From NCBI RefSeq assembly GCF_900156045.1, contig NZ_FTMX01000004.1:434001-498000 (forward strand): a stretch of 64,000 bases of DNA. The letters run 5' to 3'. This DNA is from Peribacillus simplex (lineage in GTDB: Bacteria > Bacillota > Bacilli > Bacillales > DSM-1321). Shown here piece after piece: positions 1 through 64,000 of this stretch. How positions within the stretch are numbered: position 1 is the stretch's first letter; each line of letters opens with the position of its first letter. The notes under the pieces were generated by a model. It had not been told where the DNA came from. It saw nothing but the letters and a program-made list of their open reading frames with translations, and did not search any database. A program made the translations under genes and the position numbers.

Positions 1-29
1 TCATCAATCAGGAAGTTTTTTATTTGCAT
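1..29 (-). CDS. Start of an unidentified minus-strand gene (partial)
   Basis: An ATG on the minus strand at position 29 is preceded by GAGGTG with a 7-nt spacer, and reads MQIKNFLID before leaving the window. It is divergent from the amidase gene at 222, so it could be the regulator of that cluster. Nine residues are too few to assign a family. Confidence 0.4.
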
Positions 30-140
30 GGTCAGTCACCTCAATATTTTTATATTTTTATATTTAATAATAGTATTTTTAGAACAATCATTAAACTAAT
101 ATAACATTATAATTACATTTTAAAAATGTGATTCACTAAA

Positions 141-154
141 AAATCAGCTGATTT
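141..154. promoter_or_regulatory. Perfect 14-bp palindrome in the divergent promoter region
   Basis: AAATCAGCTGATTT is a perfect inverted repeat in the 190-bp AT-rich gap between the two divergent genes. Its position suggests an operator for a dimeric regulator, perhaps the product of the minus-strand gene at the window edge. The function is inferred; only the symmetry is seen. Confidence 0.4.
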
Positions 155-221
155 ACTTTATGTTTTACCAATTTGTTAACCTGGTTGTTTTAATCTACTT
201 TACCTTTTAAAAAGGAGTGAA

Positions 222-1478
222 ATGACAATGTCAATTACCAATTTAAAACTATCAATCAACTCTGAACGCTTACTTAACCGCATCCAGGAACTTGGACGAA
301 TTGGTCTGGGCAATGACAACAAACGAACGAGATTAGCTGCTTCAGATGCAGATAAAGCTGGACGTGACCAATTAGTCACTTGGATGAAGGAAGCTAGTTT
401 GGAAGTTGAAATCGACAGAATCGGTAATATCTTTGGGATTTGGTATGGTCCTGAAAGTAGTAATGAAGCACCAGTTTTGTTGGGTTCGCACATCGACACT
501 GTCATTAACGCTGGTATGTACGACGGATGCTATGGAGTACTTTCTGGGCTTGAAGTAATCAACACTTTGCAGGAGAAAGGTTTTATTCCAACCCGTCCAA
601 TTGCAGTAGCAGCATTTACCAATGAGGAGGGAGTGCGCTATCAGCCCGATATGATGGGTTCTCTTGTGCATGCTGGTGGGCTTTCGGTTGATGATGCGCT
701 TAAATCAGAAGGTACTGATGGCACATTTCTAGGCGAGGAGCTTGAACGTATTGGATATGCCGGTACAAAGGAGCCTGGTTTTTTAAAGCCATATGCTTAC
801 ATTGAGCTTCATATCGAACAAGGTCCAATTCTGGATAAAGTGGATATTCCAATTGGTGCTGTAGAAAATCTTCAAGGCATTTCCTGGCAGCGCATTACGA
901 TTGAAGGTGTTGCAAATCACGCTGGTACTACACCAACTGATATGCGACGTGATGCAGGACTTGCGGCGGCAAGAGTAATAACATATTTACGTGATCGTGC
1001 AAACGCTAATAATGGGCAAACTGTTGCAACAGTTGGAACTATTAGTTTTAAGCCAGATGCCATTAATGTCGTTCCATCTTTAGCAACATTCACTGTTGAT
1101 TTGCGTAATCCGAACGAGCAGAGTTTGCAAGCGGAAGAGCTAGCACTTGCAAACTACCTTAAAAAACTAGCGGCATCCGAAGAAGTATCAATTAAATCTG
1201 AACAACTAGTACGGTTTCACCCAGTTTCATTTGATGAAACAATCGTTAAACTGATAGAGCAAGTTGCCAGTATACGAGGACTCCAATCAAGACGAATGAC
1301 ATCTGGCGCGGGACATGATGCTCAAATGATGGCTCGTATATGTCCTACAGCTATGATTTTCGTTCCAAGTATCGATGGTATTAGTCATAATCCTAAGGAG
1401 AATACCAAAGATACCGATTTGGTAGCTGGAACCAATGTATTACTTGACGTAGTTAGCAAACTTGCAGGTATTCAGTAA
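222..1478 (+). CDS. Hydantoinase/carbamoylase-family amidase (M20-type zinc hydrolase)
   Basis: This is a 418-residue cytosolic metalloenzyme of the AllC/AmaB/HyuC group, which hydrolyses N-carbamoyl amino acids or allantoate-like ureides. Visible family motifs are the first metal ligands in GSHIDTVINAGMYDG, the catalytic Glu-Glu in TNEEGVRYQPDMMGS, ELHIEQGPIL in mid-protein, and GAGHDAQ near the C-terminus. AGGAG lies 4 nt before ATG 222 and 10 nt before ATG 228, so the start is one of these. It heads a cluster with RidA, diaminopropionate ammonia-lyase, an M20 amidohydrolase and a permease, which suggests nitrogen scavenging from a carbamoylated or amidated amino acid. The exact substrate cannot be read from sequence. 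A second copy of this family is at 15522. Confidence 0.88.
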   Translation: MTMSITNLKLSINSERLLNRIQELGRIGLGNDNKRTRLAASDADKAGRDQLVTWMKEASLEVEIDRIGNIFGIWYGPESSNEAPVLLGSHIDTVINAGMYDGCYGVLSGLEVINTLQEKGFIPTRPIAVAAFTNEEGVRYQPDMMGSLVHAGGLSVDDALKSEGTDGTFLGEELERIGYAGTKEPGFLKPYAYIELHIEQGPILDKVDIPIGAVENLQGISWQRITIEGVANHAGTTPTDMRRDAGLAAARVITYLRDRANANNGQTVATVGTISFKPDAINVVPSLATFTVDLRNPNEQSLQAEELALANYLKKLAASEEVSIKSEQLVRFHPVSFDETIVKLIEQVASIRGLQSRRMTSGAGHDAQMMARICPTAMIFVPSIDGISHNPKENTKDTDLVAGTNVLLDVVSKLAGIQ

Positions 1479-1646
1479 ATCATCTTTTGAATTAATAAAA
1501 ACTCATGGCTTAAGAATTTGAGATGCCTTAACTATTTAATTAGGATGGCACAGGCATTTAAAAAGAAATGTAAGTGCTTGCAAGGATGAAGAAAAGCATA
1601 TCTTTCAGATTAGACACATGAAGGAAACACAAGGAGGAACTTAATA

Positions 1647-2027
1647 ATGGTTAAAGAAGTAATTTCAACAAAAAAGGCACCTGGAGCAATAGGACCTTAT
1701 TCTCAAGCAATTAAAGTGGATAACTCTATTTTTGTTTCAGGTCAACTTCCTGTTAATCCTCAGACTGGTGAAATACCAGAGGATATAAAAGAACAAACTA
1801 AACAATCTTTAAATAATGTAAAAGAAATATTAGAGACTGCTGGAGCTTCTTTAGAAGATGTTGTAAAAGTAACAGTATTTTTAAAAGATTTATTAAACTT
1901 TTCTGAAGTTAATGAAATATATGGAGAATTTTTTGCGAAAAATTATCCTGCTAGATGTTGTGTCGAGGTATCTAGGTTACCTAAAGATGCCGGTGTAGAA
2001 ATAGAGGTCATGGCAGTTTTAGAATAA
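1647..2027 (+). CDS. ridA: RidA family 2-iminopropanoate/enamine deaminase
   Basis: The protein has 126 residues, the usual RidA (YjgF/YER057c/UK114) length, with the N-terminal APGAIGPYSQAI motif, FVSGQLP, and the C-terminal CCVEVSRLPKDAGVEIE with the substrate-binding Arg. RidA hydrolyses reactive 2-aminoacrylate-type intermediates to keto acids and ammonia. That fits its place 21 bp before diaminopropionate ammonia-lyase, which generates such an intermediate. AAGGAGG lies about 8 nt before the ATG. Codon use is very AT-rich (AGA, ATA, TTA), unlike the preceding amidase gene, so the ridA-dpaL pair may have been acquired together. Confidence 0.93.
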   Translation: MVKEVISTKKAPGAIGPYSQAIKVDNSIFVSGQLPVNPQTGEIPEDIKEQTKQSLNNVKEILETAGASLEDVVKVTVFLKDLLNFSEVNEIYGEFFAKNYPARCCVEVSRLPKDAGVEIEVMAVLE

Positions 2028-2048
2028 TACTTTTTTAAAGGAGAAAAA

Positions 2049-3275
2049 ATGAGAAATTTAACAGAAATCAAATATATTGTAAATGAAATTGCAAGGAAAA
2101 CAGATGATCAGAAGGTATCCTTAGAATTTATTAATAGTGAAGTAGTTGAAAAGGTAAGAAATTTTCATAAAAGCTTTCCAGAGTATAAAGTAACTCCGCT
2201 TCAGAGCTTAGATCAGTTGTCTAAGCAACTGGGAGTTGACAATATATGGGTGAAAGATGAGTCTTACAGATTTGGACTCAATGCTTTTAAGGTATTAGGT
2301 GGTTCCTATGCTGTTGGTAAATACCTTGCAGAAAAATTAAACGTCGATATTTCAGAGCTTTCATTTGAAAGACTAAGAAGTAAAGAAGTAAAAGAGAAAC
2401 TTGGAGATATTACATTTGTAACAGCAACTGATGGAAATCATGGAAGAGGAATTGCCTGGGCTGCAAACCAGCTGGGACAAAAATCAGTAGTATTTATGCC
2501 AAAAGGGTCTTCGGAAATAAGATTAAACAATATTAGAAAAGAAGGAGCAGAAGCTTCTATAACAGATTTAAACTATGATGATGCTGTCAGATTAGCTAAT
2601 AAATATGCAGATGAACATAATGGAGTATTGATTCAGGATAGTGCTTGGGAAGGTTATGAAGAAATTCCAACATGGATTATGCAAGGATATGTAACACTTG
2701 TTGATGAAGCATTTGACCAGATTAAGGCTAATGGAAAAGATATGCCTACTCATGTATTCCTTCAAGCAGGTGTTGGTTCTTTTGCAGGAACTGTACAAGG
2801 ATATTTAGCATCTAAATTTGGCAATGATAGACCAACAACTGTTATCGTTGAGCCAAATGATGCAGCATGTATATATAAATCTGCTAAAGCAAATGATGGA
2901 AAGCCTCATGCAGTAACAGGTTTTATGCCAACTATAATGGCAGGACTTGCTTGTGGAGAGCCTAGCACTGTTGGTTGGAAGGTTTTAAGAGATTATTCCG
3001 ATATGTATATATCCTGTCCAGATTATGTAGCAGCAAGAGCAATGAGAATACTTGGTCATCCATTAAAAGGAGATCCTAAAGTTATATCTGGAGAATCTGG
3101 TGCAGTAGGTCTGGGTATTTTGAGCTTAATTTTAGATGAAAACGGTTTAAAAGAAATAGCTGAAATTTTAAATATAAATAAAGACTCAAAAATACTTATT
3201 ATCAGTACAGAAGGTGACACTGATCCGGATAATTATAGACAAGTAGTATGGGATGGGGCATATCCTGTAAAATAA
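2049..3275 (+). CDS. dpaL: Diaminopropionate ammonia-lyase
   Basis: This PLP enzyme has 408 residues, close to E. coli YgeX. It converts 2,3-diaminopropionate to pyruvate and two ammonia. The PLP lysine is expected to be Lys81 in RFGLNAFKVLGGSY. The glycine-rich phosphate loop is in ATDGNHGRGIAW, and a second typical block is HVFLQAGVGSFAG. The start has AAAGGAG 6-7 nt upstream. In E. coli the homologue sits with a peptidase and a hydantoinase-like gene (ygeWXYZ), and here it is flanked by an M20 amidohydrolase and a carbamoylase-type amidase. That conserved company supports a shared pathway. Codon use is strikingly AT-rich and close to clostridial style, which suggests transfer. Confidence 0.93.
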   Translation: MRNLTEIKYIVNEIARKTDDQKVSLEFINSEVVEKVRNFHKSFPEYKVTPLQSLDQLSKQLGVDNIWVKDESYRFGLNAFKVLGGSYAVGKYLAEKLNVDISELSFERLRSKEVKEKLGDITFVTATDGNHGRGIAWAANQLGQKSVVFMPKGSSEIRLNNIRKEGAEASITDLNYDDAVRLANKYADEHNGVLIQDSAWEGYEEIPTWIMQGYVTLVDEAFDQIKANGKDMPTHVFLQAGVGSFAGTVQGYLASKFGNDRPTTVIVEPNDAACIYKSAKANDGKPHAVTGFMPTIMAGLACGEPSTVGWKVLRDYSDMYISCPDYVAARAMRILGHPLKGDPKVISGESGAVGLGILSLILDENGLKEIAEILNINKDSKILIISTEGDTDPDNYRQVVWDGAYPVK

Positions 3276-3385
3276 ATTTTTTAGGAGAGGGCTGCTTTCT
3301 GACATGTATCGCCTTAGCATGTTGCCCCCTTTCCCCTTTCCATAAAAAATTAATCAAAAGTATTTTATGAGGGGTTGAGATTAAT

Positions 3386-4549
3386 ATGAGTAACGAAAAT
3401 TTCGAAAAACAGCTTACTGAGTGGCGGCATTATCTTCATTCGCACCCTGAAAGTGCTTTCGAAGAAAAAAATACTTCTGAATTTCTTGCAAAAGTACTAA
3501 TAGGTATGGGATTAGAGGTTCACAGAAATATTGGTGGAACTGGAATCGTTGCTAATCTTACAGTGGGCGATGGGAAAGGTATTATAGGTATTCGATCAGA
3601 TATTGATGCTATTAACCTAACAGAGGTGGGGCAACATCCATACACTTCCCAGAATCCGGGTAAAATGCATGCGTGTGGTCATGATGGACATATGGCCACA
3701 GTATTGGGTGCAGCCCAGTTATTAACAGAGCGTAAAAATTTTAGCGGAACAGTTAGATTTATTTTTCAACCTGCAGAGGAACCTGGTAAAGGCGCTTCTG
3801 CGATGATAAAAGATGGACTTTTTGAACGTTTCCCAATGGATGAGATTTATGGAATGCACAATAGGCCAGGTATGCCTGCAGGTTCAATTTCAACTCGTGG
3901 GGGTGGAATTATGGGAAGTGAGGATAACTTTGTGATCCATATTAAGGGGCAAGGCTCACATGCTTCAAGTCCTCATGTGGGGAAAGATCCAATCGTTATT
4001 GCGTCTGAAATTGTTCTTGCTTTGCAGACCATTATATCCCGTAATATGGACCCAAGTGTTCCTGCAGTCATTTCATGTACTGAATTTATTACAGATGGGA
4101 TTCACAATGCGATTCCTACGAATGTAGTGATTAAAGGGGATACTAGAAGTTATACTCCAGAGGTATCAAAGTTGCTAGAAGAAAGGATGCAAACGATTAG
4201 TGAGGGAATTTGCAAAATAAATGGGGCAGAATGTCAATTTGAATATACCCATGAATTCGCACCAACTGTTAACTCGGCAAAGTGTGTTGATATTGCGGTA
4301 AGAGCATCACGGAATGTTGTTGGTGAAAATAAGGTGGATGGAAATTGTCAACAGTGGATGGCTTCTGAAGATTTTGGTACGTTTTTACAGAGGATTCCTG
4401 GCTGTTTTGTATTTATAGGAAATGGTGACGATTCTGAAGGCATAGGCAATGTTCCACTTCATAATTCACGCTATGACTATAATGATAAGATACTAACAAT
4501 TGGAGCGAAATATTTCGCAGAGTTAATAAAAGTCCGCCTGCCAAAATAA
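3386..4549 (+). CDS. M20 family amidohydrolase (N-acyl amino acid type)
   Basis: The 387-residue protein belongs to the HipO/AmhX-like M20D group of zinc/manganese amidohydrolases that release amino acids from N-acyl conjugates. It shows RRD-like IRSDIDAINL, the metal motif MHACGHDGHMA, the catalytic pair in FQPAEEPGKGA, and the dimerisation-domain block IKGQGSHASSPH. The final histidine is in PLHNSRYD. It has no signal peptide, so it is cytosolic. It starts at ATG 3386 with GAGGGGTTGAG upstream. It lies 110 bp after dpaL and before the amino-acid permease. The acyl group removed is unknown. Confidence 0.88.
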   Translation: MSNENFEKQLTEWRHYLHSHPESAFEEKNTSEFLAKVLIGMGLEVHRNIGGTGIVANLTVGDGKGIIGIRSDIDAINLTEVGQHPYTSQNPGKMHACGHDGHMATVLGAAQLLTERKNFSGTVRFIFQPAEEPGKGASAMIKDGLFERFPMDEIYGMHNRPGMPAGSISTRGGGIMGSEDNFVIHIKGQGSHASSPHVGKDPIVIASEIVLALQTIISRNMDPSVPAVISCTEFITDGIHNAIPTNVVIKGDTRSYTPEVSKLLEERMQTISEGICKINGAECQFEYTHEFAPTVNSAKCVDIAVRASRNVVGENKVDGNCQQWMASEDFGTFLQRIPGCFVFIGNGDDSEGIGNVPLHNSRYDYNDKILTIGAKYFAELIKVRLPK

Positions 4550-4745
4550 ATAGTTTAATATTTTAGATGCCAGGTTTGTTTGGTACGTTATTTATGTAGG
4601 GTCTTAGAATTATTTTTCTGAGACTTGGCTTAACTATTTCGTGAAAGCGGTTTCAAATAGAAATATGATTTTGATTTTTCAAGGAAATCTCTATTTATTA
4701 GCCTTAAAAAGATGCTCAAACATAGTATACAAGGAGAGATTATCT

Positions 4746-6050
4746 ATGAATGGAAATGCAGCTGAAAAAATTCCAGTAAAAAATGAAGAATTACAAGACC
4801 CTAAAAAATGGCATAAACAAGATACCACCTGGGCATTGAGCCTTTTTGGAACAGCAATTGGAGCAGGAGTACTCTTTTTACCTATTAATGCAGGAGTAGG
4901 AGGTATAGTGTCATTACTGCTCATTACCATACTTGCTTTTCCAATAATGTACTATGGACATAGGGCGTTTGCTAAAATTATCTATACTTCCAAAGCTGCT
5001 GATGAGGGGATTACAGGTACTATAAGAGAGTATTTCGGAAATAGAGCAAGTAAAATTTTTAACTTGGTATATTTTTTCGCAATTTATACCATCGTGCTGA
5101 TGTATTCGGTTGCATTAACAAATACTGCAAATAGTTTTATCGTGAATCAATTGCACTTTAAGGAGCCACCAAGGGCAGTTTTATCACTTGTATTGGTGCT
5201 CGTTCTTATATTTATCGTAAACTTTGGTCAAGATAAGACTATCAAGGTAATGAGCATGCTTGTATATCCTTTTATAGCTTCTCTATTGTTTATAGCAATC
5301 TATTTGATTCCCCAGTGGAATACGGCGAGTTTAAGTTTTTCAAGTGTTTCTACAGCTTCAACGGGACAAGGTGTTTTGAGTATGTTATGGATGATTCTCC
5401 CAATTACGGTATTATCGTTTAATCATTATCCGATTATATCACCTTTTGTTATCAAACAGAGGGAAACCTATGGAGAAGAAGCTACTGACGCCAAATGTGT
5501 TCAAATACAAAAATACGGTTATATTTTGACATTTTCTGTCGTTATGTTCTTTGTTTACAGCAGTGTCTTGAGTTTGTCTCCAAACGATCTTGCCATGGCA
5601 AAAGAACAGAATTTGTCAATCCTTTCGTATCTTGCTAATCATTTTAATATGCCAATAATCATTTATGCTGCTCCTATCATTGCTTTTGTTGCCATAACAA
5701 AGTCCTTCCTTGGCCATTATGTAGGAGGATACGAGGTAATGCGTGACATTATAATGGAGACCAGTAGGGATCGTGGAAAAGAATTAAATGAAAAAACAGT
5801 TAATACAATGATACTTGTTTTTGTAATATTAACATGCTGGTATACTGCCTATGCAAATCCAAGCATTCTTGGAATCATAGAAAGCATCAGCGGGCCGACT
5901 GGTGCTGTAATTCTCTTATTATTACCGATGTATACGATCCGTAAAATTCCTGTGTTAGCTAAATACAGGGGGAAAATTAGCAATGTTTTTGTCACAATTA
6001 TGGGCGTTATTACTGTCCTAGCCATTTTTAAATCATTATTCTCATTTTAA
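4746..6050 (+). CDS. SdaC/HAAAP-family amino acid permease
   Basis: This integral membrane protein has about 11 hydrophobic segments. It begins with the family hallmark WALSLFGTAIGAGVLFLP and carries the FNHYPIISPFVI block typical of serine/threonine (SdaC) and related proton-coupled hydroxy/aromatic amino acid carriers. An in-frame GTG occurs at 4641, but the clear AAGGAGAGA site places the start at ATG 4746, giving 434 residues. As the last gene of the cluster it probably imports the amino acid or conjugate that the upstream enzymes degrade. Substrate specificity cannot be determined from sequence. Confidence 0.85.
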   Translation: MNGNAAEKIPVKNEELQDPKKWHKQDTTWALSLFGTAIGAGVLFLPINAGVGGIVSLLLITILAFPIMYYGHRAFAKIIYTSKAADEGITGTIREYFGNRASKIFNLVYFFAIYTIVLMYSVALTNTANSFIVNQLHFKEPPRAVLSLVLVLVLIFIVNFGQDKTIKVMSMLVYPFIASLLFIAIYLIPQWNTASLSFSSVSTASTGQGVLSMLWMILPITVLSFNHYPIISPFVIKQRETYGEEATDAKCVQIQKYGYILTFSVVMFFVYSSVLSLSPNDLAMAKEQNLSILSYLANHFNMPIIIYAAPIIAFVAITKSFLGHYVGGYEVMRDIIMETSRDRGKELNEKTVNTMILVFVILTCWYTAYANPSILGIIESISGPTGAVILLLLPMYTIRKIPVLAKYRGKISNVFVTIMGVITVLAIFKSLFSF

Positions 6051-6139
6051 AAATTCTAAGTTTTATGGATCCCATTCTTCGAATTGAGATATTCCAATCT
6101 AAAATGTATTCTCTTAGAATTATAATATATTTCTTTTTG

Positions 6140-6188
6140 AGCTTGTTCGGGTTACTCGTCATTGACATCCTGAATAAGCTTTCTTTTT
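6140..6188 (+). terminator. Rho-independent terminator after the permease cluster
   Basis: AGCTTGTTCGGG pairs with CCTGAATAAGCT, allowing G-U pairs, across a 17-nt loop and is followed by TTCTTTTTATT. It ends the first amidase/dpaL cluster. Confidence 0.7.
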
Positions 6189-6352
6189 ATTGTTATATAG
6201 AATGATTCGATAACGACGAACTGTACGACTCATGCTTCGCCTAAATTTCGTATGTTCCTGTACCATTTACGGCTACTGACGCCATACCGAACGAGCCGGA
6301 AACCGTAAGAATAAGGGATTAAAGGATTAATAGAATAAAAGGTCACAAGGAT

Positions 6353-6380
6353 AGCAGCCACTCGGCTGCTTTTTTTATTT
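6353..6380 (+). terminator. Second strong terminator hairpin
   Basis: AGCAGCC-ACTC-GGCTGCT is a perfect 7-bp stem followed by a T-rich tract. No protein gene lies between it and the preceding terminator, so it could end a small RNA or be left from a lost gene. Confidence 0.65.
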
Positions 6381-6781
6381 ATTTTTTCCTTTTGCCATTC
6401 GAATCGTAAAACAGCGCAGGCCGGCTAACCTCACCCGAACCTTTCCGGCAGGAAGCTAAGACGGCCAGTCAATCGATCAGGGGCAAAAAACTTTTTGATT
6501 AGGGGCGCTATCGCAACATCAAAAACTTTGTCAAAGGGGAAAAATAATCCCCCTTTGGGAAACTAATTCGCTTCGCTCCCCGATTAATGAACATTATCTA
6601 CAATCCATTTGCCATTCAAAAAAATATATTGTAATTCGACTTTCTGCCATGTATGGTGTTATGAAATGCACATTAGCTTTTCTTATATACTTTAAAAAGT
6701 TATCATGATAGAGTCTCTGTACATTGTATATATACACATTTATGATACAAAACTGTATGTATGGAAAAAAGGGGTGAGGCG
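6381..6781. other. 400-bp non-coding stretch with local secondary structure
   Basis: No convincing gene is seen. A GC-rich block at 6409-6470 can fold, with GGCCG (6419) pairing CGGCC (6461) around an inner TTTCC/GGAAG hairpin. CAAAGGGG (6532) pairs CCCCTTTG (6550). On the minus strand 6584-6655 an open tail reads ...YIFLNGKWIVDNVH and stops, which may be the end of a lost gene. The AT-rich part from 6600 should carry the kinase promoter. Confidence 0.35.
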
Positions 6782-8755
6782 ATGAGAAAGTTACATATTA
6801 ACTGTGCCGTTATAACCGTCTTCCTTTTCTTTTTTTGCTGTTTCTTTCCTTTTGCCGTGCATTCGGAAGCCCAAAAAGTGATACGGGTTGCAGGGGATAA
6901 TAACTTTCCACCTTTCGAATACTTGAGCGATTCGGGCGTTTATACCGGTTTTAATGTAGATATAATGAATGCCATTTCCATCGAGACTGGCATTAGGTTT
7001 GAATATTATCCTATGCCGTGGAACGAGGCAGTACAAGCTATGCGCTCTGGAAGAGTGGATGCGATTCAAGGCATGAAGTACAATCAGGAACGTGAAGAGA
7101 TTTATGATTTTTCAGCTCCGTATTTCACAAGTTCACAAGGGATTTTTGTGTTGAAAGATAACATGTATATCCGAAAAATAGAAGATCTTAAAGGCCGGAA
7201 AGTAGCTGTCCAAAAAGGTGATGTTGCAAGCGGCCTATTAAGTAAAGTAGATCGTTTGCAATTGGTGGAAACTAATAATCAACAAGAAGCCGTTCAGTCG
7301 TTGATTGACGGAAAAGTGGATGCTTTCATTGGAAACCGGATTACTGGTCAATATTTTCTTCAGAAAAATGAGCAGCAATCACTCATTAAGATTGTCGGTG
7401 AGTCACTTGACACAACAAATTATGCCGTCGCTGTGATGCCAAAAAATAAAGAGTTGCTGACACTATTCAATCAGGCAATTTCTCAAATCAAGAAAGATGG
7501 GACGTATGAAAAGATAGAGAAAAAGTGGTTCGGGGAATATATCCTGCCGAATACTCAACGACTACGCAAAACGCTGTTGTATTTGGAGATTGGTCTTTTT
7601 ATTACATTCATTGTAATTTCTCTCATCTTATGGTGGAATCTCAGCCTTAAACGAGAAGTGGCTAAGCGAACCGAGCAAATTGAGCACGTGAATAAAGACT
7701 TGGAAGAGAAGATGCTGCTACTTGAGGAAAACATCCATTTTCAGCAGCAAGTATTAAACAGTGCATACAGTTCGCTTATTACATTGAATCAGCAAGGTCT
7801 TGTATCAATGATCAATGTTAGGGCTATGGATTATTTGGAGTTGGACGGCAATGTTGTTAGAAAACCTTTTCAGGCTCTGCCCATTATCTATTTCATCCCG
7901 GAAAAGGAGATTAAGGCTGCGTTAGAGAGAAAGAGAGTTTTCTTACAAAAGGAAACGGTGTGGTCTCAGAATGCGGGCAAAAAAAGGTATATTACTTACA
8001 GCGTGTACCCAATTCAGACTATTGGGGGAGAAAGTGTAGGTGCGGTGTTGAATTTTTTCGATATTACGGAACAAAAACAGCTGGAGAGAAAAGTGGCCCA
8101 GGATGACCGCTTGCGTTCATTGGGACAACTTGTGGCGGGTATCGCACATGAGATAAGAAACCCGTTAACATCGATCCTTACCTATACACAATTACTGCCG
8201 AAAAAATTTGCAAGCGCAGATTTCCGTACATTCTTTTCCGAACAGGTCACTAGTGAAATTACCAGACTTAATACATTAATTAACGATTTGCTCGATTATT
8301 CCCGTCCTAAAAAATCAGAACCTGTCACGTTTTCGCTCAATGAGACCATGGAAGGGATTGAGCTATTGCTTAAGCCGAAAATCAAAGAAAAAAACCTGCG
8401 TATTGTTCGTGAGTTCGCCGGAGACATTCAGACAACGGCAGATACACAGCAGATCAAACAAGTGCTGGTGAACGTCATTCTCAATGCCATTCAGGCGTCC
8501 AATATAGGGGGAACCCTTATTTTTCGGGCATATTATCGGGATATGTTCACTGTCGTTGAAATCGAGGATGAAGGCATCGGCATTTCGGAAGAAGACATTG
8601 ATAGGATCTTTGAACCGTTTTACACTAGGAAACCGAATGGGGTAGGGCTTGGGCTTTCTATTTCGTATCAGCTTGTCAAAGAAAACGATGGTACTATTGA
8701 GACAAGAAGTGAAGTAGGAAAGGGTACAGTAGTGACGATTTGTTTACAGCATTAA
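6782..8755 (+). CDS. Hybrid solute-binding-domain sensor histidine kinase
   Basis: The 657-residue membrane sensor has, in order, a signal/transmembrane segment (residues 5-27), an extracellular amino-acid-type periplasmic-binding domain (about 33-255, with DNNFPPFEY and DAIQGMKYN), a transmembrane helix (about 267-290), a coiled-coil linker, a PAS domain (about 330-440), HisKA with the phospho-His in GIAHEIRNPLTS (His456), and a HATPase domain with GLGLSISYQLV. An upstream in-frame ATG exists at 6761, but AAGGGGTGAGG points to ATG 6782. It lies 19 bp before its NtrC-type partner. The binding domain implies direct sensing of an extracellular amino acid or similar small molecule. Confidence 0.9.
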   Translation: MRKLHINCAVITVFLFFFCCFFPFAVHSEAQKVIRVAGDNNFPPFEYLSDSGVYTGFNVDIMNAISIETGIRFEYYPMPWNEAVQAMRSGRVDAIQGMKYNQEREEIYDFSAPYFTSSQGIFVLKDNMYIRKIEDLKGRKVAVQKGDVASGLLSKVDRLQLVETNNQQEAVQSLIDGKVDAFIGNRITGQYFLQKNEQQSLIKIVGESLDTTNYAVAVMPKNKELLTLFNQAISQIKKDGTYEKIEKKWFGEYILPNTQRLRKTLLYLEIGLFITFIVISLILWWNLSLKREVAKRTEQIEHVNKDLEEKMLLLEENIHFQQQVLNSAYSSLITLNQQGLVSMINVRAMDYLELDGNVVRKPFQALPIIYFIPEKEIKAALERKRVFLQKETVWSQNAGKKRYITYSVYPIQTIGGESVGAVLNFFDITEQKQLERKVAQDDRLRSLGQLVAGIAHEIRNPLTSILTYTQLLPKKFASADFRTFFSEQVTSEITRLNTLINDLLDYSRPKKSEPVTFSLNETMEGIELLLKPKIKEKNLRIVREFAGDIQTTADTQQIKQVLVNVILNAIQASNIGGTLIFRAYYRDMFTVVEIEDEGIGISEEDIDRIFEPFYTRKPNGVGLGLSISYQLVKENDGTIETRSEVGKGTVVTICLQH

Positions 8756-8774
8756 TACAGAAAGGGTGAAGACG

Positions 8775-10130
8775 ATGCACGATATCATGATTATTGATGA
8801 TGAGCCAACCATTTGTCAGTCACTAACGTTTGCATTGGAAGACCAGTATCGCGTTTATTCGTTTACAGACCCACGTGAAGCACTTCCACTTCTCGAAAGA
8901 GCGGAAATCGCCATCGTTTTGCTGGATTTGAAAATCGGGGAATACAATGGGATGGAAGTGTTAGAAGAAATCAAGCGCCTCTCCCCCTCGACAGTCGTCA
9001 TCATGATGACGGCCTATGGTACCATTCCATCTTCCGTGGAAGCAATGCGTAAGGGGGCGTTTTCCTATGCAACAAAGCCTCTTCATATTGATGAATTGGA
9101 AGTGCTGATGCAAAAAGCAGAAGAAGTGTATACGCTTCAGTCCAAAGTGAAATGGCTGAGTGAAGAATTGGATAAGGTGGCAGGTGTGAACGGCCTTATC
9201 GGTGAAAGCTTGTCAATGCGCAAAATATTCTCCCTAATCGAAAAAGTGAAGGATATCGATTCTAACATTCTCATAGAAGGGGAAAGTGGAACAGGCAAAG
9301 AAGTCGTCGCCCGAACGATCCATAATCAAAGCAAGCGCAGAAACAAAAAGTTTCAGGCCATTAATTGTGCCGCCATTCCGACTCACCTGTTGGAATCAGA
9401 ATTATTTGGATACGAAAAGGGCGCATTTACAGGGGCGACACAGCGGAAGTATGGACTTTTTGTGTTGGCAGAAGGAGGAACAATCTTTCTTGACGAAATC
9501 GGTGAGATGGATTTGGCGCTGCAAGGTAAAATTTTGCGCGTTCTACAAGAGAGAAAGGTAATGCCCGTTGGAGGGATGGAAGAAGTCAGCATCGATGTCC
9601 GTATCATTGCTGCGACAAACAGAGACTTGGTCAAAGAAGTAAAAGAAAATCGATTTCGTGAAGATTTATATTACAGATTGAATGTGATTCCGATTCACCT
9701 TCCGGCTTTACGTGAACGAAAAGAAGACATTCCATTGTTGTTGGAATTTTTCATTGCCAAAATCGGCGATAGAATGGGAAAACCTGTAGAAGGAATTTCC
9801 CATGAAGCGCTGCAACTTTTACAGCAATATGACTTCCCAGGAAATATTCGGGAACTCCAGAACGTGATTGAAAGGGCCATTGCGCTTACGAATGAGTCTT
9901 ATATACAGAAATCCGATTTACCTTCCGATATCCAAAAAAGTTCGCGCGCATTTTTCGGCAACACTTTAATCCCTGTCTATGTCGGCGAACCGCTTGAAGA
10001 AATCGAAAAAAGAGTGATTCTTCATAACCTTGCCGCTTTTAACGGTCATCAAAGGAGGACAGCACAAACAATTGGCATCGGGGAGAGGACATTGCGAGAT
10101 AAGTTGAAGAAATATCGGGAAGAAAAGTAG
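8775..10130 (+). CDS. NtrC-family sigma-54-dependent response regulator
   Basis: The 451-residue protein has a receiver domain (Asp51 in VLLDLKIGEYNG), an AAA+ sigma-54 activation domain with Walker A GESGTGKE and the sigma-54 contact loop GAFTGA, and a Fis-type helix-turn-helix at the C-terminus (RRTAQTIGIGERTLRDKL). A GTG at 8766 is possible, but AAAGGGTG placed before ATG 8775 fits better. It is the partner of the upstream kinase. A well-formed sigma-54 promoter 83 bp downstream of the gene, before hutG-gltS, is the obvious target. It should activate transcription through ATP hydrolysis once phosphorylated. Confidence 0.92.
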   Translation: MHDIMIIDDEPTICQSLTFALEDQYRVYSFTDPREALPLLERAEIAIVLLDLKIGEYNGMEVLEEIKRLSPSTVVIMMTAYGTIPSSVEAMRKGAFSYATKPLHIDELEVLMQKAEEVYTLQSKVKWLSEELDKVAGVNGLIGESLSMRKIFSLIEKVKDIDSNILIEGESGTGKEVVARTIHNQSKRRNKKFQAINCAAIPTHLLESELFGYEKGAFTGATQRKYGLFVLAEGGTIFLDEIGEMDLALQGKILRVLQERKVMPVGGMEEVSIDVRIIAATNRDLVKEVKENRFREDLYYRLNVIPIHLPALRERKEDIPLLLEFFIAKIGDRMGKPVEGISHEALQLLQQYDFPGNIRELQNVIERAIALTNESYIQKSDLPSDIQKSSRAFFGNTLIPVYVGEPLEEIEKRVILHNLAAFNGHQRRTAQTIGIGERTLRDKLKKYREEK

Positions 10131-10167
10131 GCGGAAATTGCCGAGCGGCAATTTTCGCCTACTTTTT
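10127..10167 (+). terminator. Terminator of the two-component operon
   Basis: GTAGGCGGAAATTGCC and GGCAATTTTCGCCTAC form a long stem with one mismatch around GAGC, followed by TTTTTATTTT. It overlaps the stop codon of the response regulator, separating it from the sigma-54 transcript that begins below. Confidence 0.85.
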
Positions 10168-10212
10168 ATTTTGAATATATCTTAATTATCCACTGTTTTT
10201 AAGGCGATGAAC

Positions 10213-10229
10213 CTGGCATGAAACTTGCT
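10213..10229 (+). promoter_or_regulatory. Sigma-54 (-24/-12) promoter for hutG-gltS
   Basis: CTGGCATGAAACTTGCT matches the consensus YTGGCACG-N4-TTGCW with GG and GC separated by exactly 10 bp. It lies just after the gene for an NtrC-type activator and about 250 nt upstream of hutG. The long leader (10231-10480) has no ORF or terminator that I can support. Confidence 0.85.
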
Positions 10230-10480
10230 TAATTAATATTGCAGTACAACCATTAAACAGAATGGAGGGAATATAGATATTACACCATAATGGTTTACAG
10301 TGCTGGACTGGGAGTTACTGTGCAGCGGAAGCGGGATGTGCAAATAAGTCACTAGCCTATCAACGTTTAACGAAAACTAAAAGGAAAAGCCATTGCACCA
10401 GATCTTTTATTATTGTACAACCCGAAATTGATTGGCGATTGCACATATGAAGTATTTTTATTTATGGGGAGGAAAAATAA

Positions 10481-11425
10481 ATGTATGCGTTACCAAATAT
10501 GGATTTATGGAAAGGCAGAACAGATAGTCTAATAGATAAAGATGAATTTAGGATTCATCAAATAGTTAAAGATAATCAAATAACTTCAATAAATAATGCA
10601 TGTGGAATAATAGGGTTCTCTTGTGATGAGGGCGTACGCAGGAATAAAGGAAGACTTGGAAGCAAAGAAGCTCCCGATGAAATACGTAAATCCTTATCTT
10701 CTTTGTCTTGGCACGGCCAAGCAGAGGATAGTCTAGTTGATTTCGGAAATATCATTTGTGAAAATCAACAGTTAGAAGCAGCACAAGCTGAATTAGGGAG
10801 TCACGTAGAGAAAATATTAACTAAAAATATGTTTCCTGTTATATTGGGGGGCGGACATGAAACCTTTTATGGTCATTATCTAGGGATCAGGTCGAGTGTA
10901 GGACCCGAAGCCAATATAGGCATCCTTAACATTGATGCTCATTTTGACTTACGCTCATATGAAGAAATAACTTCTTCTGGAACGATGTTTAAACAAATAT
11001 TAGATCATGATCCTCATGCTAGTTATTTGCCTATTGGTATTCAACGTTATGGAAATACAAAAAAATTATTTGACACTGCAACTTCACTTGGTTGTTCTTG
11101 GATATTGGAAGAAGAATTGGTGGATGGAATTTCGGAGGAAAATGAAAATGAAATTCTGAATTTTATGAATCAACATGATCATATTATTTTAACGCTTTGT
11201 ATGGATGTTATTAACGCTTCGGAAGCACCAGGTGTTAGTGCACCTTCCTCATTTGGTCTTTCTGGAAAAATGGTTAGGCAGTTAATTCGTAAAATTATTT
11301 CACATCCGAAAACCATTTCATTTGATATCTGTGAAGTAAATCCATCATTGGATAATGATAATCGCACTGTAAAACTAGCTGCAAACTTAATAAATGAAGT
11401 ATTTTTGTGTGTGGAGAGGAGATAG
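10481..11425 (+). CDS. hutG: Formimidoylglutamase-like arginase-family hydrolase
   Basis: This 314-residue manganese ureohydrolase has the three arginase-fold metal motifs GGGHETFYGHY, NIDAHFDLR and LCMDVINASEAPG. The last is in the divergent form seen in HutG proteins, followed by GVSAPSSFGLSG. It should convert N-formimidoyl-L-glutamate to glutamate and formamide, the last step of histidine degradation. It is separate from any hutHUI genes here, but the next gene carries glutamate and a HutD-like gene follows. Expression is expected from the sigma-54 promoter upstream. Agmatinase or guanidinobutyrase activity is a less likely alternative. Confidence 0.8.
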   Translation: MYALPNMDLWKGRTDSLIDKDEFRIHQIVKDNQITSINNACGIIGFSCDEGVRRNKGRLGSKEAPDEIRKSLSSLSWHGQAEDSLVDFGNIICENQQLEAAQAELGSHVEKILTKNMFPVILGGGHETFYGHYLGIRSSVGPEANIGILNIDAHFDLRSYEEITSSGTMFKQILDHDPHASYLPIGIQRYGNTKKLFDTATSLGCSWILEEELVDGISEENENEILNFMNQHDHIILTLCMDVINASEAPGVSAPSSFGLSGKMVRQLIRKIISHPKTISFDICEVNPSLDNDNRTVKLAANLINEVFLCVERR

Positions 11426-11430
11426 GCAAT

Positions 11431-12624
11431 ATGAACATCGAGATTAATCAAACGATCACTATTTTTTTAGCGGTACTGCTTTTAGCACTAGGCGGGATTA
11501 TCGTAAGGAATGTCAAAATATTTAAACACTTTTGTATCCCTGCACCTGTTGTAGGGGGATTACTGTTTGCGATAGTCGCTACAAGTCTTAAAACCTTTCT
11601 AAACGTAACCATTTCATTAGATACGACACTCCAGGGATTATTTATGTTAACGTTTTTTACGACGGTTGGATTGGGTGCCAGTTTTCAATTAGTAAAAGTC
11701 GGCGGTAAATTATTATTAATATATTGGTTGTTATGTGGGTTTCTGGCATTTGCTCAAAATTTAATTGGAATATCTTTAGCACCCGTTTTTGGGATTGATC
11801 CATTGATTGGTATGATGGCTGGAGCAATATCCATGGAAGGTGGCATAGGTGCGGCTACAGCATTTGGGGGTACCATTGAATCGCTAGGAATTCAATCTGC
11901 CCAAGCAATTGGAATAGCAGCAGCTACTTTAGGATTAGTATTTGGTGGATTAGTTGGAGGTCCAACTGTAAAATATCTAATTAATAAACACAAATTAACA
12001 CCAAGTAAAAAGGATATTGAAATTCAGGAAAAGAAAGAAATGGAAGACAAAATAGAATTGAATGCAGCTTCATTTATGAAACAAGTTTTAATACTGACAT
12101 TTTGTATGGCTTTAGGTTCATATTTAGGAGAGTTGTTTTCAGCGAAGACAGGTTATGTTTTACCGAATTATGTTGGAGCAATGATAGTGGCTGTAATAGT
12201 CAGGAATATTTTGGATAAAATAAATGGAAAAATCATCGAAATGCCTAGTATAAATTTTATTGGAGATATTACTTTAGGTATTTTCTTATCAATGGCATTA
12301 ATGAGTATAAAACTATGGGAAGTTGCTGACCTTGCGTTACCTATTATTTTAATTGTGGTGATACAAGTAATCTTTATTATACTTTTAAGTATATTCATCA
12401 TGTTTCGTTTTCTTGGCAAAAACTACGATGCGGCAGTTATGGTTGGAGGATTTATCGGACATGGTATAGGGGCTACACCAAATGCTATGGCCAATATGTC
12501 AACGATCACTGCTAAATATGGACCTTCAAGTAAAGCGTATTTAATCGTTCCGATCGTGGGTGCATTTCTTATTGACGTTTTTGCCATGCCGATTATCATA
12601 ATAAGTATTAATCTATTGAAATGA
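11431..12624 (+). CDS. gltS: Sodium/glutamate symporter GltS
   Basis: The polytopic membrane protein of 397 residues has the two homologous halves typical of GltS, with the re-entrant-loop-like glycine-rich segments around FFTTVGLGASF and AISMEGGIGAATAFGGTIE, and again GGFIGHGIGATPNAMANM. It begins 5 nt after the hutG stop. GAGAGGAGA precedes ATG 11431; an in-frame GTG at 11407 inside hutG is unlikely. Coupling to hutG makes sense if the operon takes up and consumes glutamate or releases it after formimidoylglutamate hydrolysis. Confidence 0.9.
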   Translation: MNIEINQTITIFLAVLLLALGGIIVRNVKIFKHFCIPAPVVGGLLFAIVATSLKTFLNVTISLDTTLQGLFMLTFFTTVGLGASFQLVKVGGKLLLIYWLLCGFLAFAQNLIGISLAPVFGIDPLIGMMAGAISMEGGIGAATAFGGTIESLGIQSAQAIGIAAATLGLVFGGLVGGPTVKYLINKHKLTPSKKDIEIQEKKEMEDKIELNAASFMKQVLILTFCMALGSYLGELFSAKTGYVLPNYVGAMIVAVIVRNILDKINGKIIEMPSINFIGDITLGIFLSMALMSIKLWEVADLALPIILIVVIQVIFIILLSIFIMFRFLGKNYDAAVMVGGFIGHGIGATPNAMANMSTITAKYGPSSKAYLIVPIVGAFLIDVFAMPIIIISINLLK

Positions 12625-12714
12625 TAATTTGTTCTTAATGATGGAATGAATTTCAAAATTAATAGTTTTTATGCAAAGCCTGATATGGTCAAAGTATAGT
12701 TAGATATAGTGTTG

Positions 12715-12761
12715 ATACCGAATGTTTTTAGTTGTATCAAAAACATTCGGTATTGTCTTTT
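12715..12761 (+). terminator. Terminator of hutG-gltS
   Basis: ATACCGAATGTTTTT and AAAAACATTCGGTAT form a perfect 15-bp stem with a 9-nt loop, followed by TGTCTTTTT. The 230 bp after it carry no gene that I can support before the hutD-like start. Confidence 0.9.
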
Positions 12762-12993
12762 TCTGGAATTGCTCACATAGTAGGTAATTCACACTGGTTT
12801 GTTTAGTAATGCACCGGAACACCATCAATTTCAGGTTATGCTACGATGATCAGAGACCAGTACACCTAAGCTCAATAATGCCTCTCTGTTAATCGTATCC
12901 ACCCTAATGGAAATGAACAATTTTTTTGTTCTGTACTCTGGTCGAAATTGTTTTCAACTGAAGTAAAGTAATAATTAAAAGGGGAGAAAATAG

Positions 12994-13608
12994 TTGTCAT
13001 ATTCTCTAAATGTAATAAGAAAAAGTGAACAAACCTCCAGTCTTTGGTCAGGTGGTAAAACAACTCAACTTGCCATTTATCCTGAAGATGGAGATTATTC
13101 GAAGCGTGATTTCAAATGGCGGATAAGCACCGCAGATGTCGAGGTGGATGAATCCTTATTTACTCACCTTCCAGGCATTCAGAGGATCATCATGATCCTT
13201 GATGGTGAAATGTCGCTGGAACATAAAGGAAAGCACCGGGTGCATTTACAGCCATTTGAACAGGATCGGTTTGATGGAGGCTGGACAACCCGAAGTATTG
13301 GGAGGGTTACGGACTTTAATTTGATGTTAGCAGAAGGGTGCGAAGGAGACCTTGGCACGATTCATTTGAATGATGGAATTCATTCTGAAGTGTTGGATAA
13401 TGGGGATTCTGCGAAAAGATCCGACGCCTATTATTGTTTCAAAGGAAAAAGCAGAATGAGTATCGATGAAAAAGAGTCTATTGTTTTAGGGAAAGGTGAC
13501 TTGGTGATCTTGAACATGGATCAATTCTGCAACAATTTAAATATAAAGTTATCCAATTACGAAGACGGCTCATCTGCAACAATTATTAAGGTAAGTATTT
13601 TTTATTGA
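12994..13608 (+). CDS. hutD: HutD/Ves family protein
   Basis: The 204-residue cupin-fold protein shows the HutD/Ves pattern: SSLWSGGKTTQLAIYPEDGDY near the start, FKWRISTADVEVD, FTHLPGIQRIIMILDGEMSL, and FDGGWTTRSIGRVTDFNLM in the middle. HutD proteins accompany histidine utilisation genes and are thought to restrain the pathway by binding an intermediate such as formylglutamate. That fits hutG upstream. The start is a TTG with GGGGAG 7 nt before it. It appears to be a separate transcript because a strong terminator precedes it. Its histidase, urocanase and imidazolonepropionase partners are not in this window. Confidence 0.8.
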   Translation: MSYSLNVIRKSEQTSSLWSGGKTTQLAIYPEDGDYSKRDFKWRISTADVEVDESLFTHLPGIQRIIMILDGEMSLEHKGKHRVHLQPFEQDRFDGGWTTRSIGRVTDFNLMLAEGCEGDLGTIHLNDGIHSEVLDNGDSAKRSDAYYCFKGKSRMSIDEKESIVLGKGDLVILNMDQFCNNLNIKLSNYEDGSSATIIKVSIFY

Positions 13609-13824
13609 TGGAAATTCTGGGTTGCCAAAGCATTCATCCTTCTCATATATAAATTGATTGCGCCCCAATGATGAGATTTGACGTCAAGCGTTCACTGCCA
13701 AATGGTTTACATCTCGTACCTTTTTTAGATTAATAGTGCCAGATACATCCAAGTTTATGAGTTTACTTTATTCAGATTATATACAGTAAAAAGTAAACAG
13801 GATATTGAATAATCATTAATCAGA

Positions 13825-13851
13825 GCTGTCCTTAGACAGCTTTTTCTTTTT
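13825..13851 (+). terminator. Terminator hairpin
   Basis: GCTGTC-CTTA-GACAGC followed by TTTTTCTTTTT. It lies about 215 bp after the hutD-like gene; the sequence between them (13609-13824) contains no gene that I can support. Confidence 0.75.
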
Positions 13852-13896
13852 GGCTCTTTTCGTAAAGATTGTTGTTTTTAAAACGAAACGATTTAA

Positions 13897-14025
13897 GGTT
13901 GATTGAAGCGCAAGTGCGAGACTCCTGCGGGAGCAGCGGGACAGGTGAGACCCCACAGGCGTTTACGCCGAGAGAGGCTCACCGCTAGCCCCGCGGAAAG
14001 CGAGCATCTGGAGGGGAAATTAACC
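13897..14025. repeat. GC-rich Bacillus-type intergenic repeat, copy 1
   Basis: This block, bounded by GGTTGATT and AATTAACC, is much more GC-rich than its surroundings. It contains GTGCGAGACTCCT, GAGACCCCACAGGCG and CCGCGGAAAGCGAGC. A second, inverted copy lies at 56598-56725 and shares the first two strings. Elements of this type recur in many Bacillus genomes and have no known protein. The remaining gap to 14317 is AT-rich and should carry the next promoter. Confidence 0.8.
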
Positions 14026-14316
14026 ACACCGCTTTACTTGGTAAATAGCAACAAAGTATGCGAAAACAGCCTTCTTTTTAAAATAAATGGTACAGATTAG
14101 TTGGTATTGATAAAAAGTCTCTAGAGATAATTTTAAAATTATTTTGAAATACCCAATTTGGGAATGTTCGGTATGTGAAACCAGAATTAAAACACTTACA
14201 TTTCCTATTATCTGTGTATAATTACCTGAATATATCAAATTATCTTTAAATTCAAACGATTTAATGTTATTATTTTAGAATATTCAAACTATTAAATTGG
14301 AAGGTGAGGAACTCAT

Positions 14317-15504
14317 ATGTCACAGATGTTGGCTTTAGTTATTGTTATTCTGATTTTATTTGTAGGAGACATTGTGGCGGTCCGAACAAAAGCTTGGGTA
14401 CCTTCCGTTTTCGTTTCTGCAATCCTGTTTCTATGTGGTTATTGGACGTTCTTCCCGCAAGACATCGTTTCGATAGCAGGTGTTCCACCGGTAGTGGCAA
14501 CCATGATGATGTACCTATTGATCACGAATATGGGAACATTGCTTTCAATAAGAGAGTTGGTAAATCAATGGAAAACAATTGTCATCTCCTTATCTGGCAT
14601 TCTTGGTATTGTTGCACTATTATTCGCAATTGGCACATTTATATTTGATCTGCAAACTGTCCTTGTAGCGATTCCACCTTTAGTGGGCGGAATGGTATCT
14701 TCAATAATCATGTCAGAAGGAGCGGCAGACGCAGGACTTACGAGTTTGTCCGTTTTTGCCATTGTTATTTATGTAATGCAAGGCTTTGCTGGATATCCTT
14801 TAACTTCAATTGTGTTGAAGAAAGAAGGGAAGAAGCTTTTGGGGCAATATCGCAATGGGCAATTAACGGTAAAAAAGAGTGATACTGCAGACGCTTCAGA
14901 AGGTATGACGGAACTTAAGCTGTTTAAAAAACTTCCTGAAAAATATAATACGGAATATTTTAAATTTTTCAGACTTGCGATTGTTGCTTTTCTGGCTTAC
15001 CTTGTTTCGACTGGATTAGAGCCCATTATATCAATAAATGCATTTGTTCTTTGCTTACTATTCGGGGTTGTCGGAAAAAGTATAGGTTTCTTGGAAAAAC
15101 AGACTCTGCAAAAAGCAAATGGATTTGGATTTGCCATCATGGCCCTTATGCTTTTCGTCTTTGACGGATTGAAAAGTGCAACACCAAGTATGATGATGGA
15201 GATTCTTTACCCACTTATTGTTTGCATTTTCCTAGCTGTTATTGGCATGTATATATTCTCATTCATTGCAGGTAAATTGTTAAAAGTCAGCAAAGAAATG
15301 GCCTTCGCTGTATCTTTAACAGCATTATACGGATTTCCTGCCGATTACATTATCACCAATGAAGTCGTCAATTCATTAACAAAAGATGAAAATGAAAAAG
15401 AAGCATTGCTAAGCCATATGTTGCCGCCGATGCTTGTTGGTGGATTTATATCGGTTACGATCGTGTCGGTTATTTTGGCGGGAATATTTGTACAATTCTT
15501 GTAA
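14317..15504 (+). CDS. Multi-pass membrane protein, probable carrier of the amidase operon
   Basis: I do not recognise the family with certainty. The 395 residues form about 10-11 hydrophobic helices from residue 3 on, with glycine-rich segments such as PPLVGGMVSSIIMSEGAADAG that recall the re-entrant loops of GltS-like and DUF819-like carriers. A hydrophilic loop lies around residues 170-210. It is the first gene of an operon with a carbamoylase and an M20 enzyme, 17 bp ahead of the former, so uptake of their substrate is the most economical role. GGAAGGTGAGGA precedes the ATG. Confidence 0.7.
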   Translation: MSQMLALVIVILILFVGDIVAVRTKAWVPSVFVSAILFLCGYWTFFPQDIVSIAGVPPVVATMMMYLLITNMGTLLSIRELVNQWKTIVISLSGILGIVALLFAIGTFIFDLQTVLVAIPPLVGGMVSSIIMSEGAADAGLTSLSVFAIVIYVMQGFAGYPLTSIVLKKEGKKLLGQYRNGQLTVKKSDTADASEGMTELKLFKKLPEKYNTEYFKFFRLAIVAFLAYLVSTGLEPIISINAFVLCLLFGVVGKSIGFLEKQTLQKANGFGFAIMALMLFVFDGLKSATPSMMMEILYPLIVCIFLAVIGMYIFSFIAGKLLKVSKEMAFAVSLTALYGFPADYIITNEVVNSLTKDENEKEALLSHMLPPMLVGGFISVTIVSVILAGIFVQFL

Positions 15505-15521
15505 AATTGGAGGGATTCTAA

Positions 15522-16748
15522 GTGAGTCTTATCGAACGTATAGAAAAGCAAATAAATGATTTGAACGAATTCACATCAACACCCGGAAAAGGGACAACCC
15601 GGCTTACGTATAGCAAGGAAGACTTACTTACACGCAATTATATTAAAAATAAAATGATGGATTCCGGTCTAACAGTAAAGGAAGATGGACTTGGAAATAT
15701 TTTTGGAAAGCTTGAAGGTACTTTAAAAGATGCACCAAGCATTTTGATCGGTTCACATTTTGATTCCGTACCAAGTGGCGGTGCGTATGACGGACCAGCC
15801 GGTGTAATTGTCGCTCTTGAAGTGGCTGCCCTATTTGCAGAAAATCAATTAACACCTAAATATCCATTGGAAATCGTTGCCCTGATTGAAGAAGAGGGTG
15901 CTCGTTTTGGCGGAGGACTAATGGGGTCGAGAGGAATAGTGGGAACACTTAGTGAGGAAAGTTTTAAAAACTTAAGGGATAAAGAAGGTATCACAACAAT
16001 TGAAGCGATGTCAAAAATTGGTCTGGATTCATCACTTCCGAAAAGGAGAAATCCTAATAGCATTAAAGCATTTCTCGAATTGCATATAGAACAAGGGCCA
16101 ATCCTTGAAGAGAAGAATATCCCTATTGGTGTTGTAGAGGCTATTGTTGGTTTAACTCAATTTGAAGTAACCATTGAAGGAAAGGCAGGACATGCAGGCA
16201 CAACCCCGATGGATCGCCGTACGGATGCATTGGTTGCAGCCGCCCAGATTATTTCTCAATTACCGAGCTTTGCAATTGAGGAAGGTGAAGGAACGGTTAT
16301 CACGACAGGGCGACTACATGTTTTACCAAATGGAGCCAACGTCATCCCAAATAAAGTCGAATTTTCGGTAGATATCCGATCTAGCAAGGAAGAACATATT
16401 AACAATGTCATCAAGCGAATGAAAGAATTAATAGAATCCTACCATGAGCAGGGAATCCATACAGCTGCGGAACAGGTGTTATATATGCCGCCAAAGGTAT
16501 TGAGTGATGTGATAAAAGCTTTATTAAAGGATAAAAGTTCTGATTTGGAAATTCCATACTGTTCCATTAATAGTGGAGCAGGTCATGATGCGATGGTTTT
16601 TTCCGATGTGACTGATGTTGGCATGCTCTTTGTTCCAAGTAAAGCAGGACTAAGTCATTGTCCAGAGGAATGGTCTGATGCACGTCATTTAGCAAATGGA
16701 GTGCAAATATTTTACGAAGTGGCTAAATGTTTAACGGAGGTAGAATGA
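15522..16748 (+). CDS. Hydantoinase/carbamoylase-family amidase
   Basis: This is the second AllC/AmaB-type M20 zinc amidase in the window, 408 residues, with GSHFDSVPSGGAYDGPAG, LIEEEGARFGGGLMGSRG, ELHIEQGPILEEKNIPIG, GKAGHAGTTPMDRR and NSGAGHDAMVF. It should cleave an N-carbamoyl amino acid or related ureide. The GTG start has TTGGAGGG upstream. The stop codon overlaps the next ATG by four bases (ATGA), which implies translational coupling to the M20 aminoacylase-like gene. It differs clearly from the copy at 222, so the two loci probably handle different conjugates. Confidence 0.88.
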   Translation: MSLIERIEKQINDLNEFTSTPGKGTTRLTYSKEDLLTRNYIKNKMMDSGLTVKEDGLGNIFGKLEGTLKDAPSILIGSHFDSVPSGGAYDGPAGVIVALEVAALFAENQLTPKYPLEIVALIEEEGARFGGGLMGSRGIVGTLSEESFKNLRDKEGITTIEAMSKIGLDSSLPKRRNPNSIKAFLELHIEQGPILEEKNIPIGVVEAIVGLTQFEVTIEGKAGHAGTTPMDRRTDALVAAAQIISQLPSFAIEEGEGTVITTGRLHVLPNGANVIPNKVEFSVDIRSSKEEHINNVIKRMKELIESYHEQGIHTAAEQVLYMPPKVLSDVIKALLKDKSSDLEIPYCSINSGAGHDAMVFSDVTDVGMLFVPSKAGLSHCPEEWSDARHLANGVQIFYEVAKCLTEVE

Positions 16749-17926
16749 GGATGATTAATCAAACGATAAAAGAAGTGATTCAAAATAATAGTGATGAATT
16801 AATTGAAATACGTAGAAAACTTCATAGCGAACCTGAGTTATCATGGGAAGAAGAAAATACAACGGCCTTTATTTGTGAATACCTTGATAAATTAGAAATA
16901 CCTTATCGCAAAGCAGAACCAACAGGTGTCATTGCAGAAATTAAAGGCGGTAAGGCAGGAAAGACGGTAGCATTAAGAGCGGATATGGACGCCCTATCTG
17001 TTGAAGAATTAAATAAAGACTTGCCGTATGCTTCAAAAGAAGAAGGGAAAATGCATGCATGTGGTCATGATGCACACACATCCATGCTATTAATTGCAGC
17101 GAAGGCTCTAAACGGAATAAAAGAAGAATTACCTGGGAATGTGCGATTAATTTTTCAGCCAGCTGAAGAAGTGGCAACAGGTGCAAGGGAAATGGTTAAA
17201 CAAGGGGCTGTCAAAGGTGTTGATAATGTTTTTGGCATACATATTTGGTCGCAAATGCCAACAAACAAGGTTGCTTGTACTCAAGGACCTTCATTCGCTT
17301 CAGCAGATATCTTTACAGTAACGTTTAAAGGAAGAGGGGGACATGGTGCCATGCCTCAGGATTGCATCGATGCAACCATTGTGGCCTCTTCATTCGTCAT
17401 GAATGTACAATCTGTCGTATCAAGAACGGTCGACCCACAAAATCCCGCAGTATTGACAGTTGGAAAAATGGCCGTTGGCACACGATTTAATGTCATTGCA
17501 GAAAATGCCGTCATTGAAGGGACTGTCCGTTGTTTTGATCCTAAAACACGTGATCATATTGAAAAACAGCTCCAGATTTATGCTGAAAATGTTGCCAATA
17601 TTTACGGTGCGACCGCACAGGTTGAGTATTACCGTGGAACGCAAGCTGTCATTAATGATGAATACAGCGCCAAATTAGTGCAAAAAGTTGCTTCAAATGC
17701 GTTTGGAGAAGACGCAGTATATAATGAAAAGCCAACAATGGGTGGAGAAGATTTTAGTTTCTATTTAGATGAAGTACCTGGAAGCTTCGCTTTAGTTGGA
17801 TCTGGAAACCCTGAAAAAGATACGGAATGGGCCCATCATCACGGGAAATTCAATATCGACGAAGATGCGCTTGCTACCGGTGCAGAACTTTACGCTCAAT
17901 ATGCCTGGGCATATTTGCACGAATAA
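16745..17926 (+). CDS. M20 family amidohydrolase (N-acyl amino acid/hippurate type)
   Basis: The 393-residue cytosolic metallohydrolase shows RADMDALSVEEL, MHACGHDAHTSML, FQPAEEVATGA with the catalytic Glu pair, KGRGGHGAMPQD in the dimerisation domain, and GGEDFSFYLDEVPG near the end. It releases an amino acid from an N-acyl conjugate. ACGGAGGT lies upstream of ATG 16745 (overlapping the previous stop) and ATG 16751; the first gives the coupled arrangement. Pairing of a carbamoylase with an M20D enzyme also occurs in the 0-5 kb cluster. Confidence 0.88.
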   Translation: MRMINQTIKEVIQNNSDELIEIRRKLHSEPELSWEEENTTAFICEYLDKLEIPYRKAEPTGVIAEIKGGKAGKTVALRADMDALSVEELNKDLPYASKEEGKMHACGHDAHTSMLLIAAKALNGIKEELPGNVRLIFQPAEEVATGAREMVKQGAVKGVDNVFGIHIWSQMPTNKVACTQGPSFASADIFTVTFKGRGGHGAMPQDCIDATIVASSFVMNVQSVVSRTVDPQNPAVLTVGKMAVGTRFNVIAENAVIEGTVRCFDPKTRDHIEKQLQIYAENVANIYGATAQVEYYRGTQAVINDEYSAKLVQKVASNAFGEDAVYNEKPTMGGEDFSFYLDEVPGSFALVGSGNPEKDTEWAHHHGKFNIDEDALATGAELYAQYAWAYLHE

Positions 17927-17971
17927 TGGTCTGAAGAAAAGAGGGAATCCAGTAATTACTAAAGTGTGTTT

Positions 17972-18010
17972 GAACGTCAGAAGGCCGCCAATTGGCGGCC
18001 TTCTGGCGTT
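17972..18010. terminator. Long GC-rich inverted repeat after the amidase operon
   Basis: AACGTCAGAAGGCCGCC and GGCGGCCTTCTGGCGTT pair almost perfectly around AATT. No T-tract follows directly, so it may act as an mRNA 3' stabiliser or a weak terminator backed up by the hairpin at 18049. Confidence 0.65.
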
Positions 18011-18048
18011 AAGGTTTAAATTTCACTAAAAGGGCTTTGCACATAGTC

Positions 18049-18086
18049 AAAAAGGGAATGGATTTTATCATTCCCTTTTTGTTTTC
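18049..18086 (+). terminator. Terminator of the second amidase operon
   Basis: AAAAAGGGAATG and CATTCCCTTTTT form a perfect stem with an 8-nt loop, followed by TTTTTGTTTT. The symmetric A and T flanks would allow it to work in either direction. Confidence 0.8.
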
Positions 18087-18242
18087 CATTAATAAGGAAT
18101 GAAACAACAAAGATTCTTTTGTCAAAATCAAAAGTAAGAAATCAATTAATTATCAACAAAAACTTAAATTAACTTAAATTAATGCAGAATTCATTGCTAT
18201 TAAAATTAAATAGACTTATAATTGGATCTATAGGGTGAAATC

Positions 18243-18375
18243 ATGTAAATGGACTGGTGACTATTTCGACAAATATGAAAATGGATTGATATCGAAACAA
18301 TTTGTTAAATAAATAATAAATCCAAAAACACCACTAGAAGAGATATGAAAAAATGGAAGATAAGAGAAAACTCAA
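18243..18375 (+). pseudogene. Relic of a DeoR-type regulator gene (N-terminal part)
   Basis: The stretch is alignable with the start of the intact DeoR gene at 21291. GATATCGAAACAATTTG (18288-18304) differs in one base from 21351-21367. ACTTATAATT and the ribosome-site/ATG block GGGTGAAATCATG (18233) match 21262 and 21281. Here the ATG is followed at once by TAA, and a gap and frameshifts break the rest. It is a decayed duplicate of the regulator, directly upstream of the Tat amidohydrolase. Confidence 0.65.
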
Positions 18376-18467
18376 TCAAATACTGGATGGTTGCCTCTTG
18401 TTCTCCAATGAAGTCTATTAATCATGATCATCTTAAAATACAAACGTACTAGAGGAGGATTTTACAG

Positions 18468-19892
18468 GTGAATCAGGAAATGGAAGGTTTGTCCCGCAGA
18501 AAGTTTATAGGTAACGTCTGTAAAATTGGAAGCGCTTCCGCGGTTCTCGGTGTCACGGACACGATGGGATTGTTCATGCCTGAGATGGCAAGTGCGGATA
18601 CTGAGAAGAAGGCTGGCCATAACACCAAAAAACCAGGAAAAAACAGTTCCTACATGTTGATGAATGTTCGATTGGAAAGTGGATACAAGTATAAAAATGG
18701 CCAGGTCGTCGCAACCGAAACGGTATTGAGGAACCTCCATATTGTTAAAGGCACCATTACCAGAATACTAGATACTAAGTCCCCTTATGGAAAAGGTATC
18801 GATTGCTACGACGCGAAAGGCATGCTGCTACTTCCTTCTTTTAGAGATATGCATATTCATTTGGATAAAACCTATTATGGGGGTCCTTGGAGAGCAGCTG
18901 CTACGAGGAAAAATGGCATTTTTGACATGATTACCTTGGAGCAGACGTTACTTCTGGAGCTCCTTCCAACAGCCCAGGAGCGTGCGGAGAAATTAATTGA
19001 ACTAATACTTGGCTATGGCTCGACATATGTCAGAAGCCATTGCAACATCGATCCAGTCGTTGGTCTAAAGAATCTTGAGAAACTCAATCGGGCCTTAGCA
19101 AACTATTCAGATAAAATATCACATGAAATTGTTGGCTTTCCTCAACATGGCCTGCTTCGTTCAAATGCTCAGGGACTGATACGCGAAGCCATGCAACTCG
19201 GAGTTACACATGTTGGCGGACTAGATCCAACCTTAGTTGACGGTGATATGGAAAAATCGTTGCAAACAATGGTACAGATCGCGGTGGACTACAAAGCAGG
19301 TATTGATATTCACCTTCATGAAGGTGGCGAAACGGGATTGAAGGCAATTCGTCGATTGGCTGACCTGACTGAGGAAGCCGGTTTGCAGGGGAAAGTGACG
19401 ATCAGTCATGCATTTTCGCTCGCTTCGTTAGGGGATGGAGCCGATATAGAAATGGCAAAACGCCTTGCATCGCTGGGTATTTCCATTGCCTCAACCGTTC
19501 CGATCGGCAAAGACGTAATGCCGATTCCGCTGCTTCAGAAGCATAAGGTGAACGTCATGCTTGGTAATGATAGTATTACTGATCACTGGTCACCATTCGG
19601 GATTGGCGATACGCTGCAAAAGGCACATCTCGCTGCAGATCTGTATGGATGGTCAAACGAATACAACCTGTCACGCGCACTGTCCCTTGCTACCGGCGGC
19701 ATTACACCGCTAGACGAGTCCGGTAAGCAAATATGGCCAAAGGTAGGCGATGCCGCGACCGCCGTACTCATTCCGGCAAGCTGCTCGGCCGAAGCCGTAG
19801 CCCGTCTGCCGAAGCGTGCTGCCGTATTGCATAAGGGAACTCTGTCTTCGGGTTCTCTGGATAGCGTGAAGCCTAAGCTTCATACCAATTAA
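18468..19892 (+). CDS. Tat-exported cytosine-deaminase-like amidohydrolase
   Basis: This 474-residue metal-dependent amidohydrolase is closest in motif order to CodA-type deaminases: DMHIHLDKTYYGG (HxH ligands), RSHCNIDPVVGLKN, VGFPQHGLLRS, IDIHLHEGGET (metal His and candidate catalytic Glu), SHAF and NDSITDHWSPFG (metal Asp). Unusually, it opens with a twin-arginine signal peptide: SRRKFIG at residues 9-15, a moderately hydrophobic stretch to about residue 37, and an Ala-Ser-Ala cleavage site after residue 43. The GTG start has AGAGGAGGA 8 nt upstream. tatA and tatC follow directly, so the enzyme is very probably exported folded with its metal. The substrate is unknown; cyclic amidines, pyrimidines or creatinine-like compounds are possible. 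Confidence 0.88.
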   Translation: MNQEMEGLSRRKFIGNVCKIGSASAVLGVTDTMGLFMPEMASADTEKKAGHNTKKPGKNSSYMLMNVRLESGYKYKNGQVVATETVLRNLHIVKGTITRILDTKSPYGKGIDCYDAKGMLLLPSFRDMHIHLDKTYYGGPWRAAATRKNGIFDMITLEQTLLLELLPTAQERAEKLIELILGYGSTYVRSHCNIDPVVGLKNLEKLNRALANYSDKISHEIVGFPQHGLLRSNAQGLIREAMQLGVTHVGGLDPTLVDGDMEKSLQTMVQIAVDYKAGIDIHLHEGGETGLKAIRRLADLTEEAGLQGKVTISHAFSLASLGDGADIEMAKRLASLGISIASTVPIGKDVMPIPLLQKHKVNVMLGNDSITDHWSPFGIGDTLQKAHLAADLYGWSNEYNLSRALSLATGGITPLDESGKQIWPKVGDAATAVLIPASCSAEAVARLPKRAAVLHKGTLSSGSLDSVKPKLHTN

Positions 19893-20010
19893 AAGGATGT
19901 GACATTGTTAATGAACCTTGGTAAAAAAGAATTGGGGATAGGTTCGATGAGCACATAAACGTTTAACGTTTTAAAGGAATTACAAAATATAAATACCAAT
20001 GGGGGAAGTT

Positions 20011-20199
20011 ATGCTACAAAATATTGGAATACCAGGATTGATGCTAATTTTAGTGATTGCCCTTATTATTTTCGGCCCTTCAAAGTTACCGGAAATTGGA
20101 AGGGCGTTTGGCTCAACATTAAGAGAATTTAAAAAGTCTACCAGAGACCTTGTAGCAGATGACACTAATGCCGATGTGACCAATAAGAAAGAAAGCTAA
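20011..20199 (+). CDS. tatA: Twin-arginine translocase subunit TatA (TatAd type)
   Basis: The 62-residue protein has a short N-terminal transmembrane helix (about residues 5-20), the [14 protein letters not shown] hinge and amphipathic helix, and a charged tail, all matching B. subtilis TatAd closely. It oligomerises to form the Tat pore. An ATG at 19999 lacks a ribosome site, whereas GGGGGAAG lies just before ATG 20011. It is 118 bp after the Tat-dependent amidohydrolase, recalling the phoD-tatAd-tatCd arrangement of B. subtilis, where the neighbour is the substrate. Confidence 0.95.
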
Positions 20200-20217
20200 T
20201 CAAATAAATGAAGAGGG

Positions 20218-20246
20218 GATGTAGGATCTGTCTTACATCTTTTTTT
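20218..20246 (+). terminator. Terminator-like hairpin between tatA and tatC
   Basis: GATGTAGGA and TCTTACATC form a 9-bp stem (one G-U) with a 4-nt loop, followed by seven T. It lies inside the operon and would let only part of the transcripts reach tatC, keeping TatA in excess over TatC. The ribosome site of tatC follows within a few bases. Confidence 0.7.
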
Positions 20247-20255
20247 CCTGGAGTG

Positions 20256-21008
20256 ATGAAGTTGGAAAATCAAAAAAAAGCGAGCATGATTCAGCACCTT
20301 GAGGAGTTACGTAAACGTATTATTATCACTTTAGTCGTTTTCACGCTGTTCCTCGTACTGACATTTATTTATGTTCAAGATATTTATAATATAATAGTTA
20401 AAGACTTGCCGTTTAAGCTAGCTCTGTTAGGACCGAGTGATATTATACTCGTTTATTTAATTATTGCCACCGTCGTTGCCATCGCGGCTACTATACCGGT
20501 TGCTGCTCACCAAACTTGGCTGTTTGTACGTCCAGCGTTAACACCAAAAGAACGCAAAGTTACTAGCGCTTATATTCCAGCACTATTTATTCTATTCACA
20601 CTAGGAATCAGTTTTGGTTACTTCATTTTATTTCCGCTTGTACTGAATTTTTTAATGTCTCTATCAAACGACATGTTTACAACTTTCTTTACAACGGAGA
20701 AATATTTCCGATTTATGCTTCATATGACACTGCCTTTTGGATTTCTGTTTGAAATGCCGGTTGTCATTATGTTTTTAACAAGTTTAGGAATAATAAATCC
20801 ATACCGTTTGCAAAAAATCAGGAAATATTCTTACTTTATACTAATAGTTATTTCAATTTTGATTACTCCACCAGACTTTCTATCAGATATCCTGGTTACT
20901 ATACCTTTATTACTATTATATGAAAGCAGTGTAAGCTTATCCAAATTCGTATATAAGCGACATCAAAGGGAAAAAGAAGGTAAAAATGAGATGTATGAAT
21001 CTATCTAA
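20256..21008 (+). CDS. tatC: Twin-arginine translocase subunit TatC (TatCd type)
   Basis: The protein of about 250 residues has six transmembrane helices and the family blocks HLEELRKRIIITL at the N-terminus, AAHQTWLFVRPALTPKERK, FGYFILFPLVLNF, LPFGFLFEMPVVIMF and LITPPDFLSD. TatC recognises the twin-arginine signal and recruits TatA. The start is ATG 20256 or TTG 20262, with CTGGAG upstream. The similarity to B. subtilis TatCd is obvious across the length. Together with tatA it makes a minimal two-component (TatA plus TatC) Gram-positive translocase dedicated, by context, to the amidohydrolase upstream. Confidence 0.95.
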   Translation: MKLENQKKASMIQHLEELRKRIIITLVVFTLFLVLTFIYVQDIYNIIVKDLPFKLALLGPSDIILVYLIIATVVAIAATIPVAAHQTWLFVRPALTPKERKVTSAYIPALFILFTLGISFGYFILFPLVLNFLMSLSNDMFTTFFTTEKYFRFMLHMTLPFGFLFEMPVVIMFLTSLGIINPYRLQKIRKYSYFILIVISILITPPDFLSDILVTIPLLLLYESSVSLSKFVYKRHQREKEGKNEMYESI

Positions 21009-21290
21009 AAAGGGCCTGGCAATAAGACAGTATCATCTCCATGTTAGGGTTATTTTTATTCATACACCGAATATACCCCTTCCAATGGTCGATAATTTGG
21101 TGGACTAACCGTCATGTTTAATCCTTGATTAATATCCCCGATATGGAATTCTGATAACTAAATATATTGATTACAGTGTTCAGTATTTAGTAATAATCTA
21201 CCCTCGAAAGCTTAATTATCCTTAATATAATTCAGGTTTCGTTGTGAATAAACTTGGATTAACTTATAATTAAATCTACGAGGTGAGATC

Positions 21291-22058
21291 ATGCTACAGG
21301 ATGAACGACTAGACGCCATTGTTCAATATTTAAACGAACATGAACGGATTGATATTGAAACAATTTGCAATATAAATAATGTATCTAAAGATACGGCCAG
21401 AAGAGACTTAATAAATTTAGAAGAGAAGAGGAAGATCATTCGAATACGGGGTGGGGCGAAAAAGGCTCTGCTTTCAAATGAAGTCCATAATTATGGTGAG
21501 CGCATGAACATGGCATCGGAAGCTAAAGGTAAGATCGGAAAATTTGCAGCTTCTTTGATAAACGATGGTGACCATCTTATTTTGGATGCCTCCACAACAG
21601 TTCAATTTGCAGCTAAATATTTAACGAGCCGGAATAATACTGTCGTGACAAATTCGATTAACATTGCCAGTGTACTAAGCCAAAGAGAAGATATAAAAGT
21701 TAATTTATTAGGAGGAACATTAAGCACTAGACACCAAGCCATTTATGGTTCAAGAGCCATTAGGGATGTCCAGGATTATAAGGTGAATAAATGCATCATT
21801 GGTACTTGCGGAATATCTTCTGAAGGACTGTCTACTTCAGTAGAGGAAGAAGGCCTCCTCGTTCACGAAATGATTAAGCGTTCTGACCAGGTCATTGTGA
21901 TTGCAGATTCAACTAAATTTAATAAAACTTTTTTTCAAAAAGTATGTGACTTAGATGCCGTTGATATAGTGATTACAGACAAAGAAGTACCAAAAAACTT
22001 GCAGGAAATCCTAAATAAACATGTGGTAGAAGCGATTGTGGTTCCAGGTCAAGATTGA
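21291..22058 (+). CDS. DeoR/GlpR-family transcriptional regulator
   Basis: The 255-residue repressor has an N-terminal DeoR helix-turn-helix (about 6-57, with VSKDTARRDLINLEEKRKIIRIRGGA) and a C-terminal sugar-phosphate-isomerase-like sensor domain (ILDASTTVQFAAKYL, VNLLGGTLSTRHQAIYG, VIVIADSTKFNKTFF). Such regulators usually sense phosphorylated sugars or nucleoside breakdown products. It lies 280 bp after tatC in the same direction, and a decayed copy of its 5' end sits just before the Tat amidohydrolase, so it probably controls that operon. AGGTGA precedes the ATG. Confidence 0.85.
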   Translation: MLQDERLDAIVQYLNEHERIDIETICNINNVSKDTARRDLINLEEKRKIIRIRGGAKKALLSNEVHNYGERMNMASEAKGKIGKFAASLINDGDHLILDASTTVQFAAKYLTSRNNTVVTNSINIASVLSQREDIKVNLLGGTLSTRHQAIYGSRAIRDVQDYKVNKCIIGTCGISSEGLSTSVEEEGLLVHEMIKRSDQVIVIADSTKFNKTFFQKVCDLDAVDIVITDKEVPKNLQEILNKHVVEAIVVPGQD

Positions 22059-22210
22059 GTATTAGAATTTTGGGCTCGAGTTTAAAAACTACTCCTCTGA
22101 TATAAAAAGTATCAGTAAACCTTGAATTTCTTGGTTTCAGCCTGAAATAGTGTTGAACGAAAAGCAACAAGATATGTTTGTGAAGCACCTTGAAAAAATA
22201 ATTCACGAAA

Positions 22211-22238
22211 AAAGAGCGCCAAGAGGTGCTCTTTTTTT
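22211..22238 (+). terminator. Terminator after the DeoR gene
   Basis: AAAGAGCGCC-AAGA-GGTGCTCTTT followed by further T. The 150 bp before it contain a short open frame (GTG 22149) ending in the hairpin, which I do not recognise as a gene. From 22239 to 22476 nothing further is seen. Confidence 0.75.
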
Positions 22239-22476
22239 AGTGGATAGATTGTAATTTAACTTTTGTAAAGGTGAGAAGCTGTGTACTCCACATTGCTGGT
22301 AAAGGCAAAAAAACAAGGGAATGAGCCATGTTATTTCATTCTCCCTAATGTGCATTCAACTTTTGAATTTTTAACATACTCTTTTCTCTTAATGAGCAGG
22401 AAACCCCATCATGGCAGTCGAACATCAATTAGTAACAGAGCGGTCTAATTAAGAGAAGCTGAATAGGAGGGTGAAT

Positions 22477-22878
22477 ATGCAGAATCATGAGCTGGAACAA
22501 GTCATAAAAAATGCGGACAGGGCAATAAACAATGAGGATTTCGATCATTTAATGGAGTTCTATTCAGAGGAAGCGACTTTAGTTGTCAAACCTGGAACAT
22601 TCGCAAAAGGGAAAGAGGAAATTCGTCGTGCATTCATTGCTATCGCTGAATACTTTAATCACAGTTTAATCGTCAATCAAGAAAAGATGGCAATAATCGA
22701 AACGGGTGATACGGCATTGGTTGTGGCAAAAGCCCAGCTTAGTGCCAATCAAAAGGACGATTCCGAATACTCTATGGAAAGAACTGCGACTTATGTTTTT
22801 AAAAAGGATTCCACGGGTACATGGCGCTGCATAATTGACAACTCTTATGGTGCTGAAATAATTGAAGAATTGAAGTAA
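22477..22878 (+). CDS. SnoaL-like/SgcJ-type NTF2-fold protein
   Basis: This 133-residue protein has the NTF2-like pattern of the SgcJ/EcaC/DUF4440 group: ADRAINNEDFDHLMEFYSEEA, LVVKPGTFAKGKEEIRRAF, and a C-terminal beta sheet ending SYGAEIIEELK. These proteins bind or isomerise small hydrophobic molecules, and the role here is unknown. AGGAGG lies 6 nt before ATG 22477; the GTG six bases earlier is less likely. A decayed copy of its 3' end, including the terminator, is found at 33126 after the second amidohydrolase. Confidence 0.75.
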   Translation: MQNHELEQVIKNADRAINNEDFDHLMEFYSEEATLVVKPGTFAKGKEEIRRAFIAIAEYFNHSLIVNQEKMAIIETGDTALVVAKAQLSANQKDDSEYSMERTATYVFKKDSTGTWRCIIDNSYGAEIIEELK

Positions 22879-22884
22879 TTGGTG

Positions 22885-22916
22885 AAAGCTGCCGTTATGG
22901 TGGCTTTTTATTTTTT
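22885..22916 (+). terminator. Terminator of the SnoaL-like gene
   Basis: AAAGCTGCC-GTTAT-GGTGGCTTT with two G-U pairs, then TTATTTTTTT. An almost identical hairpin follows the relic at 33126. Confidence 0.75.
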
Positions 22917-22968
22917 TCAATACAGTTAATATACATCTTCTATAACTACAACAAAAAACATTAATTTA

Positions 22969-23010
22969 CGAAAAAACAAGAAGACGAAATCTTTAAGATA
23001 TCGCCTTCTC
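22969..23010 (-). terminator. Minus-strand terminator of the aldehyde dehydrogenase operon
   Basis: On the minus strand AGAAGGCGATATC pairs GATTTCGTCTTCT (one wobble, one mismatch) around TTAAA, followed by TGTTTTTTCG. It ends the convergent transcript. Confidence 0.7.
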
Positions 23011-23040
23011 ATATACTTCGGTTTAAAATTTTCCCTGTGT

Positions 23041-24474
23041 TCATTCGTCGCTTATTTTAAAGCTGATAAACTTCTGCTCCATCATTTCCTGCATCGCATA
23101 TTTGACGCCTTCCCGGCCAACACCGCTGTCCTTCCAGCCGCCATAAGGCATATTATCAATTCGGTAAGTTGGGATATCATTGATTACGACCCCACCTGTT
23201 TCCAAGCGTTCCGCCGCATAAAAAGCTCGTTCTATACTCGGTGTCATCACTCCTGAGTTCAATCCGTAACGCGAATCATTTGCATCATTGATGGCATCAT
23301 CCAGCGTATCGAAGGGGAAAATGCAGACAATTGGACCAAATACTTCGAAACGAAATACCTTTGAGTCACGATTTACATTGGTTAAGACGGTAGGCAATAG
23401 TACATTGCCTTCCACTGTACCGCCGCACTCAATTTTTGCTCCTTCCTGTACTGCCTCGTCGATCCAACTTTGTAACCGTTCCAATGATTTTTTTGAAATA
23501 ACCGCTGTAATATTTGTATTTTCCTCCAGGGGGGAACCGATGACAAGCTGTTTTGTTGCACTGACGAATCGATCTAAAAATTGTTGGTATAGCGATTTGT
23601 GGACATAAATTCGTTGAATCGAGATACACACCTGCCCATTATTCGTAAATGAACCCATCACACTTCTTTGAATAATTTTATCGATGTCGACACCTTCATC
23701 AACAATGAAAGGCGAGTTGGATCCGAGTTCAAGTGTAAGCTTGCGGAAGCCTGCCTGCTGCTGGATAAGGTGTCCGACCTCTACACTGCCTGTGAAAGTC
23801 ACTTTTTTTACATATGGATGGGTCGTCAACGCTTCACTTAAAACATCCCCTTTGCCCGGTATGATGTTCAAAACTCCATCCGGCAAACCTGCTTCTTTAA
23901 AAATATCGGCAAGAACCAGTGCACTCAACGGGGTTTGTTCGGCAGGTTTTAACACAATTGAATTTCCAGCCGCAATAGCTGGACCAACTTTATGGGCGAC
24001 CAGATTAAATGGAAAGTTAAATGGTGTGATCGCGGTAACGACGCCAATCGGGGTGCGAACCGTGAATCCAAAACGGTTTACCCCACCAACTGCAGCATCC
24101 ATCGGGATTTGTTCTCCATAATTGTTCTTTGACGCTTCTGCAGCAAAACGATAGGTCTGAACTGTACGATTCATTTCTTCACGAGCATTTCGAATCGTTT
24201 TCGCAGCCTCCAGAGAAATGATTTTCGCAAGTTCTTCACTGCGTTCTTCCATGATTGCTGCAGCTTTAAATAAAATTTCCGCTCGTGCATGAGCCGGGTA
24301 GGATCGGTATTTCTGAAAAGCTGCATTTGCCTCGACAATCGCTTCAATGGCATCTGCTGGTTCAGCCTGTCCGATTTGTGCAATTTCTTCATTTGAATGG
24401 GGATTATATAATGGCTCATATGATTTAGCCTCCCGCCATTTACCACCAATCCACAATTGCCACTTTTTCTTCAT
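23041..24474 (-). CDS. NAD(P)-dependent aldehyde dehydrogenase
   Basis: The 477-residue ALDH superfamily enzyme has the Rossmann block ITPFNFPFNLVAHKVGPAIAAGN, the catalytic Glu in LELGSNSPFIVD, and the nucleophile Cys in NNGQVCISIQRI. It oxidises an aldehyde to the acid. The in-frame TTG at 24489 is set aside in favour of ATG 24474, which has GGAGGG upstream. It lies 27 bp after the thiamine-diphosphate enzyme gene on the same strand, so it may oxidise the aldehyde that enzyme releases. The specific substrate cannot be read from sequence. Confidence 0.9.
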   Translation of the reverse strand: MKKKWQLWIGGKWREAKSYEPLYNPHSNEEIAQIGQAEPADAIEAIVEANAAFQKYRSYPAHARAEILFKAAAIMEERSEELAKIISLEAAKTIRNAREEMNRTVQTYRFAAEASKNNYGEQIPMDAAVGGVNRFGFTVRTPIGVVTAITPFNFPFNLVAHKVGPAIAAGNSIVLKPAEQTPLSALVLADIFKEAGLPDGVLNIIPGKGDVLSEALTTHPYVKKVTFTGSVEVGHLIQQQAGFRKLTLELGSNSPFIVDEGVDIDKIIQRSVMGSFTNNGQVCISIQRIYVHKSLYQQFLDRFVSATKQLVIGSPLEENTNITAVISKKSLERLQSWIDEAVQEGAKIECGGTVEGNVLLPTVLTNVNRDSKVFRFEVFGPIVCIFPFDTLDDAINDANDSRYGLNSGVMTPSIERAFYAAERLETGGVVINDIPTYRIDNMPYGGWKDSGVGREGVKYAMQEMMEQKFISFKISDE

Positions 24475-24501
24475 CTGAAATCCCTCCAATAATATCTGCC
24501 T

Positions 24502-26136
24502 TTATAATTTACAAATATAATCACCTAGTGTTTTAGAGAGCTTTACATTTTCCGAATAATCGACATCCACATCAATCAAGACAATTTCCTGACTCGAAAT
24601 CGCTTCTTCCAATGCATGAAGCAATTCATCGGAGTGGGTTACTTTCACTCCTTTAACACCAAAACTTTTTGCAAAGCTTAAAAAGTCTGGGTCTGTAAAT
24701 TCAATCGCATTCGTACGATCAAATTTATTCAATTGCTTCCACTCAATTAGGCCGTATTTTGAATCATGGAAAATGACTATCACGAAGGCAAGACCTAGAC
24801 GTTTTGCAGTTGCCAATTCAACCCCATTCATCAGAAATCCGCCATCCCCTGTAACCGCAATGACAGGTTTATCAGGTTTTGCCAGTTTGGCTGCAATTGC
24901 GCCAGGAATGGCAATTCCCATCGATGCAAAGCCATTAGAAATGATGGTGTGATTAGGTATTTCCGGCTGATACATCCGGGCCATCCATAATTTATGGGCT
25001 CCCACATCCGAAATGACAATGGCATTGCCTTTTTCCGCCCTTTTCAAATCGGCGATAATTCGCTGAGGGATAATAGGACTTCCTGAAACATCATCCGAAG
25101 AATGAAATTTTTCTATGATTTGAGACCTTAACTTTTTCACTTCAGGCCAAAGCTCCTTTTCCACTACACCAGTGGACAACGCTTCCAGTCCCTCCGTAAC
25201 GTTCCCGACCAATTCGGCTTGGACGGGGTAATAAGCATCAATCTCAGCCGGTCGAGCATCAATATGAATAATCGGATTCATTGCCTCATCGTTCCAATAC
25301 TTTGGCAAATACTCGACGAAATCATAACCGACGGTGACAATAAGGTCGGCCAAATCAAATCCGCATAGAACATAATCCCTTGCTTGCATCCCTACTGTAA
25401 AAAGGGTCAATGGATGGTTGGAAGGTAAAACTCCTTTGGCCATGAACGAATTCACAACGGGAATTTGCTTCTCTTCTGCAAATTTCCTCAAGGCCTCCGC
25501 AGCTCCATCGCGGACTACGCCATTACCAGCTAGAATAATAGGCTTTTTTGCGCGATTTATTAATTCGACGGCTTTTTTGATTTCTTCCTCAGCAGGGCGG
25601 GATCTAGGAAGTGGTGTAACCGGGAGGGGTTCACCTTCAGTATCCATCATCGCAACATCTTCGGGGAGTTCGATATGAACAGCTCCCGGCTTTTCTATGA
25701 CTGCAGTTTTAAATGCTTTCCGGATAATTTCAGGAATCGTATGCGGCACCTTAATTTGTTGATTCCATTTCGTTACTTCCTTAAAAACCCCAATGATGTC
25801 CACATATTGATGCGACTCCTTATGAATTCGATCAAGGCCCGCCTGACCTGTAATCGCGACAACAGGGGAATAATCCAGATAAGCACTTCCTATCCCTGTC
25901 AATAAATTTGTTGCCCCCGGTCCCAATGTACCCAAGCAGACGCCAGGCTTTCCAGTTAGCCGGCCATAGATGTCTGCCATAAAAGCTGCAGCTTGTTCAT
26001 GATGAACCAAGATGAATTTAATATCAGAGCTTATTAGAGAATCAATAAGATCCGTATTTTCCTCACCAGGTATCCCAAAAATATACTGAACCCCTTCATT
26101 CTCCAAACATCTTATAAACAAATCAGATGCCTTCAA
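24502..26136 (-). CDS. Acetolactate-synthase-like thiamine diphosphate enzyme
   Basis: The 544-residue protein has the three-domain ThDP fold: GIPGEENTDLIDSL with the catalytic Glu in VHHEQAAAFMADIYGR, a central domain, and the ThDP-Mg motif beginning GDGGFLMNGVEL. It is annotated in relatives as acetolactate synthase large subunit, but no small regulatory subunit gene is nearby. Pairing with an aldehyde dehydrogenase suggests a 2-keto-acid decarboxylase or carboligase in catabolism. The TTG start is supported by GAGGAGGG six bases upstream. Substrate assignment remains open. Confidence 0.85.
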   Translation of the reverse strand: MKASDLFIRCLENEGVQYIFGIPGEENTDLIDSLISSDIKFILVHHEQAAAFMADIYGRLTGKPGVCLGTLGPGATNLLTGIGSAYLDYSPVVAITGQAGLDRIHKESHQYVDIIGVFKEVTKWNQQIKVPHTIPEIIRKAFKTAVIEKPGAVHIELPEDVAMMDTEGEPLPVTPLPRSRPAEEEIKKAVELINRAKKPIILAGNGVVRDGAAEALRKFAEEKQIPVVNSFMAKGVLPSNHPLTLFTVGMQARDYVLCGFDLADLIVTVGYDFVEYLPKYWNDEAMNPIIHIDARPAEIDAYYPVQAELVGNVTEGLEALSTGVVEKELWPEVKKLRSQIIEKFHSSDDVSGSPIIPQRIIADLKRAEKGNAIVISDVGAHKLWMARMYQPEIPNHTIISNGFASMGIAIPGAIAAKLAKPDKPVIAVTGDGGFLMNGVELATAKRLGLAFVIVIFHDSKYGLIEWKQLNKFDRTNAIEFTDPDFLSFAKSFGVKGVKVTHSDELLHALEEAISSQEIVLIDVDVDYSENVKLSKTLGDYICKL

Positions 26137-26449
26137 ATTATTCCCTCCTCGACGATTTCGATTTCTTCATTTCTTTCCCTATATGTTGGCTTTGTCTACT
26201 GGAAATTATGTACTTGTGTATTGTTAAAACCATTTAGAACATTGGCATCTCTATAATACTTTTGCAATTTCGGGGGCCGTTTCCTGTTAACCCCTTGTCA
26301 ATCCAGTGTTCTTCCAATTTTCTTTTCAGTCTCTTTTAGCAAAACTTTATTTTTACTCGAACAGTGGAATGTTGGTTGATGGGGTGGATTCAGCAGAAGA
26401 TATTTTGGTTTTACAGAGATTGTGAAGTTAAAATAAACATTTCCGCAGT

Positions 26450-26479
26450 TTGATAAAAAGTGCTTAATCATGGTATAAG
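26450..26479 (+). promoter_or_regulatory. Probable SigA promoter for dus
   Basis: TTGATA, 18-bp spacer, TATAAG, about 90 bp before the dihydrouridine synthase start. The rest of the 26137-26568 gap shows no gene. Confidence 0.45.
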
Positions 26480-26568
26480 TGTAAAAGAAGCAGGGACATT
26501 TTGCTTTTTAATTTTGGGATAAGGGGTTGGCCTGGTATCCCACATCATGAGAGGATTTGAATTTGAAG

Positions 26569-27552
26569 ATGATAGATAATTTTTGGCGTGATTTACCACG
26601 ACCATTTTTTATATTGGCACCAATGGAAGATGTGACGGATGTAGTTTTTCGCCATGTAGTGAGTGAAGCAGCAAGACCTGATGTGTTTTTTACAGAGTTT
26701 ACAAACACGGAGAGTTATTGTCACCCAGAGGGCATCCGTAGTGTGCGTGGGCGTTTGACTTTTACGGAGGATGAACAACCAATTGTAGCCCATATATGGG
26801 GGGATAAGCCTGAATACTTTCGGCAAATGAGCATAGGTATGGCGAAACAAGGCTTTCGGGGCGTGGATATCAATATGGGCTGTCCTGTACCTAATGTGAC
26901 ACAGAATGGGAAGGGAAGTGGCCTTATCCGTCGTCCAGAAGTTGCAGCAGAATTAATACAAGCAGCAAAAGCAGGAGGATTGCCCGTAAGTGTAAAGACA
27001 AGGCTTGGTTTCACGGATGTAGACGAATGGCACGACTGGCTGACACACATATTGAAACAAGACATTGTTAATCTTTCCATTCATCTGCGTACAAGAAAGG
27101 AAATGAGCAAAGTAGATGCTCATTGGGAACTAATCCCGGAGATTAAGAAACTTCGTGACCAGGTGGCACCAGATACGCTCTTGACGATCAATGGGGATAT
27201 CCCTGACCGTCAAACTGGCTTAAAGCTCGCTCATCAATACGGCATTGATGGGGTTATGATTGGGCGTGGTATTTTCAATAATCCATTTGCCTTTGAGAAG
27301 GAGCCGAAGGATCATAGTAGTAAGGAATTGCTTGATCTCTTAAGGTTGCATCTGGATCTCCATGATAAATATTCAAAATTGGAGCTACGTTCGTTCAAGG
27401 CTCTTCATCGCTTTTTTAAGATTTATGTCCGTGGGTTTCGAGGGGCAAGTGAATTAAGAAATCAATTAATGAACACGGAGTCAACAGATGAAGCGCGTGC
27501 TTTGCTCGAAAACTTTGGGTCAAAGAATCTTGATGGAATGGGGGAACAGTAG
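26569..27552 (+). CDS. dus: tRNA-dihydrouridine synthase family protein
   Basis: This FMN-dependent TIM-barrel enzyme of about 327 residues reduces uridines in the tRNA D-loop. It shows [18 protein letters not shown] at the N-terminus, the catalytic Cys in [43 protein letters not shown] and [20 protein letters not shown] 26569 gives the usual N-terminus ([13 protein letters not shown]), although GAGG is better placed for TTG 26563. It appears monocistronic, with a terminator at 27649. Confidence 0.92.
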
Positions 27553-27648
27553 AAGTATCCGAATTCAAGGTAAAAGCGAAGTAGGATGTTAAACTGTTCT
27601 GCCCACAAAAAGTAGGGTTTATACTAAGCCGTTAATAGGCTAATGTGA

Positions 27649-27673
27649 AGGCGGTACTCATTCCCGCCAATTT
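27649..27673 (+). terminator. Terminator of dus
   Basis: GGCGG and CCGCC pair over a short loop, followed by AATTTTTGC. Weak but well placed about 100 bp after the stop. Confidence 0.55.
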
Positions 27674-27828
27674 TTGCTTTATATGTTTGTTATTATAGTA
27701 ATCTATGTTAGGTTATGAATTTAAAAGGAAGCAAATGGGGTAGACAATTATTTTCTTCAATATTTTAGATAAATTATCAGCTTACAAGTATAAAACACAG
27801 ATAAAATGGCGTCTTAAATGAAATATTG

Positions 27829-27867
27829 CTAACGGAATCAGGTGATACTGGTTCCGTTAGTTTTTTT
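27829..27867 (+). terminator. Strong orphan terminator
   Basis: CTAACGGAATCAG and CTGGTTCCGTTAG pair with one mismatch around GTGATA, followed by seven T. No intact gene lies between the dus terminator and this one; it may belong to lost sequence. From 27868 to 28039 nothing further is seen. Confidence 0.75.
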
Positions 27868-28039
27868 GTGAAATCACCAACACAACTTGTGTTGTCAATT
27901 ACAGTCCACGCACGTGGAGGTGTAGTAAAAATAAAAAACCTACCTTTCATCTCAATTAATATTTATGATTGCACAGAATTTCTAGGAATCTATTTATGTA
28001 AAAGTACTGTATAAAAGATAGTTTAGAAAATTGACAGGG

Positions 28040-28074
28040 AAGGGACGTGGGTTCGAATCCCTCACAGGTCATCA
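28040..28074 (+). other. tRNA 3'-end fragment (attachment-site remnant)
   Basis: GTGGGTTCGAATCCCTC is a T-arm with the invariant TTCGAAT loop and one stem mismatch, followed by ACAGGTCATCA resembling an acceptor strand with a decayed CCA end. The 5' part of a tRNA is absent. Together with the integrase relic 100 bp away, this marks one end of an integrated element. Confidence 0.65.
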
Positions 28075-28177
28075 ACTACCAAAGGCTCAAATCCTTGATA
28101 TAACAGGGGGTTGGGCCTTTTTTATTTTGTCTTGTTGGATGCGTTTAGATCAACTATAGTGATTTGCTCACATTTTG

Positions 28178-28480
28178 CTAACGGGACCTCTTAAGGGCGT
28201 TGTGGAAAATATCAGCCACTTCATCATCTTGGTTTGGCATCATATGGGCGTAATGCTCTAACGTGATGCTAGGTTTAGGATGTCCTAAAGAGTTTGTACT
28301 TTGACGATATCTACCCCTTCAGAAATCAAGACGGAGGTGTGTGTGTGCCGGATATCGTGAAACCGAATGGGTGTTACGTTAGCCGCTTAAAATGCCATCT
28401 TTATTTCCTAAACAATTATTAATTGAATGACCATGATGCTGTAATCATTGGCCCGAATAAAAGGTTTGATCGGGATGTCG
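28178..28480 (-). pseudogene. Decayed tyrosine recombinase (integrase) gene, C-terminal part
   Basis: Read on the minus strand, one frame gives AANVTPIRFHDIRHTHTSVL and stops soon after. Another frame continues with SLGHPKPSITLEHYAHMMP and ends at the stop at 28178. These contain the integrase HxxR box, LGH, and the tyrosine nucleophile in EHYAHMMP. A frameshift and upstream stops inactivate it. The adjacent tRNA tail fits a phage or ICE that inserted into a tRNA gene. Confidence 0.75.
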
Positions 28481-28610
28481 GTGATTAGCTATGGTTCATT
28501 ACTGTTTGTTTAGCATGTTCAAAACAGGACATTGGTCGGAAGGGAAATATAAAATCCGAGGGGAAATGGTAAGGGAGTTCGGATGTACAAAAGAAGAGGG
28601 AGATGTAGCT

Positions 28611-29096
28611 ATGAAGAAATTATTTATTAGTTTAGTAGTATTAGCAATGGCCCTTGGGATATCTTTTTCCACTGCTTCAGCATCAGCTGGAGGGTTTCAC
28701 CATCCCGAAAGCTGGGATAAAAACTCTATTTTGCGGAAGGACTCTCATGGGGTGGAGATCAGAAATATGCAGTATATCCTGAATGTCATGGGTTTTTATA
28801 CGGATTCAGCAGTGGTTGACGTTGATGGAATTTTTGGACCAAAAACCGAAGCTGGTGTAAAGAAATATCAAAAAGAAAACAACTTGAAAGTGGATGGTGT
28901 GGTTGGCCCCCGGACTTGGGATAGCTTCTCGCAATATATTAAGAAGTATGGTAATGAAACATATGGAGCAGGCGGAAACATGGGACTAAGAATTAAATGG
29001 AAGTACGACAATTCTTCCTATACATCCGGCTCTAAAGCCTATATTTACGGTAATGGGGATACATTAAGCGACCAATATCGCTTGTACGCGAATTGA
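28611..29096 (+). CDS. Secreted peptidoglycan-binding domain protein
   Basis: The 161-residue protein has an N-terminal Sec signal peptide (KKLFISLVVLAMALGISFST, probable cleavage after ASA near residue 26) and one PG_binding_1 domain (about 38-105, with VRNMQYILN-like IRNMQYILNVMGFY, DVDGIFGPKTEAGVKKYQ and DGVVGPRTWDSF). The C-terminal part has no known domain and no catalytic motif. It is exported and probably sits in the cell wall. GAGGGAG precedes ATG 28611, which defines the start; the longer open frame from 28491 lacks one. Confidence 0.82.
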   Translation: MKKLFISLVVLAMALGISFSTASASAGGFHHPESWDKNSILRKDSHGVEIRNMQYILNVMGFYTDSAVVDVDGIFGPKTEAGVKKYQKENNLKVDGVVGPRTWDSFSQYIKKYGNETYGAGGNMGLRIKWKYDNSSYTSGSKAYIYGNGDTLSDQYRLYAN

Positions 29097-29132
29097 GATA
29101 CGGGAAGGACCAATGAAGCTCCCCCTCATATG

Positions 29133-29166
29133 AAAAACGTGCCTATAAATAGGCACGTTTTTATTT
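29133..29166 (+). terminator. Terminator after the peptidoglycan-binding gene
   Basis: AAAAACGTGCCTA-TAAA-TAGGCACGTTTTT, a perfect 13-bp stem with T-tract. The region 29167-29548 after it is very AT-rich and holds no convincing gene. Confidence 0.88.
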
Positions 29167-29563
29167 TTGGCTTTCACGAGTTGATTTTTATGTTCTATCT
29201 ATGATCCATAACTTTCTTATCATAATGTAATTGAAGTGAATCTTGGAAAGAAGACTATGTGAAGTTTGATTGATATATTAATGTATTTTAAGTGCTATTT
29301 TTTGATGAGGTTTTTGCAGTTTGTGATTCCCGTATACTCCATATAAAGTGGTTAGCCATCCGATACATCAACGTTTTTTTATTTCGAAATTATAAAAAAA
29401 CCAAATATGAATTATGCAATATTGAATTTTTTATTCTGATACGCATGATGATATTGCTAATTTTACTTATGATTGGCCGTTATAACAGTACTTTTTTAAT
29501 TTGGAATAAGATTTGCATATTGAATATATAGAAAATTCAAAAAATAACAGGAGGACGAGAGAA

Positions 29564-29591
29564 ATGTATATTTCCAAATAACGAGGTTATT
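29564..29591 (+). other. Five-codon leader ORF overlapping a small hairpin
   Basis: AGGAGG lies 9 nt before an ATG that encodes only MYISK and stops at 29581. AATAAC-GAG-GTTATT with a T-run (29577-29596) overlaps the stop. It sits 40 bp before the GntR regulator gene. It may be a leader peptide/attenuator or just a broken start; the ribosome site is unusually strong for noise. Confidence 0.35.
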
Positions 29592-29603
29592 TTTTGTATA
29601 AAC

Positions 29604-29618
29604 TGGTCTGACCGGTCT
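29604..29618. promoter_or_regulatory. Probable operator of the GntR/FadR-type regulator
   Basis: TGGTCTGACCGGTC contains two overlapping palindromes, GGTC-T-GACC and GACCGGTC, and resembles the TGGTnnnACCA sites bound by FadR-subfamily GntR proteins. It lies just before the regulator's start, so autoregulation of the operon is likely. Confidence 0.55.
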
Positions 29619-29631
29619 GATATCTAAAACT

Positions 29632-30354
29632 ATGGAGTTGAACTTAAAGATGACAATTGTAAGTGAAACTGTTCAAAAATTTTTATGTGATTTTATTCTT
29701 AAGAATAGTCTTATGAGTGGTGACCAGCTTCCGTCTGAAAGAGAATTGGCAAAACTATTAGAAGTAAGCAGATCTTCTGTAAGAGAGGCGTTGCAATCAC
29801 TTTCTGAAAAAGAAATTATTGAAAAAAAAATAGGGAAGGGGGTGTATGTAAAGAAAAGTTTACATCTCCATGACAGTGCATTTTCAAGCACGTTCGAAAT
29901 ATCTGTCAATATCGATAATTCTCTAGACTTATTAGAACTTCGCAAAGTGATTGAAGCTGAAATCGCCTTTTTGGCTGCAAAAAGGATAAAACCGAGTGAA
30001 ATCCATATTCTTGAACAATCGCTTGTCGACTTGGAAGTGTGTATTAAAATGGGAACTTCTATCATCGTTCCCGATCTTGTATTTCATAGAACACTAGCAC
30101 GATCGACAAACAACCAAGTGATTATTGATATGTACAATAATATTTCAGAATTTTTCAAAAAAGTAAGGATTGAAATGGCAACTTATGATGATACAAAAAA
30201 TGCACTTCATTACCATCAACAGATTTTGAAGGCGGTGAAAAAAGGAGATTCAGATAGAAGTTCTAAATTAATGAAAGAACATATTGAAGATGTGAAAAGC
30301 CATTATATCAAAATGGTGGAGGAGTATAGGAGCGTCCAAAACACTCACACCTGA
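29632..30354 (+). CDS. GntR-family (FadR/FCD subfamily) regulator
   Basis: The 240-residue regulator has a winged helix at residues 12-75 (SGDQLPSERELAKLLEVSRSSVREALQ, then KKIGKGVYV) and an all-helical FCD ligand-binding domain with metal-binding type residues in DLVFHRTLARSTNN and MKEHIEDVKSHY. It should respond to a carboxylate metabolite and repress the permease/amidohydrolase genes that follow at 24-bp spacing. ATG 29632 lacks a good ribosome site, and ATG 29650 (MTIVSETV) is an alternative. Confidence 0.85.
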   Translation: MELNLKMTIVSETVQKFLCDFILKNSLMSGDQLPSERELAKLLEVSRSSVREALQSLSEKEIIEKKIGKGVYVKKSLHLHDSAFSSTFEISVNIDNSLDLLELRKVIEAEIAFLAAKRIKPSEIHILEQSLVDLEVCIKMGTSIIVPDLVFHRTLARSTNNQVIIDMYNNISEFFKKVRIEMATYDDTKNALHYHQQILKAVKKGDSDRSSKLMKEHIEDVKSHYIKMVEEYRSVQNTHT

Positions 30355-30377
30355 TACCATTAATAGGGGGAAATAAA

Positions 30378-31772
30378 ATGAGAGCTAAAACCATCGTTAA
30401 TTCAGGTTTAATTCAAGAAGAGCCAAATTTTAAGAGAGTACTAACCCTCCCATCCCTTGTATTTTACGGCCTTGCTTATTTAATACCTACGACAGTTTTT
30501 GATATGTATGGAATTGTATCGAATATAACTCACGGAATGTTTTCCTTAACTCACGCGTTAACAGCATTAGCAATACTGTTCACGGCATTTAGTTATGGAA
30601 GCATGGTTGCCGCTTTCCCGGTTTCAGGTTCTGCATACACGTATGCCCAACAGGCAATAAATCCATATATTGGTTTTTTGACAGGTTGGACTGTCATGAT
30701 GGATTATCTTCTTGTACCTATGCTGTCTTACGTTATTGCCGCTAATTATATGAATGCGATTTTCCCTGGAATACCTAATTGGATATGGATCCTCGGATTA
30801 ACTGTCCTTGTGACAACGGTTAGCTACGTTGGCATTAATGTTACTGCCAAAGTAAATAATATAATTGTGTTGGTTCAGCTCTCCATTATAGCTATTGTAA
30901 CGATTTTTTTACTTAAATTTATTGCCCAAGGAGGAGGAATGGGATCCTTTTTCTCGTGGGATGTATTTGTAAACACTAGTGAGTTTGCTAAACCGGAAGT
31001 AGGATGGGGAGTCATTTTTACTGGTGCATCTATACTGGTACTATCATATTTTGGATTTGATGCTGTAACGATGGTAGCGGAAGAAGCTATCAATCCGAGA
31101 GTTAATGTTCCAAGAGCGGTATTAATAATTTGTGCGGGTGCGGGGCTTTTATTTACGACCGTATCTTACTTAATGCTATTAGCCTGGCCTGCAGGCTGGA
31201 GTGAATTCACGGATGTAAATACGGGAGCACTTGAATTATTTAAAAAGATTGGATTAGGTATACTCGCTGTTATCTACCCTTTCTTCACCTTGATTGGAGC
31301 CATTGCGGGCCCTTTAGCTGCACAAACCTCTTGTTCCCGTATGCTGTGCAAAATGGGTGGCGACAGAATTATACCAAAGTTTTTTGGCTACATTCACCCT
31401 AAAAAAGCTACTCCAACAAATAGTATTTTATTTATCGGGTCTCTTAGTTTAACTGCTTTGTTTCTTGATGTAAAAACAGTCATTTCTTTAGTGAACTTCG
31501 GAGCACTGTTCGGCTGTACCTTCGTAAATATATCCGTTATATTCTATTATTTTATTAAGCAGAAAAAACGTAAAGGCATAAATATTGTACGATACTTGTT
31601 ATTTCCTTCAATTGGAGCATTGATCACGCTATTCTTTTTATACAAATTGGATATGTATGCAAAGACTGCAGGTTTGATTTGGTTGACAGTTGGAGTTATT
31701 TACCTAGGACTCAATACAAATTTCTTCAAAAAACTTCCACCGGAATTAAATATGAATGAAATGAAAGGATGA
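30378..31772 (+). CDS. APC family amino acid/polyamine/purine-type permease
   Basis: This 464-residue carrier has 12 predicted transmembrane helices and APC superfamily landmarks: the first broken helix around FYGLAYLIPTTVFDMYGIV, FPVSGSAYTYAQQAINPYIGFLTGW in helix 3, and FTGASILVLSYFGFDAVTMVAEEAINPR in the helix 6-7 region. It lies between a GntR regulator and an amidohydrolase, 7 bp before the latter, so it probably imports that enzyme's nitrogen-containing substrate. AGGGGGAAAT precedes the ATG. Confidence 0.88.
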   Translation: MRAKTIVNSGLIQEEPNFKRVLTLPSLVFYGLAYLIPTTVFDMYGIVSNITHGMFSLTHALTALAILFTAFSYGSMVAAFPVSGSAYTYAQQAINPYIGFLTGWTVMMDYLLVPMLSYVIAANYMNAIFPGIPNWIWILGLTVLVTTVSYVGINVTAKVNNIIVLVQLSIIAIVTIFLLKFIAQGGGMGSFFSWDVFVNTSEFAKPEVGWGVIFTGASILVLSYFGFDAVTMVAEEAINPRVNVPRAVLIICAGAGLLFTTVSYLMLLAWPAGWSEFTDVNTGALELFKKIGLGILAVIYPFFTLIGAIAGPLAAQTSCSRMLCKMGGDRIIPKFFGYIHPKKATPTNSILFIGSLSLTALFLDVKTVISLVNFGALFGCTFVNISVIFYYFIKQKKRKGINIVRYLLFPSIGALITLFFLYKLDMYAKTAGLIWLTVGVIYLGLNTNFFKKLPPELNMNEMKG

Positions 31773-31779
31773 TACTTTA

Positions 31780-33021
31780 ATGACACAATCATATTGGTTA
31801 GCAAATGTATTGCTTGAAAGCGCTTTCCTTCGTAAGGATGGAATGGTTACAAAAACAATAACGGAAAACTGTCATATCCTAGTTGAAGAGGGGAAATTCA
31901 CTAAAATAATCCCGGCTCATGAGAATTTACCCGTTGAGTTGCCAGTTCTGGATACGGGCGGACTGCTAATGCTTCCTGGTTTTCAGGATATGCATATTCA
32001 CCTGGACAAAACATACTATGGAGGTAAATGGAAAGCTTGTACCCCATTTGTGGATGTATTTGGCCGAATGAAAGAAGAAGAAGACATGCTTCCGTCTCTT
32101 CTTCCTGTTACGGAAGACAGGGCGAAGAAGATTTTGGAGCTGCTTTTACAGAATGGAGTAACCCACATACGGGCTCAGTGTAATGTTGACCCAATAATTG
32201 GGTTGAAAAACATGGAAGCAGTTTTACAGGCATTACAATCATACGATGGACAGCTTTCTTACGAGTTAGTTGCTTTTCCTCAGCACGGACTCTTGCGAAG
32301 TAATTCCGTTCCACTTGTAAGGGAAGCATTGCGAATGGGAGCTACCGCTGCAGGGGGATTGGATCCGGCCATTGTAGATGAAAATATTGAAGCTTCATTA
32401 CATGCACTCATAGAACTTGCAGTTGAAGCGGATGCAGATATAGATTTGCATTTACATGAACCTGGTCACCTGGGAATTTATACGATGAAACGATTGGCAA
32501 AACTTACAGAAGAAGCAGGCTGGCAGGGAAGAGTTACAATTGGACATGCGTTTGGACTCGGGGATGTTCCAGTTGAAGTGGCAGCTGATGCAGCGGAAAC
32601 TTTAGCTCAAGCGGGTATTTCAATTGCTTCCACTGTACCTATCGATATTCCCACAATTCCAATCCCATTGCTTCATGAAAAGGGTATAAATGTCTCGCTT
32701 GTAAATGACAGCATAACGGATCATTGGGACCCATTTGGCACAGGGGACGTGCTTTACAAAGCTAGTCTGATGGCTGAACGTTTCGCTTGGATTGATGAGT
32801 GGTCTTTAGGACGAGCCCTAGGTTTTATCACTGGCGGGAAAATGCCTCTTAATTCAGAGGGGGAGAGAGTTTGGCCGACCATTGGTGATAAAGCGGATGC
32901 TGTTTTTGTGGAAGCTAGTTGTTCAGCGGAAGCAGTCGCAAGACGTGCAAGGCGCCTTGCGGTTATGCACAAAGGGAAAATTGTTTCAGGTTCATTCAAT
33001 CAAATCTTAGCAAAAAATTAA
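31780..33021 (+). CDS. Cytosolic cytosine-deaminase-like amidohydrolase (paralogue of the Tat enzyme)
   Basis: The 413-residue enzyme is a close paralogue of the protein at 18468, sharing DMHIHLDKTYYGG, CNVDPIIGLKN, AFPQHGLLRSN, IDLHLHEPGH, IGHAFGLG and VNDSITDHWDPFGTGD. It lacks the twin-arginine leader: translation starts directly at MTQSYWLANVLLES. The metal ligands and catalytic Glu are all present, so it should be active in the cytosol. It lies 7 bp after the permease. The pair of enzymes suggests that the same type of compound is attacked outside the cell at one locus and inside it at the other. Confidence 0.88.
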   Translation: MTQSYWLANVLLESAFLRKDGMVTKTITENCHILVEEGKFTKIIPAHENLPVELPVLDTGGLLMLPGFQDMHIHLDKTYYGGKWKACTPFVDVFGRMKEEEDMLPSLLPVTEDRAKKILELLLQNGVTHIRAQCNVDPIIGLKNMEAVLQALQSYDGQLSYELVAFPQHGLLRSNSVPLVREALRMGATAAGGLDPAIVDENIEASLHALIELAVEADADIDLHLHEPGHLGIYTMKRLAKLTEEAGWQGRVTIGHAFGLGDVPVEVAADAAETLAQAGISIASTVPIDIPTIPIPLLHEKGINVSLVNDSITDHWDPFGTGDVLYKASLMAERFAWIDEWSLGRALGFITGGKMPLNSEGERVWPTIGDKADAVFVEASCSAEAVARRARRLAVMHKGKIVSGSFNQILAKN

Positions 33022-33032
33022 CATAAAAACGT

Positions 33033-33083
33033 AAAAACGCTATTCTTTTTGTAGAAATATACAGAACTGATGGCGTTTTTTAT
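33033..33083 (+). terminator. Terminator-like hairpin after the amidohydrolase
   Basis: AAAAACGCTAT pairs ATGGCGTTTTT (one G-U) with a loop of about 26 nt that may fold further, and a T-run follows. The long loop makes it weaker than the others. Confidence 0.5.
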
Positions 33084-33125
33084 GAGTTTTGCTTTCTTAG
33101 ATGAAATCTATTTTCAAGAAAAACC

Positions 33126-33200
33126 TCTTATGGTGCCAAAATAATAGAAGATTTGAAGTAATTAGTGAAAGCTGCCGTAAATGGTGGCTTTTATTTTTTA
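33126..33200 (+). pseudogene. 3'-end relic of a second SnoaL-like gene with its terminator
   Basis: The first 36 bases read SYGAKIIEDLK and stop, matching SYGAEIIEELK at the end of the SnoaL-like gene at 22477. The following 40 bases repeat its terminator, including GAAAGCTGCCGT. The rest of the gene is absent. The relic lies 105 bp after the cytosolic amidohydrolase. Confidence 0.7.
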
Positions 33201-33602
33201 GGCTTTGTTAAAGAATAATGTTGTTATTTGATTTATTCGAACATTTGTTCTGTAATGAACTAAATTACAGCGAGTGAGTTTTAATGGTGTAGCGGCTAAA
33301 TATCTAGACCATTATTTGAGCTGGTTCCAATTCTTAGACACCATCAAACATATAAAAGATAACTTTACGATAACCAAAATGGTTTTAGACAGTTGTTCTT
33401 TCTCAGTTAACACAACTTATGATAAACTAAGGTTATCAGAATTTTCCAAATAACGGAATGTTATTGTTCCGTTAAAGGGCCAGTTTAATTGAAAAAGGAA
33501 TTGGCATGACACCTTAATTAGTGACCTCTCTACAACAAGCCGCAAATGAATTTTGACCAAAGGGATTATCCAGTAAAGGGTTTAAATTGGAGGGAATAGA
33601 AA
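33201..33602. other. AT-rich gap without a gene
   Basis: There is a 7-bp inverted repeat ATGGTGT (33284)/ACACCAT (33338) and a TAACGGAA/TTCCGTTA hairpin near 33453 without a T-tract. I see no ORF or RNA gene that I can support. Confidence 0.4.
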
Positions 33603-34097
33603 ATGGATGTAAAAACACTTTTGTCACAGCAATGGGCGAGCTGCTTAGATGAAGAAGACTGGTTTCCACCACTTGAAAAAGTGCTGGAGGATATCACTTT
33701 TGAACAGGCAATTTGGAAACCAGCTGATGGGGCAATGAATTCCATTTGGGAATTAGTTTGTCATTTACTTTTCTATGAAAAGAGATATCTGATGCGATTT
33801 CTTGGTGAAACAGCGAATGAACCACAGGCAGAAAATAATGACTCTACATTTCGATTACCAACTGAGACGTTAGAAAATTGGAAGGAAACAAAACAAGAAT
33901 ACTTTTATGTTCATCGTGAACTTGGAAAAATACTAGCAAAATCAGAACATGAAGATTTGTATAGACAGGTCCCAGGAGAAGATAATTCATTAGTGCTTGA
34001 ACTGAAGAGTTTAGCAATGCACGACGCATATCATATTGGGCAAATTGTATTCCTTAGTAAAATGCAAGGTGCTTGGGCAGCGAAACGTAGCTTTTAA
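33603..34097 (+). CDS. DinB family protein
   Basis: The 164-residue protein is a four-helix-bundle DinB/YfiT-type putative metal-dependent enzyme. Candidate metal histidines are in WELVCHLLFYEKRYL and MHDAYHIGQIVFL, giving the typical one-plus-two His arrangement. Members of this superfamily act as thiol transferases in bacillithiol metabolism or damage responses, but the substrate here is unknown. GGAGGG precedes the ATG. It has no close relation to its neighbours and appears monocistronic. A second DinB protein is at 60452. Confidence 0.82.
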   Translation: MDVKTLLSQQWASCLDEEDWFPPLEKVLEDITFEQAIWKPADGAMNSIWELVCHLLFYEKRYLMRFLGETANEPQAENNDSTFRLPTETLENWKETKQEYFYVHRELGKILAKSEHEDLYRQVPGEDNSLVLELKSLAMHDAYHIGQIVFLSKMQGAWAAKRSF

Positions 34098-34155
34098 AAA
34101 AGCTTCATTAGCTTTACAGTTATTCCATTATAGGGGGCTTTAATGGAATAAGAAC

Positions 34156-34180
34156 GGGAACGTCCAAATCGGACGTTCCC
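34156..34180 (+). terminator. Terminator of the DinB gene
   Basis: GGGAACGTCC-AAATC-GGACGTTCCC, a perfect 10-bp stem followed by ATATTTTAT. Confidence 0.7.
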
Positions 34181-34252
34181 ATATTTTATACCTGAAAAAC
34201 AACAATACTATTTAACAGAGCCATTTTTTAATAAAAGTGTGAATTAAACGGC

Positions 34253-34279
34253 TTGACAATATACCCCTATGGGTATAAT
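34253..34279 (+). promoter_or_regulatory. cstR promoter with overlapping CstR/CsoR-type operator
   Basis: TTGACA, a 15-bp spacer and TATAAT enclose ATACCCCTATGGGTAT, a palindrome of the CsoR/CstR operator type. Occupancy would block the -10 region, so cstR is expected to be autoregulated. The spacer is short; an alternative -10 TAATAT gives 17 bp. Confidence 0.7.
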
Positions 34280-34304
34280 ATGAACTCACAAGTTAAGAAT
34301 GCAT

Positions 34305-34450
34305 AAATTCACGAGTAAAATGTGCAATCTCACGAGTAAAATGCGCAAATTCACGAGTAAAATGCGCAAATTCACGAGTAAAATGCGCAAATTCACGAGT
34401 AAAGTACTCATACTCACGAGTAAAATGTGCAGACCCACGAATAAAGCACA
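34305..34450. repeat. 21-bp tandem repeat, seven units, in the cstR leader
   Basis: Seven copies of a 21-bp unit with core ACGAGTAAAATGCGCAAATT recur at exactly 21-bp steps (core starts 34311, 34332, 34353, 34374, 34395, 34416, 34437). The central units are identical and the ends degenerate. The period is a multiple of three, so open frames exist on both strands, but neither has a good ribosome site. It lies between the CstR-controlled promoter and cstR. Confidence 0.85.
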
Positions 34451-34635
34451 CAAATTATGGATATTAGGGCTCATTAGCGTGAGAATGTTGATAAAGAGGC
34501 TTTGAATATTCCTTAAGACTATTTGAAGCGTTAATTTGGACATGAACTTGGGGCTTCGCTTCTTAATCGGATAAGGAAATAAGGTAATCAGTTGAGTTTA
34601 GTAATTTCATTTGTAAATAGATGGGTGGGCAGAGT

Positions 34636-34896
34636 ATGGAGTATGATAAAAGTGTCATTAATCGTCTGAAGAGGATTGAAGGACAAATCAAGGGTGTTCT
34701 TGGTATGATGGAGCAGGGACAGGATTGCAGGGAAATCGTCACTCAGTTGTCGGCTGCACGTAATGCCATCGATAGGACCATGGGTGTTATCGTAAGTGCC
34801 AATCTTGAGCAATGCGTTCGGGAAAACGTTGAAAAAGGCGAAGGCACTGATCATTTAGTCAAGGAAGCGGTTGAGCTACTGATAAAAAGCAGGTAA
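34636..34896 (+). CDS. cstR: Persulfide-sensing repressor CstR (CsoR/RcnR family)
   Basis: The 86-residue all-helical DNA-binding protein has Cys31 (QGQDCREI) and Cys60 (LEQCV), the two cysteines that form polysulfide cross-links in S. aureus CstR. The CsoR copper-ligand histidine is replaced by Asn56. Hydropersulfides relieve repression. The start MEYDKS matches CstR, and the ATG at 34621 is less likely. It heads the persulfide detoxification genes downstream, and palindromic operators lie upstream of both cstR and the next transcription unit. Confidence 0.9.
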   Translation: MEYDKSVINRLKRIEGQIKGVLGMMEQGQDCREIVTQLSAARNAIDRTMGVIVSANLEQCVRENVEKGEGTDHLVKEAVELLIKSR

Positions 34897-34935
34897 AAGA
34901 ATTTGACCTGACCTTTAGAAAAAGGAGTGTTATTC

Positions 34936-35241
34936 ATGACTTATATTTTACAAGTGGATTTTAAAATGGAGGGACCATTTGGCCACGAAATGGTAAAAGA
35001 ATTTACTGATTTAGCAAAAAGCATGAATGAAGAAGAAGGCTTGATCTGGAAGATTTGGACCGAAGACAGAGGGGCAAAGGAAGCTGGTGGCATTTATCTG
35101 TTTGAAACGAAGGAATCCGCATGTAAGTACTTGACTATGCACACAGCTCGGTAAAAAGGGTTTGGTATCGAGAAGGTTAACGGAAAAATTTTCGAAGTGA
35201 ATGAAGTTTTGACTTCAATCAATCATGGACCAATAAAATAA
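34936..35241 (+). pseudogene. YdhR-like monooxygenase gene with an internal stop
   Basis: From ATG 34936 (AAAGGAG upstream) the frame encodes a YdhR-type ferredoxin-fold protein (TYILQVDFKMEGPFGHEM, ...KEAGGIYLFETKESA...YLTMHTAR) and hits TAA at 35152. The same frame then continues KGFGIEKVNGKIFEVNEVL to a second stop at 35241. The total would be 101 residues, the normal family length. A Leu codon TTA changed to TAA is the simplest explanation. Readthrough or a sequencing error are alternatives. Confidence 0.8.
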
Positions 35242-35278
35242 AGAAAAACCTATTCATTCCTTTTTTTAGTGAAGCAGG

Positions 35279-35327
35279 TTGACGAATTATATTTTTTAGA
35301 ATATTATATACCCTATAGGGTATATAA
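35279..35327 (+). promoter_or_regulatory. CstR-controlled promoter of the persulfide operon
   Basis: TTGACG, 17-bp spacer, TATTAT (35302-35307). A perfect 24-bp palindrome at 35304-35327, centred on CCCTATAGGG, overlaps the -10 element and start point. It has the ATACCC/GGGTAT halves of CstR operators. This is the strongest operator in the window. Confidence 0.85.
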
Positions 35328-35357
35328 AGAAGTGATATCGATCAGGGGGAAAACATA

Positions 35358-35837
35358 ATGACTGAAAAGAAAAGAACGACGATCATATTATTTAGTGGTG
35401 ATTATGATAAGGCAATGGCTGCTTATATCATTGCAAATGGGGCGGCGGCTTACGATCATGAAGTGACCATCTTCCATACCTTCTGGGGATTGAATGCCTT
35501 AAGGAAGGATGAGCCGGTTTCATTAAAAAAGGCATTTATGGAAAATATGTTTGCAAAAATGATGCCGCGTGGTTCAGATAAAATGGGACTATCCAAGATG
35601 AACTTTGCTGGAATGGGTCCTAAAATGATCAAACATGTGATGAAAAAGCATAACGCCATGTCACTCCCAAATTTAATTGAGTTGGCCCAAGAACAGGAAA
35701 TCAAATTAATAGCCTGTACGATGACAATGGATTTATTGGGTTTGCAGCAAGAGGAATTAATGGATGGAATTGAGTATGCAGGTGTTGCGGCATATTTAGC
35801 TGAAGCAGAGGATGGAAATGTAAACTTATTTATATAA
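35358..35837 (+). CDS. DsrE/DsrF/DrsH-like sulfur relay protein
   Basis: This 159-residue protein has the DsrE fold: an N-terminal ILFSGDYDKAMAAYIIANGAAAYDHEVTIF-like beta-alpha unit (seen at residues 9-38) and the conserved C-terminal IKLIACTMTMDLLG, where the Cys is the likely persulfide carrier, then LMDGIEYAGVAAYL. It passes sulfane sulfur between rhodaneses and TusA. It is first in the operon behind the CstR-type promoter, and a smaller relative is encoded at 37204. It corresponds to the B. subtilis yrkE group. Confidence 0.88.
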   Translation: MTEKKRTTIILFSGDYDKAMAAYIIANGAAAYDHEVTIFHTFWGLNALRKDEPVSLKKAFMENMFAKMMPRGSDKMGLSKMNFAGMGPKMIKHVMKKHNAMSLPNLIELAQEQEIKLIACTMTMDLLGLQQEELMDGIEYAGVAAYLAEAEDGNVNLFI

Positions 35838-35863
35838 TTTTGGGTACGGGGGATGAACTTTAA

Positions 35864-36232
35864 ATGGGAACTATATTTAATCTCATCATATTAGGTTTCA
35901 TCGTTTGGTTTTTATATCAGCGATTTGTCCCATCAAAGGGGATAAAAAATATAAATGCGACTGAGTTAAAAGCTGAGCTGAGTAACAAAGGAAATAAGCA
36001 ATTCATTGATGTCCGTACTCCTAATGAATATAGGGGCAATCATATTAAGGACTTTAAAAATGTACCTTTAAGCGAACTTGGCAAAAGGGCACAAGAACTT
36101 TCTAAAGATAAAGAAGTGGTTGTGATCTGCCAAAGCGGGATGCGGAGCAGTAATGCATGTAAAGCATTGAAAAAACTAGGATTTAAAGAAGTCACTAACG
36201 TGAAAGGCGGCATGAGTTCTTGGCGCGAATAA
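35864..36232 (+). CDS. Membrane-anchored rhodanese
   Basis: The 122-residue protein starts with a transmembrane helix (IFNLIILGFIVWFLYQRFV), followed by a single rhodanese domain with FIDVRTPNEYRGNHI and the active-site loop VVICQSGMRSS, in which Cys is the persulfidated nucleophile (CxxxxR). It should handle persulfide at the inner face of the membrane. It lies 26 bp after the DsrE gene and 18 bp before another rhodanese. Confidence 0.9.
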   Translation: MGTIFNLIILGFIVWFLYQRFVPSKGIKNINATELKAELSNKGNKQFIDVRTPNEYRGNHIKDFKNVPLSELGKRAQELSKDKEVVVICQSGMRSSNACKALKKLGFKEVTNVKGGMSSWRE

Positions 36233-36250
36233 AAGGAGGATCTTAAAATT

Positions 36251-36547
36251 ATGAAAGATATTTTACCGAATGAAGTGAACGCATTATTAAAGGGAAACTC
36301 GCCAGTCCACATTATTGATGTGCGAGAGGTGGAGGAAGTAAAGGCAGGGAAAATACCCAATGCTTTGAATATCCCGTTGGGTCTAGTGGAATTTAGAATG
36401 CAGGATCTGGATAAATCAAAAGAGTATATCATGGTCTGCCGGTCAGGGGGCAGAAGTTCAAGGGCCGCACAGATACTTGAGGATCATGGATATAAAGTGT
36501 TGAACATGGTGGGTGGTATGAATGGATGGGAAGGTCCCACAGAATAA
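36251..36547 (+). CDS. Single-domain rhodanese
   Basis: The 98-residue soluble rhodanese is complete, with HIIDVREVEEVKAGKIPNA and an intact active-site loop MVCRSGGRSSRA. It transfers sulfane sulfur between thiols such as bacillithiol, cysteine persulfide and TusA. AAAGGAGG lies upstream of the ATG. An ATATACCCCC stretch after it (36561) resembles half of a CstR operator. Confidence 0.9.
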   Translation: MKDILPNEVNALLKGNSPVHIIDVREVEEVKAGKIPNALNIPLGLVEFRMQDLDKSKEYIMVCRSGGRSSRAAQILEDHGYKVLNMVGGMNGWEGPTE

Positions 36548-36602
36548 ATTTTAAATTAGAATATACCCCCATACCTATTAAGGAAACAAGGAGGATATAA
36601 AA

Positions 36603-37175
36603 ATGATTAAAACAAATTCCGTTTTGGATGCTAAAGGTTTAGCTTGTCCAATGCCAATCGTAAAAACGAAAAAAGCCATGAGTGGCCTGGAAGCAGGAGA
36701 AGTACTGGAAGTTCAAGCGACTGATAAAGGGTCAACTGCCGATATGAAAGCCTGGGCGGAAAGTACAGGTCATCAATATTTAGGTACAGTTGAAGAAGGA
36801 ACCACACTAAAACATTATCTTCGGAAAGCAAGCGGAGAAGAAACAAAAGTGAAGAAGCATGAAAAAATCATTTCAAATGAAGAACTTCTTCAAGTGATGG
36901 AAGAAAATCGAAATATGATCCTTCTGGATGTACGAGAATCCGCAGAGTATGATTTCCATCATATTCCATCAGCAAAATCCTTTCCAATGGGTGAATTGGA
37001 ACAACGTATGGGTGAACTTGATAAAGAGTCAGAGATCTTCGTGATATGCCGTTCTGGCAGCCGAAGTGATCTTGCTGCACAAAAACTGACGGCGGCTGGA
37101 TTTGAACAGGTATTCAATGTTGTACCAGGCATGAGTCAATGGAACGGACCTTCACAAAAATCCGTTAATGAATAA
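36603..37175 (+). CDS. TusA-rhodanese fusion protein
   Basis: The 190-residue protein fuses an N-terminal TusA/SirA domain (1-75, with GLACPMPIVKTKKAM and the acceptor Cys15) to a C-terminal rhodanese (about 85-185, with LLDVRESAEYDFHHIP and VICRSGSRSD). The fusion lets a persulfide made on the rhodanese pass directly to TusA. It matches the architecture of B. subtilis YrkF. CAAGGAGG precedes the ATG. Confidence 0.92.
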   Translation: MIKTNSVLDAKGLACPMPIVKTKKAMSGLEAGEVLEVQATDKGSTADMKAWAESTGHQYLGTVEEGTTLKHYLRKASGEETKVKKHEKIISNEELLQVMEENRNMILLDVRESAEYDFHHIPSAKSFPMGELEQRMGELDKESEIFVICRSGSRSDLAAQKLTAAGFEQVFNVVPGMSQWNGPSQKSVNE

Positions 37176-37203
37176 AGGTTACTCAAAAATGGAGGAATAT
37201 ATC

Positions 37204-37599
37204 ATGACTAACAAAGTAGCTATAATCGCAAGTAATGGTGGTGTATTTGACGCATATAAAGTGTTTAACATCGCAACCGCAGCGGCAGCAACAGATCAAG
37301 AAGTGGCCATTTTCTTTACTTTTGAAGGCTTGAATTTAATTCATAAAGAAACGAATGGACAGCTTCCTTTGCCTGAAGTTAAGGAGCATTTTGCCGAAGG
37401 TTTTAAAAAGGCTAATGTTCCGTCCATTCCGGAATTAGTTACTATGGCACAGGAAATGGATGTCAAGTTTATTGGGTGTCAAATGACCATGGACGTTTTG
37501 GGGATGGAAAAAGAAGCTTTAGTTGATGGTATCGAAGTAGGTGGGGCAATCACATTTTTAGAGTTCGCTAAAGATGCCGATGTTACATTAACCTTTTAA
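37204..37599 (+). CDS. DsrE-family sulfur carrier (YrkE-like)
   Basis: The 131-residue DsrE-fold protein has KVAIIASNGGVFDAYKVFNI at the start and the carrier-cysteine block FIGCQMTMDVLGMEKEALVDG. It is a paralogue of the product at 35358. ATGGAGGA points to ATG 37204 rather than the in-frame ATG at 37168, which overlaps the preceding gene. It probably shuttles persulfide sulfur from the TusA-rhodanese fusion. Confidence 0.9.
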   Translation: MTNKVAIIASNGGVFDAYKVFNIATAAAATDQEVAIFFTFEGLNLIHKETNGQLPLPEVKEHFAEGFKKANVPSIPELVTMAQEMDVKFIGCQMTMDVLGMEKEALVDGIEVGGAITFLEFAKDADVTLTF

Positions 37600-37654
37600 T
37601 GAATAATGAAGGTAAAAATTTTTGGAATTTTTAATACTATAGGGGGTATATAGG

Positions 37655-38782
37655 ATGGCGTTTAAGAAAATGACAGCCGCTGAGATTTCAAAGAAGGTAA
37701 TCAAAAAAACTGACTTATTTATTTTGGATGTTCGAAATGAAAGTGACTTTAATGATTGGAAAATTGAAGGGCAGAACTTTGAATTCCTTAATATCCCTTA
37801 TTTTGACCTACTGGATGGCGTAGAGGAAATCCTCGATCAAATCCCGGCCAATAAAGAAATCCTAGTAGTATGTGCAAAGGAAGGCTCATCTGTCATGGTA
37901 GCTGAAATGCTATCTGAAGCTGGATTGGATGTTTCTTATTTAAAGGGCGGCATGAAAGCATGGAGTGAACACTTGGAACCAGTTAGGGTCGGCGAATTGA
38001 CCAATGGCGCAGAAATTTACCAATTTGTTCGACTTGGTAAAGGATGTCTATCTTACATGGTCATCTCCAATGGTGAAGCAGCCGTTATTGATTCTACAAG
38101 AATGATAGATGCCTATCTTGATTTCGCCGATGGTATCGGAGTGAAAATTACACATGTTCTGGATACGCACTTACATGCCGATCATATTTCAGGTGGAAGA
38201 CGAATAGCGGAAGTAACAAATGCAGCCTACTGGCTGCCGCCAAAAGATGCGGCTGAAGTAACTTTTGAATATCAGCCATTAGAAAGCGGTAAAGTGATAA
38301 CGATCGGTCATACCGCGATTGATATCCAAGCATTATACTCCCCGGGCCATACCATTGGATCCACTTCATTTGTGGTCGATCAAAAATACTTGCTTTCCGG
38401 GGATATACTATTCATTGATTCCATTGGAAGACCGGACCTAGCTGGATTGGCTGAGGATTGGGTAGGGGATTTGAGAGAAACACTTTATACACGTTATAGA
38501 CAATTATCGGACGAGTTAATTGTATTGCCATCACATTTCATGATCATCGATGAATTGAATGAAGACGGAAGTGTCGCTAAAAAGTTGGGTGCGCTGTTTG
38601 CTGACAATCATGGATTGAACATTGCAGATGAAACGGAATTCAGAGAGTTGGTAACAGGTAATTTACCGCCTCAACCAAACGCTTATCAAGAAATCCGCGA
38701 AACCAATATGGGAAAGATCGAGCCTGATGATGAAAAACAACGGGAAATGGAAATCGGACCAAATCGTTGTGCGGTTCGCTAA
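37655..38782 (+). CDS. Rhodanese-metallo-beta-lactamase fusion (CstB/YrkH-like)
   Basis: The 375-residue protein joins an N-terminal rhodanese-like domain (1-110) to an ETHE1-type metallo-beta-lactamase (about 120-350, with [22 protein letters not shown] and [15 protein letters not shown]). Persulfide dioxygenases of this type oxidise persulfides to sulfite or thiosulfate with non-heme iron. The N-terminal domain keeps a Cys (VVCAKEGSS) but lacks the usual Arg at the loop end. Its order (rhodanese first) differs from S. aureus CstB. AGGGGGT precedes the ATG. Confidence 0.9.
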
Positions 38783-38824
38783 TGCTGGTAAAAATAGAAT
38801 CCAAGAAAATAGGAGAGATGAAAT

Positions 38825-39052
38825 ATGAATACAGATAAAGTGTTAGACGCTAAGGGACTTGCATGTCCAATGCCGATAGTTAAAACGAGAAAAGCGATGA
38901 ATGATTTGCAAACCGGGCAAGTACTGGAAATACATGTAACCGATAAAGGAGCTAAAGCCGACTTAGCGGCTTGGTCAAGATCTGGTGGCCATGAACTGGT
39001 GGAAACGGCTGAAGAAAATGATATACTGAAATTTTGGATCAGAAAAGGCTGA
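38825..39052 (+). CDS. TusA/SirA-like sulfur carrier
   Basis: The 75-residue protein is a stand-alone TusA domain with KVLDAKGLACPMPIVKTRKA; the Cys in the CPxP motif is the persulfide carrier. It is very similar to the N-terminal half of the fusion at 36603. TAGGAGAG precedes the ATG. It corresponds to B. subtilis YrkI in the same operon position. Confidence 0.92.
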   Translation: MNTDKVLDAKGLACPMPIVKTRKAMNDLQTGQVLEIHVTDKGAKADLAAWSRSGGHELVETAEENDILKFWIRKG

Positions 39053-39059
39053 TAAAGGG

Positions 39060-39087
39060 AAGGGAACCATTAGGGTTCCCTTCTTTT
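39060..39087 (+). terminator. Attenuator-like hairpin between tusA and tauE
   Basis: AAGGGAACC-ATTA-GGGTTCCCTT followed by CTTTT. It lies within the operon 17 bp before the exporter gene and may reduce its expression. Confidence 0.6.
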
Positions 39088-39103
39088 AAGGGAGGCACTT
39101 ACA

Positions 39104-39883
39104 ATGGATATCACCTTTATTTTGACCATCTTTTTGATTGGTTTTATAGGTTCATACATTTCTGGAATGCTCGGCATCGGCGGCTCGATAATAAATTATC
39201 CAATGCTCCTGTTCATTCCTCCGATCTTTAGTTTAGCGGCATTTAGTGCCCATGATGTGACAGGCATAAGTGCTGTACAAGTCTTATTCGCTTCCATCGG
39301 AGGTATATGGAGCTATCGGAAGAGCGGACATTTAAATAAAACGCTTATTCTCTATATGGGGATCAGTGTGTTAATCGGAAGCATGGTAGGAAGTTTTGGA
39401 TCACAATCGATGTCGGAAAACGGAGTGAATATCGTCTATGGCGTTTTGGCGTTGATAGCTGCTGTCATGATGTTCATACCGAAGAGAGGGATAGATGACA
39501 TTCCTTTGGATCAAGTTACCTTCAACAAATGGCTTGCGACCATCCTTGCCTTAATCGTCGGAATAGGCGCTGGTATAGTCGGTGCCGGAGGGGGATTTCT
39601 ATTAGTTCCGATCATGCTTATCGTTTTAAGAATTCCAACCAGGGTAACGATTGCGTCTTCATTAGCCATCACTTTCATTTCATCCATAGGTGCAACAGTA
39701 GGGAAAATCTCAACGGGACAAGTTGAATACTATCCGGCATTAATCATGGTTGTTGCTAGTTTAATGGCATCTCCGCTTGGGGCAATGGCCGGTAAAAAAA
39801 TGAAGGTAAAAGTTCTGCAGGTCATACTGGCTTTATTGATTTTAGCGACGGCTGTGAAAACCTGGGTGGGTATCATGTCTTGA
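39104..39883 (+). CDS. TauE/SafE-family sulfite/sulfur exporter
   Basis: The 259-residue membrane protein has eight predicted helices and the two-repeat TauE/SafE pattern: [21 protein letters not shown] near the N-terminus and [20 protein letters not shown] in the second half. It probably exports sulfite or thiosulfate produced by persulfide oxidation. It is the last gene of the CstR operon and corresponds to B. subtilis YrkJ. GGGAGG precedes the ATG. Confidence 0.9.
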
Positions 39884-40018
39884 GGCACTTTCTTGCAGAA
39901 AGGGGTGAGTCTTGGGGAGATTTCATCACAGGTACTATAACTGATTCTTGGTACCCCCTTATGGTATCAAGTTTTTTTTTCGTTGCAACAGGCTTCAACT
40001 AAAAGGTAGGTAGTTTAA

Positions 40019-40048
40019 CAAAGGGTTGCTGCGGCAACCTTTTTCTTT
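40019..40048 (+). terminator. Terminator of the persulfide operon
   Basis: AAGGGTTGC-TGCG-GCAACCTTT followed by TTCTTTT. The AT-rich stretch 40049-40234 after it holds no gene. Confidence 0.8.
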
Positions 40049-40234
40049 TGGCACTAAAGGCAGACTAGTCCAAGGAACAACTATTTAGGAAAACTACTTT
40101 TAGAAAATCAAGTAGAGTGATAAATTAAATGATTTAAAATTAAGTGGGTTTATGAGAATTGCAATGATTATCTAATAGCTAAGTTTTATATTAGAAGATT
40201 ACCCTTAATAAATATTTAATTATTTTGTTACTTC

Positions 40235-40260
40235 TGCATCAGAATTGTAAAAATGCATCA
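40235..40260 (+). promoter_or_regulatory. Candidate activator sites upstream of a sigma-54 promoter
   Basis: TGCATCA occurs twice (40235, 40254), 19 bp apart, about 50-75 bp upstream of the -24 element. The same heptamer is found in front of the second sigma-54 promoter of this island (44801). Confidence 0.5.
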
Positions 40261-40308
40261 AAAAACCCGATATTAATTAATTTATAGAGTTTTATCAATT
40301 GTAAAGAG

Positions 40309-40324
40309 TTGGCATGCATCTTGC
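40309..40324 (+). promoter_or_regulatory. Sigma-54 promoter for VOC-SDR-ADH genes
   Basis: TTGGCATGCATCTTGC has the -24 GG and -12 GC exactly 10 bp apart and matches the sigma-54 consensus apart from one base. The VOC gene starts 33 bp further down. Confidence 0.88.
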
Positions 40325-40357
40325 GAGAAGGTATATAAAAAATTAAGGAGGATAAAA

Positions 40358-40816
40358 GTGGATAAAGGTAGAGTAATAGGGTTTATTCATAGCGGAATAA
40401 CTGTAAAAAACTTAGAAAATGCACTTGATTTTTATGTAAATATATTAGATTTTGAACTTTTATCAACTCAAGTTGCGAATAGTGCTTATATCTTTGACAT
40501 TGTAGAAATTACAGGATTAAAAGAAATTAAAATTGCTTTTGTTCAAATTCCTGGGGGGCATGTAATTGAGATTTTAGAATATGTAGGCATTGATATTTAT
40601 TCGGGAAGTGCACGATCTTGTGATTATGGAACAGGGCATATCTGTTTAAGAGTTGAAAATTTAGAAGAAATGTTTAAAGAATTAAAAGCTAAAGGAATTA
40701 AATTTAAGTCTAAAAAAGTAGCAAATATTACAGCAGGTGCAAATAAAGGATCAAAGGCGGTTTATATGCTTGACCCAGATGGCTATATTATTGAATTGAT
40801 GGAAAAAAGCAAATAA
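40358..40816 (+). CDS. VOC-superfamily metalloenzyme (glyoxalase/dioxygenase fold)
   Basis: The 152-residue protein has two vicinal-oxygen-chelate beta-alpha-beta modules. Candidate metal ligands are His in GFIHSGITVKNL, Glu in HVIEILEYVG, His in GTGHICLRVENL and Glu in DGYIIELMEK. Such enzymes are glyoxalases, epimerases (methylmalonyl-CoA type) or dioxygenases. In this catabolic island an epimerase or lyase acting on a ketol is plausible. The GTG start has AAGGAGGA upstream. It is the first gene behind the sigma-54 promoter. Confidence 0.82.
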   Translation: MDKGRVIGFIHSGITVKNLENALDFYVNILDFELLSTQVANSAYIFDIVEITGLKEIKIAFVQIPGGHVIEILEYVGIDIYSGSARSCDYGTGHICLRVENLEEMFKELKAKGIKFKSKKVANITAGANKGSKAVYMLDPDGYIIELMEKSK

Positions 40817-40991
40817 AAATTTCAATAATAAAAAAAGCGTATGTTATCTATGGTGAGAAACAATTGTAACTGTAAGAAAAGATTTAAGCTTATTATTTTT
40901 AAAAAAATTGAGTTGAAAATTTTTTGAATCCTTTCTCCAAAGGAGGGAAATCTTTTAATTATGCTTAGACTATTAGAAGGAGATAGTTTTT

Positions 40992-41753
40992 ATGACAATG
41001 AATCTGTTTGATTTAACTGACAAGATTGCGTTAATTACAGGCGGCAGTAGAGGGCTGGGAAAAAATATAGGTATGGCCTTGGCTTCAGCAGGCGCAAAAA
41101 TTATACTTGCGGGTAGAAGTACTAATCAATTAATAGAAACGCAACAAGAGTTTAGGAAGTTAAATCTTGAGGTTTCTATACTAGAATTGGATGTCATCGA
41201 TCTTAAACAAATTGAATCTCTTGAAGATATTATTCAGGAGCAATTTGGTTATATAGATATTTTGGTTAATGCAGCAGGAACGAATGTACGTGGTCCGATC
41301 ATCGAAGTTACACCCGATGAATGGGATCAAGTGATTAATACAAATTTAAGAGGCACTTTCTTTGTGTCACAGTCTGTTGCTCGAATGATGTTAAAAAGAA
41401 ATAAAGGAAAGATATTAAACCTTGCATCGTTAACTAGCTTGATAGGACTGCCTAATATGGGGCCTTATTGTGCATCTAAAGGTGGTGTCGGTCAAATTAC
41501 AAAATCAATGGCTGTTGAATGGGCCCCATATATTCAAGTTAACGCGATAGCACCAGGATATTTTAACACCGATATGACTAGTGCGATATTCAATGACTCT
41601 GAGAAAGTTCAAAACATCTTAAATCGTATACCATATGGTCGTACAGGAATACCAGAAGACCTTTTGGGAACAGCAATTTTTCTTGCTTCTGATGCCTCTA
41701 CGTATATTACTGGACAAATTCTTTATGTGGATGGTGGGTGGAGTGCTTCCTAG
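40992..41753 (+). CDS. Short-chain dehydrogenase/reductase
   Basis: The 253-residue classical SDR has the NAD(P) motif ITGGSRGLGKNIG, NAAG, the catalytic Ser around LASLTSLIGL, and YCASKGG (Tyr and Lys), ending GQILYVDGGWSAS. It resembles gluconate 5-dehydrogenase-type enzymes that oxidise hydroxyls of sugar acids or polyols. The ribosome site AGAAGGAGA precedes ATG 40992; ATG 40998 is also possible. It shares the island with a second SDR at 49726. Confidence 0.88.
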   Translation: MTMNLFDLTDKIALITGGSRGLGKNIGMALASAGAKIILAGRSTNQLIETQQEFRKLNLEVSILELDVIDLKQIESLEDIIQEQFGYIDILVNAAGTNVRGPIIEVTPDEWDQVINTNLRGTFFVSQSVARMMLKRNKGKILNLASLTSLIGLPNMGPYCASKGGVGQITKSMAVEWAPYIQVNAIAPGYFNTDMTSAIFNDSEKVQNILNRIPYGRTGIPEDLLGTAIFLASDASTYITGQILYVDGGWSAS

Positions 41754-41907
41754 TATTTTTTAGAAGAATAAATAGCTTAATTCAATAAAGATAGAAGTAG
41801 AAGCAAGGAGAGTTGACCAGTAAGCATCAAAATGTGCCATAAATGATCTTAAAATAAAAGAGCCATTGGCAAACAACAGTTTTGAATAGAGTGAGGAGAT
41901 TATTAAA

Positions 41908-42939
41908 ATGAAAGCGTTGTTAAAGAAAAGTCAAGGATTTGAAGGGGTAGAATTGGATGAAATTCAGGAACCCATTACGAAAGCAAATGAAATTAAAGTG
42001 AAAGTGTATGCAGCAGGGATTTGTGGTACGGATCTTCATATTATTCATGATGAATATCCGTATACTCCACCTGTGGCGATGGGGCACGAATATTCCGGAA
42101 CAGTTGTAGAAGTTGGAGAAGAAGTGGAGAAATTTCAAATCGGTGACCGGGTAGTTTCTCTTACAGCTATTGTAACTTGCGGCTCATGCCGATACTGTAA
42201 TCAAGGACTTCTTATGTTATGTGAACATCGTAAATCCATTGGATCCGGGGTTCATGGAGCATTTGCTGAGTATATTGTTGTTCCAGCAAAATCGGCTTAT
42301 AAAATTCCAGAGAATATCTCTCTTGATGAAGCAGTACTTACAGAACCTCTAGCATGTGCCGTTCGTTGTATTATGGAAAGGGGGCGTGTCAATGGAGGAG
42401 ATTTTGTTCTTATCTCAGGACCAGGCACAATCGGACTACTTGCCTTGCAAGTTGTTAAAGCAAATGGAGGGAATTGCATTGTCATTGGTACCTCACATGA
42501 TAAAGAACGTTTAAATTTAGCATTAGAAATGGGTGCAATGGCGGTTATCGATGTAGAGGAAGAAAATTCTGAAGAAAGATTAATGGCACTGACGAAACAG
42601 CAAGGTTTTGATGTAGCCATTGAATGTGCCGGGGTTTCCATATCATTGAATAATTGCATTAAGTTATTACGCAAGCAAGGTATGCTCATTCAAATGGGGT
42701 TGTTTGGAAAGAAAATTGAATTTGATTCAGATCTTTCTTTGATCAAAGAAATAAATTATGTAAATGGATTTGCTACAGAACCTACATCATGGGAAATTGC
42801 CTTACGGCTTTTAGAATACAAGCATGTTGACGTTTTGCCCTTAATTTCTAATAAGCTTTCTATTGATAACTGGCAAGAAGCTATCCATTTAGCTGAACAG
42901 AAAGTGGGCTATAAAACATTGTTATTTCCTAATACATAA
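41908..42939 (+). CDS. Zinc-dependent medium-chain alcohol dehydrogenase
   Basis: This 343-residue MDR enzyme is of the sorbitol/threonine/2,3-butanediol dehydrogenase type. The catalytic zinc site is CGTDLHI with GHEYSGTV, the structural zinc site is the four-cysteine lobe CGSCRYCNQGLLMLCEH, and the coenzyme loop is ISGPGTIGLLALQV. It oxidises a secondary alcohol to a ketone, which would feed the ketol-cleaving complex encoded downstream. GTGAGGAG precedes the ATG. It ends before a bidirectional terminator. Confidence 0.9.
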   Translation: MKALLKKSQGFEGVELDEIQEPITKANEIKVKVYAAGICGTDLHIIHDEYPYTPPVAMGHEYSGTVVEVGEEVEKFQIGDRVVSLTAIVTCGSCRYCNQGLLMLCEHRKSIGSGVHGAFAEYIVVPAKSAYKIPENISLDEAVLTEPLACAVRCIMERGRVNGGDFVLISGPGTIGLLALQVVKANGGNCIVIGTSHDKERLNLALEMGAMAVIDVEEENSEERLMALTKQQGFDVAIECAGVSISLNNCIKLLRKQGMLIQMGLFGKKIEFDSDLSLIKEINYVNGFATEPTSWEIALRLLEYKHVDVLPLISNKLSIDNWQEAIHLAEQKVGYKTLLFPNT

Positions 42940-43090
42940 AGATGGAAAAACGAATGTAGTAATGTTTGATTTCATTAATAAATTGCTATCCCTTGTATAA
43001 TCTATTCAATTATGAAAAAAATTAAACGTAATTATATCAAGATTAACCTTAGAATAACTGAATTACACTAGTCAATACTTATAAATATTA

Positions 43091-43131
43091 AAAAGGCATC
43101 GTCATTTATCGACGATGCTAATTTTTATTTT
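43091..43131. terminator. Bidirectional terminator between adh and the activator gene
   Basis: GCATCGTC-ATTTATC-GACGATGC with A-rich sequence before and TAATTTTTATTTT after, so it can stop transcription from both sides of the convergent genes. Confidence 0.8.
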
Positions 43132-44789
43132 GTAATCTTGTATTTTTGCATTTTTCTCACTAAAGTTGATTGGTCAACTTTTAAAGCTGTTGCAGCTTTC
43201 CTGATACTTGGGAAGTTTTTGACGGTATCTCTAATAATCTTAGCTTCAAATGATTCTAGGAGATCTTTTAATGGTTCAACATTAGAACTAAATTTAGGTG
43301 AATCAGATGGTGATGTTTCTAAGCTGAACCGAAGATTATCATGAAATTGTAATTCTTTTTGTAAATCATTAAGATCTATTTCGGGATTTTGACTCATTAA
43401 GGCGATTCTCTCCACTAAATTTTGTAATTCACGTACATTTCCTGGCCATTCATAATTTGTAAAGGCATTTAAAGCTTCATTTGAAAATTTTCGATTGATA
43501 CCATACTTATGATTAATATGATTTAAGAAATGATAAATCAAAGGAATAATGTCTTCTTTTCTTTCTTTTAAAGGAGGTATTTTAATTGGGATGATATTTA
43601 AACGATAATATAGATCTTCCCTAAATTCACCTTTTGTGATCATTTCTGATAAATCACGATGTGTTGCAGCAATAATTCGAATATCCACAGGAATAGTTTT
43701 TGTTCCACCTACACGAGTAATTTCATGTTCTTGTAAAACACGTAACATTTTAACCTGTAATTGGAGCGGCATTTCACCTATCTCATCTAAAAAGATGGTG
43801 CCGTGATTAGCTGCTTCAAATAGTCCTGCTTTACCTTTTTGATTCGCACCTGTAAAAGAGCCAGATTCATATCCAAATAGTTCCGATTCTAATAGCGATT
43901 CGGGTATTGCGCCACAATTTATTTTAATTAAAGGGTAATCTTTTCTAAGACTATGACGATGAATTAATTCGACGATCTTCTCTTTCCCTACCCCTGAAGC
44001 ACCTTGGATAAGAACCCCAGAATCTATTTGCGCTACTCTTAATGCACGGTCCAATGCGTCTTTCATAATGTCCGAATGGGCGATTATGGAAAGCTTTGGA
44101 TCATTTTGTTCTTTTAGTATTTCTAATTCTTCATTAATTTGTTTGTTTTGCTTTTCTAAATGTTGTATTTCTGCTTCGAGAGTATTTAATTGTGTTAAAT
44201 CCCTTACATTATTAACTATCTTTTCAATTTCGCCATTTTTATTTCGAATTGGAGCAGCCGAAACGAGAACGATTGCTCCTGTGTTGATTTTTTGAAGAAT
44301 AGTAACTTCTTTATTTTCTTTTAAAGCTTTTAAAGAAGCGGAAGCATCAATAACCCCTTCATCAACAAGGTCTTTAAGACTTCGACCAATACAATCTTTT
44401 GCTGATAAACCCGTAATTTGCTCGTAAGAAGGATTTTGATGAATAATAATCCCATCTTTATCGGAAATAACTATACCGTCGAAAGAGGAATTAATAACTT
44501 CGTTTAATTCGATTCTTACATTTTGTAAAGAGTCTATTTCCTTTTTTAATCTAACTACATCATTTATTGGATTAATTAAAATAACAATTTGATCATTGTG
44601 TATAAAAGTTATGATTTCCGCTGGATAATTTACTAAGTTGAAAGATTGGGCACCTTCTAAAGAAACCTCGATTAGATGTTCAAAATAGTAAGTATATTTT
44701 TTTGCTATTGAATTTGAAAATAAGATTTCACCATTTATATTTAATATGACGACGCCAATGATGTTTATTTTTGAAAATAAGTTCTCCAT
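43125..44789 (-). CDS. Sigma-54-dependent transcriptional activator (PAS-AAA+-HTH)
   Basis: The 554-residue activator has two PAS-like sensory segments (about 1-70 and 85-190, the second with FDGIVISDKDGIIIHQNPS), a coiled-coil linker, an AAA+ domain with GASGVGKEKIVEL and the sigma-54 loop as GSFTGA (Ser in place of the common Ala), and a C-terminal Fis-type helix (IRKAATALKVDQSTLVRKM). It has no receiver domain, so it likely senses a metabolite directly, like AcoR or PrdR-type regulators. AAGGAGG precedes the ATG. It is divergent from the dehydrogenase complex, and both sigma-54 promoters flanking it are likely targets. Confidence 0.92.
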   Translation of the reverse strand: MENLFSKINIIGVVILNINGEILFSNSIAKKYTYYFEHLIEVSLEGAQSFNLVNYPAEIITFIHNDQIVILINPINDVVRLKKEIDSLQNVRIELNEVINSSFDGIVISDKDGIIIHQNPSYEQITGLSAKDCIGRSLKDLVDEGVIDASASLKALKENKEVTILQKINTGAIVLVSAAPIRNKNGEIEKIVNNVRDLTQLNTLEAEIQHLEKQNKQINEELEILKEQNDPKLSIIAHSDIMKDALDRALRVAQIDSGVLIQGASGVGKEKIVELIHRHSLRKDYPLIKINCGAIPESLLESELFGYESGSFTGANQKGKAGLFEAANHGTIFLDEIGEMPLQLQVKMLRVLQEHEITRVGGTKTIPVDIRIIAATHRDLSEMITKGEFREDLYYRLNIIPIKIPPLKERKEDIIPLIYHFLNHINHKYGINRKFSNEALNAFTNYEWPGNVRELQNLVERIALMSQNPEIDLNDLQKELQFHDNLRFSLETSPSDSPKFSSNVEPLKDLLESFEAKIIRDTVKNFPSIRKAATALKVDQSTLVRKMQKYKITK

Positions 44790-44800
44790 AACTACCTCCT

Positions 44801-44858
44801 TGCATCATTTTATGATTTGATGAAATTTTACATCGTTTTATTCAATTATACATCATCA
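44801..44858 (+). promoter_or_regulatory. Candidate activator binding sites
   Basis: TGCATCA (44801) and TGATGAA (44818) form an imperfect inverted repeat, followed by TACATC twice (44829, 44849). They lie about 50-105 bp upstream of the -24 element and share TGCATCA with the site at 40235. They also sit next to the activator's own start. Confidence 0.5.
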
Positions 44859-44905
44859 TTTAAGCAGGAAAGTAGAAAATAATAGGAAAATTAATAGTTT
44901 GAAAG

Positions 44906-44921
44906 TTGGCACGGAAATTGC
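44906..44921 (+). promoter_or_regulatory. Sigma-54 promoter for the dehydrogenase complex
   Basis: TTGGCACGGAAATTGC is a near-perfect consensus -24/-12 element with 10 bp between GG and GC, 50 bp upstream of the E1 alpha start. Confidence 0.92.
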
Positions 44922-44970
44922 TTATATTACTTTTGGTAAGGCTTACATATGAAAAACAGGAGGTAAAAAT

Positions 44971-45960
44971 ATGTCAAACTTAAATACTGTGAAAGAATCT
45001 ACTTTTTCAACAGAAAAATTAAAAACGATGTTATATGACATGATGGTTATTAGAAGTTTTGAAGAAACATTGAAGAAATTATATCAAAAAGGGAAAATCC
45101 ATGGAACGATGCATTTATGTATTGGGCAAGAAGCTACAGCAGTTGGGGCATGTGTTCCATTAACAAATGAAGACAAAATTACAAGTACTCACCGAGGACA
45201 TGGCCATAGTATTGCCAAGGGAACTAATGTTAAGAAAATGATGGCTGAATTACTAGGAAAAGAAACAGGTTACTGTAAAGGCAAGGGTGGATCTATGCAT
45301 ATTGCCGACTTAGATGTAGGTAATCTTGGTGCAAATGGGATTGTAGCCGCTGGTTTGCCTTTAGGAACAGGAGCTGCATTAACTTCAAAAATGAAAGACT
45401 TAGGTTATGTTGTTTTATGTTTCTTTGGGGATGGAGCTTCGAATGAGGGAGCTTTTCATGAATCACTTAATCTAGCATCTGTTTGGAAGTTACCTGTTAT
45501 TTTCTTCTGCGAAAATAATTTGTATGGTATGTCAGGTTCAATAAAAGAAATGACAAATATTAAAAATATCGCAGATCGTGGAGCTGCATACGGAATTCCA
45601 AGTGAAACGATTAATGGCAATGAAATATTAAAAGTTGTTGAAGCAACAGAAAGAGCAGTGGAAAGAGCAAGAAACGGCGAAGGCCCTACTCTAATAGAGG
45701 CACATACTTACAGATGGGAAGGACACTCACGTAGTGATGCCAGAAAATATAGAACTAGAGAAGAAGAAAAAGAATGGAAGAAACAAAGAGACCCAATTGC
45801 ATTATTTAAAGAACAATTAATTGATGAAAAAGTCATTACAGAAGAAGAATTTATCGAATTGGGTAAAAGAGTTCAAGCTGAGATGGATGAAGCAGTCGAA
45901 TTTGCTGAGAACAGCAAAGCACCAGGTTTAGAAACTTTAACAATAGATATTTATGCTTAA
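44971..45960 (+). CDS. Acetoin-dehydrogenase-type E1 component, alpha subunit
   Basis: The 329-residue thiamine diphosphate subunit has GTMHLCIGQEATAVG, THRGHGHSIAKG, GKGGSMHIAD and the ThDP motif GDGASNEGAFHESLNLAS ending in ENN. It pairs with the beta subunit 21 bp downstream. The family includes acetoin dehydrogenase (AcoA) and pyruvate and branched-chain keto-acid dehydrogenases. Control by sigma-54 and nearby alcohol dehydrogenases favour an acetoin-like ketol substrate, which would be cleaved to an aldehyde and an acyl-CoA. CAGGAGGT precedes the ATG. Confidence 0.9.
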   Translation: MSNLNTVKESTFSTEKLKTMLYDMMVIRSFEETLKKLYQKGKIHGTMHLCIGQEATAVGACVPLTNEDKITSTHRGHGHSIAKGTNVKKMMAELLGKETGYCKGKGGSMHIADLDVGNLGANGIVAAGLPLGTGAALTSKMKDLGYVVLCFFGDGASNEGAFHESLNLASVWKLPVIFFCENNLYGMSGSIKEMTNIKNIADRGAAYGIPSETINGNEILKVVEATERAVERARNGEGPTLIEAHTYRWEGHSRSDARKYRTREEEKEWKKQRDPIALFKEQLIDEKVITEEEFIELGKRVQAEMDEAVEFAENSKAPGLETLTIDIYA

Positions 45961-45980
45961 GAGAAAGGTGATGAAATAAA

Positions 45981-46961
45981 ATGAGAGATATTTCTTATTT
46001 AGAAGCGATTAGAGAATCAATGAGTCAAGTGATGAGAAAAGATGAAGATGTTTTTATTATGGGAGAAGATATTGGGATTTATGGAGGTGCTTTCGGATTA
46101 ACAAATGGAATGATTGAAGAATTTGGACCTGAACGGGTAAGAAATACTCCTATATCTGAGGCTGCTATTAGCGGGTGTGCAGTTGGTGCAGCAATGACAG
46201 GCATGAGACCTATTTTAGAAATTCAATTTTCAGATTTCGTTATGATCGCTATGGATAACATTGTTAACCAAGCAGCAAAAATGCGGTATATGTTTGGAGG
46301 TAAAGCAAAAGTTCCTGTCGTTGTAAGACTACCAGGTGGTTCCGGTGCAGGATTTGCAGCTCAGCATTCACAAAGTTTAGAAGCATGGATGACACATGTA
46401 CCCGGATTAAAAGTAGTACAACCTTCAAATGCTTATGATGCTAAAGGGTTAATGAAAGCTGCGATTAAAGATGATAATCCTGTATTGTTTTATGAGCATA
46501 AACTCCTTTACAACATTAAGGGGGAAGTACCGGAGGAAGATTATGAAATTCGATTAGGTGTAGCAGATATCAAAAAGGAAGGAACGGATATCTCGATCGT
46601 CGCAACAGCCATCATGGTAAATCGAGCACTTGAGGCAGCTGCTGAGCTTGAAAAAGAAGGCATCAGTGTAGAAGTGATCGATCCTCGGACATTAGTTCCA
46701 TTAGATACAGAAACAATTTTAGAATCTGTTAAGAAAACAAGTCGAGTATTAGTTGTTTATGAAGCGGTAAAAAGAGGCGGTTATGGAGCCGAAATTGCGA
46801 GTATGATTGCGGAAAGCGATGTGTTTGATTATCTGGATGCCCCAATTAGACGTTTAGGTGGAGTAGCTACGCCAATTCCATATAATCCAGAATTAGAAAA
46901 AGCAGCAATTCCACAAGTAAATGACATTATTCAAGAGTGTAGAAAGTTAATGAATAAGTAA
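45981..46961 (+). CDS. Acetoin-dehydrogenase-type E1 component, beta subunit
   Basis: The 326-residue transketolase-like subunit has the ThDP-activating Glu in [20 protein letters not shown], the conserved [22 protein letters not shown], the His in [11 protein letters not shown], and [12 protein letters not shown] in the C-terminal domain. It forms the alpha2beta2 E1 with the preceding gene product. A GAAAGGTG site precedes the ATG. There is no sign of truncation. Confidence 0.92.
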
Positions 46962-46970
46962 GGAGGTGTC

Positions 46971-48308
46971 ATGATGGCAACAGAAGTAGTAATGCCTAAA
47001 CTAGGCGCAACAATGGAAGAAGGGACAATTGTTTCTTGGTTAGTTCAAATTGGAGAAACAGTAGAAGAAGGAGACCCTATAGCTGAAATTCAAACAGATA
47101 AAATTGTATTAGAGATTGAAGCAGAGACAACGGGTGTCTTACTTAAAACATTATATGATGCAGGGGCAGTGGTAAAAGTACATGAAAATATCGCCTACTT
47201 AGGTGAAGAAAATGAAAGTGTAGAAGACTTGGAAAAACAGTCACCAAGCGTCTCTTTACAGTCTGCTGAAGAACTGATTCCGACACCGGCTGAAGAGTCA
47301 GCCATTCAAACTAGACAACTAGAAAGTGGTTATAAAATTAGAAGAACACCTGCTGCTAGAAAATTAGCTAAAGACACTCAAATTGATTTAAGAAGTTTTA
47401 CAGGTTCAGGTCCACTTGGACGTATACAAAAAAAAGATGTAGAAAGTTATTTAGCTGAACATAGTCAGAAAATTACGCCGCTTGCGAAGAAAATTGCTGA
47501 AGATCAAGAGATTGATTACCGTGGGATTACAGGGAGTGGCACGCGAGGAAAGATCGTTAAAGATGATATTATTACAGGTTCTGCGGGTGAAAATAATGGA
47601 AATAAGACAAACGCTCAAGATGAAAGACGAGTTCCGTTTATAGGCATGCGTAAAGTTATAGCAGATAGAATTTCAAGCAGTGCTTATACCGCTCCACATG
47701 TAACGCTCTTATCGGAAGTCGACATGACAAAGTGTGTATCTCTTCGTAAGGATTTATTACCAGTCATTGAAAAAGCGGAAGGCTTAAGAATATCTTTCAA
47801 TGACATTCTAATTAAAGCGACAGCATTTGCTCTAAAACTACATCCAGGTATGAATATTTCATTAGAAGGAAACGAAATCGTCTACCATTTTAACATTAAT
47901 ATCGGTTTAGCTGTAGCAGTGCCAGATGGTTTAGTTGTACCTGTTCTTAAAGATGTTGAACAAAAAGGACTTGCAACTATTACAAGAGAAGCAAAAATGA
48001 TCGGGAAACAAGCCCGGGAAGGAAAACTATCTCCTGATGATATGCGGGGAAGCACATTTACGATCAGTAATTTAGGAATGTACGCTGTTGATGGATTTAC
48101 ACCAATTATTAATACTCCAAATGCAGCAATTTTAGGTGTAGGTCGTATTCGGGAAAAGCCAGTCAGTGTAAATGGTGAAGTAGTTGTTCGATCTATGATG
48201 AACTTAAGCTTATCTTTTGATCATCGTATTATTGACGGTGCACCAGCAGCCGCATTCATAACTGATTTAAAAGATACATTAGAAAACCCTTTCAAATTAA
48301 TGATATAA
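46971..48308 (+). CDS. Dihydrolipoamide acyltransferase E2 with two E3-binding domains
   Basis: The 445-residue core enzyme has an N-terminal lipoyl domain (1-78, Lys44 in QTDKIVLE), two successive peripheral-subunit-binding domains (about 122-160, RTPAARKLAKDTQID, and about 168-200, TPLAKKIAEDQEIDYRG), and a C-terminal acyltransferase domain with DHRIIDG. Most Bacillus E2 proteins have only one such binding domain, so the tandem arrangement stands out. It transfers the acyl group from E1 to CoA. AAGGAGGTG precedes ATG 46971. Confidence 0.9.
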   Translation: MMATEVVMPKLGATMEEGTIVSWLVQIGETVEEGDPIAEIQTDKIVLEIEAETTGVLLKTLYDAGAVVKVHENIAYLGEENESVEDLEKQSPSVSLQSAEELIPTPAEESAIQTRQLESGYKIRRTPAARKLAKDTQIDLRSFTGSGPLGRIQKKDVESYLAEHSQKITPLAKKIAEDQEIDYRGITGSGTRGKIVKDDIITGSAGENNGNKTNAQDERRVPFIGMRKVIADRISSSAYTAPHVTLLSEVDMTKCVSLRKDLLPVIEKAEGLRISFNDILIKATAFALKLHPGMNISLEGNEIVYHFNINIGLAVAVPDGLVVPVLKDVEQKGLATITREAKMIGKQAREGKLSPDDMRGSTFTISNLGMYAVDGFTPIINTPNAAILGVGRIREKPVSVNGEVVVRSMMNLSLSFDHRIIDGAPAAAFITDLKDTLENPFKLMI

Positions 48309-48320
48309 GGTGGTAACAGT

Positions 48321-49703
48321 ATGACCTCGTACGATGTGGTAATAGTAGGTGGTGGCCCAGGCGGTTATGTTGCTGCGCTTAGAGCTGCCAAAAATGGAAA
48401 AAAAACAGCGCTTGTAGAAGCAGATTATTTAGGCGGTACATGTCTGAATAGGGGCTGTATTCCTTCTAAAACTCTATTAAAACATGCAGAAATTATTGAA
48501 GGAATTGAGAAGGCGAAAAACTGGGGAATAAAAACTGAAAACCTGAGCTTTTCATTAACAGAGATGTTTGCCCGTAAAGACCAAGTAATTGCTTCCCTGC
48601 GGAGTGGCATTGATCATTTACTGAACGCTGCAAAAATTGATGTTTATAAAGGATACGGAACAATCCATGATGATAAAAAAGTAACGGTTCAACTAGAAAA
48701 TGAGTCACAACAAATCAGCGGGGAAAAAATTATTATCGCAACAGGCAGCCAACCTGTCGTACCGACAATTGAAGGTCTCGAGGATGTAAGTTATCACACA
48801 ACAGATACTATTTTTAGCATCACAAAGATCCCTAAGTCGATTGTGATTGTCGGTGGAGGGGTGATCGGAGTAGAGTTTGCGAACATTTTTGCTAGTTTAA
48901 ATACAGAAGTGACTATTGTCGAACTAGGTGTAAGAATTATTCCAACAGAAGATGAAGATGCTTCGAAGGAGTTACTGAAAAGTTTAAAGAAAAAGGGCAT
49001 TAAAGTGTTAACGAAGTACCAAGTGATGTCAGTTAATGAAAGCGATAGCGGAAAAATCATTAATGTAAAGTCCGAAAAAGGTGAATTCGAATTCTTAACA
49101 TCCGATGAAATACTTTTGGCTGTTGGCCGTAAACCAAATCTCTCTGCTGTTTCAGAACTACATCTTCATATGAACGGCAGACATATTGCGGTAAATGATT
49201 ATTTAGAAACAAGTAAAAAAGATTATTTTGCTGTTGGCGATGTGATAGGTGGGCTGCAGTTGGCTCATGTTGCAAGTGCTGAAGGGTTAACGGCTATTGA
49301 GAATTTAGATGAGGAAAAGGAAAAAATGAATTACAAAGTGATGCCTCGCTGTATATATACAAATCCACAAGTTGCTAGTGTAGGGCTGAGTGAAGCCGAA
49401 CTAAAGGATAGAGGAATTAAGTATAAGGTAAATAAATACTCTTTATCTGGTAATGGAAAAGCTTTAGCAGCAGGTGAAACAGAAGGGTTTTCAAAAGTAA
49501 TGGTTGATGAGAAATATGGTGAAATATTAGGTGTTGTTATGGTAGGCGCTCAGGTGACAGAAATGATTAGTCAATCCTCTGCTTATATGTACTTAGAAGG
49601 AACGGTTGATGAGTTTGCTCATATGGTGCAACCACATCCATCTCTTTCTGAAATATTAATGGAATCCGCAAATTCACTTATTGGAAAAGGTATTCATTCT
49701 TAA
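48321..49703 (+). CDS. Dihydrolipoyl dehydrogenase (E3)
   Basis: This 460-residue FAD/NAD flavoprotein has VVIVGGGPGGYVAALRAA, the redox-active disulfide Cys41/Cys46 in GGTCLNRGCIPSK, the NAD motif VIVGGGVIGVEFANIF, and the C-terminal His-Glu pair in HPHPSLSE. It reoxidises the lipoyl arm of the E2 encoded 12 bp upstream. It completes a full E1 alpha-E1 beta-E2-E3 set in one operon. Confidence 0.94.
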   Translation: MTSYDVVIVGGGPGGYVAALRAAKNGKKTALVEADYLGGTCLNRGCIPSKTLLKHAEIIEGIEKAKNWGIKTENLSFSLTEMFARKDQVIASLRSGIDHLLNAAKIDVYKGYGTIHDDKKVTVQLENESQQISGEKIIIATGSQPVVPTIEGLEDVSYHTTDTIFSITKIPKSIVIVGGGVIGVEFANIFASLNTEVTIVELGVRIIPTEDEDASKELLKSLKKKGIKVLTKYQVMSVNESDSGKIINVKSEKGEFEFLTSDEILLAVGRKPNLSAVSELHLHMNGRHIAVNDYLETSKKDYFAVGDVIGGLQLAHVASAEGLTAIENLDEEKEKMNYKVMPRCIYTNPQVASVGLSEAELKDRGIKYKVNKYSLSGNGKALAAGETEGFSKVMVDEKYGEILGVVMVGAQVTEMISQSSAYMYLEGTVDEFAHMVQPHPSLSEILMESANSLIGKGIHS

Positions 49704-49725
49704 ATTAATAAGAAGGTGTGTATTT

Positions 49726-50478
49726 ATGTTTGATTTACATGGTAAAAAAGCCATTATAACTGGTGGCGCTCAAGGATTAGGCTTTTCAATAGTAGAGGCT
49801 TTTCATCATGCAGGTGTTGAAATTGCAGTAATCGATATTTCAGATGAAGTATTTAATCTCTCTACTAAATTAGAAGCCTATGATGCTAAAGTTCATGCTG
49901 TAAAAGGGAATTTATTAGATATTGAGAATTTAAGGCAGTCTTTCACTGAATCTTTAGAGAAATTAGGCGGTACAGTTGATATTTTAATTAATAGTGCTGG
50001 CTTAATCGAGAGAAAACCTGCATTAGAATTTTCACTTGAAAGCTGGAATAGAATTCTCGGATTAAACGTAACCGCTGTTTTTGAATTATCGAAATTAGCT
50101 GCTAAAGAAATGAAAAAACAGGAATCAGGAAAGATCATTAATATGGGATCTATTCTTTCGGTACTAGGCGGTTTTAATGCAGCCGCTTATTCGACTAGTA
50201 AAGGTGCAGTTTTACAATTAACAAAGTCTTTATCAAATGAATGGGCAGAGTATGGCATTCAAGTCAATGCCATCGCACCAGGCTATATGTTAACGACAAT
50301 GAATGATGATCTTATGAATGATCCAGTAAGAGGACCGCAAGTAGAAGCTAGAATTCCTGCTAAAAGATGGGGAACACCTCAAGACGTTGCAGGTGTCGCT
50401 TTATTTTTAGCTGCTCCTGCATCTAATTATGTGACAGGTACATTAATACCTGTAGATGGCGGCGTACTAGGAAGATAA
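49726..50478 (+). CDS. Short-chain dehydrogenase (2-deoxygluconate 3-dehydrogenase-like)
   Basis: The 250-residue SDR starts MFDLHGKKAIITGGAQGLG, with NSAG, the catalytic Ser in MGSILSVLGG, YSTSKGA (Tyr and Lys) and a C-terminal YVTGTLIPVDGG. The KduD/Gno-like opening suggests a sugar acid or polyol substrate. AGAAGGTG precedes ATG 49726; an in-frame ATG at 49681 lies inside the E3 gene. It belongs to the same sigma-54 operon, so it probably supplies or removes the ketol used by the complex. Confidence 0.88.
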   Translation: MFDLHGKKAIITGGAQGLGFSIVEAFHHAGVEIAVIDISDEVFNLSTKLEAYDAKVHAVKGNLLDIENLRQSFTESLEKLGGTVDILINSAGLIERKPALEFSLESWNRILGLNVTAVFELSKLAAKEMKKQESGKIINMGSILSVLGGFNAAAYSTSKGAVLQLTKSLSNEWAEYGIQVNAIAPGYMLTTMNDDLMNDPVRGPQVEARIPAKRWGTPQDVAGVALFLAAPASNYVTGTLIPVDGGVLGR

Positions 50479-50503
50479 ATTTTTTGAAGGGGTGCAATCT
50501 AGA

Positions 50504-50870
50504 GTGAGAAGGTTATATATTAATGGTGGATGGATTGATCTGAACAATAAGCAGGAGTTAATTTCCCCTTATTGGGGACGCAGCTATTGCTGCTGCTAAT
50601 AATACAAGAGAAGTAATGGCAAACCCAACAGCTTTTGAAAAGGCAGAAACTCCTAGAGAAATTTGCCACTATATTAAAGGAAAATAGAATAAAGGCTGCT
50701 CAAATTATCTCTTTGGAATTCGCAAAACCCATTAAAGTTTTCTTTGGGAGAAGGATATAGAACGATTGAAACATATAAGTTTGCTGCAGAAGAAGCCAAA
50801 CTAATTCATGGTGAAATGATTTCTGTAGATGTTGCTCAAAATAGGGTGAATCGACTAGGGTATACGTGTT
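50504..50870 (+). pseudogene. Decayed aldehyde dehydrogenase, N-terminal fragment
   Basis: Pieces of an ALDH N-terminus occur in order in changing frames: RRLYINGGWIDLNNKQELIS from GTG 50504, then DAAIAAANNTREVMANP, KAAQIISLEFAKPIK, and GEGYRTIETYKFAAEEAK to NRLGYT. Internal deletions, a stop and frameshifts are present, and everything after about residue 150, including the catalytic Cys, is missing. The GGGGTGC site and the 26-bp gap after the SDR indicate a once-functional operon gene. Confidence 0.85.
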
Positions 50871-50946
50871 ATGACTGCATATTGATATGTTCGCAGATTC
50901 ATATAAGCTGCTTGTTTTGGGAAGAATAATATGAGGAGTTGATTGT

Positions 50947-52263
50947 ATGATGGAAAAACCTTCTAGAGTTCGTTATGGGATTATTGGATTTTCATTTGTA
51001 GCCTGCTTGATTAACTACGGAGATCGTATAGCAATCTCAGTTGCTTCGCCTGCAATAATTGAAGAATTAAATTTTACCCCTATAGAATGGGGATATATAT
51101 TAAGCGCTTTCTTTTGGACTTACTCATTATTTGGATTAATTGGTGGCTTTGTCAATGATAAATTTGGAGCAAGAAACACTTATGGTTTTACGATGATCAT
51201 ATGGTCTATGGCAGTGGGGCTTACTTCTATGGCGTGGAATTTTATTTCATTACTTATCATACGTTTGTTGTTTGGAGCAGGTGAGGGGCCTCAAGTTCCA
51301 ACAGCAACAAAGGTTGTTTCAAACTGGTTTCCGAAAGCTGAATCTGCTAGAGCACTGTCCTTATCTCAGGTGGGGACAACCATTGGTCCTATCATTGCGA
51401 CACCGCTTGTAGCTTGGTTAACAGTGGAAATGGGGTGGAGAGTAAGTTTTATTGTTTTAGCATCATTAGGTATTATTTGGGCGATAGGCTGGTTTTTATT
51501 TGCAAAGGAATATCCAAATCAGCATAAGAAGGTAAATCAAAAAGAACTAGATTATATTCAACAAGATAAAGGAAACGAACTTGATAATGATGGTATAGAA
51601 ACAACCAGCGGCTCTAAGATTTCGACATGGTCTTTTATTAAAAAACCGTACATCTTGAGTGTGAGTTTATGCTATTTTGCTTATTCCTTTGTATTATTCT
51701 TAGTAGTTACTTGGTTCCCAAATTACTTAGTAGATCAAAGGGGTATGACAATGAAAGAAATGGGTATCTTTTCAATATGGCCATGGGTTGGGGCTTCTAT
51801 AGGATTGATGATAGGAGGTTACCTTGCTGACCATTTGGTAAAGAAATCAAAAGACGGAAATTTAGTTTCAGGTAGAAAACATATGATTATCATTTGTCAA
51901 ATTTTTACAGCTATTACATTTTCACTTTCTGCCGTGGTAGAGTCTACTGCTTTAGCATTAACTTTAACTACCATTGCTATGGCATTTTTATTAGGAAGTT
52001 GGCAGTATCAATCTCTTGTAATTGCTATTGTGCCTAAACAAAAATTAGGTGCAGTATCAGGTTTTGTACAATCTATTTCAGCTGTAGGGGGTATCTTAGC
52101 TCCAATCGTAACTGGATATATTGTTGAGTTATCTGGTTCTTATAATACCGCTTTTTATTTAGGATCAATTTTCTGTCTTATAGGTGCAATATTAGTTGCG
52201 ATTTTTGTTCGTCCTATTAAAGAAAACACAGAGCAAAATCTAAAAAATACAGCGAATTTGTAA
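50947..52263 (+). CDS. MFS transporter, anion:cation symporter (ACS) type
   Basis: The 438-residue carrier has 12 predicted helices and the ACS-family opening INYGDRIAISVASPAI, GFVNDKFGARNTY in loop 2-3, and FGAGEGPQVPTATKVVSNWFP. This family imports organic or sugar acids such as glucarate, galactonate and tartrate in symport with protons. As the last gene of the sigma-54 island it probably brings in the starting substrate. GAGGAG precedes ATG 50947; ATG 50950 is equally possible. Confidence 0.88.
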   Translation: MMEKPSRVRYGIIGFSFVACLINYGDRIAISVASPAIIEELNFTPIEWGYILSAFFWTYSLFGLIGGFVNDKFGARNTYGFTMIIWSMAVGLTSMAWNFISLLIIRLLFGAGEGPQVPTATKVVSNWFPKAESARALSLSQVGTTIGPIIATPLVAWLTVEMGWRVSFIVLASLGIIWAIGWFLFAKEYPNQHKKVNQKELDYIQQDKGNELDNDGIETTSGSKISTWSFIKKPYILSVSLCYFAYSFVLFLVVTWFPNYLVDQRGMTMKEMGIFSIWPWVGASIGLMIGGYLADHLVKKSKDGNLVSGRKHMIIICQIFTAITFSLSAVVESTALALTLTTIAMAFLLGSWQYQSLVIAIVPKQKLGAVSGFVQSISAVGGILAPIVTGYIVELSGSYNTAFYLGSIFCLIGAILVAIFVRPIKENTEQNLKNTANL

Positions 52264-52410
52264 ATAGCAATTATTTGGTGAATGGGGCGATACTGTTTAA
52301 CTTAATTATGGTTTTTTGGGCAATGCAAAATAAAAACTATCAAAAATAATGAACTTCAGTTTAGTAAAAAAAATGCTTTCTTAATAAACTAACGGGTACG
52401 TAATATCATA

Positions 52411-52445
52411 AGGTCGACCAGTAAATTACTGGTTGGCCTTTTTTA
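52411..52445 (+). terminator. Terminator of the sigma-54 island
   Basis: AGGTCGACCAGTAA pairs TTACTGGTTGGCCT (one G-U region), followed by TTTTTT. Confidence 0.85.
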
Positions 52446-52645
52446 AATAGAATCTATTATATCAGTAACCAGGGTACGACGTACGAGTGTGTGGGACTTG
52501 ATCCAGTGAACTTAAACTGTTCGCCTCCTTACTTGTAGAAACATGTTTGAGGCTGGTTGAGCCGTAGAATGTGTATAACAAGCGAAGCTATGACACTGCA
52601 TGGAGAACAAGGGGTACTGATTAGTAAGTAGAGGAGTAAAAAACA
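52446..52645 (+). other. Probable left-end non-coding region of an IS110 relic
   Basis: These 200 bp precede the decayed IS110 transposase fragment and have no ORF. In IS110 elements the left non-coding end encodes the bridge RNA, so this may be its remnant. No boundary repeat could be defined by eye. Confidence 0.4.
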
Positions 52646-52895
52646 ATGAATCCAGTTGTTTGTCTGGATGTGGCAGAAGGAGAGCCAAGTTCAGGCAAAT
52701 TTTAAATCAATTTAAACCGATGGGAAGAGCTTTTCAATTAAGTATATCAAAGCGGAAATAGATCGTTTTTTAGACTTTCTGATAGAAGTCGAAGAGGTGA
52801 CAGGGCAGATGTTTATGGACATTTTAGAATCTAGAGGAAATACCCATTCTCCCGTTATTCAATACCTGGCTGAACAAGGGTTTCTATATATCTAA
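52646..52895 (+). pseudogene. Decayed IS110-family transposase, N-terminal fragment
   Basis: MNPVVCLDVAEGE opens at 52646 and, after one frameshift and one internal stop, the fragment continues ESQVQANFKSI, KAEIDRFLDFLIEVEEVTG, DILESRGNTHSPVIQYLAEQ and ends GFLYI at 52895. The Asp of LDV and the Glu of ILES are the first acidic residues of the IS110 DEDD catalytic domain. The rest of the element is absent. Confidence 0.8.
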
Positions 52896-53148
52896 TAAAT
52901 CTGATATTTGAAAGGGTTTGTTCTATTGATCTTGTATCAACTTATGAATAACGGTTAATAAATTTTTCTTTATTTCAAACACCTTCAGTAAAAACGGCAA
53001 CATTGAAGGTATGTAACTTATAAAATAACCGAACCGGAACTTATTATTCACTTCGTTTTTTACCCTAATTACATGACTGCACCGAGTACAAAGGGTGGAG
53101 ACATGCTTCTAATGGTTTACTGAACTTTATGTAAAGGAGTTTATTTAG
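52896..53148. other. Gap without a supportable gene
   Basis: AT-rich sequence between the IS110 relic and the 43-codon gene. No ORF, tRNA or strong hairpin was recognised. Confidence 0.4.
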
Positions 53149-53280
53149 ATGACTCAATCTAAGCGACAAGAAGAACGCCAATGGAAAGATCGTAAACAAT
53201 CGCAAAATCCACATGGTAAGGTTAAATCATTTGACCAATTAGCTGAAGGCATGGGCAAAAATGAATCTGAAACTAAGTAA
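53149..53280 (+). CDS. Small highly charged protein, 43 residues
   Basis: ATG 53149 is preceded by AAAGGAG at 9-nt spacing and encodes a hydrophilic 43-residue peptide, with SKRQEERQWKDRKQ followed by NPHGKVKSFDQLAEGMG. Short Bacillus proteins with an NPHGKV-type core exist (possibly DUF6254), but I recall this only loosely. It has no signal peptide or cysteine. Function is unknown. Confidence 0.6.
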   Translation: MTQSKRQEERQWKDRKQSQNPHGKVKSFDQLAEGMGKNESETK

Positions 53281-53884
53281 AATTGTTTATGAATGAGAGG
53301 CTATCCGAGGAGAACCCTACATAATAGTGAGGTCATTCCCTTGGGAATCATTTCTTTTATAGATCAGAGGAGTGGCATACCTCAATAACTGCTTCCGCGT
53401 TTAGGTGAACATTTTACACTATAAAAGAAAAGGGAACATGACTCGGATTAATGATCTGCCATAAAATCATTAAGTAACACGATGGTAATATTGTCTATCA
53501 AAGTAAAGTGACCGAAGGAACCTTGGTGGAGATTACTTTGTCTTTGGCCTGTTAGTAATATTTTCATCTTAAACAATGATTGCTTATAAAAACTAATGGA
53601 CGCTTCCTTTAATGGGACGTCAATTTTTTTTATATTTACCCATATATTAAACCTTTAGTTAGCGTTATGAATGATAGAAGCGATTATTGAAAATACGCAT
53701 ATGGGTACCTGCAGAAATCAGCTAAGGCATTTTGGATCTCCATGCAATCTGGGAATAGGGCATTTTATGAGGAAATTTGCATATAATCGAAGGGAAAAAG
53801 AGTTATTTAGTCCTGTGTGATAGTTGAAATTGGAAAACCTTTCCGGTAACATATAAAAAGAATCATATAATAGGAGGTTGTCCA
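53281..53884. other. 600-bp gap before the ABC exporter
   Basis: A CATTCCC-TTG-GGGAAT hairpin with TTTCTTTT lies near 53323 and could terminate the small gene. The rest is AT-rich and has no gene that I can support. The exporter promoter should be in its last 100 bp. Confidence 0.4.
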
Positions 53885-54784
53885 TTGGCTTTACAAATTA
53901 AAGAAGTTACGAAAAAATTCGGGGAATTCACTGCTGTCAACAAGCTTGATTTAACTATCCCCGAAAAAGAAATGTTCGGCTTTTTAGGCGGGAACGGAGC
54001 GGGGAAAACGACTACGTTCCGAATGATACTCGGCCTGCTTGACCCGACTGAAGGGGAAGTGACCTGGGATGGTAAAAAAATCGATTATACCACCAGTTCA
54101 TTGATTGGCTATCTTCCTGAGGAACGCGGACTATATCCAAAACTGAAGGTGCGCGATCAAATTGTGTATTTGGCTAGATTAAGAGGGATGAACAAAAGGG
54201 ATGCTTTGAAAGAATTGGAGTATTGGCTGGACCGCTTTATGGTTCCCGAATATCTCGATAAGAGAGTTGAAGAGCTTTCAAAGGGAAATCAGCAAAAAAT
54301 CCAGCTAATCGCATCCATGATCCATAAACCTGAATTACTTATCCTTGACGAACCCTTCAGCGGCCTGGATCCCGTAAATGTGGAAATACTGAAGAAAGCC
54401 GTCATCGACTTAAGGGACAGCGGTACGACAATCGTTTTCTCTAGCCATCGCATGGAGCATGTTGAGGAGATGTGTGAGCATCTTTGCATCATGCATAAAG
54501 GTTCTCCTGTTGTGGCTGGAAAATTAAAAGAAATCAAGCGTTCTTTTGGTAAAAAGAATGTGTCAATTAAAGCTGATTTTGATTTATCCTTTTTGGATAA
54601 TTATTCAGGTGTAACAAAAGTAAAGAACACGATGGAAGGAAAAATTCTTCAAGTCACTGGTGAAGATGTGGCTGAGAACATGATTCGTGATCTTGTTCCA
54701 AGAGGTTTCGTCAGGAAGTTCGAATTGGAAGAACCATCGCTGACGGATATTTTCATTGAAAAAGTGGGTGCCGTCTATGAATAA
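53885..54784 (+). CDS. yhaQ: ABC transporter ATP-binding protein (YhaQ-like)
   Basis: The 299-residue nucleotide-binding protein has Walker A in GGNGAGKTTTFRM, a Q-loop in YLPEERGLY, signature LSKGNQQK, Walker B in LLILDEPFSGLDP and the switch His in FSSHRMEH. A C-terminal DUF4162-type extension is present. It powers the membrane subunit encoded next, with which it overlaps by 8 bp. The start is TTG with TAGGAGG upstream. It resembles B. subtilis YhaQ/NatA exporters, whose substrates are sodium or envelope-active compounds. Confidence 0.92.
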   Translation: MALQIKEVTKKFGEFTAVNKLDLTIPEKEMFGFLGGNGAGKTTTFRMILGLLDPTEGEVTWDGKKIDYTTSSLIGYLPEERGLYPKLKVRDQIVYLARLRGMNKRDALKELEYWLDRFMVPEYLDKRVEELSKGNQQKIQLIASMIHKPELLILDEPFSGLDPVNVEILKKAVIDLRDSGTTIVFSSHRMEHVEEMCEHLCIMHKGSPVVAGKLKEIKRSFGKKNVSIKADFDLSFLDNYSGVTKVKNTMEGKILQVTGEDVAENMIRDLVPRGFVRKFELEEPSLTDIFIEKVGAVYE

Positions 54785-56027
54785 CTTTTGGATTGTCCTT
54801 TCCCATACATATCTATCAAAATTAAAAACGAAATCCTTTATCATTTCTACAATCATTATGATGGCCCTGATTCTTGTCCTTACGAATATTTCGAATCTTA
54901 TTGATAAATTCGACAGTGATGATCAGGAAAAGGTTGCCGTCATCGATCAAACTGAAGGTAGCTTATTTGATTCTTACAAAAAAGCGGTAGCAGGTGTGAA
55001 CGATGACCTATCGATTATATCCGCCCAGGATGAAAAGGAAGCGGAGAAAATGGTCAACGCGGAAGATATCGTTGGGTATTTGTTAATCGAAAAGGATGAA
55101 ACCGTCGGCTTCAAGGGAACGTATAAAGCGAATCAAATTTCAGATTCTGCGGTAAGTAATGATTTGCTTTTAGCGCTTACCCAATTGAAGGGTCAAATAA
55201 CTGCGAAGGAATTGAAGTTGACAGAGCAGCAAATCGCACAATTGAATACGCCGCCAGCATTTGATACGATTGCGCTTCAGAAAAATGCAAAAACGGAAGA
55301 GGATCTCAATCAAGCACGCGGTCTCGTGTATGTGCTCCTATTCGTCATTTACTTCGGTGTATTGATGTATGCAACGATGATTGCAATGGAAGTGGCTACA
55401 GAAAAAACATCACGGGTCATGGAAATCCTGATTTCAAGTGTCCCGCCAGTAACACAGATGTTTGCCAAAATAATGGGTGTTGCTTTGCTTAGTCTTACGC
55501 AAATGATTTTATTTTTTGGGGTGGGCTATTTCTCGATTAAACAAAACTTGACAGGTATGGATGAAGGATTCTTTTCATTTTTCGGTTTCGGAAGCACCGA
55601 TATCTCAACTATCATTTATGCAATCATCTTCGCTTTGCTTGGTTATTTTCTTTACGCGACTCTTGCGGCATGCCTTGGGTCCGTTGTCAGCAAAATTGAA
55701 GATGTCCAGCAAATGATTTCACCGATGACCATGTTAGTCGTCATTGCATTCATGATTGCGATGTTTGGACTGGGGAATCCGTCAGCGAGTTATATTACGA
55801 TTACATCATTCATTCCATTTTTCACGCCTATGATCATGTTCTTGCGCGTAGGGATGCTTGAAGTTCCATTCTGGGAAATCGCCATCAGCATTGCTGTGTT
55901 GATCTTAACCATTGTTTTACTTGGAATTATCGGAGCAAAAATCTATCGTGGTGGAGTCTTGATGTACGGAAGCTCAAAATCACTGAAAAGCATCAAGAAT
56001 GCCTTGCAACTATCAAAGAAAAATTAA
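54777..56027 (+). CDS. yhaP: ABC exporter permease (YhaP/NatB-like)
   Basis: The 416-residue ABC-2-type permease has one N-terminal helix (about 20-38), a large extracytoplasmic domain (about 40-180), and five C-terminal helices from about residue 190. It opens MNNFWIVLSHTYLSKLKTKSF, as in B. subtilis YhaP. ATG 54777 overlaps the end of yhaQ, so the genes are translationally coupled; the in-frame start 21 bp earlier is less likely. It exports an unknown substrate with YhaQ. Confidence 0.9.
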   Translation: MNNFWIVLSHTYLSKLKTKSFIISTIIMMALILVLTNISNLIDKFDSDDQEKVAVIDQTEGSLFDSYKKAVAGVNDDLSIISAQDEKEAEKMVNAEDIVGYLLIEKDETVGFKGTYKANQISDSAVSNDLLLALTQLKGQITAKELKLTEQQIAQLNTPPAFDTIALQKNAKTEEDLNQARGLVYVLLFVIYFGVLMYATMIAMEVATEKTSRVMEILISSVPPVTQMFAKIMGVALLSLTQMILFFGVGYFSIKQNLTGMDEGFFSFFGFGSTDISTIIYAIIFALLGYFLYATLAACLGSVVSKIEDVQQMISPMTMLVVIAFMIAMFGLGNPSASYITITSFIPFFTPMIMFLRVGMLEVPFWEIAISIAVLILTIVLLGIIGAKIYRGGVLMYGSSKSLKSIKNALQLSKKN

Positions 56028-56034
56028 CATGCAG

Positions 56035-56074
56035 CCTGGATCCTTCATTTCCGATGGAGGTATTCAGGTTTTTT
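56035..56074 (+). terminator. Terminator of yhaQP
   Basis: CCTGGATCCTTCAT and GATGGAGGTATTCAGG pair with small bulges around TTCC, followed by TTTTTTA. Confidence 0.75.
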
Positions 56075-56180
56075 ACTAAGTTAATAATTTCAATTTATGA
56101 AAAAGGAATGAAAAGCAACATAGATATAAAGGAACATTAGTATATTCCAGTTAGGCAACCACGATTAGGAGTGAATTATT

Positions 56181-56486
56181 ATGAGCAATCTGGTAACGTT
56201 GACGATAGCTTCAGAAGCGTTTCTCTTGCTATCCTTCATCATTATTATTTTATCAAGCAGGAATCTGAAAATGAATGTTCTTCTCTGGGTCATCCTCCTC
56301 ATAATTGGAGGTGCACCGCTTCTATATTTAGCCATTGATCATGTGAAAAACGATTATATGGATGCAAATATCGGGTTGGGCCTCGCCTTTATGTTTACCT
56401 GGATATATAGCGCTGTAGCCTTTATCATTGCCATCATTCTTTTAGTGAAGAGGAAAAGGAATAATAATATTTCAAAAGAACAGTAA
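56181..56486 (+). CDS. Small three-helix membrane protein, unknown function
   Basis: The 101-residue hydrophobic protein has three predicted membrane helices (about 7-25, 31-50 and 68-92) and a short basic tail (KRKRNNNISKEQ). I do not recognise the family. AGGAGTGAA precedes the ATG and a strong terminator follows, so it is probably a real monocistronic gene. Confidence 0.65.
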   Translation: MSNLVTLTIASEAFLLLSFIIIILSSRNLKMNVLLWVILLIIGGAPLLYLAIDHVKNDYMDANIGLGLAFMFTWIYSAVAFIIAIILLVKRKRNNNISKEQ

Positions 56487-56528
56487 ACATTACATTTTGG
56501 AATCGTAAATTAAATGAAAATAAAAAGG

Positions 56529-56558
56529 CTGAGGATGCATGAGTATCCTCAGTTATTT
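56529..56558 (+). terminator. Terminator of the small membrane protein gene
   Basis: CTGAGGAT-GCATGAGT-ATCCTCAG followed by TTATTTTT. Confidence 0.85.
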
Positions 56559-56597
56559 TTAATGAGGTTCGGAATGCTCTCACTCAGAACCAGGAAT

Positions 56598-56725
56598 GTT
56601 GATTTTCTCTCCAGGCACTCGCTTCCGCGGGCGGTCCGGGAGCCTCCTCGACGCTTCGCGCCTGTGGGGTCTCCCTTGGACTCGCTTTTCTAAGAAGGAG
56701 TCTCGCACCTTCCGTTCCAATCAAC
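56598..56725. repeat. GC-rich Bacillus-type intergenic repeat, copy 2 (inverted)
   Basis: Its reverse complement carries GTGCGAGACTCCT and GAGACCCCACAGGCG in the same order as copy 1 at 13897, and it is bounded by GTTGATT and AATCAAC. The middle has diverged. It lies between two genes in otherwise AT-rich DNA. Confidence 0.78.
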
Positions 56726-57139
56726 TTATTCAGATAAAAACACTTTTGTCTAAAAAAGGGTGCCGAAGTAGCTCACCCCGAATCCTTTTTTAATTGTTTG
56801 TCCTTCATGTTTTTTACCTTTTTATACGGGGTGAAACCTCATTAGATTGAAAAAATTTTCGACACACCTGTCGAAAAACTGGCTAGCCGAGACACCACAG
56901 TCGCTTGCTTTGATGAGGCTTGGCAGAAAGTCGGCTTCTGAAATCAACTGAATATTGTTTTTCATCAGTGTTTATATGTTAACTGGTTGAATAAAACTTA
57001 CTATCCTTTTCTTAGGCAAATAGGTTCTTGGCGGTCTATGTCCTTGATAGTACAACTCATAAAATGTCCGTTTCTTAGCTTAAGAATAGAAAACATTATT
57101 AAACGAATAGTAATAAATAAGGAACATAAATTTTTTTCT
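56726..57139. other. Gap with hairpins and a coding-like scrap
   Basis: TTTTCGACA-CACC-TGTCGAAAA is a perfect hairpin at 56856-56877. Around it one frame stays open as ...KIFDTPVEKLASRDTTVAC..., which may be a gene remnant that I cannot assign. No intact gene is seen. Confidence 0.35.
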
Positions 57140-57168
57140 TTGCATAGGGTAGTAGGGTATGGTATATT
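57140..57168 (+). promoter_or_regulatory. csoR promoter
   Basis: TTGCAT, 17-bp spacer, TATATT. The spacer carries GGGTAGTAGGGTATGG, a candidate CsoR operator, so copper-responsive autoregulation is likely. Confidence 0.6.
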
Positions 57169-57190
57169 AATTTTCGAGGAGGGATGAGAA

Positions 57191-57538
57191 ATGGATGAAA
57201 TGTTGAATGGTAAAGATTCTGTGAATGAAGAAGAATGCTGTACGACCTCTTCCCACGGCCGAAAGAGTCATCACTCAGAAGCAGTAAAAAAGAATTTAAC
57301 GACCCGGTTGAATCGAATTGAAGGTCAAATTCGCGGTATAAAGGGTCTTATTGAAAAAGATACGTATTGTGATGATGTGATTACCCAAATAGCAGCTACA
57401 CAAAGCGCGATGAATAGTGTAGCCAAGATATTATTAGAAGGCCATCTAAGGAATTGTGTGGTCGAACGCCTGAATGAAGGGGATACAGAGGTTATAGATG
57501 AAGTGCTCGTAACGATACAAAAATTAATGAAAAAATAA
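57191..57538 (+). CDS. csoR: Copper-sensing transcriptional repressor CsoR
   Basis: The 115-residue helical repressor has the Cu(I) ligand set Cys60-His85-Cys89 with the same 25/4 spacing as known CsoR proteins, after an unusual hydrophilic N-terminal extension containing CC (residues 16-17) and histidines. Copper binding releases it from DNA. GAGGAGGGATG precedes the ATG. It is encoded 16 bp before copZ, and a CsoR-type palindrome lies in front of copA. Confidence 0.93.
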   Translation: MDEMLNGKDSVNEEECCTTSSHGRKSHHSEAVKKNLTTRLNRIEGQIRGIKGLIEKDTYCDDVITQIAATQSAMNSVAKILLEGHLRNCVVERLNEGDTEVIDEVLVTIQKLMKK

Positions 57539-57554
57539 AGGAGTAGAGGTTGAA

Positions 57555-57761
57555 ATGGAAAATGTAACATTGAGTGTAAGTGGAATGTCTTGTGGTCATT
57601 GTGTGAATGCAGTTGAAGGGAATGTAGGAAAACTTGCAGGCGTTGAAAGCGTAAAAGTGCATTTGGACGCAGGAAAAGTAGATGTAGCGTTTGATAAGGA
57701 AAAAGTATCACTTGAGAAAATAAAAGAAACAATCGATGATCAAGGCTACGATGTCGAATAA
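57555..57761 (+). CDS. copZ: Copper chaperone CopZ
   Basis: The 68-residue ferredoxin-fold HMA protein has the Cu(I) site MSCGHC and ends at the usual length. It carries copper in the cytosol and delivers it to the ATPase CopA and to CsoR. AAAGGAG precedes the ATG. A terminator follows the gene, so copA is at least partly transcribed separately. Confidence 0.95.
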   Translation: MENVTLSVSGMSCGHCVNAVEGNVGKLAGVESVKVHLDAGKVDVAFDKEKVSLEKIKETIDDQGYDVE

Positions 57762-57769
57762 GTCATGTG

Positions 57770-57792
57770 AGTGCTGTTAAGCACTTTTTTTT
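57770..57792 (+). terminator. Terminator between copZ and copA
   Basis: AGTGCT-GTTA-AGCACT followed by seven T. Confidence 0.8.
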
Positions 57793-57802
57793 ACAAAAAA
57801 AT

Positions 57803-57819
57803 ATACCCCATAGCGGTAT
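57803..57819 (+). promoter_or_regulatory. CsoR operator before copA
   Basis: ATACCCCATAGCGGTAT contains TACC-N7-GGTA, the core of CsoR-binding palindromes. It is 18 bp before the copA start, which implies direct CsoR control of copA separate from csoR-copZ. Confidence 0.65.
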
Positions 57820-57836
57820 AGGAAGGCGGGGATGAT

Positions 57837-60251
57837 GTGAGCGGCCAAACAAAAGAAACAACCTTGCAGATTACAGGTATGACTTGCGCTGCCTGTGCTA
57901 ACCGGATTGAAAAAGGGTTAAACCGAATGGAAGGCGTTGAGGAAGCCACCGTTAATTTGGCTCTTGAGAAATCTGTCATTAAATATGATACGGAAAAATT
58001 AAGCAACAAGGACTTTGAAAAGAAAATTCAAGACCTTGGCTATGATGTAGTAAAAGAGAAAAAGGAATTTACGATTACGGGCATGACCTGTGCTGCCTGT
58101 GCTAACCGAATTGAAAAAGGGTTAAATAAGCTGGATGGAGTAAGCATGGCCAATGTGAATCTTGCGCTCGAAAATGCGACAGTCGAATATGATCCTTCAG
58201 AGGCCTCCCCAGTTGACATCATTCAACGGGTGGAGAAGTTAGGGTATGGGGCGATCATCAAGGAAGAAAACCAGGAATCCGCGGATTTCCGTCAAAAAGA
58301 AATTCAAAAACAAAAGAATACATTCATTTTTTCGGTCATATTATCATTTCCATTGTTATGGGCGATGGTAAGCCATTTTAGTTTTACTTCGTTTATCTAT
58401 ATGCCTGATTTCCTCATGAATCCTTGGGTGCAAATGGCATTCGCCACCCCCGTGCAATTTCTGATTGGAAAGCAGTTTTATGTTGGGGCTTATAAAGCCT
58501 TGAAAAATAAAAGTGCCAACATGGATGTATTAGTCGCAATGGGAACATCCGCTGCCTATTTTTACAGTGTTTATCAGGCGATCATCTCGATGGGATCCCA
58601 TCACAATACGGTACAACTTTATTTCGAAACTAGTTCGATTCTTATCACCCTCATTCTCTTAGGGAAGCTTTTTGAAGCAAAAGCAAAAGGACGTTCCTCT
58701 GAGGCCATCAAAAAATTGATGGGGCTTCAGGCCAAAACGGCACTGGTGTTAAGGAACGGGGAAGAACATGAAATACCACTTGAGGAAGTCATCGTGGGAG
58801 ATACGATTTTGGTGAAGCCGGGTGAAAAGATCCCTGTCGATGGAGAGGTAGTTGAAGGGAACTCTGCCGTTGATGAATCCATGTTAACGGGTGAGAGCAT
58901 TCCGGTGGATAAAACAAACGGGGATACTGTGATCGGTTCAACATTAAATAAGAATGGTTTTCTCAAAATGAAAGCGACAAAGATCGGAAGGGATACAGCT
59001 CTTTCCCAAATCATAAAAGTGGTCGAAGATGCCCAAGGGTCCAAAGCTCCGATTCAACGTCTTGCTGACCAAATTTCCGGTGTCTTCGTTCCCATTGTTG
59101 TCGGAATCGCCCTGTTAACTTTTCTGGTTTGGATGATATGGGTTAACCCTGGAGAATTCACACCAGCTTTTGAAGCGATGATTGCAGTGCTAGTCATAGC
59201 CTGTCCATGTGCTTTAGGTCTGGCCACTCCCACATCCATCATGGCAGGATCTGGTCGGGCCGCTGAATTCGGTATTTTATTTAAAGGCGGGGAACACTTG
59301 GAAACCACACACCATATAGATACGGTCATTTTGGATAAAACGGGAACAGTGACAAATGGTACCCCCGTGTTGACCGATGTCCTCATCGAGAACGGTATGG
59401 AAGAAGAACAGTTTTTATCTATAATCGGCTCAGCTGAAAAACAATCTGAACACCCGCTTGCGCAATCAATCGTTCAAGGAATTCAAGCAAGACAGATATC
59501 AGTTGCTGCGATAGAGGAATTTGAAGCGATTCCTGGATACGGCGTGAGAGCTGTAGTGGATCAAAAAGTGTTATACGTCGGAACGCGTAAGTTGATGAAG
59601 CAAAATAACGTGGATATTACTAAGGCCTCGACAGCGATGGAAGCATTTGAAGAGCAAGGGAAAACAGCAATGCTCGCTAGCATTGATGGGGAATATGCAG
59701 GACTCATTGCCGTTGCCGATACGATAAAAGATACCTCGCTAACGGCGATTAAAAGGTTGAAAGCAATGGATATCCAGGTCATCATGATAACCGGGGATAA
59801 TCAAAGGACAGCAAATGCCATCGGCCATCAAGTGGGCATTGACCAAGTGATTGCAGAAGTCCTTCCTGAAGGGAAAGCGGAAGAAGTGAAAAAACTGCAG
59901 GCCGCAGGTAAAAGAGTGGCAATGGTCGGAGATGGGATAAATGATGCTCCAGCGCTGGCATTGGCCGATATAGGAATGGCTATAGGAACCGGGACGGACG
60001 TAGCCATGGAAGCCGCCGATATCACTTTGATCCGGGGGGATTTGAACAGTATTGCAGATGCAATCCTCATGAGCCGGAAAACGATGCGGAATATCAAACA
60101 AAACCTTTTCTGGGCTTTTGCCTATAACGTAATCGGGATACCAATTGCTGCAATCGGACTGCTTGCCCCCTGGTTGGCTGGTGCTGCCATGGCTTTCAGT
60201 TCTGTATCAGTCGTATTGAATGCACTTCGCCTTCAACGTGTAAAGCTCTAA
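57837..60251 (+). CDS. copA: Copper-exporting P1B-type ATPase CopA
   Basis: The 804-residue pump has two N-terminal HMA domains (each with [16 protein letters not shown], about residues 10-75 and 78-143), eight membrane helices, the TGE motif (MLTGESIPV), the ion-binding CPC in [15 protein letters not shown], the phosphorylation site DKTGT, the HP motif in SEHPLAQ, and [11 protein letters not shown]. It exports Cu(I). The GTG start at 57837 has GGAAGGCGGGG upstream. The length and domain order equal B. subtilis CopA. Confidence 0.96.
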
Positions 60252-60334
60252 AGATCATGTAACATATAATGAAGGCATTTGTACTGACTTAATATAACCA
60301 GCCACGAGCGTTTGGATTTTCATTCCAACAAATA

Positions 60335-60372
60335 AAAGCCGATGATTCCTTGGCAAGTGAATTATCGGCTTT
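60335..60372. terminator. Terminator shared by copA and the convergent DinB gene
   Basis: AAAGCCGATGATTC and GAATTATCGGCTTT pair with one mismatch around a 10-nt loop. Symmetric A and T ends suit both directions. Confidence 0.7.
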
Positions 60373-60451
60373 CATCTGGAATAGCCGTGCTTTTATATGT
60401 TTATAGCGACTCCTAAATGATGTTCCTTCATACTTTCGGTTGCCAAACCGC

Positions 60452-60955
60452 TTATTTTAAACAATAAAATACATAATCCGTTGGTGCGCCACGCTCGCCT
60501 TGCTGATGGAGCATCGCTGAAACATTACCGCGATGATAGGTCCCATGATTCACTACATGATGGATGAGGTCGGCAAGTATAAACTCACAAGCCCCCATTT
60601 TGGGATGTTCGGTCACAATGGTCCGTTCAAGATCAGGCTGAGAAGTAAAAAAATTATCATAATCCTTTGCAAGTTCATCATAGGAGGATTCAAGTTCAAG
60701 TATTGAGAACCCGTCCACTTCTTTCCGCCGCTGTTCAACTTTCTTAAAAGTATCTTGAACGGTGCTTCCTTTCATTATCTCCAACCAGGTAATATCTGTT
60801 GCGTAAAGGTGAACAAGGACTTCCTTGATGGATGGAAAGACACTTTTTATCGTGTCGCCATAGACTCCGTCCGGTAATTGTTTTAGGTTTTGGAACACTT
60901 GCTGATTAGCCCACACGTGGTAATCATACATTTTCCTTGCACGGTTCATTTCCAT
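60452..60955 (-). CDS. DinB family protein
   Basis: The 167-residue four-helix-bundle protein has the DinB/YfiT histidine set: one in LVHLYATDITWL and two in HHVVNHGTYHRGNVS, which together form a metal site. It starts YDYHVWANQQVFQNL, as many Bacillus DinB proteins do. Function is probably thiol- or damage-related, not settled. AAGGAG lies 7 nt before the ATG at 60955. It is convergent with copA and unrelated in sequence to the DinB protein at 33603 beyond the fold. Confidence 0.87.
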   Translation of the reverse strand: MEMNRARKMYDYHVWANQQVFQNLKQLPDGVYGDTIKSVFPSIKEVLVHLYATDITWLEIMKGSTVQDTFKKVEQRRKEVDGFSILELESSYDELAKDYDNFFTSQPDLERTIVTEHPKMGACEFILADLIHHVVNHGTYHRGNVSAMLHQQGERGAPTDYVFYCLK

Positions 60956-60961
60956 TTTTTC

Positions 60962-61738
60962 ACTCCTTCAATTGTTACATATCCTTTTCGACATAATTTA
61001 AAAAATACCTCTATAAAAAATAACGGTCATCCTTTAAAGAAAATTACTTTTTTGATAAGTGAATAAATTGGTTTTTTACCAAAAAGTCCTTGTTTATAGA
61101 AATTTTTCATATGGCAGCCTTTTTACTGGACCAGTCTATTAAGTTTAGTAAGACAAGCAATAAAATAAAGTTTAGTAGAGCCTAAATAAAAGAAGTAATG
61201 GGCTAGACACTTGACTATTTTGTTACCCATTTTGAGGCATTAGTTCAACAATATAAACATTATTTCGATTCGATAAAGTTTTTTAGAAGGTATCTGATAA
61301 TTTGTCCATGCCAATGCCTCGTTTTATACATACCATGATAGAAGATGCCATCCTACTACTGTCATTAAGTTGATTACCATCAATGTTGCGTTCACCACTG
61401 TTAGAATGTCTATCCACTTTAAGATAGTAGTAGAGCCAAAGTAAATGATTAAGGGTTTCCTCAAGTAGGGAATCCACAGACATGAAGTAAGGGTAAAAGG
61501 TGATATAAAATAAAAAAGAAAAAACGGTTGGATATGTAACCAATAGTCATTCAGGGATGGAAAGCATAAACTAGCGAATTAATTTGTTAGAAAAATAGAA
61601 CCGTCAGCCATCGATAACAAGCGGTTTTTATTCTTCAACTGTCGGGCTAATTTTTGGAATCTAAGAGTGTGCAAGTTCGCTTTATATGAAATTATTGTTA
61701 ATAATTATAATAACTCTTATCGAGAGAGGTGGATAAAA
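60962..61738. other. 780-bp AT-rich gap without a supportable gene
   Basis: A minus-strand frame of 86 codons (61283-61543) exists but lacks a ribosome site and any family pattern. A weak AACCG/CGGTT hairpin with T-run lies near 61605. The promoter of the patatin gene should be near 61680. Confidence 0.4.
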
Positions 61739-62659
61739 ATGAAAGCAGATGCCGTTTTTGAAGGTGGGGGGGTCAGGGGAATTGCTTTTATTGGAGCGAT
61801 TCAAGCAATGGAAGAGGAAAAAGTAGAATGGGAGAGACTTGCTGGGACATCAGCAGGAGCAGTAATCGCAGCTCTTTTGGCTAGTGGCTATAAAAGCCAT
61901 GAAATTAGAGAGCGGTATAGTGAAATCAACTACTCAAAGATTCGAGGCAGGACATTTCTGAATCGAATTCCCATTTTGGGCTTCTTTTTGGAACTTATGG
62001 TTCATCTTGGGATTTTCAAAAACGACTATTTGGAAAAATGGGTGGATTCTCTTCTTTCAGAAAAAGGGATTAAGACATTCGCGGATCTTCCAGATGGAAA
62101 GTTGAAGATAATTGCGTCGGATGTTTCGAATGGAAAGATGCTTATTTTGCCAGATGATTTGGTACGCTATGGTATGTCACCTGCTGATTTAAAAGTTTCA
62201 ACTGCCGTAATGATGAGTGCCTCTCTGCCATTTTTCTTCCGTCCGGTTATCTGGAAATCAAAAGACCGGAAAAAATCCTACATTTTAGATGGTGGTTTAC
62301 TTAGTAACTTCCCAATATGGATTTTCGATACAGATAATCCTCGCTTTCCAACATTCGGATTCCATTTTGTGAAAGATGAAGTTAACATAGATCCGGTTAT
62401 ACCAACGCCAATCCACCTTTTCAAAAATATATTTAAAACGATGCTTCAAGCCCATGATTTACGACATATGAACGAAGAAACGATTGAACGCACGATTCAA
62501 ATTCCTACTGGCGGCATCAACGCAACGGACTTTGAACTGAATGAGGAAGAAATCGACTTTCTCTATCAATCAGGCTATACTTCTGCAAAAGAATTTTTGT
62601 CTAAGTGGGATTTTGAACAATATAAGCTCAAACGGATGCAAAGAGTAAAAAATAAGTAG
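61739..62659 (+). CDS. Patatin-like phospholipase family protein
   Basis: The 306-residue protein has the patatin oxyanion loop GGGVRG, the nucleophile Ser in LAGTSAGAVIAAL (GxSxG) and the catalytic Asp in ILDGGLLSNFP, giving a Ser-Asp dyad. It should hydrolyse acyl esters of lipids. It has no signal peptide, so it is cytosolic. AGAGGTGG lies before ATG 61739; the open frame from 61667 has no ribosome site. Confidence 0.9.
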   Translation: MKADAVFEGGGVRGIAFIGAIQAMEEEKVEWERLAGTSAGAVIAALLASGYKSHEIRERYSEINYSKIRGRTFLNRIPILGFFLELMVHLGIFKNDYLEKWVDSLLSEKGIKTFADLPDGKLKIIASDVSNGKMLILPDDLVRYGMSPADLKVSTAVMMSASLPFFFRPVIWKSKDRKKSYILDGGLLSNFPIWIFDTDNPRFPTFGFHFVKDEVNIDPVIPTPIHLFKNIFKTMLQAHDLRHMNEETIERTIQIPTGGINATDFELNEEEIDFLYQSGYTSAKEFLSKWDFEQYKLKRMQRVKNK

Positions 62660-62705
62660 GAGAATCATTACGCTATCGTTTCAAAAGGGTGAAAGAGGGG
62701 GATGA

Positions 62706-62736
62706 GGAGCTGTTACAACGGCTCTTTTTCTTTTTG
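62706..62736 (+). terminator. Terminator of the patatin gene
   Basis: GAGCTGT and ACGGCTC pair around TACA with one mismatch, followed by TTTTTCTTTTT. The stretch 62737-62984 after it has no gene. Confidence 0.75.
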
Positions 62737-62984
62737 AACTAACGATCAATAGTTGAATATGAGGCATAGAGGTCTTGAGCATAAAAGCACTAAGTGGAAA
62801 GACGAAATCATAAAAAATTAACATGAGATATTATTTTAGAATTTTTTTAATGAATAAACGGAAATAAATGAATAAGAACTTCCTTACCGGATTCAGGAGA
62901 TGGATCAATCGAATAAATCGTTTCCGCTATAAATTATGAACAGCCTCAAGGAGCAGAGACACTGTGAGGAACGGATGATGAGCC

Positions 62985-63256
62985 AGCCTTTCATTCCTCT
63001 TTTAAAAATGCAGTTAAAAAATATAGTTATAATAATGAAATCAGTATTCCGGGTGCATATCAGGAAGTAGTGGCAATGCCATTAACCATCTAGGCTTCCA
63101 TTAAGATTTAATAATACCCATAGAAAAAGTGGATTCAGTAACACCAAGCGAAAAATTAATGTCCCACTTATCTAATAAACAATATACTGCTTTATCAGGT
63201 ACGTCTATGGACGTCACGCATGTATCAGGAGAGCTTGCTTATCTTATAGAAAAATA
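62985..63256 (+). pseudogene. Decayed intracellular subtilisin (IspA-like) gene, C-terminal part
   Basis: One frame reads FKNAVKKYSYNNEISIPGAYQEVVAM and stops. After a gap, TPSEKLMSHLSNKQYTAL leads into SGTSMDVTHVSGELA and a stop at 63256. SGTSM is the subtilase catalytic-Ser box, usually GTSMAAPHVSG; here Ala-Ala-Pro is changed. The Asp and His catalytic regions are absent, so it is not functional. Confidence 0.75.
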
Positions 63257-63592
63257 ATAAAAAACGTCTCTAAGCCTTTCGGTAGCAAAGCTAGAGATGG
63301 AAATGGATCGTTGGGTAAAGTTTGCTAAGATTTTACTCTCAAAAAAAGCGGTCTCTCAATTTTTCCCACTTGGCATAAAACGTTTACTAGGAATATAATC
63401 CTAAAAATAAGAATAAAGATTGACAATCACACATCCTCATAATACGATACTTTACAGAATAAAAAGAATTTTCTTTTTATATTTTTTTGCCACAAAACAA
63501 AAACCGAGTTTTATATTATAAAACAACAACAACAACAACAACCTCCTTGTATATACATATTCTCCAAGCGTGCAATTTGGTTTTTTCTAATT
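63257..63592. other. Gap with a CAA microsatellite
   Basis: No gene is seen. A short run of about six CAA units lies at 63524-63542. The sequence downstream to 63642 should hold the promoter of the MFS gene. Confidence 0.4.
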
Positions 63593-63608
63593 TTGGAAGC
63601 GCTGCCAA
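63593..63608. promoter_or_regulatory. cre-like/LacI-type operator before the MFS gene
   Basis: TTGGAAGCGCTGCCAA is a near-perfect palindrome with the central CG-containing core of LacI/CcpA sites, 35 bp before the start codon. It deviates from the cre consensus at two positions, so a dedicated LacI-type regulator is as likely as CcpA. Confidence 0.5.
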
Positions 63609-63642
63609 TTACGGCGTTTTATATAACAAGGGGGGATAAGGT

Positions 63643-64000
63643 ATGGAAGCAAGAATGGAAACAAAGCAAGAAAAGCCATTGAATATTGGCCGGAAATTTC
63701 GCTGGACCGTCGTCATCTGGTTATTGATTGGGGGAATAATCAATTATCTAGACAGGGCCAACCTCTCCATAGCAGCTCCCGAAATGATGAAGGATCTCGG
63801 ACTAAGCGTGACCGAAATCGGGTTATTGGGAACTTTTTTTTCTTGGAGTTATGCATTAATGCAGCTTCCTTCCGGCTGGCTGATTGATCGGTTCGGTACC
63901 AAAAAGGTGTATACAATTGCGCTTATTTGGTGGAGCGGTGCGACCATTTTAACCGGAGCCGTTCATAAAATGAGTTCATTTATTGCTGCACGGATTTTAC
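63643..64000 (+). CDS. MFS transporter, ACS type (runs off the window)
   Basis: The first 119 residues show the ACS-family opening INYLDRANLSIAAPEMMKDLG and the loop 2-3 motif GWLIDRFGTKKVY, with three to four membrane helices before the window ends. Such carriers import sugar acids (glucarate, galactarate, hexuronates). AAGGGGGGAT precedes the ATG. It is distinct from the carrier at 50947. Confidence 0.85.
   Translation, partial: MEARMETKQEKPLNIGRKFRWTVVIWLLIGGIINYLDRANLSIAAPEMMKDLGLSVTEIGLLGTFFSWSYALMQLPSGWLIDRFGTKKVYTIALIWWSGATILTGAVHKMSSFIAARIL

Follow-up and report, generated by a model that had tools for sequence, protein, structure and literature searches.

Gene organisation at the amidohydrolase locus

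The window, by which we mean the whole analysed stretch of 64,000 nucleotides, belongs to a Peribacillus simplex genome of 6.08 Mb. It carries an amidohydrolase gene with a predicted export leader, followed by tat genes and a regulator gene. The relevant features are:

18048–18081 (+): terminator-like stem-loop (14 pairs, T-rich tail) between upstream M20/carbamoylase genes and the operon
18159–18390 (+): decayed copy of the deoR promoter with the first ~160 bp of deoR, by local alignment to 21207–21454
18468–19892 (+): YahJ-type amidohydrolase with predicted export leader; GTG start, 474 amino acids; profile and fold matches
18468–18596 (+): predicted twin-arginine signal peptide, residues 1–43 (SRRKFIG ... 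ASA), by motif, leader alignment and TIGR01409
19999–20199 (+): tatA (PF02416), likely start 20011 by reading
20208–21008 (+): tatC (PF00902), likely start 20256 by reading
21291–22058 (+): DeoR-family regulator 3′ of tatC, also present in relatives and annotated in three opened Priestia plasmids
31780–33021 (+): leaderless paralogue (50% identical), presumed cytosolic counterpart, beside an amino-acid permease gene (30378–31772)

The earlier note had tatA and tatC following the amidohydrolase gene, and matches to the profiles PF02416 and PF00902 on the same strand bore this out. As far as the genes are concerned, cargo gene, tatA and tatC on one strand have the order of a substrate-tatA-tatC operon, with co-transcription being putative. 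The stem-loop at 18048–18081 is a pattern match only, such sites being found five times with 3.2 expected. Further upstream, carbamoylase/allantoate-amidohydrolase and M20 genes form two groups, at positions 222–4549 and 15522–17926; the first group, named by eye, also contains RidA- and ammonia-lyase-like genes.

The amidohydrolase belongs to the YahJ group

The 474-residue protein is a member of the NCBIfam family NF005312/PRK06846 (591.4 bits, cut-off 447) and was assigned by Pfam to Amidohydro_3, with its first 51 residues lacking any Pfam family match. The closest named orthologues found are those of Peribacillus frigoritolerans (95% identity) and P. muralis (92%). In the predicted structure, residues 1–52 have pLDDT values below 50 and most of the remainder is confident, except for the loops 136–146 and 373–377. 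Among solved structures, the nearest folds belong to AtzC (Z 41.8) and cytosine deaminase (Z ~36). All 36 aligned family members share the residues H129, H131, H282, H314 and D368; we take these to be metal-site residues from an alignment with cytosine deaminase and AtzC together with known structures. The description of the enzyme as cytosine-deaminase-like thus holds for the fold and fails for the family, as the protein scored far below the cut-offs of the cytosine deaminase models NF006685 (93.4 versus 483) and NF005748 (107.7 versus 438) and is a relative of YahJ instead.

A tblastn search of PLSDB (E ≤ 1e-60) returned 45 plasmid records, comprising nine from Priestia, one from Enterococcus and 35 others, all proteobacterial as judged by their names. 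We opened three Priestia records, the Enterococcus record and 11 of the 35 proteobacterial records, the latter hand-picked for spread. In a tree of 41 rows, one clade of 30 rows (support 100/100*) joins the Bacilli genes and the 11 proteobacterial genes and contains E. coli YahJ, with the leaderless paralogues of the own genome falling outside it. By these sequence comparisons, the amidohydrolase is a member of the YahJ orthologue group and not a cytosine deaminase.

All 11 opened proteobacterial homologues carry an RR leader, which in Paracoccus ferrooxidans lies only upstream of the annotated start and in Novosphingobium has the form RRGI; the single opened Enterococcus record encodes a protein with no RR leader. 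E. coli YahJ, 51% identical to the window protein, is listed as a Tat substrate with the function ‘Unknown’ or ‘putative deaminase’ (PMC7549933) and appears in a Tat-substrate table that cites predictions (PMC3027627). Because of these listings and the proteobacterial RR leaders, the premise that enzymes of this fold are otherwise cytosolic is wrong for the YahJ clade. The enzyme family is already known by sequence, its E. coli member figures in lists of Tat cargo, and export of the fold is not new. Six paralogues in the own genome show no leader by eye.

The twin-arginine leader

Inspection of the translated reading frame confirmed both the SRRKFIG motif (S9-R10-R11-K-F-I-G, residues 9–15) and the Ala-Ser-Ala site (residues 41–43). 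The assignment to the Tat type stood up at the sequence level: S-R-R-x-F is invariant across 20 aligned leaders from 22 leadered loci, as are seven other positions aside from the start methionine. Signal-peptide prediction gave a divided answer, with the Tat-signal model TIGR01409 matching 20 of 20 aligned leaders at E ≤ 1 and the window leader itself, at 14.4–15.0 bits, staying below the model cut-off of 16.7. An aspartate (D31) lies inside the hydrophobic stretch (h-region) of the window leader.

Linkage to tat genes

Linkage was scored in 32 close-orthologue loci from Bacilli (72–100% identical), 22 leadered and 10 leaderless, the latter being 75–85% identical. Besides the window, the sample takes in 18 of the 38 loci in a first orthologue set and loci from further genomes searched, with three duplicates (L071, L072, L077) left out; one locus (L069) comes from the window's own species. 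The remaining 20 of the 38 loci (≤61% identical) stand outside the count and had no tat match in their flanks. Contig ends made four loci (L020, L129, L024, L027) undecidable, and one locus (L022) was represented by only 337 bases upstream. Among the decidable loci, a tatC gene lay within 1 kb at 15 of the 20 with a leader and at none of the eight without one. The refuting case of the earlier note, homologues that regularly lack both leader and linkage, came true in part: 10 close orthologues are leaderless, with no linkage at the eight decidable loci, and five decidable leadered loci are unlinked, yet no decidable leaderless locus is linked, so that leader and linkage go together. A statistical tie between the two traits is nevertheless not claimed. 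Phylogenetically independent contrasts agreed in two to three of three cases with none opposing, which is not significant, and the claim was dropped because the contrasts number only three.

Two arrangements were found. At nine Bacillales loci including the window, the amidohydrolase gene, tatA and tatC lie in this order on one strand, and a DeoR gene follows 3′ in eight of them (the exception is L073). The genome survey proposed in the earlier note thus recovered the pairing at eight other loci, one of them in the species of the window, as well as in all three opened Priestia plasmids (of nine matches), where the order amidohydrolase-tatA-tatC-DeoR is accompanied by a divergent uracil/xanthine transporter gene upstream; these plasmids are not independent, since one replicon cluster is common to all three. 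In the second arrangement, seen at six Paenibacillus loci, tatC lies directly 5′ of the amidohydrolase gene and tatA on the opposite strand at a distance of ~1.3 kb. In four of five Paenibacillus loci examined, small genes belonging to a single cluster lie ahead of tatC, and the L014 member is MerR-like. Five decidable leadered loci of the Neobacillus group had no tat match in their flanks, and tblastn with Bacilli TatA and TatC detected no tat gene at the 11 proteobacterial loci.

The gene occurs sporadically, in six of 43 genomes of the family at E ≤ 1e-160. At E ≤ 1e-170 it was found in 11 of 397 genomes of the order, one of 398 of the class (the own genome), eight of 344 of a Paenibacillus family, eight of 61 of a Neobacillus genus, and one of 19 and two of 16 in two more families.

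TatC lineages

A TatC tree was built from 61 of 65 rows after removal of four duplicates or near-duplicates and carried a long-branch warning for the Paenibacillus rows. A single clade of all amidohydrolase-linked TatCs was rejected (p-AU 2.8e-5). On this sequence-based tree, the TatCs at the linked loci fall into two unrelated lineages with different gene orders, and the pairing of amidohydrolase and translocase seems to have arisen twice among related bacteria, with different export genes. The label ‘TatAd/TatCd type’ found no support, as a clade uniting the Bacillales linked TatCs with PhoD-linked TatCs was likewise rejected (p-AU 1.1e-5) in a tree with no B. subtilis reference sequence. 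One TatC (L074) fell outside the other Bacillales amidohydrolase-linked TatCs in the best tree, with a single clade not being rejected (p 0.42). The own genome contains three tatAC pairs besides the linked one.

Other cargo genes beside tat genes

What had appeared to be a second Tat-leadered amidohydrolase in Paenibacillus turned out to be an FAD amine oxidase, the BLAST match covering the leader only. Its gene occurs in 54 of 334 genomes of Paenibacillaceae, with tatC adjoining in 30 of 30 loci seen (L148–L177) and tatA in 29 of 30. The RR leader was read in the 20 of these loci that are in forward orientation, and resembles that of the amidohydrolase. The TatAs of the Paenibacillus amidohydrolase and amine-oxidase cassettes are 72–90% alike; a single clade of their TatCs was absent from the best tree and not rejected (p 0.38). 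A common origin of both cassettes is not claimed, because TatC does not resolve it and Tat leaders generally share parts of the motif.

Two further substrate-tatA-tatC sets were observed in the own genome (L055 and L056, on contigs C11 and C10). One cargo gene is PhoD-like and lies ~3 kb past the end of the window; its P. muralis counterpart (L012), at 93% identity, is a match to Pfam PhoD. The other encodes a calcineurin-like phosphoesterase that bears an RR motif, and a DeoR gene lies upstream of it. A PhoX-type phosphatase gene was located directly 5′ of tatA-tatC in five (L183, L184, L187, L188, L189) of the eight regions retrieved from genomes of Neobacillus type and of FJAT-14578.

A duplicated regulator promoter

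The 232-base duplicate upstream of the amidohydrolase gene (18159–18390) aligned with the deoR region at a score of 110, whereas the highest-scoring of 500 shuffles reached 41. It contains repeats of AACTTAAATT and a promoter-like site (18194–18222), a kind of match no commoner than in shuffled sequence; ACTT-type repeats were seen by eye upstream of both the amidohydrolase gene and deoR. Four of five relatives tested have the duplicate with scores of 81–146 against shuffle maxima of 33–40, the fifth (L012) being weaker (43 versus 33). The remnant in Bacillus sp. FJAT-14578 (L013) still shows pieces in two frames that match DeoR residues 1–38 and 36–69. In this same genome, an IS605 OrfB-like gene (L013:9192–10433) is located between tatC and deoR. 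The presence of a deoR promoter duplicate in front of the amidohydrolase gene suggests shared control, and most likely the DeoR protein controls both promoters, its own and the duplicate, as far as can be judged from the sequence.

Gain and loss of the leader

Mapping of leader states on the tree required five changes. The leader pattern score had missed the Novosphingobium RRGI form, which was scored as leadered by eye; counting again gave five changes both ways. Most simply, the leader would have been gained once and lost about four times. This direction depends on the use of the paralogues as outgroup, because change counts alone are not directional.

Neighbouring genes and a possible substrate

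Four leadered loci of the Neobacillus type (L021, L022, L023, L043) have homologues of yahE, yahF and yahG downstream, which are transcarbamylase-like; those at L021 match the AllH, FdrA and AllG models. A fifth such locus (L017) lacks yahEFG homologues. In E. coli, AllFGH is described as an oxamic transcarbamylase (PMC11326118).

The own genome further contains five leaderless paralogues on contigs C8 and C18 (L058, L059), three of them in tandem on C18. Those on C8 adjoin homologues of YahG, YahD and carbamate kinase (YahI), and those on C18 a xanthine/uracil-type permease gene. An ankyrin-repeat (YahD-like) gene was observed repeatedly near amidohydrolase-family members in different phyla (L078, L080, L058, L195, L199, L205).

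Downstream of the leaderless orthologues of one clade (L075, L076, L078) lie genes for a GPH-type symporter and for a protein with a weak likeness to creatininase; the corresponding model was run on L075 only (51 bits, cut-off 235), the L076 and L078 genes being identified by eye. A family that switches between enzyme export and substrate import would fit these three loci, a pattern absent from other leaderless loci. An importer beside leaderless orthologues was rejected as a rule: one is present at these loci and at L077/L026, and none at L079, L080, L130 and L025, where the genes directly beside were inspected by eye.

The catabolic neighbours in relatives point to a cyclic ureide or nucleobase-like compound. 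Together, these gene contexts suggest that the substrate class is a cyclic nitrogen compound that is catabolised, and the earlier proposal of such a substrate remains plausible as a prediction, given the yahEFG homologues, carbamate kinase and xanthine/uracil transporters encoded near the relatives' genes.

A model for export and catabolism

We consider a DeoR-linked, YahJ-type export-and-catabolism operon the best explanation of the locus, with a probability of about 0.68. The genes, the leader, the conserved active-site residues, the recurrent linkage and the duplicated promoter sequence can be read from the DNA; from them we infer the following course. The regulator (21291–22058) would act on its own promoter and on the duplicated copy before the amidohydrolase gene, and through this co-regulation enzyme and translocase would be made together. 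The amidohydrolase would fold and take up its presumed metal in the cytosol, its RR leader would be recognised, probably with preference, by the co-encoded TatC, and TatA and TatC would carry it across the membrane. After export, the leader would be cut behind Ala-Ser-Ala. Outside, the enzyme may hydrolyse a C–N bond of a small cyclic nitrogen compound, putatively a ureide, oxopurine, pyrimidine or triazine-like molecule, and the product or the freed nitrogen would be taken up by the cell.

A private translocase is not required for export, because five leadered Neobacillus loci and 11 proteobacterial loci exist at which no tat genes were found. These same loci speak for a reading in which the enzyme is exported by any of the four TatAC pairs and the adjoining tatAC has no cargo preference, lying there because tatAC cassettes commonly neighbour Tat substrates or move together with them; PhoD, PhoX, metallophosphoesterase and FAD amine oxidase genes also adjoin tat genes. 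We regard this as unlikely, since the linkage involves two TatC lineages that are unrelated to each other and differ in gene order, and is absent from the decidable leaderless orthologues, and since the operon and its regulator have promoter sequence in common. Highly improbable in our judgement is a vestigial or inefficient leader on an enzyme that stays cytosolic, as the six leaderless paralogues of the own genome presumably do. The approximately four apparent leader losses among close relatives, D31 in the h-region and the TIGR01409 score below threshold would agree with it; the invariance of S-R-R-x-F and seven more leader positions in 20 aligned leaders and the retention of tatAC next to the amidohydrolase gene argue against it.

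A more far-reaching form of the export-and-catabolism operon, which we put forward tentatively and hold to be doubtful, is a private portable module. Its leader would be decoded mainly by the co-encoded TatC, and cargo-specific TatAC would have been recruited independently in Bacillales and Paenibacillus. The family would switch between export (leader, often tatAC) and substrate import (no leader, transporter adjoining in some lineages), and the enzyme might perform the outer step of a ring degradation that yields carbamoyl phosphate.

The function of YahJ is missing from the cited E. coli Tat lists. The Bacilli operon adds translocase genes and a regulator along with informative neighbours, and substrate, inducer and cargo specificity thereby become testable in one small operon. 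Few cargoes are known to be linked to a TatAC pair of their own; the amidohydrolase would join them, and the series of apparent leader losses would be natural material for asking why an enzyme gets exported.

Comparison with known systems

AtzC (N-isopropylammelide isopropylaminohydrolase; 6nbo, 2qt3) is the top PDB match by sequence and fold, with 30% identity and an rmsd of 2.4 over 373 residues for 6nbo. The fold match begins at residue 59 of the amidohydrolase, and therefore the leader has no counterpart in AtzC; a shared substrate is only putative. Cytosine deaminase (NF006685, 1k6w) has the fold in common and its metal-site positions align, whereas the amidohydrolase, with 93 bits where the family model requires 483, is not a member.

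The likeness to E. coli YahJ extends over residues 6–464 and includes the RR leader. As in E. coli yahDEFGHIJ, the four Neobacillus-type orthologues mentioned above adjoin yahE, yahF and yahG homologues, at 25–28%, 60–61% and 75–76% identity, respectively. In contrast, the 17-kb yah region has no tat genes and the window locus no yahEFGI homologues.

Genes named as tatC neighbours in Bacilli include phoD, efeB, DUF839 and others (PMC3827258); a word-start search of the main text of that paper gave no ‘amidohydrolase’, ‘deaminase’ or ‘hydrolase’. The pairing had looked undescribed to the earlier note, and no description of an amidohydrolase gene next to tatAC was found in the openly licensed literature covered by the searches, which does not establish its absence in print. 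PhoD is given as the single known cargo of TatAdCd (PMC6708511). Its linkage to translocase genes makes the amidohydrolase locus a new version of the known substrate-tatA-tatC operon. Like PhoD-TatAdCd of Bacillus, the locus has tatA and tatC after the cargo gene on one strand, an order that a PhoD-like gene in the own genome shows as well; it differs in its amidohydrolase cargo, in the DeoR gene that follows, and in a TatC that stands apart from the PhoD-linked TatCs in the tree.
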